Positions 1-37,835 of a DNA stretch of 37,835 nucleotides are shown here, piece after piece. This DNA comes from Archaeoglobaceae archaeon. GTDB taxonomy: Archaea; Halobacteriota; Archaeoglobi; Archaeoglobales; Archaeoglobaceae. How positions within the stretch are numbered: position 1 is the stretch's first letter; each line of letters begins with the position of its first letter. The position numbers were made by a program, and so were the translations under genes. The notes beneath the pieces were generated by a model. It did not search any database. It was not told where the DNA came from and worked only from the letters and a program-made list of their open reading frames with translations. The stretch spans positions 1 through 37,835 of the forward strand of contig JAMOPJ010000036.1 of the NCBI GenBank assembly GCA_027064525.1, written 5' to 3'.

Positions 1-2
1 TC

Positions 3-242
3 GATAATGGTGTTTGGTATAAAAACGCTTTCGAAAGACTGGGCTTCGATTACGAAAATGAGAAATTTGGTAGAAGAAACGCAGTAGAACAATTCTTTTC
101 CCTGCTTAAATCAAGAACAAAAAGATTTTACAATAGATTCCCAGAAAATAAGATAAAATTTAGATCCACCCTAAGCTGGATAAAATCTTTTGCTTTATTA
201 TATAACCTTATAAATTGTTACTATAAAAATATGATATCTTGA
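3..242 (+). pseudogene. 3' end of an IS6-like DDE transposase (cut by window edge)
   Basis: An open frame enters from the left edge and ends at TGA 240-242, giving about 79 residues. The stretch RRNAVEQFFSLLKSRTKRFY is typical of archaeal IS6/IS240-type transposases, where the Glu of AVEQFF is the last acid of the DDE triad; DNGVWY upstream fits the region around the second Asp. Lys, Arg and aromatic residues follow as in the family C-terminus. The upstream part lies outside the window, so I cannot tell whether the gene is complete. The IS right end should lie just after 242, but I could not define its inverted repeat without the left end. Family assignment is from remembered motifs. Confidence 0.72.
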
Positions 243-514
243 CAACCTCGACCGGCGAAGGTAATACCATTTACGTCGTAGAGGCTTTTAAAAGAGAAAG
301 AGATTATAGATAACGATAACCTGTTTCAGAATCGGCCAAGATTTTGTTCCACTCCTTTGCCGTCTGGCCTCTATAACCCTTTTTCGGCCAAATCAGCCCT
401 CATCGTAATTTGATCGAATGTGCTAAGGCATTGAGGTTCAACCTTTCCGCCTTAAGCTGTGCTTGCCAAAGCTATCGTTTTAGCTGAAAGATGCTTATTA
501 CCAAATTTAGGAGC
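243..514. other. stretch without a recognisable gene between IS fragment and tRNA
   Basis: No long open frame is present on either strand. On the minus strand a roughly 28-residue frame ending near 310 contains GYRGQTAKEWNKILADSETG, which reads like real protein, but it has no start codon in context and breaks upstream. It may be a remnant of a gene disrupted by the neighbouring insertion sequence. The IS terminal repeat should lie within the first tens of bases. Confidence 0.4.
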
Positions 515-587
515 GGGCCGGGAGGGATTTGAACCCCCGACCGCGGGATTAAGAGTCCCGCGCTCTACCTGGCTAAGCTACCGGCCC
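515..587 (-). tRNA. tRNA-Lys (anticodon CTT)
   Basis: The reverse complement folds as a complete 73-nt tRNA: 7-bp acceptor GGGCCGG/CCGGCCC, D arm GCTT/GAGC, anticodon stem CGGGA/TCCCG with loop CTCTTAA (anticodon CTT), 5-base variable loop, and T arm GGGGG/CCCTC with loop TTCAAAT. The terminal CCA is not encoded, as the bases following the 3' end read GCTC. There is no intron. An IS fragment lies about 270 bp downstream of its 3' end. Confidence 0.96.
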
Positions 588-761
588 AAATCAATGACTA
601 AACTTTTCAGCATGTTAGGGTTTATGAGTTTTATGGTATATCTGCAGGGTATCCATAGCTATAAAGAACCATACGATTTTATGTAAAAAATATAAAATTT
701 GACTTATATTATTATGGTAGCTTGTTTGTGGCAAATTAACTTTCCAGACTTTATTATTATA

Positions 762-820
762 AAATTATATATACTCCTAATTCGTTCGGAACACCCAAAG
801 TTTTAGGGTGGGTGTTACAG
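762..820 (+). promoter_or_regulatory. TATA box and 5' UTR hairpin ahead of the TAXI receptor gene
   Basis: AAATTATATATA at 762-773 is a strong archaeal TATA element, placing the transcript start near 797. A perfect 8-base inverted repeat, AACACCCA at 790-797 and TGGGTGTT at 809-816 with an 11-base loop, ends four bases before the ATG at 821 and contains the only GGTG-type ribosome-binding sequence. If the transcript starts at or before 790, the hairpin could mask the start. The function is inferred. Confidence 0.5.
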
Positions 821-1840
821 ATGAGCAGATCGAAAATACACTACGTGTTGGTTGTAATACTTGCAGTGGCTTTACTATTTGCAGGATGTGCCGAACAGAA
901 ACAGAAAGTTGAAGAAACTCCGAAGGCTACAGAAACTCCAAAAGCTGAAACTGCTCCAAAGGCAGAAGTTATCCATATAAAGATCGGAACTGGTAGCCCC
1001 GGTGGAGTATACTATCCCTTAGGTGGAGCTATGGCTGAGCTGTGCACAAAGAAGCTTGCTGACAAGGGTATCGAAGTAACTGCTGTGTCTACAGCTGCAT
1101 CGGTTGAAAACTGCAGACTTGTAGGAAGAGGAGAAGTTCAGTTTGGTATGGCCATGGGAGACATAGCCTATCAGGCATATATGGGTGAGGGTAAATTCAA
1201 GGAGAAGCTTCCAATTCTTGCGGCATTCTCAATGTATCCAGCTCCAGAGCATATAATTACAACCGATCCAAATATAAAGACGATCTATGACCTCGCAGGA
1301 AAGAAAGTATCTGTTGGAGCCCCCGGTAGTGGAAATGCAGCAATGGCAGAGCTAATTTTGAAGACCGCTGGAATTTGGGATAAGATAGAGAAGTACTACT
1401 ACTCACAGCCTCAAGCAGCTCAAGCACTTAAGGATGGCAACGTAGATGTAGTCTTCTGGAACTTTGCTTATCCAGCTTCTGCAGTTCAGGAAGTTGCCGC
1501 TGTTAGAGACGTCTATTTCGTCCAAATACCGGATAAGATCGTCAACGAGATAGTATCCAAGTATCCATACTACAAGCCGGGAGTAATTCCAGCTGGAACA
1601 TACAAGAACCAGAATGTGGATGTAAAGACAATCCAAGTCGGAAACGACATGATCGTCAATAAGGATGTGCCAGAAGAGGTAGTATACAACATCGTCAAGA
1701 CGATATTCGAAAATGCAGAAGAGCTGCACGATGTCCATCCAGTTGCAAAGCAACTCACACCAGAGAATGCTATAAAGACTGCTATCCCGCTACATCCGGG
1801 AGCTGAGAAGTACTTCAGGGAAGTAGGAGTACTCAAGTAA
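821..1840 (+). CDS. TAXI-family TRAP transporter solute-binding lipoprotein
   Basis: This is the extracytoplasmic receptor of a TRAP transporter of the TAXI type, which delivers an organic acid or similar anion to a permease driven by an ion gradient. The N-terminus has basic residues, a hydrophobic segment and a lipobox LLFAGC, so the mature protein should be membrane-anchored. A Glu/Thr/Pro/Lys-rich linker follows, and then the TAXI core, whose opening IKIGTGSPGGVYYPLGGAMA is characteristic. I chose ATG 821 because a GGTG sequence lies just upstream; an in-frame GTG at 812 would add three residues. The length of 339 aa is normal. The DUF1850 and permease genes follow directly, as is usual for TAXI operons. 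The ligand cannot be told from sequence. Confidence 0.93.
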   Translation: MSRSKIHYVLVVILAVALLFAGCAEQKQKVEETPKATETPKAETAPKAEVIHIKIGTGSPGGVYYPLGGAMAELCTKKLADKGIEVTAVSTAASVENCRLVGRGEVQFGMAMGDIAYQAYMGEGKFKEKLPILAAFSMYPAPEHIITTDPNIKTIYDLAGKKVSVGAPGSGNAAMAELILKTAGIWDKIEKYYYSQPQAAQALKDGNVDVVFWNFAYPASAVQEVAAVRDVYFVQIPDKIVNEIVSKYPYYKPGVIPAGTYKNQNVDVKTIQVGNDMIVNKDVPEEVVYNIVKTIFENAEELHDVHPVAKQLTPENAIKTAIPLHPGAEKYFREVGVLK

Positions 1841-1848
1841 GGAGGTGC

Positions 1849-2277
1849 ATAGATTTTAAGAAAATTATATTTTTATTATTTTTATTTGTCCTGTTTACAT
1901 CTTGCATTACAAAGAGAGAATACAGCTTAGTTGTTGATGTTGACGGTAAAGAAATGCTTAAATTTAAGATTCACGAAGGAGATGTATTTTATTACGAATA
2001 TGTGAACTCCAGAGATCAGAACTTAGTTAGAGATACATTCACAGTTAAAAACGGAAAGTTGGTTCTGCTTAAGGAGGAATATTCGTGGTATGGGGTTGGG
2101 CAGGAATACTTGAATATATCGTATGAAGATGGAATGGTTGTAGTTCACGTAAACGGGGTTATAGATGAACTCGTAATCATGGGTGCGTTTACGGTTCCGC
2201 AGAAGATCGTCGTTAATGGTGAGGAGTATCCGATCAATTGGTCTGGCAAAAGAATAGCAATCAGGGTGATAGGATGA
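1849..2277 (+). CDS. DUF1850 lipoprotein of the TAXI-TRAP operon, non-canonical start
   Basis: DUF1850 proteins of unknown function commonly sit between TAXI receptor and permease genes, as here. The first ATG is at 1954, but the open frame continues upstream and encodes KKIIFLLFLFVLFTSC, a basic n-region, hydrophobic core and lipobox, followed by the family opening YSLVVDVDGKEMLKFKIHEG. Starting at 1954 would remove the signal peptide and first strand. Upstream of KK there is no ATG, GTG or TTG in frame; the only near-start codon is ATA at 1849, three bases after the strong ribosome-binding sequence GGAGG (1841-1845). A start at 1849 gives 142 aa, the usual family length. The stop overlaps the permease ATG. 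Gene call sure, start uncertain. Confidence 0.75.
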   Translation: MDFKKIIFLLFLFVLFTSCITKREYSLVVDVDGKEMLKFKIHEGDVFYYEYVNSRDQNLVRDTFTVKNGKLVLLKEEYSWYGVGQEYLNISYEDGMVVVHVNGVIDELVIMGAFTVPQKIVVNGEEYPINWSGKRIAIRVIG

Positions 2278-4238
2278 TTAAGCGCTTTAAGGAAAAGTTG
2301 GGACTTAACAAAACAGAAGATCTTTCAGAAAAGCTTGAAGAAATAGAAGAAGAGCTCAAAGCGAAGAGACATCTGGAAGGCTGGTGGAGAATTCCAGTAG
2401 TGGCTGCATCCCTAGGATTGTTTGTATTCCACATGTATACCGGATGGTTCGGTTCGTTATTTGCACTACTTCAGAGGATAATTCACTACACACTGATCTT
2501 GACCATCGTATTTGCAATTTATGCCCCGAGCAAGAAGAGTAGAAGGGATAGAATACCCATATATGATTTCATTATAATTTTTGTTGCGATCTACTTAGCT
2601 TATTACTTGATAACCAATATTGAAGAGCTTGTTTGGAGGGTTGGAGCTCCTACGACTATGGATGTAATCTTAGGAATCATAATGATTTTAATTACGTTAG
2701 AAGCAACACGTAGAGCTGTTGGATTGCCCATTGTCATCGTAGTTTGTCTGTTTTTACTCTACGCTTTGGTTTTAGGGCCCTATATGCCCGGTAGATTGAA
2801 GCATGGTAACTTTCCAATTGAAGATATTGCGTTTTATCTATATCTGACTGATAACGGTATATTGGGTATCCCACTTGGCGTTTCTGCCAACTTCATATAC
2901 CTCTTTATCCTTTTTGGTGCAATACTGTTTGAGACCGGTGCGGCAAAGTTCTTCATCGATTTTGCAATAGCTTTAACGGGATTTTCCAGAGGTGGGCCCG
3001 CTAAAGCGGCGATCGTCAGCAGTGCGGCTATGGGTATGGTTTCTGGTAGCTCAACAGCTAATACCGTCACAACTGGTTCATTTACGATACCATTGATGAA
3101 AAGGGTCGGCTATCCGGCAACTTTTGCTGGTGCTGTCGAGCCAGTTGCATCAACAGCTGGCCAAATAATGCCACCAATTATGGGTGCAGCAGCTTTTATT
3201 ATGGCTGAATTCCTAGGAGTGCCGTATATAAAAGTGGCTATGGCTGCTGTTCTGCCAGCGATATTCTACTATCTAGCTCTATTCTTGGCAGTTGATTTTA
3301 AGGCTGCTAAAATCGGACTAAAAGGTGTTTCAAGGGATGAGCTACCGAACCTAAAAGAGGTAGTAGTTAACGGCGGATTTCTGCTGATACCAGTTTTTGG
3401 ATTGATATATCTGCTAGTTAAAGGATATTCGCCTCAGAAATCTGTAGTTTTAAGCATAATTCTGCTTTTGATAGTATGCAATCTGCGAAAGGAGACCAGA
3501 TTAACTCCGAGAAAGCTGTTGAAAGCAATTGTAAACGCTGGTGTTTCTGCTGCGCCAGTTGCTGTGGCGTGTGCTGCTGCGGGTATAATAGTTGGAATAG
3601 TTACAAGAACGGGCTTGGGTCTTAAGTTTACTAGCATAGTTCTTTCCGCATCTATGGGCTATCTACCTTTGGCACTAATTCTTGCATCTCTGGCATCTCT
3701 TCTGCTTGGTATGGGCGTGCCAACTACAGCGAATTACATAATCATGGCTACACTTGTTGCACCAGCTCTAATCAAGTTCTTGGGAGAAGCTATCGCACCT
3801 ATAGTTCCGCATATGTTCGTCTTCTACTACGGGATACTGGCAGACATAACTCCGCCGGTGATGCTGGCCGTATTTGCCGGAGCTGCTATCGCTAAATCCG
3901 ATCCGATGAAAACTGGATTTGAGGCGGTGAAGTTAGCTTTGCCGGGGTATGCAATTCCGTTCTTTATGGTATACCATCCAGACCTGATATCCTGGCCATT
4001 TCAGGAGTTCAGCTTTGGGCAGTTTATCTACCATCTGGTATTGGGAGTCGTGCTGACAATCAGCATCGCAGGAGCTATGCAGGGGCACCTACTAAGAAAT
4101 CTCAAATTACCGGAAAGACTATTACTTTTTGTGTCGGTATTGCTCATTATACTGCCGGAAATGGAAACGGATATACTGGGAGTGGTGATACTCATAGCTA
4201 TGATTTTATTCTTAAAGCTACATAGGCAGGCAGTTTAG
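2274..4238 (+). CDS. TRAP transporter fused permease subunit (4TM/12TM)
   Basis: Integral membrane component of the TAXI-TRAP transporter, fusing the small (DctQ-like) and large (DctM-like) subunits. The N-terminal 30 residues are charged and possibly coiled coil; hydrophobic segments then fill the rest. Conserved DctM-type features include SAAMGMVSGSSTANTVTTGS and the second half-motif LLGMGVPTTANYIIMATLVA, both substrate-path loops in the family, and ADITPPVMLAVFAGAAIAKS. The length of 654 aa fits 4TM/12TM fusions. I chose ATG 2274 because it overlaps the upstream stop in ATGA; the longer in-frame reading from 2238 would begin inside the DUF1850 gene. Confidence 0.94.
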   Translation: MIKRFKEKLGLNKTEDLSEKLEEIEEELKAKRHLEGWWRIPVVAASLGLFVFHMYTGWFGSLFALLQRIIHYTLILTIVFAIYAPSKKSRRDRIPIYDFIIIFVAIYLAYYLITNIEELVWRVGAPTTMDVILGIIMILITLEATRRAVGLPIVIVVCLFLLYALVLGPYMPGRLKHGNFPIEDIAFYLYLTDNGILGIPLGVSANFIYLFILFGAILFETGAAKFFIDFAIALTGFSRGGPAKAAIVSSAAMGMVSGSSTANTVTTGSFTIPLMKRVGYPATFAGAVEPVASTAGQIMPPIMGAAAFIMAEFLGVPYIKVAMAAVLPAIFYYLALFLAVDFKAAKIGLKGVSRDELPNLKEVVVNGGFLLIPVFGLIYLLVKGYSPQKSVVLSIILLLIVCNLRKETRLTPRKLLKAIVNAGVSAAPVAVACAAAGIIVGIVTRTGLGLKFTSIVLSASMGYLPLALILASLASLLLGMGVPTTANYIIMATLVAPALIKFLGEAIAPIVPHMFVFYYGILADITPPVMLAVFAGAAIAKSDPMKTGFEAVKLALPGYAIPFFMVYHPDLISWPFQEFSFGQFIYHLVLGVVLTISIAGAMQGHLLRNLKLPERLLLFVSVLLIILPEMETDILGVVILIAMILFLKLHRQAV

Positions 4239-4267
4239 TAAAACTATTTCACTCGAATTTTGGTGCA

Positions 4268-4381
4268 ATGATAGTCCCGCTGATTGCGATATTCACCACA
4301 ATGCTTGGATTGGGACATTTAATGCTTATAAGTGCGATCGGAACATCTTTATTTTACTACCTCTCAAGGACATACGAATGA
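4268..4381 (+). CDS. very small membrane protein, unrecognised
   Basis: A 37-residue frame fills most of the gap between the permease and the methyltransferase gene. It is almost wholly hydrophobic (MIVPLIAIFTTMLGLGHLML and so on) and ends in SRTYE. Its TGA overlaps the next ATG (ATGA at 4378-4381), the coupling seen between true genes of this operon. The frame stays open a further 12 codons upstream without a start codon, so it could also be the tail of a decayed membrane gene. I do not recognise a family. Confidence 0.4.
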   Translation: MIVPLIAIFTTMLGLGHLMLISAIGTSLFYYLSRTYE

Positions 4382-5328
4382 TCAGCGAGAACTTGACGCC
4401 CAAAGAGATCAAGGAGGAATTTAGAAAAATAAATCCAAAGTTCGTGGAGAGGTATGAGAAGATCGACGATTCCGAAGATTTCTACCGATTTATGGCCAAG
4501 CCTCTAAGGACGAGCATAAGAGTTAACACGCTCAAAGCGAGTGTTGAAGACGTTGTTAAAAGCCTATGCGGGCGATTCGAGCTTGAGCCGATCCCTTGGT
4601 GCAGGGAAGGGTTCTTCGTTAATGCTGAAAAGGTCGGAGGAACGATTGAACATCAGTTGGGCTTGATATTTTCCCAAGAGGCTTCCGCGATGATTCCTGC
4701 GGTTGCTTTAGATGTTAAACCGGGAATGCTCGTTTTGGATATGGCTGCCGCTCCCGGAGGAAAAACTACGCAAGTAGCCCAATACATGCAAAACGAAGGC
4801 TGTATAATTGCGAACGACGTCAAAGTTGATAGGTTGAACATTCTGATTTCTAATTTGCAGAGATGCGGAGTGACGATAGCCAGAGTGACTATGAAAGATG
4901 GAAGGTTCTTCAAGAGATTCAAGGACACTTTCGACAGAGTTCTGTTGGATGCTCCCTGCAGTAACGTTGGAATGATAAGGAAGAACTTCAAGTATTTGAA
5001 GATGTGGAGGCTTAAAGAGGTTGAATCGTTGTCGAGATTACAGAAGGAGCTTATAATGGCTGGCTACAATGCGTTAAAGCCCGGCGGGATTTTGGTTTAC
5101 GCCACTTGCACCCTCGATCCGCTTGAGAACGAAGAAGTTGTCGATCATCTTGTTATGAATACGGATGCTGAGATCATTGAAATAGATCTGCCAGTTAAAA
5201 GCCAGAGACCGATAACGAAGTTCGAAGATAGAGAATATTGTAAGGACGTGCTGAAATGCTTGAGAATACATCCTCAAGACAACGATACTGAAGGATTTTT
5301 CATTGCCAAAATTTTGAAACCTGCTTAG
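4378..5328 (+). CDS. NOL1/NOP2/Sun (NSUN)-family RNA m5C methyltransferase
   Basis: An S-adenosylmethionine-dependent enzyme that methylates C5 of cytosine in tRNA or rRNA. SAM motif I is DMAAAPGGKTTQ (about residues 121-132). Motif IV, DAPCSNVGMIRKN, and motif VI, YATCTLDPLENEEV, supply the two cysteines used by this family: the catalytic one in TC and the release one in PC. The N-terminal part contains the RVNTLK signature. At 316 aa it lacks an attached C-terminal PUA-like domain; that domain is encoded by the next gene. Archaeal relatives act on tRNA, but the target base cannot be inferred here. Confidence 0.9.
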   Translation: MISENLTPKEIKEEFRKINPKFVERYEKIDDSEDFYRFMAKPLRTSIRVNTLKASVEDVVKSLCGRFELEPIPWCREGFFVNAEKVGGTIEHQLGLIFSQEASAMIPAVALDVKPGMLVLDMAAAPGGKTTQVAQYMQNEGCIIANDVKVDRLNILISNLQRCGVTIARVTMKDGRFFKRFKDTFDRVLLDAPCSNVGMIRKNFKYLKMWRLKEVESLSRLQKELIMAGYNALKPGGILVYATCTLDPLENEEVVDHLVMNTDAEIIEIDLPVKSQRPITKFEDREYCKDVLKCLRIHPQDNDTEGFFIAKILKPA

Positions 5329-5374
5329 TCTTTTAAGATAGATTAAGTAACAGTCCTCAAGTTCGTATTCACCA

Positions 5375-5839
5375 ATGCGTGGGGAAAACCCTAATATTCG
5401 CAACCTAAACCCTTTACCAATGCTCAAAGAAAAAATTGCAGAGTTCCTTGAAAAGCAGTTCGACATAGACAAATCAGAATTCCTGAATCTTAACTTGGAG
5501 TTTGAGGAAAGAGGAAAGCGCAGAGTTTACGCGTTCAAGAAATGCCAGCTAGAAGTTCCGACTTATCACTATGGTATATACTTCGGAACGCTCGAAAAAA
5601 ACGGGATAAGACTTTCGATCGAGGGCTCGTTCATAGTCGGGAAACTTGCGAAGAAGAACGTAATCGAATTGGACGATGAGAATGCAAAGAGGTGGATGGG
5701 CGGGCAGGATTTGGAGTTACCGGTGAAGGGTTACGTCATTCTGAAGTGGAAGAATTTCTTCTTAGGCTGTGGAAAGGGAAACGGGAAGATCGTTAAGAAT
5801 TATGTTCCGAAGGAGAGAAGAATTCAGATTGAACAATAA
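5375..5839 (+). CDS. stand-alone PUA-like RNA-binding domain (RsmF C-terminal type)
   Basis: The C-terminal part, KGYVILKWKNFFLGCGKGNG then KIVKNYVPKERR, matches the pattern of the PUA-like domain at the C-terminus of RsmF/NSUN methyltransferases (GYxLLxWKGFPLGxGKxxxGxxKNxYPKxLR). Residues 15-80 form an alpha/beta domain of the kind seen in NIP7-like proteins. The gene lies 46 bp after an NSUN methyltransferase that lacks this domain, so the two probably form a two-subunit enzyme. Neither start, ATG 5375 or ATG 5420 (MLKEKIAEF), has a clear ribosome-binding site. A TATA-like TTTTAAG sits about 40 bp upstream of 5375. Confidence 0.75.
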   Translation: MRGENPNIRNLNPLPMLKEKIAEFLEKQFDIDKSEFLNLNLEFEERGKRRVYAFKKCQLEVPTYHYGIYFGTLEKNGIRLSIEGSFIVGKLAKKNVIELDDENAKRWMGGQDLELPVKGYVILKWKNFFLGCGKGNGKIVKNYVPKERRIQIEQ

Positions 5840-5855
5840 TATTTAAATTATAAAA

Positions 5856-7757
5856 TCAAAAATCAATCAAATCCCTAACTTCAACGATCGGTGGAGGCTC
5901 CCTCTTGTGTCTACTCTTTTCTACCATCTCGATTACCCTTTTTACCTCATCCTCGTTTACATCGAATCTCTTTGGAATCTCCTCTGGCTTTATTCCCTTC
6001 TCCAAAGCCTTGAGAATCGTATCCAGCCTCTCATACGTTATGCCAAGCTCTCCCTCATCCGTCTGTCCTATCCATAGTCCAGCCGATGGTGCTTTCTTAA
6101 TTATCCTATCCGGCACACCCAAAAATTTAGCGAGTTCGAAGACTTCAGTCTTGTATAGATCACCTATCGGAAGAAAATCTACACCACCGTCCCCGTATTT
6201 GGTGTTTCCACAGAACGTGAACCTTCCGTTTCTCTCTACGAGTAGGTTGTGATGTGGCGGAATGTCTGGGCACCACACGATCCCTTTATAGTAGACCTTC
6301 GAAACGCTCGAAGGATATATAGACATCGTTCTTATGTTCTTGGCTATTGTGATGAGATAGGAGGGCTTGCTCCTTATGATCTTGCCCTTATACATTGTCT
6401 CCTTAGCACCTTTCAGTGAAATCGTAGCGTGCATACCCAACTTGGCACAGAGCTCGACTATATCGAGTGCGAGTCTATGAGAGATAGTCTGATAGTTCTG
6501 ATAACCCCATCCGTCGCTATCCATCAACCCTCTGTATAACCAGATCAACTTCTTGGAGGGTAATTTGAGTACCCATCTCGGTATTCTCTTCTCCTCCGCC
6601 CTCGAACCGCACTGTTTGAATATCTCGTACAAAGCTCTCGAATTTACTCTAACGAAGTGTCTGTATGCTCTATATTTGATATCAAGTTCTTCTAAGGTGT
6701 TTATCAAATTCTCCCTCGCCTTATCGTGCTTCGGAATCGCGAAACATACGGTATGAGCCTTATACGTGACGGGGATCTTACCGTCCCCCATCGAAACGAA
6801 CCTTTCTCTTTCATCTCTCATCATCTCTCTTCCACTTTCTGTTTTCTTGAAGGTCCTGACTTCGTAGGTCGTACATGTTCCATCTCCTATGTAGAGACCC
6901 ATCAGATATAGGAAAGGTTCGATGGATATGTTCTCCGGAATCGTGCTCGCGTTGTGATATAGATCGAAGAACTGCGAAACTTCAAAGCAGTTAACATCGT
7001 GGTAACCGTTCCAAGGAGAAGGGATGGGTAGGCTGAACTTCCTCTCCAAAAACTCCTCTGCCCGAACAAACTTCAACTTACCGCTCCTATTAAGGACAAG
7101 CATTCTATGGTTGGGAGTTACGAGGAGATCAGTTCTCCTTCCTCTTATATGTATCATCTCACCCTCGTAATCGAACGTGTAGACCGCTTTGACCGGCACC
7201 TCCTCCACCGCTCCCGTTTTCATGTTGAGAGAAAATACCATGTCCCCGGGCTTGAGCTCCTCGTACGTCTTCAAACCTTCCGTCGTCAGCACCCTCGTCT
7301 TCTCATCGTAGCAGAAGTATCCAGTCATAAGTTCAGTTTTGTTCCCTGTTCCAGCTACAAGCTTTCTAAGATTGTTTGCAAAGTAATAGTTGATGATCAT
7401 CCTGATTCGGGGCTTTAGATTAGCTACAGCTATCTTACTTCCCTCCCCGAGCTCGTTCAGAAAAACATCAACCATTGGATTTATCTCTACGAACTTGTAG
7501 TCGATCTCCAATATCTCGCAGATCTTAAGCGCATCCTCTATATCCTCCTCCCTCGTAACCCCTCTTTCGGGCATTATTATTCCCAAGACCCTGTCCTTGC
7601 CCAAGGCTTTGACACAGAGGAATGCAGTTGTGGAGCTGTCAACCCCTCCGCTCAATCCAACGACTACACCTTCAGCGTTTGCGTTTTCAACGACTTTCCT
7701 TATGAAATCCGTTATCCTCTCCACAACCGCATTCCAGTCAGTCAGCCTCTTCACCAC
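5856..7757 (-). CDS. nadE: NH3-dependent NAD+ synthase precursor containing an intein
   Basis: The product amidates nicotinate adenine dinucleotide to NAD+ using ATP and ammonia; no glutaminase domain is present. The N-extein (residues 1-148) has the ATP-pyrophosphatase P-loop GLSGGVDSS near residue 34 and ends in [13 protein letters not shown]. The C-extein (residues 519-633) starts [20 protein letters not shown]. Joined, GYF-TKYGDGG restores the family's uninterrupted motif and gives a 263-aa enzyme, the usual archaeal length. Residues 149-518 are an intein (separate entry). The start is one of two adjacent GTG codons (7757 or 7754) and overlaps the end of argF by 20 bp, so the two genes are co-transcribed. 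Confidence 0.95.
6204..7313 (-). mobile_element. intein with LAGLIDADG homing endonuclease inside nadE
   Basis: A 370-residue in-frame insertion. It begins with Cys ([13 protein letters not shown], splicing block A), has block B with the TxxH motif (LLVTPNHRM), two LAGLIDADG-type motifs ([12 protein letters not shown] near intein residue 140 and [12 protein letters not shown] near 265, each with the acidic residue expected for catalysis), and block [22 protein letters not shown] ending in Asn. The next host residue is Thr, a valid splicing nucleophile. The penultimate residue is Gly rather than the common His, a variant found in other archaeal inteins. Both splicing and endonuclease residues look intact, so it is probably active in splicing and may still be mobile. 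Confidence 0.95.
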
Positions 7758-8658
7758 CTATGAGCTTTAAAAGGATGGCCTTTTGGGCATGCAAACGGTT
7801 CTCAGCTTGATCGAAAACGATGGAATGCTCTCCTTCCAAAACCTCCTCAGTGATCTCCTCCCCCCTATGTGCCGGCAAGCAGTGCATCACTATGACATCA
7901 TCTTTTGCCATGCTGACAAGAGCCTCACTAACCTGATGCTTGGCGAAGTCTCTGAGCCTCTTTTCTCTCTCAGCTTCCTGCCCCATCGATATCCAAACGT
8001 CCGTATAGATTACATCTGCATCTTGCACAGCCTTGGACGGATCTGGCTCGAATATCAGATTTGCACCCATCTCTAAAGCCTTCTTGACTATCTCTTCATT
8101 CGGTTCATAACCCTTAGGCGTTGAAACTACCATTTTCATTCCGGTTAGTGCTGAAGCTAAGATGAGGGAGTTGCAAACGTTGTTACCATCGCCAACCCAA
8201 GCCAATCGAACGTTCTTAAGGTTGCCCTTATACTCCTTGATCGTCAGGAGATCTGCTATGATCTGGCATGGGTGCTCCAAGTTGCTCAAACCGTTTATGA
8301 CTGGAACAGACGAGTATTTCGCAAACTCCACAATCGTCTCATGATTTCGAACTCGCATCATCACGGCATGGACATATCTGCTTAAAACACGGGCTGTATC
8401 TTTTATAGGCTCCCCTCGGCCAAGCTGGAGATCGTTCCAACCCAAGTAGAGGGCATGTCCACCCAAATCGGTCATAGCAACCTCAAAAGATATCCTCGTT
8501 CTCGTCGATGGTAGTTCGAATATCATAGCGAGGCTCTTGTTTTTCAGGTAGTCCGTAACCCTTCCCTTGTATCTCTCTTCTTTGAGTTTTTCTGCAAGTT
8601 CGAGTATTTCCTCAAGCTCCTCTGGGGTTAAATCGGCCATTGAGATTAAATGCTTCAT
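7738..8658 (-). CDS. argF: ornithine carbamoyltransferase
   Basis: This enzyme makes citrulline from ornithine and carbamoyl phosphate in arginine biosynthesis. The carbamoyl-phosphate loop STRTRISFE, the [11 protein letters not shown] motif, the ornithine loop DVWISMGQE and the catalytic [11 protein letters not shown] are all present. The length of 306 aa is standard. I chose ATG 8658 ([10 protein letters not shown]); an in-frame start at 8676 would add six residues of unlikely sequence. A TATA-like TTAATTAA about 30 bp upstream suggests a leaderless transcript. The 3' end overlaps nadE by 20 bp. Confidence 0.95.
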
Positions 8659-8683
8659 CCCTAAGAAATATAACAAAAGTTAA

Positions 8684-8697
8684 TTAAATTTTTTGTT
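8684..8697 (-). promoter_or_regulatory. probable argF-nadE promoter
   Basis: Between the stop of the BtuC-like gene (8698) and the argF ATG (8658) the minus strand reads AAATTTAATTAAC, an AT-rich TATA-like element about 30 bp from the start codon. This spacing fits a leaderless argF mRNA. It suggests argF-nadE is transcribed separately from the corrinoid genes upstream. Confidence 0.35.
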
Positions 8698-9708
8698 TTA
8701 GCCGTAACGACTTCTGAGAAGGTATACGAAGAACGGTGCCCCGCAGAGCATCGTAATAATTCCTACCGGAACGGAATCGTTCATAAACGTTCTGGCGAAG
8801 GTGTCTGTCCAGACCAAAAATATCCCTCCAAACAGCGCCGATGCTGGAATAAGAATTCTGTGATCCGCTCCAACGACCATTCGAATCATATGGGGAACCA
8901 TGAGTCCGACGAAACCTATCACACCAACGAATGCCGTGCAAACTGCTGTTATTAGCGACGAGATCGCAAGTAGAATCTTTCTTACGGTTGCAACGTCTAT
9001 GCCGAGGTGGTGGGCTGTTTCCTCTCCGAACGTCATGGCGTTTAGATCTCTTGCAAATATCCAGATCGACGCAACTCCCGCAGCGACTGGAATTAAGCAG
9101 ACCTTCACGTCCAACCATTCGACGTTTCCCAAAAACCCTACGAGCCACGTTAGGATTAGATGTGCCTTGTTGAATCGAATTAGTATCAGCCACTCCAACG
9201 CATACAAGAAGAAATTTACGGCTATTCCAGACAAGAGAAGCGATTCCGTTGTTATTCTTCCCCTTACCTTCGCAAGACTGTAAACCGCAAAGACCGCGAG
9301 TAGAGAAGCTAAGAACGCAGAGATCGATATGGAATAGACGTTGAAAAATAATAAAACTCCCAAAAGGGCTCCAACAGCCGCTCCTGCAGAGATCCCCAAA
9401 ACGAACGGCTCTGCTAATGGATTTCTAAATATCGCCTGCATTACTACGCCTGCAGCAGAAAGAGCCATTCCGGTTAGGAATGCCATTAGAACCCTCGGTA
9501 TTCTGAGATCGAGAACTATTTTCTCATTTAAATCGAGCCGTTTTCCCATAATTGCGTCCGTTATTGCGTTAGCTATAAGTTTCGGCGGTATTGGAACTGA
9601 ACCCAGCGTTGGAGAGATTAAGAGCGTTATTAGAGCTAAGATCGAGAGCAGTAGAATTATCCTCAAATAGCTCCGGGTGTATGAATCTGGCAAAATCTTC
9701 GAGCGCAT
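8698..9708 (-). CDS. btuC: BtuC-like (FecCD family) ABC transporter permease
   Basis: Membrane channel subunit of a vitamin B12 or iron-chelate importer. Family motifs: TLGSVPIPP after the first membrane segment, DLRIPRVLMAFLTGMALSAA, MQAIFRNPLAEPFVLGISAG, and VGFVGLMVPHMIRMVVGADH before the last segments. About ten hydrophobic segments are visible in 336 aa. The ATG at 9708 lies 140 bp inside the upstream gene. A TTG at 9666, five bases after GGAG, is an attractive alternative that still keeps the first membrane segment. The neighbouring BtuF-like and DUF4430 proteins point to corrinoids. No ATPase gene follows. Confidence 0.9.
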   Translation of the reverse strand: MRSKILPDSYTRSYLRIILLLSILALITLLISPTLGSVPIPPKLIANAITDAIMGKRLDLNEKIVLDLRIPRVLMAFLTGMALSAAGVVMQAIFRNPLAEPFVLGISAGAAVGALLGVLLFFNVYSISISAFLASLLAVFAVYSLAKVRGRITTESLLLSGIAVNFFLYALEWLILIRFNKAHLILTWLVGFLGNVEWLDVKVCLIPVAAGVASIWIFARDLNAMTFGEETAHHLGIDVATVRKILLAISSLITAVCTAFVGVIGFVGLMVPHMIRMVVGADHRILIPASALFGGIFLVWTDTFARTFMNDSVPVGIITMLCGAPFFVYLLRSRYG

Positions 9709-10711
9709 AGACCAACCTGTATGAGGGTCTTGAAACTATATCCGCATCCACAACATAAACCCTTCCATTCTTCACGGCACTCAGGTTCGAAAGCACTGGG
9801 TCGTGGGTTAGCCATTCGTATAGGATATCCCTACCTTTAGGACTCATTCCGTTTCCGCTGTTCACTATTATGACGTCTGGATTTAGCCTGAGTAGCTCTT
9901 CTTTGCTTATAACCGTCCAACCTCGCTTGTTCACTGCATTGGTTCCTCCAGCAAGCCTGATGAGCTCATCGACGAATGTCTCCCTTCCACTCACCCAGAT
10001 CGGATCGTTCCAGAGTATGTGAATTACCTTCGGCCTATCTCTTGCTCGCTTTACGATCTTTTCGATGTTAGCGATTTTATCCTCCATCCACCCGATCAGC
10101 TTCGTAGCGCTTCTCTTAGCCCCAGTTACAACACCCAAGATCCATATGTCTCTCATGACTTGGCTGAGGTTCTTCGGATTGAAGCATATGACGGGAATCC
10201 CAAACTTCTTTATCGCTTCTATGTTTCCCAACCCATTGCCGTAAGCTCCCACGACCAGATCGGGTTTTAGGGCGATTACTTTCTCGACGTTTATCGTCGA
10301 AAACCCTCCGATCGATACGATCTTACCCTTCTCTTTCAGCTTAACAACTTCCGGTGGATAATCGCAGTAGTCGGTAACCCCAACCACCCTACTGCCCACA
10401 CCCAAAGCGAACAGGATTTCAGTGTTCGAAGGAGCCAACGAAACTATTCGTTTCGGATACTTTTTAACGGCAACCTTAAAACCAAAGTCGTCTCTGACTA
10501 TTACTACATCCGACTTCTCCACTATTCCAGCGTTTAGGTATGTTGTGTTCACGAACTTCGATGCCCCGAACTCAGGCATGTAAACCGATCCATAGTGGGG
10601 ATGTGTCTGATTTGGTGTAGGCGTCGAAACAATCCGCTTAGCCAGATGATGTGGAGTGATGCATCCCAGCAAAAGAAATATTGTGAGCAGAATTAGGATC
10701 TTCCTCGCCAT
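9569..10711 (-). CDS. btuF: BtuF-like substrate-binding lipoprotein
   Basis: Periplasmic-binding-protein type lipoprotein (PF01497-like) that should hand the ligand to the BtuC-like permease. It has a signal peptide with lipobox LLLGC, about 75 residues of spacer, and the family opening KRIVSLAPSNTEILFALGVG followed by VGVTDYCDYPPEV, which is typical of cobalamin-binding members. The core ends about residue 350 (RFIHPELFE). The last 30 residues, rich in Ser, Asn and Ala, have no match to the family and are encoded in the overlap with the permease gene, so they are probably overprinted sequence. The start ATG has GGTGAGAAG upstream and overlaps the end of the preceding gene by 19 bp. Confidence 0.9.
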   Translation of the reverse strand: MARKILILLTIFLLLGCITPHHLAKRIVSTPTPNQTHPHYGSVYMPEFGASKFVNTTYLNAGIVEKSDVVIVRDDFGFKVAVKKYPKRIVSLAPSNTEILFALGVGSRVVGVTDYCDYPPEVVKLKEKGKIVSIGGFSTINVEKVIALKPDLVVGAYGNGLGNIEAIKKFGIPVICFNPKNLSQVMRDIWILGVVTGAKRSATKLIGWMEDKIANIEKIVKRARDRPKVIHILWNDPIWVSGRETFVDELIRLAGGTNAVNKRGWTVISKEELLRLNPDVIIVNSGNGMSPKGRDILYEWLTHDPVLSNLSAVKNGRVYVVDADIVSRPSYRLVYALEDFARFIHPELFEDNSTALDLSSNNALNLSNAGFSSNTAETYS

Positions 10712-12957
10712 CTTCTCACCGCCAAAGCTATTGCAATACCGATAGATCCAGCAATAGCTTTAAATCCGTAAATCCTGAATCCCGGTTTTGTTGTAGGTGT
10801 TCCGGAGGTTTGAACGGTTGGGATTGCAGTTGGAGCTGGGGATGTTTGCCCGATAGGCGTAGGCGTCGGAGTCGGAGTTGGCGTAGATGTCGGTGTGGAT
10901 GTTGGAGTGGGTGTAACGTTAAACGACTTCACAACTACGGGATGAGGCTTTCCGAGCAAAGCCATAATCGAATCGGCTGTTACCTTTATAGGTATCGAAG
11001 TGACGAACTTCGTATATTTGAAGTATCCCTCATCGCTCTGCAAACTTAGCAGGTGATCGACGACACTGATGCCGTTTTTCTTCCAATCCATCGGATTAAC
11101 GCAAGCGGAAACCAAAGCCTGAATTGTCCAAGCGTCGCTGTCGGCATTGCTTGAGCTGTTGCCGAAGTATCTCATTCCCCCATCCTCGCACTGTCCCTTC
11201 TTGAGATATTCCAAAGCTTTTACTATCACCGGGTCGTCTCTGCTAACCCCTCCGGCGATCAAAGCCTGAATCGCCGAAGCTGTATCGTCAAAATCGCTTT
11301 TTTCTCCAACTGCCCAAGCAAAACCTCCATCAGAATTCTGATGAGCCTTGAGCCATTCCACAGACTTGCTAACGTTCTCCCCGCAAGCCTTCAAAGCTAT
11401 TATTCCCCATATCGTGGTGTAGATGTAGTCTCCAATCTGTCCATCCGGTTTCATCCTCTCTTTCAGCTTGGCTACGAAGTTTATCCCGTTGAAGTCGTAT
11501 GGATTCTGGTTTAAGGCTATCAAAGCCAAGATCGTCCTTGCAAAATCGGAAGTCCCCATTCTATCAATCGCACTCTCGTTCAGATTCGCTTTGAAGTAGT
11601 CTAATGGGTCTTTTCCGTTTTTCGTCCAATTCAGAGGATTCCCACCCGCGCTTGCGATCGCCATCACGACCCAAGAAGTGTTCGCCAAGCTACCCCATCC
11701 GCCGTCACTCCTTTGCTGGTCTTTCAACCAGTTCAAAGCCCTCACGATTCTCTCATCGCTCGCATTTAAAGGGAAGTCCCTCCACTTGACCAATATTGCA
11801 AACAGGCTGAAGTTCGAGATGTTTGCGGTGAAAATGTAGTGGGTTTCATTTTCGGAATACTTTGTAGGAATGAACGTCCAGCTACCGTTATAGTGAGCCA
11901 AGAAAACATCTTTCGGAGAGGAGTTTAGCTCGATGAGCTTTTCCTTTGGTATCGCGAAGGCTATTGTTAAGTTAAAGCTTTCGTTCGATTCGATTCCGAA
12001 GCAGTCCAAAATATAAGAATGAATGTTGTTGAAGATCATTCCAGAAGGCTCTTCACTCTCAACCTTCAACGATACCGGTTTTGTAGTTGAAATCGTCAAG
12101 TTGAGTGGAATCTTCGTAACGTTCACTTCAACCGTTGCGGTTCCGTTTAAAGCGATTTCAACGACCTTTTCGGTTACGTTAACCTTGGGTTTGATTTTGG
12201 GCGTTGGTGTTGGAGTTGTTTCTCCGCCTCCACCTCCAGAAGTGGTTACCCAAGGCATCGAAGGGGCTATCGAAACGTCGAAGGACCAATCCGAATACGT
12301 TTTCAGAGTTATCTTATACGGAGAGGTTTCGGGAGTTTCGCTCATGTTCCTCGAGAAGAACCAGACGACGGTATCTCCGGCGTTCAAGTCGTATTGATCT
12401 GAAGAGACCATAGGAACTTCTCCGTTGACCTGATACATCCATCCAGAAGTCGTGCCAAGGGATTTCTCGCAGATACCTCCTATACAGCTAACGTATAGAC
12501 CGTATGACCATCTCTTAACCTTAACGCCAAAGTCTTTCTCTTGAGAAGCCTTTATAAGAATTCCCAAAGCCGTTCTCCAACCGATGGTGGCTTTGCTCCC
12601 GTCTTCGAGCGTTATCGTAGTCGTTCCGCTCGGTAAATAGTAGTCTCCAACCAATCCACCTCCCCCGCTTGGTGGTGTCGTCGATGACTGTTTTATTTTC
12701 AAAACACTCACGGCTCTTTCGTTGCCGGATATGGCTTCGATCTTGAGCGTTCCGGATACGTGTGGAGTGAAATAGGTTGTTGTATTTGCGTAAATCGGCG
12801 TTCCGTCGTTCATTCTCAAAATTATCAAAGCTGGTTTGTCCGTCGTGATCGTCAGTTTATGTCCAACGATGCGATCTCCTTGAATGTTTATCGTTAGGGC
12901 TTGAACTGCCTGTATCGCAAAAAATAACAAAATTAGAGCAACCAACTGCCTCCTCAT
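10693..12957 (-). CDS. surface-anchored DUF4430 / alpha-toroid protein, probable cobalamin binder
   Basis: 754 aa, exported and probably anchored. Order: signal peptide (1-20); Ig-like strand region; DUF4430 (about 105-205) with SGWMYQVNGEVPM and LNAGDTVVWFFS, the transcobalamin C-terminal domain type; PGF-pre-PGF-like beta domain (about 260-392); an alpha/alpha-toroid of the prenyltransferase/terpene-cyclase-like type (about 400-670) with QQRSDGGWG, QNSDGGFAW and EDGGMRYF repeats; a Thr/Pro stalk; PGFRIYGF, a membrane segment and an Arg-rich tail (PGF-CTERM). Animal intrinsic factor and transcobalamin consist of the same two folds. The DxDD and aromatic active sites of true cyclases are not evident. 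ATG 12957 overlaps the upstream stop (ATGA) and follows GAGGTG. Cobalamin binding is inferred. Confidence 0.85.
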   Translation of the reverse strand: MRRQLVALILLFFAIQAVQALTINIQGDRIVGHKLTITTDKPALIILRMNDGTPIYANTTTYFTPHVSGTLKIEAISGNERAVSVLKIKQSSTTPPSGGGGLVGDYYLPSGTTTITLEDGSKATIGWRTALGILIKASQEKDFGVKVKRWSYGLYVSCIGGICEKSLGTTSGWMYQVNGEVPMVSSDQYDLNAGDTVVWFFSRNMSETPETSPYKITLKTYSDWSFDVSIAPSMPWVTTSGGGGGETTPTPTPKIKPKVNVTEKVVEIALNGTATVEVNVTKIPLNLTISTTKPVSLKVESEEPSGMIFNNIHSYILDCFGIESNESFNLTIAFAIPKEKLIELNSSPKDVFLAHYNGSWTFIPTKYSENETHYIFTANISNFSLFAILVKWRDFPLNASDERIVRALNWLKDQQRSDGGWGSLANTSWVVMAIASAGGNPLNWTKNGKDPLDYFKANLNESAIDRMGTSDFARTILALIALNQNPYDFNGINFVAKLKERMKPDGQIGDYIYTTIWGIIALKACGENVSKSVEWLKAHQNSDGGFAWAVGEKSDFDDTASAIQALIAGGVSRDDPVIVKALEYLKKGQCEDGGMRYFGNSSSNADSDAWTIQALVSACVNPMDWKKNGISVVDHLLSLQSDEGYFKYTKFVTSIPIKVTADSIMALLGKPHPVVVKSFNVTPTPTSTPTSTPTPTPTPTPIGQTSPAPTAIPTVQTSGTPTTKPGFRIYGFKAIAGSIGIAIALAVRRWRGRS
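10696..10914 (-). other. Thr/Pro stalk and PGF-CTERM anchor of the toroid protein
   Basis: This codes for the last ~73 residues of the protein encoded at 10693-12957. About 43 residues are dominated by TPTPTSTP-type repeats, a likely O-glycosylated stalk crossing the S-layer. They are followed by KPGFRIYGF, a 15-18 residue hydrophobic segment and RRWRGRS. This tripartite signal is the PGF-CTERM type recognised by archaeosortase A in Euryarchaeota, implying cleavage and lipid attachment. Confidence 0.8.
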
Positions 12958-14855
12958 GATGACACCTCGCAATTCACAGCGCCGAACCAATCTATAAGAT
13001 TGCTCGGATATTCGCTAAGTCTGTAAATACCAGCGTAGAGCTTGTAAGTTCCTACGGTATTTCTCTGTGGAACATGCATGAGAACTGGAACCCTTAAACT
13101 TTGACCCTTGCTCAAATACACGGTTGAGATTCCTGCTATATAATCTCCTTGATCGTTTGTGCCACTAACAACTACGACATACCAGCCATTTTCAGCCGAA
13201 CTTACGTTTACCCATGCGGTAGCGTTTCCACCGAGTCTTGCAGAATTTACGGTCAAATTGGAAATTCCAACCGGCTTTACATGGACCTTGATTTTTAATA
13301 GAACCGAGCAGTTGCTTAGACTACTTCCGTCCCCATAGCAGTAGTATATCGTCTCGTTGTCGCTGAGATAGTAGAGGTTCGCCCCAACTTGTAGCATGGA
13401 AGTTTCGTTCCATATCGACCAGTAAATCCACATTCCGTTTACGTTTTGAGTTCCCAGACCCATTATCGAACTTATAAAGAAAGAGCCATATTGGCTATAC
13501 CAGCTGTCGTCGAGCGTTACATTGAACCATATTTCTGCTCCATCAGTTACATAATTCGACGCTTCGAGCAGCGCACCCAGTGCTGTGTCTTGCCTCACTT
13601 CATAGTTTCTCCCGCTGATCGTTATCGTTACGTTTATCGGTGAAAGAGTTACGTTGAAGTCCATCTCGCCAGAACTGTTAAAGCAATAGACGTATCCGCT
13701 ATCCGCGCCTATGTAGAGTTTGCCGTTCGCTATGAAGGGGGAGGACATTATGTTATACCATGCGTTCGTGGGAGGTATCAATCTGTAATGCCAAATCTCG
13801 TAACCGTAAAATGCATCGACAGCGTATAACGTTCCCTCACCCGTGTTCGTTGCAAAATAAACTACACCGTTCGATACGGCTGGAGAGGAATCAATCTTAC
13901 CGTTCGCCTCGAAAGTCCAAAGAACCGATAATTTTCCGCTTGAATTGAAGTCAAAACAATACAGCTTCCCATCCCTTGAACCGATGTATATTCTATTGTA
14001 GGCAACGGCCGGACTCGATATAGTTCCGTTCAAAGGATACCTGTCTTTCAGCGTTCCATTTAGGTATAAGATGTATAGATAATTCTTGGTTGCAAAGATC
14101 AGAAGGTCTTCACCGCTTATCCTCGCTACCGTTGGTGTGTCCGTTATCTGAGAATCTACGCTTCTGTTCCAAATTTCCGTCAAATTGGTGTCAACGCAAT
14201 AGATTCTGTTTTCCCCGCTGAAGTTGCCGGCGAAGAATATTCTACCATTGTATGCCGTGGGAGACGTGTAGGGATTTATTATACCACCAGTGGTAAACCT
14301 TTTCACGATTTGCCCGTCGAGCGTTATCTTCCAAAGGGTTCCGTTCGAGTGGGTCAAGACGTAGATGTAGCCCTCGTAAACAATTGGAGATGACGCGATT
14401 CCGTAATAAGATGGCTGTGAATCGAGCATTATACTCTTTACATCCTTGATCGTCAGATTGATTATATATAGGTAGCCGTAGTAATCCCATCCGCTCCCGC
14501 TGTAAACCATACCACCAACGACGACCTTATCGCCGTAAACGAAGGGTGTTGAAGCTCCGTATATGTCTGAATCGTTCCAGAGGATTTTACCAGTCTCAGC
14601 ATCGAGCACGTAGAATCCCGGTTGCCATTTCTCCCAGCCATACCAGTTCGTTACGAAAACCTTTCCGTTTACTATCACCGGCGTAGAACCAACCAATCCA
14701 CTGAGATACGTTTTCCACTCAAGCTTTGGAATTATCTTAGCGTTTGACGTGAAGTTTCCAGTATGCTGAATGTCCCCTTGAAAAGTGCAAGCGTTTATGG
14801 GAGTTGCCGACATTAAAGCCAGAGCGAGCACGACGATCAGCATAACCCTCCCCAC
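12954..14855 (-). CDS. secreted PQQ-like beta-propeller protein with DUF4430 domain
   Basis: 633 aa. A signal peptide (MLIVVLALALMSATPINA) is followed by repeated beta-propeller blades of the PQQ type, seen as VYFATNTGEGTLYAVDA, KLYIGADSGYVYCFN and similar units (to about residue 410). A DUF4430 transcobalamin-like domain follows (about 413-528, with MWIYWSIWNETSMLQVGANL) and then an Ig-like domain. No C-terminal anchor is seen. I chose GTG 14855 because GAGGTGG lies just upstream; the open frame to an ATG at 14951 would add 32 residues before the signal peptide and run into the divergent pyrD. It heads the corrinoid gene set and ends in an ATGA overlap with the next gene. Confidence 0.82.
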   Translation of the reverse strand: MGRVMLIVVLALALMSATPINACTFQGDIQHTGNFTSNAKIIPKLEWKTYLSGLVGSTPVIVNGKVFVTNWYGWEKWQPGFYVLDAETGKILWNDSDIYGASTPFVYGDKVVVGGMVYSGSGWDYYGYLYIINLTIKDVKSIMLDSQPSYYGIASSPIVYEGYIYVLTHSNGTLWKITLDGQIVKRFTTGGIINPYTSPTAYNGRIFFAGNFSGENRIYCVDTNLTEIWNRSVDSQITDTPTVARISGEDLLIFATKNYLYILYLNGTLKDRYPLNGTISSPAVAYNRIYIGSRDGKLYCFDFNSSGKLSVLWTFEANGKIDSSPAVSNGVVYFATNTGEGTLYAVDAFYGYEIWHYRLIPPTNAWYNIMSSPFIANGKLYIGADSGYVYCFNSSGEMDFNVTLSPINVTITISGRNYEVRQDTALGALLEASNYVTDGAEIWFNVTLDDSWYSQYGSFFISSIMGLGTQNVNGMWIYWSIWNETSMLQVGANLYYLSDNETIYYCYGDGSSLSNCSVLLKIKVHVKPVGISNLTVNSARLGGNATAWVNVSSAENGWYVVVVSGTNDQGDYIAGISTVYLSKGQSLRVPVLMHVPQRNTVGTYKLYAGIYRLSEYPSNLIDWFGAVNCEVSS

Positions 14856-14950
14856 TTGAACCACCTCATTTGACTTCAGATAAAAATATTTTGACTTAAT
14901 AATTTTTCTATTCGACAAAAGCTTAAAACAGCTTAAGTCTATCAGATCCA

Positions 14951-15844
14951 ATGGTTGGCGAAGTGGAAATTGAATTGGCCGGCTTGAAGCTCAAGAATCC
15001 ATTGATACTCGCAAGCGGGATTTTGGGAAGTTACGCTTCCTCTTTAAATAGAATTGCAAGGCATGCTGGTGCAGTTGTGGCGAAATCCGTCGGCTTAGAA
15101 GCGAGGGAGGGCTACAAAAATCCGTGCGTCATAAATTGGCGTTGCGGAATTTTGAATGCTGTCGGCTTGGCTTCTCCTTCTGCAAAGGATTTTGCCGAGG
15201 AGCTTTCCAATTTCAAAAAAGATTGCCCGCTCATCGTGAGCTTATACGGGTCGAGTGCTGAGGAGTTCGCTAAACTCGTCAATTACTTTCCTATGGCCGA
15301 TGCATTCGAACTGAATCTTAGCTGTCCTCATGCGGAAAAGTTGGGTTTGGAAATCGGAAGGGATCCAGATTTGGTTATAGAAATCATAAAGGCTGTAAAA
15401 GCGTCAACAGATAAACCTGTATTAGCCAAGCTCTCATTCCACATGGACATAGTTGAAATCGGTAAGGTTTGCGAAGAAGCCAAGGCTGACGGTGTAGTTG
15501 CCATAAACACGATAAGGGGAATGGCGATCGATGTAATTAGCAGGAAGCCGATTCTGAGCAACGTGAGCGGAGGGGTTAGCGGAGAGGCGATAAAGCCAAT
15601 AGCTTTGAAATGCGTTTGGGATCTCTTCGAAGAACTCAGCATTCCAATTATAGGTTGTGGAGGAATAACGAACTGGAAGGATGTCATAGAATTCATCTTA
15701 GCCGGTGCAACTGCAGTTCAAATAGGCTCCGCCTTATTTTACAGCAGGCACATATTCAAGAGCTTAGTTGAGAGCTTGAAGTCGTATTTGAGAATTCACG
15801 GCGAAGATCTGCAAGATATCATAGGACAAGCTCATAAGACCTAA
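14951..15844 (+). CDS. pyrD: dihydroorotate dehydrogenase, class 1B catalytic subunit
   Basis: This FMN enzyme oxidises dihydroorotate to orotate in pyrimidine synthesis. The N-terminus (LKLKNPLILASGILG) and NAVGLASPSAK fit the family. The catalytic base is Cys in ELNLSCPHAEKLGLEIGRD, which marks class 1 enzymes; the FMN phosphate loop is seen in IIGCGGITNWKDVIEFILAG. The length of 297 aa is typical of PyrDB, which normally works with the Fe-S subunit PyrK, not found in this window. It is divergent from the DUF4430 propeller gene; a TATA-like GCTTAAAA lies about 30 bp upstream. Confidence 0.93.
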   Translation: MVGEVEIELAGLKLKNPLILASGILGSYASSLNRIARHAGAVVAKSVGLEAREGYKNPCVINWRCGILNAVGLASPSAKDFAEELSNFKKDCPLIVSLYGSSAEEFAKLVNYFPMADAFELNLSCPHAEKLGLEIGRDPDLVIEIIKAVKASTDKPVLAKLSFHMDIVEIGKVCEEAKADGVVAINTIRGMAIDVISRKPILSNVSGGVSGEAIKPIALKCVWDLFEELSIPIIGCGGITNWKDVIEFILAGATAVQIGSALFYSRHIFKSLVESLKSYLRIHGEDLQDIIGQAHKT

Positions 15845-15876
15845 CGCTTTTAAACTCAGTTATATCATGATCGAGC

Positions 15877-16269
15877 ATGTGCATATTCTGCAGGATCGCA
15901 AACAAGGAGATAGAGTCTTTCATAGTGTATGAGGATGAAAAGGTAATCGCCTTCTTGGACATCCGTCCGATAAGCAAAGGACACACGCTGGTTATTCCAA
16001 AAGAGCACTACGAAAGCGTTTTGGATATGCCGGCAGAATTGGCCAGAGATCTGGCCAACGCTATCAAGATCGTCTGCGAGAAGCTGAAGAGGTTGGGAGC
16101 TGAGGGATTCAACATAATAACGAACATAAACAAGGTGGCTGGGCAGGAGATAATGCACGCCCACATCCACGTGATTCCGAGGTATTCTGAGGAGGAATCC
16201 AAACCGATAACGTTCGGAAAGCCGATAGAATGCAATTTGGAGGAAGTTCATAAAGCCTTAAAGGATTGA
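15877..16269 (+). CDS. HIT-family nucleotide hydrolase/transferase
   Basis: 130 aa with the histidine triad HAHIHVIPRY near residue 96, whose middle His acts as nucleophile on the alpha phosphate of adenylylated substrates. The N-terminal CIFC and a later His form the zinc site of HinT/Fhit-like proteins. The family signature GHTLVIPKEHYE is present. The true substrate is unknown. It lies 32 bp after pyrD and 1 bp before coaBC, consistent with one transcription unit. Confidence 0.92.
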   Translation: MCIFCRIANKEIESFIVYEDEKVIAFLDIRPISKGHTLVIPKEHYESVLDMPAELARDLANAIKIVCEKLKRLGAEGFNIITNINKVAGQEIMHAHIHVIPRYSEEESKPITFGKPIECNLEEVHKALKD

Positions 16270-16270
16270 C

Positions 16271-17452
16271 ATGAAACTAAAGGGAAAGAGAATAGTTTTA
16301 GCAGTTACAGGAAGTATAGCAGCAGTTGAGACGGTTAAGCTTGCGAGAGAGCTTAGGAGAAGAGGTGCCGAAGTAATAGCTGTTATGAGCGAATCTGCAA
16401 CGAAGATTATCCATCCGAACGCCTTGGAATTTGCAACCGACAATTCCGTGATTACAGAGCTCAAAAGGGCCGAGCATGTCAAGCTGTTGGGTTTGAACGG
16501 ATCTGCCGATCTCCTTCTGATAGCCCCAGTAACTGCCAACACGATTTCGAAGATCGCCAATGGAATAGCGGACACTCCTCCAACTCTTTTCGCTTTAACG
16601 GCTTTAGGCTCGGGAAAAAGGGTAATAGTAGCACCAGCCATGCATAAAGCTATGTTCGATGCACTTGAGGAAAATTTGGCGAAGCTGAAGGCGCTGGGAA
16701 TCGAGATTGTTCCGCCGAAGATCGAAGAGGGAAAGGCGAAGCTTGCGAGCATAGATGAGATCTGCCTTTTAGTTGAGAAATCCCTCTATTCCAAGGAACT
16801 TGCGGGAAAGAAGGTTGTTGTGACTTCTGGGCCTACTTTCGAGCACCTCGATCCCATAAGGTTCATAAGCAACCGGAGCTCTGGCAGGATGGGGAACGAG
16901 ATAGCCTTAGAATGCTGGAGGAGAGGTGCTGAGGTCGTTCTAATCACCTCCAAACCTCTCGGATATCAACTGCCGAATTTGAGACAGATCGTCGTTAGAT
17001 CCGTCAACGATATGCTAAAGGCTGTTCTCAATGAGGTATTAGATGCCGATCTGTTCGTCTCAGCTGCAGCTCCTTCGGATTTCGTTGTGGAGATGGCGGA
17101 AACAAAGATCAAGACGACTCAGGAGCTTACGATCAAACTAAAGATGGCTCCAAAAATAATAAAGGAGGTTAGAAAGGTCTACGACGGACACATAATAGGA
17201 TTCAAAGCGGAAACTGGCTTGAGCGATGACGAGCTTATAAAAGTGGCCGAGAACAAGATGGAAGAAGATAAGCTTGAGATGGTAGTAGCAAACGATGTTA
17301 AGGAGAGAGGGATGGGAACCGAGGATACAAGAGTAATCGTGATCACCGAAAAGCGGAAAGAGTGGATAGAAGGTCTGAAGAGCGAGGTGGCTGAGAGGAT
17401 AGTTCAGATATACATCGAAGATTGCCTATGTTCTTCGCTCCAGCAAGCCTAA
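16271..17452 (+). CDS. coaBC: bifunctional phosphopantothenoylcysteine decarboxylase / phosphopantothenate-cysteine ligase
   Basis: Catalyses two steps of coenzyme A synthesis: CTP-dependent joining of phosphopantothenate and cysteine, then FMN-dependent decarboxylation. The N-terminal CoaC flavoprotein half opens with VLAVTGSIAA and has APVTANTISKIANGIAD and APAMHKAMFD (the common PAMN motif is PAMH here, as in other archaea). The CoaB half starts about residue 185 with VVVTSGPTFEHLDPIRFISN, RSSGRMG, AAAPSDF and KMAPKIIKEV. The length of 393 aa is normal. The next gene supplies the archaeal phosphopantothenate branch, and the two overlap by 25 bp. Confidence 0.95.
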   Translation: MKLKGKRIVLAVTGSIAAVETVKLARELRRRGAEVIAVMSESATKIIHPNALEFATDNSVITELKRAEHVKLLGLNGSADLLLIAPVTANTISKIANGIADTPPTLFALTALGSGKRVIVAPAMHKAMFDALEENLAKLKALGIEIVPPKIEEGKAKLASIDEICLLVEKSLYSKELAGKKVVVTSGPTFEHLDPIRFISNRSSGRMGNEIALECWRRGAEVVLITSKPLGYQLPNLRQIVVRSVNDMLKAVLNEVLDADLFVSAAAPSDFVVEMAETKIKTTQELTIKLKMAPKIIKEVRKVYDGHIIGFKAETGLSDDELIKVAENKMEEDKLEMVVANDVKERGMGTEDTRVIVITEKRKEWIEGLKSEVAERIVQIYIEDCLCSSLQQA

Positions 17453-18255
17453 CCTGCTTCTTCTCTCCGTCGATCGATAGAGATCCCCTAAAGTCGGGTT
17501 CCTTAGGGGTAAGCATAGCGTTAAACAAGGGAGTGAAAGCTTCTGCCAAACCCTCGGATGAATTATCCATAGTCGTAAACGGCAAAGCTTGGAAATTTCC
17601 AACGGTGAAGACGGTTGCAAAGAAGTTGGGATTCACGGGTTCGATCAGAATCGACATGGATCTCCCAGCCGGATGCGGATTCGGAATGAGCGGGGCTTCA
17701 GCTTTATCATCTGCCTTTGCCATAAACGAATCGTTGAATCTCAACAGACCTTTCTTCGAGCTGGCGGATCTCGCACACGAGGCTGAGGTTTTGAATAGAA
17801 CCGGTTTAGGAGATGTTGCAACGCAGTCTTTTGGCGGTGTAGTCGTGAGAAAATCCGCATCATGTCCATCGAGATGTTCCATCGATAGATTCCTCTGGGA
17901 TCTCGAACTCGATATTCTCGTGATGGGTGAATTGCCTACGGTGCGAATTTTGTCCGAATTCTCGTTAAATGAGATTGCGAAGATTGGAAAATATTGTCTC
18001 AAGGATTTTCTAAAGAATCCTACTGTCGAATCCCTCTTTGAGCAAGCCAAGAGGTTCGCCGTAGAAACCGGTCTGATAGAGATCGATTCCGCAATTGAAG
18101 ATGTGATTGAGGCTGTCGAAAGCGAAGGCGGTTTAGCTTCGATGGTCATGCTCGGAAAGGCTGTATTTGCTCTGAACGGAGGAGTGCTTAGAGAATTCGA
18201 CGGGATTTATTTAAAAATTAAGATAGATCATTGTGGGGTTAGGTTGTTAGGTTAA
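17428..18255 (+). CDS. pantoate kinase (archaeal CoA pathway, GHMP family)
   Basis: In archaea pantoate is phosphorylated first by this GHMP kinase and then joined to beta-alanine by phosphopantothenate synthetase. The sequence opens FFAPASLTCFF as the family does, with the phosphate loop DLPAGCGFGMSGASALSSAF near residue 75 and TGLGDVATQSFGGVVVRK downstream. It has 275 aa. ATG 17428 lies within the 3' end of coaBC; an in-frame TTG at 17422 would add two residues. Overlap with coaBC indicates coupled expression of two CoA-pathway enzymes. Confidence 0.9.
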   Translation: MFFAPASLTCFFSPSIDRDPLKSGSLGVSIALNKGVKASAKPSDELSIVVNGKAWKFPTVKTVAKKLGFTGSIRIDMDLPAGCGFGMSGASALSSAFAINESLNLNRPFFELADLAHEAEVLNRTGLGDVATQSFGGVVVRKSASCPSRCSIDRFLWDLELDILVMGELPTVRILSEFSLNEIAKIGKYCLKDFLKNPTVESLFEQAKRFAVETGLIEIDSAIEDVIEAVESEGGLASMVMLGKAVFALNGGVLREFDGIYLKIKIDHCGVRLLG

Positions 18256-18267
18256 AGGCATTTCGCT

Positions 18268-18308
18268 AATTTTTTATAAGTTAAAGTAGTCATCATCACG
18301 GGGGTCTT
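18268..18308 (+). promoter_or_regulatory. promoter and ribosome-binding site of the Lrp-type regulator
   Basis: TTTTTTATAAG at about 18269-18279 is a TATA element, and GGGGGTC at 18300-18306 sits a few bases before the ATG at 18312. This starts a new unit with the regulator, the phosphatidyltransferase and probably the radical SAM gene. Confidence 0.5.
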
Positions 18309-18311
18309 TTT

Positions 18312-18884
18312 ATGGTTGGAATCTTCGAGCTCGATGAAAAGGATAGGATGATACTTGAAATTCTTGAGAAGAATCCCGAAATATCTCAGAATGAGATTGC
18401 GAAGATTGTCGGCTTATCTCAGCCTTCCGTTGGAAGTAGGATAAAGAAGATGAAAGAGCTGGGTATAATAAGCCATGCCTACGGAATAAACATCAAAAAC
18501 TCTGGTTTATATATTCTCAAGGCGGATATAAAGTGCAAACAGCCAAAGGAATTGCTAAAGCTGTTCAAAGATTGCCCGTTCTTTTTGAATGGTTTTATAG
18601 TTGCTGGAAACAGAAATTTGGTGATGATGTTTGTTGGTGAAGATTTGCCGACGCTTGAGGCTATCGTGGATCAGCACATAAGACCGAATCCAGACGTTTA
18701 CGATGTCGATGTTGGAATAATCGTCCGAGCGGAGAAGGATACAATAATACCGATTAACATAAGGGTCGAAAGGAAAAGTGAAGCTCCTTGCGGTTCGAAT
18801 TGCAAAGAATGCGACTACTGGAACTACGAACTCTGCTTGGGCTGTCCGATAACTGGATATTACAGAGGAAGGATCTGGAAATAA
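18312..18884 (+). CDS. Lrp/AsnC-type transcriptional regulator with Cys-rich tail
   Basis: Residues 5-60 are the winged helix-turn-helix of the Lrp family (LDEKDRMILEILEKNPEISQ then NEIAKIVGLSQPSV). Residues 60-150 are an effector-like alpha/beta domain with poor match to the usual RAM domain. The last 34 residues are unusual: Cys at 160, 164, 167, 175 and 178 in CGSNCKEC and CLGCPITGYYRG, an arrangement suited to a zinc or Fe-S site. It could sense metal, redox or oxygen. The stop overlaps the ATG of the next gene by one base, so it may control the phosphatidyltransferase unit. Confidence 0.82.
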   Translation: MVGIFELDEKDRMILEILEKNPEISQNEIAKIVGLSQPSVGSRIKKMKELGIISHAYGINIKNSGLYILKADIKCKQPKELLKLFKDCPFFLNGFIVAGNRNLVMMFVGEDLPTLEAIVDQHIRPNPDVYDVDVGIIVRAEKDTIIPINIRVERKSEAPCGSNCKECDYWNYELCLGCPITGYYRGRIWK

Positions 18885-19435
18885 TGCTGAGCAAGATAAA
18901 GCACAAAACAACGGAACTTCTGGAACCTCTGACGGATGGACTTGTCAAGATAGGACTAAAGCCAAATCATCTTACTTTTTTGGGATTATTCATCGGTTTT
19001 GCATCCGCGATTGCAATAGCCAAAGGACATGCCAAGCTTGGAGCACTGATAATTCTGCTAAGTGGGTTAATGGACGCTCTCGATGGCGCTTTAGCAAGAA
19101 ACAAGGGATTGGTGACAAAATTCGGTGGATTTTTAGATTCGGTCTTTGACAGATACGTCGACATTGCGATATTTACATCTTTAGGCTTTTACGGCGTCGA
19201 TTGGTTTTTGGTAATTTTAGCTTTGAGTGGAGCGCTAATGGTGAGCTATACGAGGGCAAGGGCTGAGAATATAATCGATAGATGCGACGTAGGAATTGCC
19301 GAAAGGGGAGAGAGAATGATTATACTCGTCTTGGGGCTTCTTACAGGCTTCGTTTGGCAAGCGGTAGTTGTTATAGCCGTTCTTTCTCACATCACCGCTA
19401 TCCACAGGATCATTCATACCTACCGCAAGTGTTAA
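18884..19435 (+). CDS. CDP-alcohol phosphatidyltransferase (archaetidylinositol-phosphate synthase type)
   Basis: An integral membrane enzyme that transfers a lipid phosphatidyl or archaetidyl group from a CDP-lipid to an alcohol. The diagnostic motif D-x2-DG-x2-AR-x8-G-x3-D-x3-D is complete: DALDGALARNKGLVTKFGGF continues as LDSVFDRYVD. Several hydrophobic segments are present in 183 aa. Small archaeal members of this length often make archaetidylinositol phosphate, but the acceptor is not certain. I chose ATG 18884, which overlaps the upstream stop (TAATG); the longer in-frame reading from 18788 would begin inside the regulator gene. Confidence 0.88.
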   Translation: MLSKIKHKTTELLEPLTDGLVKIGLKPNHLTFLGLFIGFASAIAIAKGHAKLGALIILLSGLMDALDGALARNKGLVTKFGGFLDSVFDRYVDIAIFTSLGFYGVDWFLVILALSGALMVSYTRARAENIIDRCDVGIAERGERMIILVLGLLTGFVWQAVVVIAVLSHITAIHRIIHTYRKC

Positions 19436-19438
19436 GAT

Positions 19439-20554
19439 TTGGATGTCGTTCGCAGAAAGGTGAAGCTTCAGATAGAGATCACAACGAGATGCAACTTGAG
19501 TTGCAAGCACTGCGTGAGGAGCTTTTGCAGAATCGAAGAAAGGAAAATGAATGTCCAAAAATTTAAATCGATCGTTGATAGCTTTGATGCAGATAGAATC
19601 ATCCTCTACGGTTACGGTGAGCCTTTGCTTCATGAAGATCTGAAAGATCTGCTCAGAATTGCCAACACCAGAGCGGAAACGCTGATAGTCACAAATGCAA
19701 CTCTTAATTTCAAAAAAATTGCTGACTATGTCGACATACTCGGTGTCTCTATCAACTCCGCAAGCGTTCTCAGATCGAAGCTAAATGATGTCGAGGAGGC
19801 TTCTAAGCATGCCGACGTTTGGATTTCGACGATTCTGACGAAAGACAACATTTCCGAGCTGTTCGATATCGTATCGTTGGCAAGTGAGATTGACGTTAAC
19901 GTCATTGCAACTAACTTGAATCCATACAACAAGAATTTGTATGAACAAGCATTATTTGTTGAGCTAAGCGAGAGACCCGTTGATGAATGTCTGAAACACT
20001 TCAACAGTCCAGAGGATATTGAGAAATTTTTGGCAGAAGTTTCCAAACTCGATCAAAATTCCCTCGAACTATACAACCAGATGCTCAAAGAGATCGGAAA
20101 ATATCATCTCAACGTTTCTGGAGTTGCGGAAAGGTGGGAAAGAATAAAGACAGCCAAAAAAGTTAAGATAACGTTTGAGAGGGTAAAGGAGCTTGCAGAA
20201 TCTTTAGGAGTTTCGCTCGACTTACCCAAGCTGTTTGCAGATGAACTGGAAAGAGCTTGCCCGTATGAGGATGCCGTTTTTGTTAGAGTCGATGGAAAGA
20301 TCGTTCCATGCTCCGAGTTTGCATACACCCATCCGATGTTCGTTAATCGTCATTCCAAGGTCGTAGTCGAGCAAACTCTCAATGAGGTGTTCGACAAAAA
20401 GAGAAAGAACTTGGTTAAAAACTTCCCGTGGTGTGGTGACTGCCAGTTTGCAGACATCTGCTGGTTCGTTGAAGAGAATAGAGACTGCTATGGAAATGAA
20501 CCCTCATGCAGTGAGTGTCTGGCGAGCGTTGGAATCGTCAGTTGTCTTCTATAG
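19439..20554 (+). CDS. radical SAM / SPASM-like protein
   Basis: CNLSCKHC at residues 19-26 is the CxxxCxxC motif holding the SAM-binding [4Fe-4S] cluster, and LYGYGEPLLHEDLKDLL is the usual GGEP-like element. The C-terminal third contains many cysteines (ACPYEDAVFVRVDGKIVPCS, WCGDCQFADICWF, CYGNEPSCSECLASVGIVSC), typical of SPASM-type auxiliary Fe-S clusters. The end SCSECLASVGIVSC recalls maturases of tungsten-cofactor oxidoreductases; an AOR-family gene does occur at 35.2 kb but is not adjacent. No good ribosome-binding site is seen; the start is TTG 19439 or GTG 19460. 371 aa. The substrate is unknown. Confidence 0.82.
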   Translation: MDVVRRKVKLQIEITTRCNLSCKHCVRSFCRIEERKMNVQKFKSIVDSFDADRIILYGYGEPLLHEDLKDLLRIANTRAETLIVTNATLNFKKIADYVDILGVSINSASVLRSKLNDVEEASKHADVWISTILTKDNISELFDIVSLASEIDVNVIATNLNPYNKNLYEQALFVELSERPVDECLKHFNSPEDIEKFLAEVSKLDQNSLELYNQMLKEIGKYHLNVSGVAERWERIKTAKKVKITFERVKELAESLGVSLDLPKLFADELERACPYEDAVFVRVDGKIVPCSEFAYTHPMFVNRHSKVVVEQTLNEVFDKKRKNLVKNFPWCGDCQFADICWFVEENRDCYGNEPSCSECLASVGIVSCLL

Positions 20555-21301
20555 ACCCGTTGGGACGTCGATGAATTCAACGTCCAACTCGAACTCCTCC
20601 CCAACAACGTTCATGAGCGCTTTTATTCCCAAAGTCTCTGTAGCGTAATGTCCAGCAAAGATAACGTTAATCCCACACTCCTTAGCTAAGTGGTAGGCAC
20701 CATGTTCAGCTTCTCCTGTTATAAACAAATCCAAACCAATCTCGATAGCTTCAACCAACGCAAAAGCACCCTTTCCCGAAACTGCTCCAACCTTCTCAAT
20801 TTTTTCATTCCCAAAGTTTAGAATGACCAGATGCTCATTCAGATTGTTCCTTAAAATTTTGGCTATCTCCTCAAGCTTCATGGGATTCTCAAACTTACCG
20901 TAGAAGCCGATGGGCTTGCCCTTGTATATTCCAAACTGCCCTTCTGGTTCAATTTCAAGCAATCTTAGAAGTTGAACGTTGTTGCCGATTCTTGGATGTG
21001 CATCCAGCGGGAGATGAACCGCATAGAGCGAAATCTCGTTTTCAAGCAAGAACTTGAGTCTTCTCTTCGCTATTCCTCGAACGTAATCGATTCCTCCCCA
21101 GATAAGACCGTGATGAACGACTATCATGTCCGCTTTGCGTTTCTTAGCTTCAGCAAAGACATCCATACAAGCATCGACCGCAAAAACGATCTTCTGGACT
21201 TCCTTCTTGCCTTCAACCTGCAAACCGTTGTTCGACTTGTCTTCCCATTCCTCTACAGCCAAGAAATCGTCTAAGAATTGAACGATCTCTTCGAGCTTCA
21301 T
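20549..21301 (-). CDS. Nif3-like dinuclear metal centre protein
   Basis: 250 aa of the Nif3/YbgI family, hexameric proteins with a two-metal site and no agreed function (sometimes annotated as GTP cyclohydrolase I type 2). Metal-ligand motifs are seen: VVHHGLIWGG near residue 60, YAVHLPLDAHPRIGNNVQL near 95, and FITGEAEHGAYHLAKE plus FAGHYATETLG near the C-terminus. The start ATG 21301 lies 75 bp from the divergent DUF996 gene. The 3' end overlaps that of the radical SAM gene by 6 bp in convergent orientation. Confidence 0.9.
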   Translation of the reverse strand: MKLEEIVQFLDDFLAVEEWEDKSNNGLQVEGKKEVQKIVFAVDACMDVFAEAKKRKADMIVVHHGLIWGGIDYVRGIAKRRLKFLLENEISLYAVHLPLDAHPRIGNNVQLLRLLEIEPEGQFGIYKGKPIGFYGKFENPMKLEEIAKILRNNLNEHLVILNFGNEKIEKVGAVSGKGAFALVEAIEIGLDLFITGEAEHGAYHLAKECGINVIFAGHYATETLGIKALMNVVGEEFELDVEFIDVPTGL

Positions 21302-21376
21302 AATCTATGCAAGCGATATCTGCTTTATTTTTGTATTGCCAAAAGGCTAATTAATACTAAGAGTTGATTTTGTAAT

Positions 21377-22024
21377 ATGGATAAAACGGTTAAATATCTT
21401 GGTGGAATCGGATACATACTTCTGCTGGTAGGTCCGCTACTGTCCATCGGTTCGAGTGCTGTGGGAGGTCTATCTTTAATAGGAGTTATTCTTGCGGCGA
21501 TAGCTTGGATCTTCATGGGAAAGAGCTTAAATGACAAAGTTATGCTGGCGAACGGGATAATGATGATCGTTGGGCCAATACTAACGGCTATAGCGATGTT
21601 TGGCATTTTGATTCCGTATCTCCTTCCAGCTACAAACCAGCCGCCAGTAGCTCCAAAGAATCCGGCTATAGTCATTCAGGCTCTGATGTCGGCAATAGCG
21701 GTAATACTAATCGTAGGTATCGTCTGCTGGGTTCTGCAGGTGTTGGCACATTTGAGAGCCGGAAACACCTTAGGCATAAGCACTTTTAAGTATTCGGCGT
21801 ATTGTCAGATCTTCTCGTTCGTTCTCATAATACTGGCGCTGATTTGGATGTTCGGAAACATAGCGGCTATAGTTCCGCTACTCCAAACTCAAGCTACGCG
21901 ACCAAATCCGGAGCAAATCTTTAAGATATTTGGCCCAACCTTTGGACTGATAGCATTCGGAGGTTTACTGGGAATAGTCTCGAACATACTCTCAGCTATA
22001 GCATTCCTAAGCATTGAAGAATAG
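21377..22024 (+). CDS. DUF996-family integral membrane protein
   Basis: 215 aa with about five or six hydrophobic segments. The opening MDKTVKYLGGIGYILLLVGP matches the archaeal DUF996 family, small membrane proteins of unknown function. A Pro-rich loop (TNQPPVAPKNP) lies between the middle segments. The first Met at 21377 follows an AT-rich region (CTAATTAATACTA) that can serve as promoter. Confidence 0.75.
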   Translation: MDKTVKYLGGIGYILLLVGPLLSIGSSAVGGLSLIGVILAAIAWIFMGKSLNDKVMLANGIMMIVGPILTAIAMFGILIPYLLPATNQPPVAPKNPAIVIQALMSAIAVILIVGIVCWVLQVLAHLRAGNTLGISTFKYSAYCQIFSFVLIILALIWMFGNIAAIVPLLQTQATRPNPEQIFKIFGPTFGLIAFGGLLGIVSNILSAIAFLSIEE

Positions 22025-22052
22025 CATTGCAATTGAATAAAATAAAAATTAT

Positions 22053-22640
22053 TTAATCTTTCTTTCTTCTGAAGTTAGCCCTCAATGAGGGCCTAACCTT
22101 CTCAGCGCCTCTTCCTCTTCTCCTAAGGCCTCTTGCCCTTCTTCCGGCTGAGGTAAGTCCTCTAAACACCCTTCCTCTCTTGTTGCAGATCCAGTTGAGC
22201 TGAGGATCGGCTTTTATCGCCGGATGATCCCTGTCGACCAAGATAACTTCGAACCACTTGTATCGTCCATCTTCTCCGACCCAGTAAGAGTTGAGAACTT
22301 CCATGTTCGGATACCTCCTTGCCGCCCTCTCCTCAGCGATCCATTGGAGATTCTTCTTTGGAGTTCTCCTGTTCACCATTAGATTCTTGCTTTTTCTTCC
22401 CTTGTTCGGTCTTGTTGCTCTCCTTCCGCCCCTCCTAACTCTGACCCTAACAACTATGATTCCCTGCTTAGCTTTGTAGCCAAGAGCTCTCGCCCTATCC
22501 AACCTCGTCGGGCGATCGATTCTAACAACAGCTGGTTCTCTTCGCCACTTCTGCAATCTTTCCCACATCAGCTGACCAACGTAACCTTCCCAAGGTCTCT
22601 TCCAAGCTTCTCTGATGTAAGCATACATTGACGATGCCAT
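22053..22640 (-). CDS. rpl15e: 50S ribosomal protein L15e
   Basis: 195 aa, strongly basic, with the conserved opening [20 protein letters not shown], then [20 protein letters not shown] and [20 protein letters not shown]. It is an archaeal/eukaryotic large-subunit protein absent from bacteria. A TATA-like TTTATTAA lies about 25 bp before the ATG, and there is no spaced Shine-Dalgarno sequence, so the mRNA is probably leaderless. The trailer end of the CRISPR array lies 177 bp upstream. Confidence 0.98.
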
Positions 22641-22817
22641 CTCTTAAGCGTTTTAACTAAGGTTAATAAATGTTGTGTCAATCGATTTTTACAATTCTAA
22701 TTGAGTTTAAAAGGATCAAGCTTGGATTCAACAGCCATGAATTTAATAATGTTCATATAATTTCGGAGAAAAAGGTTGACCCCCTTTCTGCTTTTTATAT
22801 TCATAGAACGAAGGAAG

Positions 22818-23860
22818 CTTTCAATCCTATTTTAGTCTGATTTAATCAGTGCCATTATCAACTCTTACCAACTCTACAACATCATCTTTCAATCCTATTT
22901 TAGTCTGATTTAATCGACACATAGACGTAAACATACATGCTTAACAAAGCTTCTTTCAATCCTATTTTAGTCTGATTTAATCCACAAGGGGGATTTATCA
23001 CGATTTGTCATTTTTGATCACTTTCAATCCTATTTTAGTCTGATTTAATCTGCTTGATGAGTCCATCACAGAACACATCAACAACATTCTTTCAATCCTA
23101 TTTTAGTCTGATTTAATCACAGTAGAAAAGCAACATCACGTCATGGAATATCAAGCTTTCAATCCTATTTTAGTCTGATTTAATCACCAACAGACACGGC
23201 ATATCAAGCGGTATCGATTACATCTTTCAATCCTATTTTAGTCTGATTTAATCTCCGTTAACATCAACCCACCACATGGCTACTCAACCAGCTTTCAATC
23301 CTATTTTAGTCTGATTTAATCATTGGTAGTGTTACAGTTGGTTCGACATCATATCATTACTTTCAATCCTATTTTAGTCTGATTTAATCTGTCCTTAACC
23401 GGGACTAATTCCTTACCAACCAAGTTCCTTTCAATCCTATTTTAGTCTGATTTAATCCTTTACCTGTTTGTAATCTAACCTGTCTTCTTTGATGAACTTT
23501 CAATCCTATTTTAGTCTGATTTAATCCTGGTGCAGGGATGACTGTGTATTTTACAATGTGTACTTTCAATCCTATTTTAGTCTGATTTAATCAATGGATC
23601 GTGTCCATACTTTAAACGTGTGTGAGTGAGCTTTCAATCCTATTTTAGTCTGATTTAATCTGTGTGAAAATTCCATCGTGTGGAGCGTCTATGTTGACTT
23701 TCAATCCTATTTTAGTCTGATTTAATCACTATTTAAAGTGTAACAGCTTTGAACATAAGACACTTTCAATCCTATTTTAGTCTGATTTAATCAGTATCAA
23801 AATATGTTTCCGAGAGGTTCAGCAAATTCGCTTTCAATCCTATTTTAGTCTGATTTAATC
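22818..23860 (-). CRISPR. CRISPR array, 16 identical 30-bp repeats and 15 spacers
   Basis: The plus-strand repeat is CTTTCAATCCTATTTTAGTC followed by TGATTTAATC. Repeats start at 22818, 22886, 22953, 23021, 23089, 23156, 23224, 23292, 23360, 23428, 23497, 23563, 23631, 23698, 23763 and 23831. All 16 copies are identical by eye, including the last ones at both ends. Spacers are 35-39 bp, mostly 38. Read on the minus strand the repeat ends in ATTGAAAG, the 8-base crRNA tag common in archaeal type I-A systems. I therefore infer leftward transcription, with the leader at 23861 onward and the oldest spacers next to L15e. The repeat resembles that of Archaeoglobus fulgidus (from memory). Confidence 0.98.
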
Positions 23861-24301
23861 CTTGGTATTACTATGCTCATTTTCAGATATAAGCTTTTCT
23901 GAATTGAGTTTTTATTTAAATACCATCTGATAATCCCAATAGTGCCAATCGTTTATAACTATACCAGATCTGATAGCACCGCTTTTATGCGAATTTAATT
24001 TGCCGTCGGAGACTGAATCACAAAATTCTACAAATTCTGCAGAGTAGAAATGTCGAACACCTATCACGCGAATGGAAAAAATCTTACACGACCTCGAACA
24101 AAAATAGCTTTAATTAATAAAAATAATTGAAAGATTCAATCCCAGATGCCTCTATCGAACTGCTAATAAAATTTTACGAGCTCTAAAATCTTCTTTGCCG
24201 TCAAAAATCAATCTCGTCAGGGATAATACATCATACAATTCCTATGAATGGAGAATCAAAACCTTCGAAAAGCTTTAATTTTCGAGTGATAATAATTACT
24301 T
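23861..24301 (-). promoter_or_regulatory. CRISPR leader and cas4 promoter region
   Basis: This 441-bp AT-rich stretch separates the array from cas4. On the minus strand GCTTATATCT (23885-23894) is a TATA element about 25 bp from the first repeat, so pre-crRNA should start almost at the repeat; TATTTAAATA at about 23913 is a second candidate. On the plus strand the AT-rich sequence near 24270-24300 should drive cas4. The right half also holds a possible decayed gene fragment (24128-24278). Confidence 0.65.
24128..24278 (+). pseudogene. possible frameshifted gene remnant in the leader region
   Basis: From TTG 24128 the plus strand reads LKDSIPDASIELLIKFYEL before TAA. One frame over, from about 24182, it reads LKSSLPSKINLVRDNTSYNS then YEWRIKTFEKL and TAA at 24276-24278. 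A single missing base near 24181-24183 would join the two into a 50-residue protein-like chain (FYELLKSSLP). I do not recognise it. It may be chance, since the region is short. Confidence 0.25.
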
Positions 24302-24802
24302 ATGTTCATCAATGAAATGTATATTAGAGGAACTCAGGTGAACTATTATTTTGTTTGTAAAACTAAACTTTGGCTTTTTAGTCACAACATGAACATGGAG
24401 AACGAGAGCGACCTCGTAAGATTGGGTAAACTTCTACACTTGGACGTTTTCGAGAGGGAGCAGAAGGAGATCCAACTCGGATCCATCGCGATAGATGTCG
24501 TTAAGAGAGGTGAGATCTTAGAGATCAGAGAAGTGAAAAGATCAGACAAACTCGATAAGGCTCACAGATATCAGACGCTCTACTACCTTTACTACCTTAA
24601 AAGGCTCGGAATTCCAGCAAGAGCCGTTCTATCGTATCCGAAAGCAAAGAAAAACGTCGAACTTGAGCTTAGCGATGAGATCGAAGCTGAAATCGATAGA
24701 ATTCTCAAGGATATCGAGGAGATATGCAAGGGAAAGATGCCAAAGCCTGAATATAAAGGACAGTGTAGAAAATGCGCCTATTTCGAATTCTGCTTCTCGT
24801 GA
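24302..24802 (+). CDS. cas4: CRISPR-associated exonuclease Cas4
   Basis: Cas4 trims prespacers and helps select their PAM during spacer acquisition. This 166-aa protein has the RecB-like nuclease core (LEIREVKRSDKLDKAHRYQT, with Glu, Lys and Gln of the active site) and four cysteines for a [4Fe-4S] cluster: C19 in YYFVCKTKLWLF and C155, C158 and C164 in CRKCAYFEFC. Starts at 24302 (MFINEMYIRG) or 24317 (MYIRGTQVN) are both possible; the first suits a leaderless transcript. cas1 follows 9 bp later. Confidence 0.95.
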   Translation: MFINEMYIRGTQVNYYFVCKTKLWLFSHNMNMENESDLVRLGKLLHLDVFEREQKEIQLGSIAIDVVKRGEILEIREVKRSDKLDKAHRYQTLYYLYYLKRLGIPARAVLSYPKAKKNVELELSDEIEAEIDRILKDIEEICKGKMPKPEYKGQCRKCAYFEFCFS

Positions 24803-24811
24803 GGTGTTTTC

Positions 24812-25777
24812 ATGAAGAGGAAGAACTACTACATAGTTTCCGATGGCAAGCTGATCAGGAAGGAGAACACCCTCTACTTTGAAAACGAGAATGGAAGGAA
24901 GCCTATCCCAATAAACTCGATCTATTCGATCTACGCTTTGGGATCGCTGAGCATAACCTCCAAAGCCATTACGATGCTTGCAGGAGAAGGCATATGTATC
25001 CACTTCTTCAACAGGCACGGATTCTACGTCGGAAGCTTCTATCCTCGCGAGACGCTCATTTCCGGCGACTTGGTGATAAAGCAGGTTGAGCACTACCTCG
25101 ATGAGGAGAAAAGGCTTTATTTGGCCAAAGCTTTCGTCAAAGGGGCTATTCAGAACATGCGGAGAGTTTTGGCAAGCTACAAGCTCGATGTCGATTTTGA
25201 CAAAGCTTTGGAAGAGCTCGGAAGATCTGAGAAGATCACCGAAGTGATGGGTTGCGAGGCTTTGGCGAGACAGAGCTATTATTCTGCATTCGACTCAATA
25301 CTCAAGAACTTCGAGTTCGAAAGCAGATCGAAAAGACCGCCGAAGAATGAGGTGAACGCTATGATGAGCTTCGGCAACTCTCTGCTCTACGCGACCGTTC
25401 TTTCCGAGCTCTACCACACTCAGCTCAATCCGACCATTAGCTACCTGCACGAGCCGTTCGAGAGGAGATTCAGCTTGGCTTTGGACATCGCGGAGATCTT
25501 CAAGCCATTTATAGTCGACAGAACGATCTTCTATCTCGTAAACAAGGGGATCATGAAGCCAGAAGACTTCAATAGGGACTTCGACGGAGTTCTGCTCAGC
25601 GAAAGCGGAAAGAAGAAGTTTCTCAAGGCCTACAACGAGAAGCTTGAGAGCACGATTAAGCACAGACAACTGAAGAGGAACGTTTCCTATCAGAGGCTCA
25701 TAAGGCTTGAATGCTACAAGTTGGCTAAGCATCTGCTTGGAGTTGAGAGATACAAGCCTCTTGTGATCTGGTGGTAG
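24812..25777 (+). CDS. cas1: CRISPR integrase Cas1
   Basis: Metal-dependent integrase that inserts spacers with Cas2. The active-site residues are visible as E149 (MGCEALARQ), H213 ([10 protein letters not shown]) and the acidic pair D225/E228 ([15 protein letters not shown]). The length is 321 aa. GAGGTG lies eight bases before ATG 24812. It is co-directional with cas4 and cas2, forming the adaptation module beside the array leader. Confidence 0.97.
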
Positions 25778-25778
25778 C

Positions 25779-26042
25779 ATGTATGTTATCGTAGCCTATG
25801 ATGTGAACGTTGAGCGAGTGAACAGGGTCAAGAAGTTCCTGCGGAGGTATCTGAACTGGGTTCAGAATTCCCTCTTTGAAGGAGAGCTAAGCGAGGCTGA
25901 CTTGGAGGAGGTCAAGATGGGTCTGAGGAGGATAATAGACGAAGACGAGGACATGGTTGTAATCTACAGGCTGAAGAGTGAGAAGGCTATGAAGAGGGAG
26001 ATAATCGGATATGATAAGAGCGGAATCGATGAGATAATATAA
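25779..26042 (+). CDS. cas2: CRISPR adaptation protein Cas2
   Basis: 87 aa, ferredoxin-like fold. The opening MYVIVAYDVNVERVNRVKKF contains the conserved Asp at position 8, and NWVQNSLFEGELSEADLEEV is typical of the family. It forms the central dimer of the Cas1-Cas2 integrase. The ATG lies one base after the cas1 stop. The end is immediately next to the convergent vapC stop. Confidence 0.97.
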   Translation: MYVIVAYDVNVERVNRVKKFLRRYLNWVQNSLFEGELSEADLEEVKMGLRRIIDEDEDMVVIYRLKSEKAMKREIIGYDKSGIDEII

Positions 26043-26483
26043 TTACCATATAATTTCAGCTCCGAAGGCTTGTGCGACAAATGAGATGTCCTTACCACCT
26101 GTCACGATTGGCAAGCCTTTTTCGAGTGCAAGAGCTATAGATGTTGCGTCGGATGTCGATAACCTTCTGTGTTTTAATTTTGGATGTTTCTTTAGTAGTT
26201 CGTCGCCCTTCACCTTTATGAGGCTGGCTTTTAGTGCGAGCTTAGGTGTGAGTTCTTCAACTTCGAAGTAGTAGCTTACGAACTCTAAAAACTCTTCCTC
26301 CGATGCAAACGGTATTTTGCCTCTCCTCCAATGATATGCCAATTCGTAAACGAGCAGGTAGTGGATTACACCTTTCACACTCCCTTTTCTCACGCCGTCG
26401 AGAATGTCCCTCGCACGCTTTGGAATCTCTCCAGTGAAGTAAGATATGATAGCGTAAGTGTCGACTACAACCTTCTCAGCCAT
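26043..26483 (-). CDS. vapC: VapC-type PIN-domain ribonuclease toxin
   Basis: 146 aa PIN domain. The acidic residues of the active site appear in VVDTYAIISYF (D8), YELAYHW and STSDATSIALALEKG, followed by the usual TGGKDISFV. Such proteins cut tRNA or rRNA when freed from their antitoxin. It overlaps the AbrB-like antitoxin gene upstream by 19 bp, the typical module. The stop abuts the end of cas2 tail to tail. It looks intact. Confidence 0.9.
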   Translation of the reverse strand: MAEKVVVDTYAIISYFTGEIPKRARDILDGVRKGSVKGVIHYLLVYELAYHWRRGKIPFASEEEFLEFVSYYFEVEELTPKLALKASLIKVKGDELLKKHPKLKHRRLSTSDATSIALALEKGLPIVTGGKDISFVAQAFGAEIIW

Positions 26484-26704
26484 TCCTCCTCAGCCTCATC
26501 AAGCTCTCTTTCAGCATCTTCGGCGTTTATCTTTACCCCTCTCTTTACAATCTCCTCCCAAAGATCCTTCTTCCTTATGATTATTTTATCCCCCTCCAAC
26601 CTCACTTCCACCGGAGATCCCTCCTGTATTCCAAGTGCTTCTCGCACATCCTTTGGTATTACTATCACACCTTTCTTACCAATCCTCACAATCTTACTCT
26701 TCAT
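26465..26704 (-). CDS. AbrB/SpoVT-type antitoxin paired with VapC
   Basis: 79 aa. The N-terminal swapped-hairpin DNA-binding domain reads VRIGKKGVIVIPKDVREALG then IQEGSPVEVRLEGDKIIIRK, and a charged C-terminal tail (DAERELDEAEEEWLRRL) should wrap the toxin. I chose ATG 26704 rather than the longer frame from 26827, which adds 41 non-family residues. It probably represses its own operon. Confidence 0.88.
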   Translation of the reverse strand: MKSKIVRIGKKGVIVIPKDVREALGIQEGSPVEVRLEGDKIIIRKKDLWEEIVKRGVKINAEDAERELDEAEEEWLRRL

Positions 26705-26860
26705 AGCTTCTAACACGTTCTTAAGTTTAAAAAATGTGTGGATTCGGAGTGAAGATTTCATGTCTCTTTGGCTGAAAAAGTGATGATTCTTGGTAGAATT
26801 GAGGTTCTTTCTGCCTAAGCAAGGCACTGTTGCTAACGTTTAGCGGAAAGGGTAACATAC

Positions 26861-26880
26861 TATCGTAACGTAATACGTGT
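26861..26880 (+). promoter_or_regulatory. near-palindrome before the VapB-VapC chimera
   Basis: ACGTAATACGT at 26868-26878 is palindromic except for its central bases and ends two bases before the ATG at 26881. Ribbon-helix-helix antitoxins usually bind such sites in their own promoters. This is a suggestion from position and symmetry only. Confidence 0.25.
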
Positions 26881-27198
26881 ATGCCCGTAATAAGTGCTAG
26901 AGTCGATGATGAGCTGAAGAAGAAAATGGATAAATACAAATATATAAATTGGAGTGAAATTATAAGAACAGAAATTGTAAAGATTATCGGGAGACTCGAA
27001 GGTAGAAATATCGCAGAAGCTTTGCTAATAAATGAAAGATTAAGGAGAAGATTGACAACAAGATTGGAGGGAAAGAAGATTTACGACGCATCTTACATCG
27101 CTTTAGCCGAAGAGCTGAAGGCCAAGCTTTACACGGCTGACGAAAAGCTGATAAGAAAAGCAAATATCGATTTTGTAAAACACATTTCTGAGTTCTAA
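26881..27198 (+). CDS. VapB antitoxin fused to a VapC C-terminal remnant
   Basis: 105 aa. Residues 1-58 are a ribbon-helix-helix VapB antitoxin of the archaeal type ([41 protein letters not shown]). Residues 62-105 read [20 protein letters not shown] then [13 protein letters not shown], which is the C-terminal third of a VapC PIN domain, with the last catalytic Asp (YDASYIALA) and the TADEKL segment. The N-terminal two-thirds of the toxin, with its first acidic residues, is missing. An in-frame deletion across a vapB-vapC operon is the simple explanation. The product cannot be an active nuclease but may still bind DNA or other toxins. Confidence 0.75.
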
Positions 27199-27548
27199 TT
27201 TTTATATTGTATTCTAATTCTTTCAGAACTTTCTCAATCTTTGGCTTTAGCTCTTTGAGATGCTTTTTAGCAACCGTCCAAACGATTCTTAAATCAACAC
27301 CAAAGTAACCGTGAATGATTATGTTTCTAACAATTTTCCTCCAAGGAACTTCCTTGTATTTTGAGCGGATGTCTTCGGGTATGTTCTTTACGGCTTCACC
27401 TATTATTTCGAGATTTCTAATTTACAGCATCGACTACTAACTCATTTTTAATGAAATCTTCGAAGTCCATGTTTTTCGTATATCTTTCGATCTTTTCAAT
27501 GCACTCCAAGATGTCGTAAAGAAACAATCTAACGTCTCTCTTAGACAT
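27195..27548 (-). pseudogene. HepT-like HEPN toxin gene, frameshifted
   Basis: From ATG 27548 the minus strand encodes MSKRDVRLFLYDILECIEKI then ERYTKNMDFEDFIKNELVVD followed by AVN and TAG. The next frame continues with [40 protein letters not shown] and [20 protein letters not shown], a clear DUF86/HepT protein with the RNase motif Rx4HxY (RNIIIHGY). One extra base in the T run 27421-27423 explains the shift. No stop follows at the usual C-terminus, so the end may also be lost near 27195. The start overlaps the mntA stop by 8 bp, as in intact modules. Confidence 0.85.
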
Positions 27549-27837
27549 AAACGACTTCCTCTTTTATGTATTTCCAGAGTAAGGGTTTTCTGACGACTCC
27601 ACCTTTTGGGGCTAAATCTACTCTTACACCCAAAATCTTCTCAAGATATTCTTTAAGATCGACTATCTCCCAGCCTATTGGTCTTTCAAAATCGACCAAA
27701 ATATCTACATTGCTGACTTCAGTCCGTTCGTTTCGAACGTAAGAACCGAATATACCGATTTCTTTTACTCCAAATTTCTCCTTCAGATATTCTTTGTGTT
27801 TTCTTAGAGTTTCCTTAATTTCCTCCAGCGTTTTCAT
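27541..27837 (-). CDS. MntA-like minimal nucleotidyltransferase, active-site Asp replaced
   Basis: 98 aa, the antitoxin partner of HepT. In related modules it inactivates HepT by adding AMP to the Tyr of Rx4HxY. The nucleotidyltransferase motif GSx10DxD is present as GSYVRNERTEVSNVDILVDF, residues 31-50: the first Asp is Asn43 while Asp45 and Asp49 remain. The enzyme is thus probably impaired. As the HepT gene downstream is frameshifted, the antitoxin may be under no selection. The rest of the fold looks intact. Confidence 0.88.
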   Translation of the reverse strand: MKTLEEIKETLRKHKEYLKEKFGVKEIGIFGSYVRNERTEVSNVDILVDFERPIGWEIVDLKEYLEKILGVRVDLAPKGGVVRKPLLWKYIKEEVVYV

Positions 27838-27939
27838 TGGTTAAGACTATACTCGATAGTTGATAAGGGTTGGGGGTTTCAAAGTACATTCTTTATCCTA
27901 TGGTTTTAAGAATTTCTAATTAGCGAAATAACGTTTATC

Positions 27940-28656
27940 TTATTGAATTTCAAGAATTTTCCAATTCTTACCTTTTTTAGCCTTAGCTTTGAGGAGATAA
28001 TACTTTCTTTCGAAAACGTTTTTGCCTGATTTACCTGAATACGGATTTATCTGTTCAAACTTTGCCGATTTACTTAGATCTTTTACCGGATAAACAATAA
28101 AATGGTCAGAACTTGCAATAGCTTTCGTAAACTCTTCGCTCGTGATAGCCTTAATTGCGTTTTTTGGAGGTTCTTCAACGAACTCTACGCGTTTGACGTA
28201 AACTATTGAATCTCCAGAACCAACATATCTTAGCGCGTTGAAATAATCGACTACACTATCTATATCTCCACCGCTAATGAATAATTTAACGTCTTCTGGG
28301 AAAAAGACGTATTCTCTAACACAAAATGTGCTTTCAAATGAAGGTAGCAGACCTTGCTTGTATTTTTCTTTATCTACTTTGGTTTTTATTCCTCTTTTCT
28401 TAAGCCTTTTTATAAAAACAGAGTTAATCGCAATTTGCTTGGGTGGCACTATTCTTATTTCGGCATCCCGCACGGCGTAAAATACACACTTTCCTTCCGC
28501 AACATCCCCGGTAGTTCTTATGGCCGTTGCCACCACTGCGAGTTTTATGGAAGAGGGACTCGGCAGTGGAACGCTTAAAGCGTATTGGGATGAGTAGTCC
28601 GGAATTCTGTAAGAAAAAAAGGATGGAAAGTGAACTAACAAACAAACCCACTTCAT
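27940..28656 (-). CDS. cas5: Cas5 (type I-A Cascade subunit)
   Basis: 238 aa, last gene of the interference operon. It opens with a Cas5-type RAMP fold (LLVHFPSFFSYRIP then LSVPLPSPSSIKLAVVATAI), where PPxPSSxKLAxxA is the helix-1 signature. Cas5 caps the 5' tag of crRNA in Cascade. It lacks the Gly-rich RAMP end typical of Cas6. GGTGGG lies shortly before ATG 28656, which overlaps the cas7 stop. Confidence 0.88.
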   Translation of the reverse strand: MKWVCLLVHFPSFFSYRIPDYSSQYALSVPLPSPSSIKLAVVATAIRTTGDVAEGKCVFYAVRDAEIRIVPPKQIAINSVFIKRLKKRGIKTKVDKEKYKQGLLPSFESTFCVREYVFFPEDVKLFISGGDIDSVVDYFNALRYVGSGDSIVYVKRVEFVEEPPKNAIKAITSEEFTKAIASSDHFIVYPVKDLSKSAKFEQINPYSGKSGKNVFERKYYLLKAKAKKGKNWKILEIQ

Positions 28657-29624
28657 TACTTCCCACCTATTTCTATCTTATATGGTTCTTTTTTAATCAG
28701 ATCATTTATTTTTTCTATAAACTCTGCGAGACTGTTAAACTCAATAACTTCTATTATTCTATCTTTAGATTCCGAGCTTTCGGCCAGAGATTTATTGATT
28801 GTTTTTATTTCCTCAATATAATTATCCTTTAATGGAGAAATTACTGGCACAGGAACGGGTTTTGTCGAATAGACTATAACGCCTTCGAAGTCCTCAATGT
28901 GCGGTAATCGAGTGGCGGTCATGGCACCTTCTGGACGGGAAAAGATAAGCTGATATGCCTTTAACGCAATTTTGTATCTTCTCGTCCTTGGGTCGTCATC
29001 TGCATCGTAGGTGTATTTATCTTGCCTAGTCTCGTTTAATCCAATTCTCCAAGGCTGGAATAACGAAACTATTGCGTAAATACCGGAGCGTGTCGGGCGG
29101 TGATAAACCATTTGTGTTGAGGTTTCACCTTCTTGATCTTCTTTACTCTTCTTCTCTCCGGGAGCGTGTCTTGCGTGGGTGTGAATGTCTCTATAAACCT
29201 CAGGTATTCCGAGTGCCCATCCAAATTCTATCGTTGACTTTCTCGAAACAGTTGGTTTTTCAAGAAGGAATCCGTGAACATCGCATATGTCACATGTTTG
29301 TAAAGCCTTTTGCAAAGCGTCTTCACCATTTTGGACTTTAACTTTTCCTGTTTTTACAGCAAAGTTAAACTTCTCTGGGTTTAACACCTTACAAGCATCG
29401 CATAGGTTGTTTTTGTCGCTTAAGATCCACATGAACTTAGTATGGATGTGCTTTAACATCTCTCCAGAAATTCCGTCGGTCGTTACAGCTTTTTTTGTAT
29501 TCGGATCTATTATTCTAATACTTCTCGGTTCTGTAACGTTTCCGACCGTTCCCTCGTTGTTCAGGCTATGTAATTGCCATACAGCTCTACCTAAAATAGC
29601 TACTTCATAAACCTTTTCACTCAT
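28656..29624 (-). CDS. cas7: Cas7 (Csa2/DevR family) crRNA backbone protein
   Basis: 322 aa. It has the Csa2/DevR features TEPRSIRIIDPNTKKAVTTD, GISGEMLKHIHTKFM, and a Cys-rich loop with CDACKVL and CDICDVHGFLL, then TVSRKSTIEFGWALGIP. Several copies of Cas7 bind the spacer part of crRNA. GGAGGTGG precedes ATG 29624. It sits between csa5 and cas5 with one-base or shorter spacing, the usual I-A order. Confidence 0.94.
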   Translation of the reverse strand: MSEKVYEVAILGRAVWQLHSLNNEGTVGNVTEPRSIRIIDPNTKKAVTTDGISGEMLKHIHTKFMWILSDKNNLCDACKVLNPEKFNFAVKTGKVKVQNGEDALQKALQTCDICDVHGFLLEKPTVSRKSTIEFGWALGIPEVYRDIHTHARHAPGEKKSKEDQEGETSTQMVYHRPTRSGIYAIVSLFQPWRIGLNETRQDKYTYDADDDPRTRRYKIALKAYQLIFSRPEGAMTATRLPHIEDFEGVIVYSTKPVPVPVISPLKDNYIEEIKTINKSLAESSESKDRIIEVIEFNSLAEFIEKINDLIKKEPYKIEIGGK

Positions 29625-29981
29625 TCACTCCACCTCCTGAGATTCTTTTTTAGTTTCACTCTCACTTCTAACAAGAGCATAACTGATGAGTGCTGCTCTA
29701 ATCGGTTTTACTCCGTATTTATCAACCAAATTCATGAGCTCTTCAAGGTCTTTCTCGCTAAGTCGGCTGAGTTCTTTACCCATGTAGCCCTTTCTTGCCG
29801 TAGTTTCATATCTTCTTAAAAATTTCTTTATAACTTCTAAAAATTGTTCCTTAGTTTCAACGTATTCTAACTCTACAAGAGATGCGTAGTCGTCTCCTAT
29901 TCTAAGTGCTTTTCTCAATGCTCCTCCAAAGTTCTTTATAGCTTCACATCCAAAGATGTCTCCAAGCTTAAATTCTGACAA
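29625..29981 (-). CDS. csa5: Csa5 (Cas11a), Cascade small subunit
   Basis: 118 aa, mostly helical. The size, the position before cas7 and sequences such as YMGKELSRLSEKDLEELMNL and YGVKPIRAALISYALVRSES fit the Csa5 family of type I-A. The start is TTG 29981, supported by GGAGGTGG placed eight bases upstream; the first ATG is too far inside. It overlaps the cas8a end by 14 bp and stops one base before cas7. Confidence 0.85.
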   Translation of the reverse strand: MSEFKLGDIFGCEAIKNFGGALRKALRIGDDYASLVELEYVETKEQFLEVIKKFLRRYETTARKGYMGKELSRLSEKDLEELMNLVDKYGVKPIRAALISYALVRSESETKKESQEVE

Positions 29982-31017
29982 TGTTTACCACCTCCTTCAA
30001 AACGCTACTTTCATAACCTCCAAACTTTATCCTGTTCTTGTCAAGCTCATTTCTTAAATGGAATTTGATATATCTCTCATAATTAAACAGACTGGGATTT
30101 GCTATAAATTCTGCCAAAGCAACTGGCAGATCTTCGTATCCCTTCCTAAAAGCTGTCTGCTCAAATATATCTGCCCATTTATTAAGCACTTCTTTTGCTA
30201 CACTTGATTCTGCTATCTGATGCAGAAAATCAAGAGGGAAAATTCCTCCCGTTAATGGTTTCCACTGGTTCCCTGTTTTTGTCATTACACCGTATATCAA
30301 AGAACCAAACTTCGGTGCAAACTTACCTCCTTCTTTTACTTTAAGTTCTTCTAGAACTAAGTTTACGGCTATCTGCGCTATCGTTGAAAACCAACCTGCT
30401 TTGTGCATTCCTTTAATCGCATCGTTTACTCTTTTTCTAATTTCCTGCAAGTGGAGAATTTTAGTTTTTATAGGAGTTGGAATGGTAAAAATTAACTCCT
30501 TACTCGAGCTTTTCCAGACTGTCGCGTTGACGTGTCCGAGTGCGGATAGAATGAAATCTTCTGTAGAAACCTTTATAGATGAACCTTCGGAATACTGTTT
30601 TTTCAGTAAAATCATATCCCTTACTCCTTTTGTTGCCGCCAACTCCATGGATTGGTAAAGAGTTTCAGAGCCACTACCTATGATTGCTGGTGGTTTTAAT
30701 TCTTTTGAGTGATCTAAAATGTCTTTAATGAATTTTAAATCATTCAGAAACTCAGTAACCTTCTTTTTCGTGTTTTCTCTCTGCTTTCTTCCAATCGTTA
30801 CCAAAGTCCTGTCCCAAACTTGATCATCACCCAAAAATCGATGAATTTGATCTATTCTATCAAAATTTAGCTCTCTTTTCGATTCTATTAAATAAAAACC
30901 ACCCATGTCACTTACTATCGCTTCTCCGCTCAGTGTATGCACGATTATACCCAATCCATACGCTCTCGAAACATCGAAAAATTCCCAGCCACTCTTAGGT
31001 AGAAAATAACGATTCAT
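29968..31017 (-). CDS. cas8a: Cas8a-type large subunit of type I-A Cascade
   Basis: 349 aa in the slot where I-A operons carry the large subunit (Csa4/Csx9, Cas8a2). The sequence is poorly conserved; FLPKSGWEFFDVSRAYGLGI at the N-terminus and GGIFPLDFLHQIAESSVAKE in the last third are the most family-like parts. Cas8 recognises the PAM and recruits Cas3. I chose ATG 31017, preceded by GGGAGGTG; a GTG at 31026 lies within that site. It overlaps cas3 by 23 bp. Called mainly from context. Confidence 0.75.
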   Translation of the reverse strand: MNRYFLPKSGWEFFDVSRAYGLGIIVHTLSGEAIVSDMGGFYLIESKRELNFDRIDQIHRFLGDDQVWDRTLVTIGRKQRENTKKKVTEFLNDLKFIKDILDHSKELKPPAIIGSGSETLYQSMELAATKGVRDMILLKKQYSEGSSIKVSTEDFILSALGHVNATVWKSSSKELIFTIPTPIKTKILHLQEIRKRVNDAIKGMHKAGWFSTIAQIAVNLVLEELKVKEGGKFAPKFGSLIYGVMTKTGNQWKPLTGGIFPLDFLHQIAESSVAKEVLNKWADIFEQTAFRKGYEDLPVALAEFIANPSLFNYERYIKFHLRNELDKNRIKFGGYESSVLKEVVNIVRI

Positions 31018-33265
31018 AACCGACACCTCCCGTAGCGAGCCTATCAGATATTCTTATCAATTTAGAAAGTAATCCGTAGAGTCTGTAGGCTTCGTTCTCG
31101 TCTATTAAATCCAAATAGGTAAAATCGAGCTTTCCAGAGGAATCGTGATCTATGATTAGATCTTTTGGAACATCCCATACCTTTTTGACGAATTCGTAAA
31201 AATTAGAAATTAGTTTATACTTTCGATATTCTCTTGCCCACGGTGCGTGATGATGAGCAATGGCCAAGTAGAACGCTTTAAACAAACCCTCATCATCGAA
31301 TAAGTTTTCCAGATATGGTTGCAAAGATCTCGCCGAAACCGTTGCGTGAGGAGGTAATCCTCCAACATCGCTATCCGAGTGAGCTAAAGGCTCCTTGCCA
31401 TTCCATCCAACTTTCTCCTGCCAATATATGTTCAGCTTACCCAAGTCATGTAATGAGGTTATGCACCTGATTAGGTCTGCGAACTCGTCGAAATCGTATC
31501 CAAAATGCTCAGCGAACTTTTCGATAGCATAGTGATAACGGGGAATTAAGTAGCAATCGAGCACGTGCAACGTTTTTCTTGCGTGTTCAACCCACGTTTC
31601 TCTTTCAATTCTGAACTCTATCTTTCTTTCAGCATTATTAATTCTTTCAACAGGTTCGAAAGATTTGATGGCGTTGGGAGCGTATTTGTCAAACACAAGC
31701 CCGAGTTCGGGTGAATAACAAACACCACCTAAAACGTATAATTCAAACGGTATTATATCCTCAGAATCCTCAACCGGCTTCAAAACATATTTACTTTCGT
31801 AATCGTCCAATATCGGATTTTCTGTTAGCTTGTATATTTTAGCATCCAATTCCATAAGCTTCTTGAATTTACCTCTCAATACCCATGCGTCAATCCTTAT
31901 TCTTGGCAGGGTTAGGACATCTTCTGGATTTAGAGATTCCGGATTTTCGTGTAATGTTACATCGCACGAAAATACCTCTCTGACGTTTTGTTCAACTATC
32001 GGCTTACTACCCTCATAAACAGCCTTTGAAAGTTCTCCAAGCCTTGTCCAAAAGAATGATGAATCTAAAAAGTATTCAAAGTAACCTGAAAGGATTTTGT
32101 TAACGAGCTCCACTTCGGTTTGCCAGTCCAGTGTGAAGTTATCTCTACGATTTATCTCGGAAATCGTGCTTTCGACGAGCTCTTTTAAATACGGAGCGTA
32201 GGGATTTCTTACATCCTTGGGTAATCCAAAGACGTGAAATTCGCCTTTGCCACCCCATCTCGCACACCTTCCAGCTCTCTGGATCAACGCGTCAATCGGA
32301 GCAACTTCTGATAAAACGACGGGTGAAGAGATGTCCATCCCAACTTCTATCACCTGAGTGGATATTACAATACCTTCTCCTCCACCGTTTTTACCGAAGA
32401 CATCTTCAATCGCTTTTTCCTTTGAACTTCTATCTTCCTCAAGAAATCTGGAATGCAAAAGGATTACCGGGCAATTTACCTTCTCTTTCAATTCCAGATA
32501 CAGTTTCTGTGCGCGTTCGACGGTGTTGACAACAACAGCAAGTTTAGGTTTGCTCTCAGCTTCTTTTTTAATCGCATCGGCCGTTAACTCTTCGTTTGTT
32601 CTGTTTATTAGTTCTACTTTTCTGTTTTTTCTCGATTTGATCTCCGATTCATCCTCTACGTCTATGATCTCAACTCTGCCACCGTTCTTTTCTATCCTCT
32701 CTTTCATGCTCTCTATAAAAACATCCGGCAATGTGGCAGACATTATGAGCGAGGGAAAGCCCAACTTCGCCGACTGCATAGCTATTGCAATTGCCGTTTG
32801 AAGCCCCTTTTCTGGATGGAGAGTGTGAACTTCATCGAAAACTGTTAGAGCTGATGCAACACCGCCAACGAATATGTTTCCCCATCTCTTCGGCATGCTT
32901 AACGGAACGCTTAGGTATGCTCCGGCAGTCTGATCAATCGTAGTGACAATTATATCTTCTTCAAAAAGGCTACTCGTAGCTTTTTTGCCGTGATGAATAG
33001 CGACTCTCAGCTTTTTAAAAGACGCGTATTTTACCGCTCTTTCACCTATACTCTCCACCAAAGTTCTGGTTGGGAGGGAATAAATTAGCTGTGGAGGTAG
33101 ATAATCGTTAATACCACATATAAATGGAATTAAAGCTATTTCCGTTTTTCCAGAACCTGTAGGTGCTCTAACAATAAGAGATATATTCTTCTCCATTAAT
33201 TCCATAGCTCTTTTTTGGTAATAGTATGGTCTGTTTTTTGTAAGCTTTCTAAATATTTCTATCAT
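30995..33265 (-). CDS. cas3: Cas3 helicase with C-terminal HD nuclease domain
   Basis: 756 aa. The helicase half has motif I RAPTGSGKTE (near residue 33), motif II FDEVHTLH, motif III MSATLP and motif VI QRAGRCARWGG. The HD nuclease follows at the C-terminus: H561 (WVEHARKTLH), H606-D607 (TSLHDLGKLN), H640 (LPPHATVSA) and a triple His at 671-673 (AIAHHHAPWA). Canonical Cas3 has HD first; in type I-A the two parts are usually separate genes, Cas3' and Cas3''. This order thus looks like a Cas3'-Cas3'' gene fusion. All main catalytic residues are present. The ATG overlaps the cas6 stop by four bases. Confidence 0.95.
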   Translation of the reverse strand: MIEIFRKLTKNRPYYYQKRAMELMEKNISLIVRAPTGSGKTEIALIPFICGINDYLPPQLIYSLPTRTLVESIGERAVKYASFKKLRVAIHHGKKATSSLFEEDIIVTTIDQTAGAYLSVPLSMPKRWGNIFVGGVASALTVFDEVHTLHPEKGLQTAIAIAMQSAKLGFPSLIMSATLPDVFIESMKERIEKNGGRVEIIDVEDESEIKSRKNRKVELINRTNEELTADAIKKEAESKPKLAVVVNTVERAQKLYLELKEKVNCPVILLHSRFLEEDRSSKEKAIEDVFGKNGGGEGIVISTQVIEVGMDISSPVVLSEVAPIDALIQRAGRCARWGGKGEFHVFGLPKDVRNPYAPYLKELVESTISEINRRDNFTLDWQTEVELVNKILSGYFEYFLDSSFFWTRLGELSKAVYEGSKPIVEQNVREVFSCDVTLHENPESLNPEDVLTLPRIRIDAWVLRGKFKKLMELDAKIYKLTENPILDDYESKYVLKPVEDSEDIIPFELYVLGGVCYSPELGLVFDKYAPNAIKSFEPVERINNAERKIEFRIERETWVEHARKTLHVLDCYLIPRYHYAIEKFAEHFGYDFDEFADLIRCITSLHDLGKLNIYWQEKVGWNGKEPLAHSDSDVGGLPPHATVSARSLQPYLENLFDDEGLFKAFYLAIAHHHAPWAREYRKYKLISNFYEFVKKVWDVPKDLIIDHDSSGKLDFTYLDLIDENEAYRLYGLLSKLIRISDRLATGGVGYESLFST

Positions 33266-33969
33266 ACCACTTTCACCATCCCGAACCCCATGCTATTCCT
33301 CTCCCCAAACCCCGCCTTGTAACCCAGTTCGAGCAACTCCCTACTACCCTTGGCTAAGAAAACCATTTCAACGCAACGATGGTATGTGTTCTTAACCCTT
33401 ATACGCTTCGGCTTAATCTTGAGCGGTTTTACCTCAAGCTCGCAGTCGGAAGGCTCTTCTCCGTGTAATACAACAAATTTCCTAACCAAATTCCTCCTCA
33501 GGTTCTCGTAGAACTTAGGATTGTCCGGATAGAGGTCGTAAGTCCTTCCATCCCTCACAGTCGTAACGCTTATCGGAGATAGGGTCACGAACTTAGCCTT
33601 TTCTCCAATCTCGTGTTCTCTAACAACCCTAACCTCAGAAACAGCGAATTCTGCACCTCCTATCCTAACTTCCGGCTTTTTGAGCAAACCATCAACGAAA
33701 GCCGTTGCAACTTCAGCCTTTGGCGTTGAGAAGTAGAAATGCACGGTATCGGATTCGATAATCATCTTCTCCCCAGCTATCCTAAACCTCCTCTCCGGAA
33801 CCATCAGCTTACTGAAAGTCCAGAACTTTATCCCCGGCTTATGAAGTTCGAGCGAAAGGGAAGGATCGCTCCTTTGAATGCATCGGTAGATCAGGCTTGC
33901 GATGTGATAGGAGTGGTTAAGATCGATCACAGTCGAATTTAACCTTTTGAGTTCGATGCGAATCCGCAT
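33262..33969 (-). CDS. cas6: CRISPR endoribonuclease Cas6
   Basis: 235 aa, first gene of the operon; cuts pre-crRNA in the repeats, leaving the 8-base 5' tag. The Gly-rich loop GYKAGFGERNSMGFGMVKVV ends the protein, as in the family, and the N-terminal half has the LNHSYHIASLIYRCI helix; the two histidines there are candidate catalytic residues, though I cannot align them with certainty. A TATA element 25 bp upstream suggests a leaderless mRNA. Confidence 0.93.
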   Translation of the reverse strand: MRIRIELKRLNSTVIDLNHSYHIASLIYRCIQRSDPSLSLELHKPGIKFWTFSKLMVPERRFRIAGEKMIIESDTVHFYFSTPKAEVATAFVDGLLKKPEVRIGGAEFAVSEVRVVREHEIGEKAKFVTLSPISVTTVRDGRTYDLYPDNPKFYENLRRNLVRKFVVLHGEEPSDCELEVKPLKIKPKRIRVKNTYHRCVEMVFLAKGSRELLELGYKAGFGERNSMGFGMVKVV

Positions 33970-33989
33970 TAAATAATCTGCTCAATGGA

Positions 33990-34004
33990 TAAGATTTAAA
34001 CTTT
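33990..34004 (-). promoter_or_regulatory. promoter of the cas6-cas3-cas8a-csa5-cas7-cas5 operon
   Basis: The minus strand has AAAGTTTAAATCTT, with the TATA-like TTTAAAT about 26 bp before ATG 33969 and no ribosome-binding site between. This is the geometry of a leaderless archaeal transcript. The next genes of the operon overlap or are spaced by a few bases. Confidence 0.5.
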
Positions 34005-34042
34005 ATCCCTAAATACATGATTGACCTACCGTATCAATAAAA

Positions 34043-34057
34043 AATTTATATTTAACG
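34043..34057 (+). promoter_or_regulatory. TATA element of the M24 peptidase gene
   Basis: TTTATATTTAA at 34046-34056 is a strong TATA box. The expected transcript start near 34076 lies downstream of the TTG at 34021, which supports the later ATG at 34105 as the real start of the peptidase. Confidence 0.5.
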
Positions 34058-34104
34058 ACAAAATTTCAGCAAAATGTCATAAAATCCCAAGCGAAATCAT
34101 CACC

Positions 34105-35208
34105 ATGCTCTACGAACTGCTCAAGTCGAAGAATGCTCAGTTTTACATTCAGCACTCTGGAGACAACAACTTCTACTACGCTACGAAGTTCAGGATTCCG
34201 AACTCAGCATTCTATTTCGTCGGAATCGATGGAACGGATCTTCTGGTCGTTCCGGAGATGGAGAAGAACAGAGCTTCGAGGGAGAGCAAGGTGAAGGAAA
34301 TAGCTTCCCTAACAGATTTGGGTTATCACGAAAGGCTTAAGGAGCTTAAAGATTCAAAAAGAGCTCTTGCTCAAACGTTAATCGAGCTTCTGAAAACGCA
34401 TAAGGCTAAGAAGATTTTGATTCCACCGAACTTTCCATCCTTCTTAGCTCTGGAATTTCTGAAATATTTCGAAGTTGAGGTCGTTGAAAACCCCTTCCTT
34501 AAGATGAGGGCTGTGAAGAGCAACGATGAGATTGAGAAGATTAGAGACACGAGCGTTGCGATAATCGAGTCGTTTAAATTAGCTTTGGAACTGCTTAAGA
34601 AGGTCAGGGATTGTGATATGCTCAGAAATGAGATCGAAACGTTCCTATTTAGCAGGGGCTACCTCGCTCAAGATACGATCGTCTCATCTGGAAAGCTCTC
34701 GGCTGATCCTCATTTCATAGGGCACGGAGAGATTAAAGAGCACGTAATAATCGACATATTTCCTAAAAGCAGAAAACACCACTATTATTCGGATTTCACG
34801 AGAACGGTGATATTGGACGACTGCCCCGAAATTGAAGAGATGCTAGACACTGTAACTGAAGCTCAGCAGAAAGCCATATCTATGATAAGAGAAGGAATCA
34901 CCGCTAAAGAAGTTCATTATACGGTCTGCGATGTTCTTGAAGAGAGGGGATACCACACGCTGAGGAAGAAATACAGGGAGGGTTTCATCCACTCAACTGG
35001 GCACGGAGTGGGTTTGGACATACATGAAGAACCAAGGATATACGAGAACGAAGACGTGCTGAGGGCTGGAATGGTATTCACGGTCGAGCCGGGGCTCTAC
35101 TATAGGAAGTGGGGTGGTGTCAGAGTTGAGGATGTCGTCGTTGTCAGAAAGCACGGATGCGAAGTTCTGACAGAATTTCCAAAGAAGATCGATTTGAGGA
35201 GGGTATAG
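34105..35208 (+). CDS. M24-family metallopeptidase (Xaa-Pro dipeptidase/aminopeptidase P-like)
   Basis: 367 aa with an N-terminal creatinase-like domain and a C-terminal pita-bread peptidase fold. The five metal ligands are seen: Asp in IIDIFPKSRKHHYYSDFTRT (both Asp residues), His in HSTGHGVGLDIHEEP, Glu in FTVEPGLYYRKWGGV and Glu in VRVEDVVVV. It probably removes N-terminal residues before proline. I chose ATG 34105 (MLYELLKSKNAQFYIQHSGD) because the TATA box lies downstream of the alternative TTG 34021. It ends two bases before the AOR gene. Confidence 0.9.
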   Translation: MLYELLKSKNAQFYIQHSGDNNFYYATKFRIPNSAFYFVGIDGTDLLVVPEMEKNRASRESKVKEIASLTDLGYHERLKELKDSKRALAQTLIELLKTHKAKKILIPPNFPSFLALEFLKYFEVEVVENPFLKMRAVKSNDEIEKIRDTSVAIIESFKLALELLKKVRDCDMLRNEIETFLFSRGYLAQDTIVSSGKLSADPHFIGHGEIKEHVIIDIFPKSRKHHYYSDFTRTVILDDCPEIEEMLDTVTEAQQKAISMIREGITAKEVHYTVCDVLEERGYHTLRKKYREGFIHSTGHGVGLDIHEEPRIYENEDVLRAGMVFTVEPGLYYRKWGGVRVEDVVVVRKHGCEVLTEFPKKIDLRRV

Positions 35209-35209
35209 T

Positions 35210-36871
35210 ATGGACAGGATAGCTGTAGTCGATCTATCGAAGCGTGAAATTAAGGTAAGAGAACTGAGCAATGATGAACGATACTTTATAGGCGGAAAGG
35301 GCTTGGGGTTCAAGATCTTGAACGACAACTTGAGGAAAGATCTGATAGTCTTCGCAGTTGGACCTCTTACCGGCTTAAGACTCAGCGGACTTTCGAGGTG
35401 TGAAGCTGTCTTCGTATCTCCACTGACGGGATTCGTTGCGGATTCATCCTGTGGAGGTTTCTTCGGAAGAGAACTGAGAAGAGCGGGCTACTTAGCTCTG
35501 ATTCTGCAAGGTAGATCGGAAAAACCCCTTTACATCAAAATCGAGGACGAAAGCATAGAGATCTGCGATGCGGACTGGCTTTGGGGAAAGGACACATTTG
35601 AGACTGAGGATTTACTTAAGAAGGAGTTGGGTAGAGGTTACCAGATAGCTTCGATCGGACAGGCTGGAGAGAATCTGGTCCGATTTGCCTGCATAGAACA
35701 TGCAAAGGGGAGGGAGTTTGGGAGATGCGGTGGAGGAGCTGTGCTGGGAGCTATGAAGGTCAAGGCTATAGCTGTCAAAGGCTCAGCTGATTTGGAGGGT
35801 AGCGTAGTGAATTACGATAAATTCCGCGAGCTCAGAGAGGATTTTGAAAGCAGGCTGGATATTTTGGAGGGGATATCCAAATATGGAACGCCGAAGATGA
35901 TTCTGCTTACGAACGAGCTTGGGGTTTTGCCCACAAGATACTGGCAAAAGGGTAGATTCGATTCAGACATCTTCGATGACGTAGTTAGACTTTATGCTAA
36001 GAAGAAGGCATGCTTCGCATGCAAGGTTGGATGTGCCAAGATTTCGAAGTTTAACGGCAAAGAAGTCGAAGGACCGGAATACGAGACACTCTTTGCATTC
36101 GGGAGTCTCTGCGGTGTGAGAGATGCCAAGGTCATTGCCGAAGCAAACTTGTTGTGCGATAAATTCGGGATGGATACGATATCCACTGGAAACATCATAG
36201 CGTTTCTGTTCTATCTCAGCGAGAAAGGGCTTATTGATGAAAAATATGTGTTTGGAGATGGAAATACCGTGCTCGATCTGATCAGGAAGATAGCTTTCAG
36301 ATGTGGTATTGGTGATAAGCTTGCGGAAGGCGTTAAGAGATTCGCCGAATCGCTCGGAGTCGAAGGCGTTCACGTTAAAGGTTTGGAGCCTCCCGGTTAC
36401 GATCCTCGTGGACTCATGGGTGTGGCTTTGGGTTATGCAGTCAGCTACAGAGGAGCCTGTCACATAAAGCACTGCATCTACAGACCGAATCTGTCGGGCG
36501 GTTTGGACAGATTCAAGTCGGACAAGCAGGCGGAGACCCTTATTAGGCTTGAGAACTTCTACGGCTTTACGGACTGTCTCATAATCTGCAGATTCTTAAC
36601 TCTACCGGAGATAGGTCCTCTACATGAAAACGATGTTGTGGAGCTTTATAATGCTGTAACTGGGCAAAATCTGAGCGTCGAAGGAATGTTGAGGATAGGT
36701 GAGAGTGTGATAAAATTGGCAAGGGATATAAACGTTCGCTTGGGTTTGAAGAGGGAAGACGACTACTTACCAGAGTTCTTCTTCAAAGTTCCGACCGAGA
36801 ACGGCGTTGTAGATAGAAAATCGTTTGAAAAAATGCTTGAAGAATACTACAAGCTGAGAGGTTGGAAATAG
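35210..36871 (+). CDS. aldehyde:ferredoxin oxidoreductase family protein
   Basis: Tungsten-bispyranopterin and [4Fe-4S] enzyme family that oxidises aldehydes or related compounds with ferredoxin. Family features are YFIGGKGLGFKIL, AVGPLTGLRLSGLSRCEAVF, SSCGGFFGRELRRAGYLALI, and AFGSLCGVRDAKVIAEANLL; the Fe-S cysteines are ACFACKVGCAK plus probably Cys in TDCLIICRF. At 553 aa it is somewhat shorter than typical AOR (about 600), placing it among divergent paralogues; the substrate is unknown. It is nearly joined to the M24 peptidase gene, whose role beside it is unclear. Confidence 0.92.
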   Translation: MDRIAVVDLSKREIKVRELSNDERYFIGGKGLGFKILNDNLRKDLIVFAVGPLTGLRLSGLSRCEAVFVSPLTGFVADSSCGGFFGRELRRAGYLALILQGRSEKPLYIKIEDESIEICDADWLWGKDTFETEDLLKKELGRGYQIASIGQAGENLVRFACIEHAKGREFGRCGGGAVLGAMKVKAIAVKGSADLEGSVVNYDKFRELREDFESRLDILEGISKYGTPKMILLTNELGVLPTRYWQKGRFDSDIFDDVVRLYAKKKACFACKVGCAKISKFNGKEVEGPEYETLFAFGSLCGVRDAKVIAEANLLCDKFGMDTISTGNIIAFLFYLSEKGLIDEKYVFGDGNTVLDLIRKIAFRCGIGDKLAEGVKRFAESLGVEGVHVKGLEPPGYDPRGLMGVALGYAVSYRGACHIKHCIYRPNLSGGLDRFKSDKQAETLIRLENFYGFTDCLIICRFLTLPEIGPLHENDVVELYNAVTGQNLSVEGMLRIGESVIKLARDINVRLGLKREDDYLPEFFFKVPTENGVVDRKSFEKMLEEYYKLRGWK

Positions 36872-36897
36872 ATGTCTTCTCACAAAAATTTTAAATT

Positions 36898-37413
36898 ATG
36901 GTAAAGATAATCGTCGATTGGAGTAGTATTTCTGAAGATATTTTGAAAGAGTTGATAGAGGAGAGCGTTGAAGAAATATTGACGCTATGTAAATCCAAAG
37001 AGAAGGCATACGCGTATCTACTCAATTTGAAACTCCAACCTCATGCAGAAGTTTACTATCGCTCAGGGCAGTTGATCCTCAGAAGACCTCCAAGGAGGAC
37101 TATTCCGACGTCCAATACTCAACTCGAACTGATTATGAAAAGATTTCTCGAAGATCTCGGATTCACCGACTACGAGTTCCAATACGAAGTTAAAGGATAC
37201 ATACTCGACTTCGCGTTTCCAGATATCAAGCTCGCGATAGAGGTTGGACATGTTAAATGGCATCCCGAAGAAAGGGACAAGAGGAAGGAAAAGGCACTTT
37301 TAGACTGGAAGATCCTTTGGTTCAATGTTGAAAGTCCAAAAGAGTTGCTGGAGCATGAAGAAGAGATAAAAAGATCTATCATGAAAGAAGTCGAGAGGCT
37401 AAGACGGAATTAA
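36898..37413 (+). CDS. DUF559/VSR-like small nuclease-fold protein
   Basis: 171 aa. The N-terminal 75 residues are helical and not recognised. Residues 80-160 resemble the DUF559/VSR endonuclease-like fold: TQLELIMKRFLEDLGFTDYE, then YILDFAFPDIKLAIEVGHVK, then WHPEERDKRKEKALLDWKIL and WFN. The Glu and Asp of the PD-(D/E)xK core appear as E (of LELIM), D (of ILDF) and E (of AIEVG), but the common IEVDG is IEVGH. It lies 26 bp after the AOR gene, with an AT-rich TTTTAAATT before the ATG. Its function is unknown. Confidence 0.6.
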   Translation: MVKIIVDWSSISEDILKELIEESVEEILTLCKSKEKAYAYLLNLKLQPHAEVYYRSGQLILRRPPRRTIPTSNTQLELIMKRFLEDLGFTDYEFQYEVKGYILDFAFPDIKLAIEVGHVKWHPEERDKRKEKALLDWKILWFNVESPKELLEHEEEIKRSIMKEVERLRRN

Positions 37414-37430
37414 ATAGCCTTCAAATTGAA

Positions 37431-37835
37431 TCAAAAACTCTCCACGATTCTTCTAATAGCCAATATATCGAGTCTGCTCTGAGGTTTTAAAAGCCTTTTA
37501 CGTGGATCTAGGAAGATGATGTTCTGCCTAACCGCCCATTCTACCTCCTCACTTATCCTATCGCATTCGATGATATCTTCATCTACGAATTTTTTGAATA
37601 GCTTCAACACACCCTCGAACAGCCTCGCATCTTCGTCCTCCAACCTTCTTAGAGAATACAGAATGACACTTAACCTCTCCTCCAACAACTCTTCGCAGAA
37701 CTTCCTTAGATCACCTCCACCGGCTTTAACCTTCACCGCTTCGACGAGATATATCGGCTTACCGCCAAAGTATTGCCATACGAGTTCGATCTCCTCCTCA
37801 CTAAACCCGTATTTTCTTAGGAATCCCTTAGTAGT
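37431..37835 (-). CDS. C-terminal part of an archaeal AAA ATPase (runs off the window)
   Basis: An open frame enters from the right edge and ends at 37431, giving 134 residues. It contains GFLRKYGFSEEEIELVWQYF then GGKPIYLVEAVK, the C-terminal helical lid of archaeal ATPases of the PF01637 type (typical GFSEEEIEKAWEYFGGxPxYL), and a winged-helix-like end. The P-loop part is outside the window. Its 3' end lies 17 bp from that of the DUF559-like gene. Confidence 0.72.
   Translation of the reverse strand, partial: TTKGFLRKYGFSEEEIELVWQYFGGKPIYLVEAVKVKAGGGDLRKFCEELLEERLSVILYSLRRLEDEDARLFEGVLKLFKKFVDEDIIECDRISEEVEWAVRQNIIFLDPRKRLLKPQSRLDILAIRRIVESF

Follow-up and report, generated by a model that had tools for sequence, protein, structure and literature searches.

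A candidate surface machine for corrinoid capture and import encoded in an Archaeoglobaceae genome

The SLBB domain was described by Burroughs et al. in 2007 in both domain orders, with propeller fusions, paired operon paralogues and an Archaeoglobus member, together with the idea that such proteins scavenge B12 (PMC1796856). The same study linked the domain to CbiO/CbiQ in B12-lacking bacteria and was sceptical of scavenging in archaea that make B12 (PMC1796856). In animals, intrinsic factor, transcobalamin and haptocorrin combine an N-terminal toroid with a C-terminal SLBB domain, and these carriers are soluble and are taken up through receptors. In Bacteroides, surface capture of B12 is the task of a propeller protein, BtuG (PMC6143338). 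Archaeal salvage through BtuFCD and CbiZ (Woodson and Escalante-Semerena 2004, via PMC3541065) involves the transporter family and salvage enzyme that we find at loci related to the one reported here, and the parts of PMC3541065 used here describe no surface capture proteins.

We analysed a 37,835-nucleotide stretch of an Archaeoglobaceae genome (the window), which carries on its minus strand, at 8698-14855, a set of four genes encoding an exported propeller protein (PQ), a membrane-anchored SLBB and toroid protein (DT), a BtuF-like protein and a BtuC-like protein, with ORFs that overlap or abut (Table 1). The sequence-only reading of this DNA had proposed two exported DUF4430 proteins, one of them with a toroid, overlapping BtuF-like and BtuC-like genes, and a PQQ propeller partner; the ORFs and profile matches agree on both counts, PQ matching PQQ_2/BamB. 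No BtuD lies beside the window BtuFC genes, which adjoin argF and an intein-bearing nadE. This copy of the operon has no CbiZ, and Rfam gave no match to a cobalamin riboswitch within the window.

Table 1. Features of the four-gene set, in window coordinates.
Feature	Position	Strand	Evidence
PQ, exported	ORF 12954-14951, probable start GTG 14855; protein 12957..14855	-	PQQ_2 77.9 bits, structure model, Foldseek
SLBB/DUF4430 of PQ, divergent	13344..13634, outer limit approximate	-	PF14478 18.6-21.8 bits, alignment
DT, exported and membrane-anchored, 754 aa	ORF 10693-12990, ATG 12957; protein 10696..12957	-	profiles, alignment, model
SLBB (DUF4430, transcobalamin C-terminal-like) of DT	12343..12639	-	PF14478 52.6 bits
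PGF-pre-PGF domain of DT	11791..12105	-	TIGR04213 42.9 bits, cutoff 28
alpha/alpha toroid of DT, 12 helices	10942..11781	-	SQHop_cyclase_C 56.2 bits, model helices, alignment
PGF-CTERM-like anchor of DT	10696..10779	-	PGF, hydrophobic stretch, basic end
BtuF-like substrate-binding lipoprotein, 380 aa	ORF 9569-10711; protein 9572..10711	-	Peripla_BP_2 129 bits
BtuC-like permease (FecCD family), 336 aa	ORF 8698-9708; protein 8701..9708	-	FecCD 302 bits

On the strength of gene content and context, we consider it probable that the four genes encode a cell-surface machine for the capture and import of corrinoids (cobamides or cobinamides). What is observed is the domain content, the conserved operon, the linkage to BtuCD, CbiZ and CbiB, and the fusions of toroid to BtuF, SLBB to toroid, SLBB to propeller and propeller to BtuF; we infer which ligand is carried, that it is handed over directly and which ATPase takes part.

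From its N to its C terminus, DT consists of a beta-sandwich, the SLBB domain, a PGF-pre-PGF beta-sandwich, the toroid, a Thr/Pro-rich stalk and a PGF-CTERM-like anchor. The DUF4430 match (52.6 bits) and the toroid match (56.2 bits) lie well above their cutoffs of 23.8 and 26.1, and the SLBB domain contains a conserved SGWMYxVN motif. Searched against the PDB, the SLBB profile retrieved human transcobalamin-1 first (TCN1, E 3.8e-5), followed by transcobalamin-2 and intrinsic factor. DT shares both domain types with the animal carriers, but profiles and model give the reverse order that had been proposed for it, with SLBB, an extra beta-sandwich and then the toroid. At E<=1, a sequence search did not connect the DT toroid with the animal toroid. 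In the structure prediction, which had been expected to show whether DUF4430 and toroid form a ligand cleft, the single domains of DT are well modelled, whereas the placement of SLBB and toroid is uncertain (pTM 0.64), with a disordered linker and the beta-sandwich between them. The Foldseek matches listed for DT include terpene cyclases and TED domains, and as no transcobalamin is among the 50 listed, we make no structural claim of an intrinsic factor-like cleft. Apparent in-frame TGA or TAG codons in some DT orthologues were read as alignments overrunning the normal stop, at which the full-length ORFs end.

In contrast to the soluble animal carriers, DT is anchored. A signal peptide can be read from its sequence, and its C terminus has the PGF motif, transmembrane stretch and basic end of a PGF-CTERM/archaeosortase A substrate, with G731 and F732 invariant in 22 aligned sequences. 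The short PGF-CTERM model gave no reported match on DT; an archaeosortase A (ArtA) family gene is present in the same genome (TIGR04125, 259 bits).

PQ comprises a PQQ/BamB-type beta-propeller, a divergent SLBB domain and a C-terminal beta-sandwich, with a signal peptide read from the sequence and without an anchor of its own. Its DUF4430 match, at 18.6 bits, is below the curated cutoff of 23.8; the domain was matched in 17 of 26 aligned PQ orthologues, with a best E of 9e-30. The structure model (pLDDT 94.8) has the propellers of BamB, YxaL and Rv3035 among its listed Foldseek matches, and BtuG is not among the 50 listed. PQ and BtuG are both surface beta-propellers encoded with B12 transport genes, a functional analogy, but BtuG is a seven-bladed outer-membrane lipoprotein serving BtuB (PMC6143338). 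In the mycobacterial FecB-Rv3035 complex a propeller is bound to a binding protein of the Peripla_BP_2 family, to which BtuF belongs (PDB 9p3f), but its role is in cell envelope synthesis and not in nutrient import (PMC12802301). By analogy, both systems may serve as precedents for a propeller in a capture machine.

The BtuF-like protein has an N-terminal LLGC lipobox. E. coli BtuF is among its top PDB matches (1n2z, E 2e-21), outranking binders of heme and siderophores, and the single best match is 4m7o, a protein named iron-binding. Against a haloarchaeal B12-permease model, the window BtuC scored best of the five permeases tested in the genome (302 versus 255, 225, 212 and 180 bits). Neither protein reaches its NCBIfam equivalog cutoff (102 versus 234 bits for the BtuF-like and 302 versus 461 bits for the BtuC-like protein), and their assignment to a BtuFCD corrinoid importer therefore leans on context; we regard it as likely by score plus context, not by score alone.

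Clear DT orthologues were found in 25 of 60 relatives, in nearly all of them with the same neighbours, and hence the arrangement is far beyond chance. The order PQ-DT-BtuF is kept in about 25 relatives, and of 31 named genome loci, 26 have BtuF either after DT or fused with it. Many Archaeoglobaceae have an operon BtuC-BtuD-CbiZ-PQ-DT-BtuF. BtuD and CbiZ lie in the locus of ten relatives, CbiZ being confirmed there by PF01955 (E 1e-42 to 9e-46); the window genome has BtuD with paralogous importers elsewhere. In other relatives CbiB adjoins PQ, and the same partners are kept across three different BtuC arrangements. Toroid and BtuF form a single chain at 18 loci from four other families of the phylum, with BtuC and BtuD alongside in 15 of the 17 loci from the survey. 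Two further loci, in a fifth family, encode a propeller-BtuF fusion, and another locus has CbiZ/BtuF-BtuC-BtuD followed by an SLBB gene that stands alone. In Ca. Mnemosynella (L078) PQ-DT lacks an adjacent BtuFC, and the SLBB proteins of one family (f5) are not near BtuFC.

These loci resemble those of Burroughs et al. in their exported SLBB and toroid proteins, propeller fusions and two SLBB paralogues per operon, but differ in having BtuFCD and CbiZ in place of CbiO/CbiQ, fusions of BtuF with toroid or propeller, and anchors of the archaeosortase type. The system had been thought little described. This holds for the BtuFCD/CbiZ linkage, absent from the 2007 study in the case of BtuFCD, and for the fusions, which are new; the domain, its orders, the propeller fusions and the B12-scavenging proposal were already there (PMC1796856).

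The window genome contains CobS and CbiZ, the latter being the adenosylcobinamide amidohydrolase of corrinoid salvage. Corrin auxotrophy, suggested by a missing CbiD, was ruled out by a near-complete corrin cluster on contig 8 of the genome (CbiA, T, L, F, G, H, C, X and P), and judged by its genes the organism is apparently able to make corrin. A need for scavenging is thus not obvious, and because of this cluster the scepticism of Burroughs et al. reaches the window genome too. In favour of scavenging, DT is kept in eight relatives that lack both CbiC and CbiD (G002, G003, G011, G025, G034, G038, G039 and G043); being found with and without the pathway, it shows no clear anticorrelation with de novo synthesis.

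The apparent ability to make corrin would suit a system that captures and imports another large ligand (heme, a nickel-tetrapyrrole, siderophore-iron or an F420-type precursor) through the same FecCD/Peripla_BP_2 transporter family. These families serve many ligands, the best single PDB match of the BtuF-like protein is annotated as iron-binding, and a distinct metabolite was proposed for archaea by Burroughs et al. (PMC1796856). We nevertheless judge another ligand to be unlikely, given CbiZ in the locus of ten genomes with CbiB adjoining in others, the stand-alone SLBB next to CbiZ/BtuFCD, the transcobalamin-specific matches of the SLBB domain and the top score of the window BtuC against the B12-permease model.

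PGF-CTERM and PGF-pre-PGF domains are common in archaeal surface proteins, and propellers often scaffold protein contacts, so that DT and PQ might be S-layer-associated proteins with a general surface or adhesion function, encoded beside a B12 importer but without a role in uptake. This is very improbable, since toroid and BtuF share one chain at 18 loci, propeller-BtuF fusions occur as well, and the association outlasts rearrangement of BtuC, BtuD and CbiZ. Hardly credible is an extracellular class II terpene cyclase-type enzyme in place of a binding module. The SDxDDT motif, invariant in the aligned toroids from Archaeoglobi, does line up with the catalytic DxDD motif found in drimenyl diphosphate synthase, and the listed fold matches are terpene cyclases and relatives. 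Yet the SLBB-linked Bathyarchaeota toroid (L106) has DVDN with the third Asp lost, an ECF-linked bacterial set (Thermosyntropha) also shows the SDxDDT motif in its toroid, and the substrate-binding protein to which the toroid is fused lies outside the cell.

In the corrinoid capture and import machine that we favour, DT would be held at the membrane by its archaeosortase-type C terminus and PQ would be exported, the two displaying SLBB domains, toroid and propeller outside the single membrane. Scarce corrinoids would be captured by DT and PQ, with toroid and SLBB the most likely ligand-binding modules and the propeller a putative docking scaffold or second binding face. The corrinoid may then be handed directly to the BtuF-like lipoprotein, which would feed the BtuC permease; the energy would come from a BtuD ATPase encoded elsewhere in the window genome. 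Inside the cell, salvage by CbiZ and CbiB/CobS would rebuild the organism's own cobamide. The relay from surface binder to lipoprotein to permease for cobalamin-like compounds, as first read from the DNA, gains support from the salvage context in relatives, the toroid-BtuF fusions and the transcobalamins retrieved by the SLBB profile.

More tentatively, and with somewhat less than even confidence, propeller, SLBB, toroid and BtuF may constitute one composite corrinoid receptor of single-membrane archaea, its fusions reshuffled across lineages, in which a transcobalamin-type clamp delivers the ligand straight to a BtuF-type cleft belonging to the same complex, or to the same polypeptide in certain families. 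If true, such a receptor would give prokaryotes an equivalent of the intrinsic-factor system of animals, one that is integrated with its importer.

Archaeoglobi and related archaea have a carbon metabolism that depends on corrinoid enzymes, and for them our data offer a model of surface corrinoid capture. They bring genomic evidence to the question raised in 2007, namely what purpose transcobalamin-like proteins serve in archaea when many of these make B12. With the toroid-BtuF fusions, both binding and hand-over become directly testable within a single polypeptide. The system is also relevant to how the B12 carriers of animals arose.

PQ (the propeller plus DUF4430 protein), DT (DUF4430, or SLBB, the transcobalamin C-terminal-like domain, plus an alpha/alpha toroid) and the BtuF-like and BtuC-like proteins are encoded on contig 36 of a 1.89-Mb Archaeoglobaceae genome by genes that abut or overlap their neighbours. 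Pfam and NCBIfam searches bore out the domain assignments of the sequence-only reading. DT carries DUF4430 (52.6 bits, where the cutoff is 23.8), PGF-pre-PGF and a toroid of the squalene-cyclase type, the BtuF-like protein is Peripla_BP_2 and the BtuC-like protein FecCD, while PQ combines a BamB/PQQ propeller with a DUF4430 match that falls under the cutoff in the window's member. Since DUF4430 was matched in 17 of 26 aligned PQ orthologues (best E 9e-30), the second domain of PQ is genuine, though divergent.

At its C terminus DT has a stalk rich in Thr and Pro, followed by a PGF-hydrophobic-basic tail; its G731 and F732 are invariant among 22 aligned sequences, and the genome encodes archaeosortase A. 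The BtuF-like protein starts with an LLGC lipobox and PQ has a signal peptide only. Downstream of the BtuC-like gene lie argF and an intein-bearing nadE (NAD synthetase), whose product is 634 aa in L077 and 262 aa in L079, L084 and L085, where it is probably intein-free. No BtuD adjoins the window's BtuFC genes, and no cobalamin riboswitch was found in the window.

Table. Coordinates of features in the window and in other genomes
Feature	Location	Position	Strand	Remark
PQ	window	start near 14855, stop 12954	minus	first in transcription order
DT	window	12957-10693	minus	second
BtuF-like gene	window	10711-9569	minus	third
BtuC-like gene	window	9708-8698	minus	fourth
btuF/btuC overlap	window	9569-9708		about 140 bases, shorter if btuC starts later; both frames conserved in species of the genus
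nadE	window	5856-7757		split by intein with LAGLIDADG motif
SDxDDT motif of toroid	window	11281-11298		DT residues 554-559
Corrin cluster (L113, L074)	window's genome (G000), contig 8	1-9000		near-complete, anaerobic
Separate toroid and SLBB proteins	L104, Thermosyntropha lipolytica	2571-11566		bacterial version
Toroid-then-SLBB, one chain	L105, uncultured archaeon	8190-9977
Toroid-then-SLBB, one chain	L106, Bathyarchaeota	17-1291
Extra exported protein	L146	12718-13758		beside toroid-BtuF fusion
Extra exported protein	L148	5785-6855		beside toroid-BtuF fusion
Extra exported protein	L149	12744-13889		beside toroid-BtuF fusion
Extra exported protein	L152	13503-14651		beside toroid-BtuF fusion
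Extra exported protein	L177	5141-6244		beside toroid-BtuF fusion

Clear DT orthologues were found in 25 of the 60 relatives searched, nearly all with PQ before DT and the BtuF-like gene after it. Scanning named genomes yielded 31 loci, from Archaeoglobus, Geoglobus, other Archaeoglobaceae, Candidatus Mnemosynella, Methanosarcinales, a Methanocorpusculaceae MAG, Bathyarchaeota and the bacterium Thermosyntropha, and in 26 of these the BtuF-like gene follows DT or is fused to it (exceptions L078, L093, L104, L105 and L106). The order is PQ-DT-BtuF-BtuC-argF-nadE in the window's genus (L077, L079, L084, L085), BtuC-BtuD-CbiZ-PQ-DT-BtuF in many Archaeoglobaceae (L080, L086-L089, L091, L092, L094, L095) and CbiB-PQ-DT...BtuF-BtuC in L097; in a BtuC tree the window's copy groups with its own genus and next with L097/L046. 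Partners kept together despite a changed order are stronger evidence than a single inherited layout. The Thermosyntropha toroid and SLBB genes adjoin CbiQ/CbiO-type and S-component-like genes, and the C-terminal regions of their products appear to resemble S-layer repeats. The toroid-then-SLBB order of L105 and L106 is that of human intrinsic factor; no BtuFC was recognised on these short contigs.

Several neighbours connect the locus to corrinoid salvage. In ten relatives it includes a small gene, usually between BtuD and PQ, for CbiZ (adenosylcobinamide amidohydrolase; PF01955, E 1e-42), an enzyme of archaeal cobinamide salvage (PMC3541065, literature summary), and in L046 the gene adjoining PQ is CbiB/CobD (E 2.5e-83). 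The window's genome encodes CbiZ and CobS elsewhere. For the BtuF-like protein, structures of E. coli BtuF (E about 2e-21) far outrank heme and siderophore binders; a single protein named iron-binding stands above the BtuF structures. Against a haloarchaeal BtuC model the window's permease comes first of the genome's five FecCD permeases (302 bits; the others 255, 225, 212 and 180), level with that of a CbiZ-bearing operon (303 bits), all BtuF- and BtuC-model scores lying under the curated equivalog cutoffs. The leading PDB matches of the SLBB-domain profile are transcobalamin-1 (E 3.8e-5), transcobalamin-2 (0.009) and intrinsic factor (0.15). In the window's genome four more FecCD/Peripla_BP_2 importer sets lie on contigs 8 (directly after the corrin cluster), 13, 20 and 41 (the last encoding a double binding protein, 657 aa long).

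DUF4430 occurs in 158 of 393 genomes of the phylum, and 35 survey loci were examined with profile models built from the DT/PQ family. Toroid and BtuF-like domain form one chain in 17 of these, from families f6, f16 (which includes the Methanocorpusculaceae MAG of L103), f24 and f25, and also in L068. A propeller-SLBB gene lies near the fusion gene, BtuC and BtuD accompany it in 15 of the 17 loci, and the tails examined closely are PGF-like or hydrophobic-basic. The fusion gene regularly has one more gene beside it, for an exported protein some 350-380 aa long that in some cases weakly resembles a propeller. Two f7 loci (L169, L170) fuse the propeller to the BtuF-like domain, and L171 has CbiZ/BtuF-BtuC-BtuD followed by a stand-alone SLBB gene. 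Hence SLBB-toroid, SLBB-propeller, toroid-BtuF and propeller-BtuF each exist somewhere as a single protein, the pattern expected for parts of one complex. The SLBB proteins of f5 lie near propellers and away from BtuFC, so DUF4430 by itself is not a sign of B12 import. That prokaryotes might scavenge B12 with transcobalamin-like proteins was already proposed in 2007, and the two domain orders, the fusions to propellers and the pairing of SLBB paralogues were published then as well; among openly accessible papers we found none that describes the link to BtuFCD and CbiZ or the fusion of toroid and BtuF.

The PQ model is a confident fold (mean pLDDT 94.8, pTM 0.90), matching best the BamB, YxaL and tetrathionate hydrolase propellers, and also Rv3035 as complexed with the BtuF-family protein FecB (function in PMC12802301). 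The DT model has good domains (88.9), and its pTM of 0.64 and disordered residues 219-243 mean that it does not fix the placement of SLBB relative to toroid and speaks neither for nor against the ligand cleft that the sequence-only reading had put between them. Foldseek matches listed for DT are terpene cyclases, prenyltransferases and TED domains. The invariant SDxDDT motif of the toroid lines up with DxDD, the catalytic motif of drimenyl diphosphate synthase.

We propose that DT and PQ present putative corrinoid-binding modules outside the single membrane, where cobamides or cobinamide would be captured and then passed on to BtuF and BtuC. A BtuD, encoded elsewhere in the window's genome and within the operon in relatives, would serve as the ATPase, and CbiZ, CbiB and CobS may afterwards remodel the corrinoid. 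By analogy with BtuG (PMC6143338), the propeller could be a scaffold or a second binding face.

Burroughs et al. (2007) suggested that archaeal members might bind another ligand, since archaea make B12. The window's genome does carry CbiA, CbiT, CbiL, CbiF, CbiG, CbiH, CbiC, CbiX and CbiP (some names being read from sequence and gene order, with tetrapyrrole methylases placed only at the level of the Pfam family they share), accompanied by a cobalt transporter and another BtuFCD. CbiD was the only corrin-pathway gene not found there; G004 likewise has CbiC and no CbiD that we could find, and in both genomes CbiD is either divergent or replaced. Among the relatives searched, DT presence does not clearly track pathway loss. 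Eight DT-bearing relatives (G002, G003, only 81 percent complete, G011, G025, G034, G038, G039 and G043) lack both CbiC and CbiD, and CbiZ salvage has been described in archaea (PMC3541065). It is thus plausible that a corrinoid producer also salvages, and for the relatives without CbiC and CbiD salvage may be obligatory.
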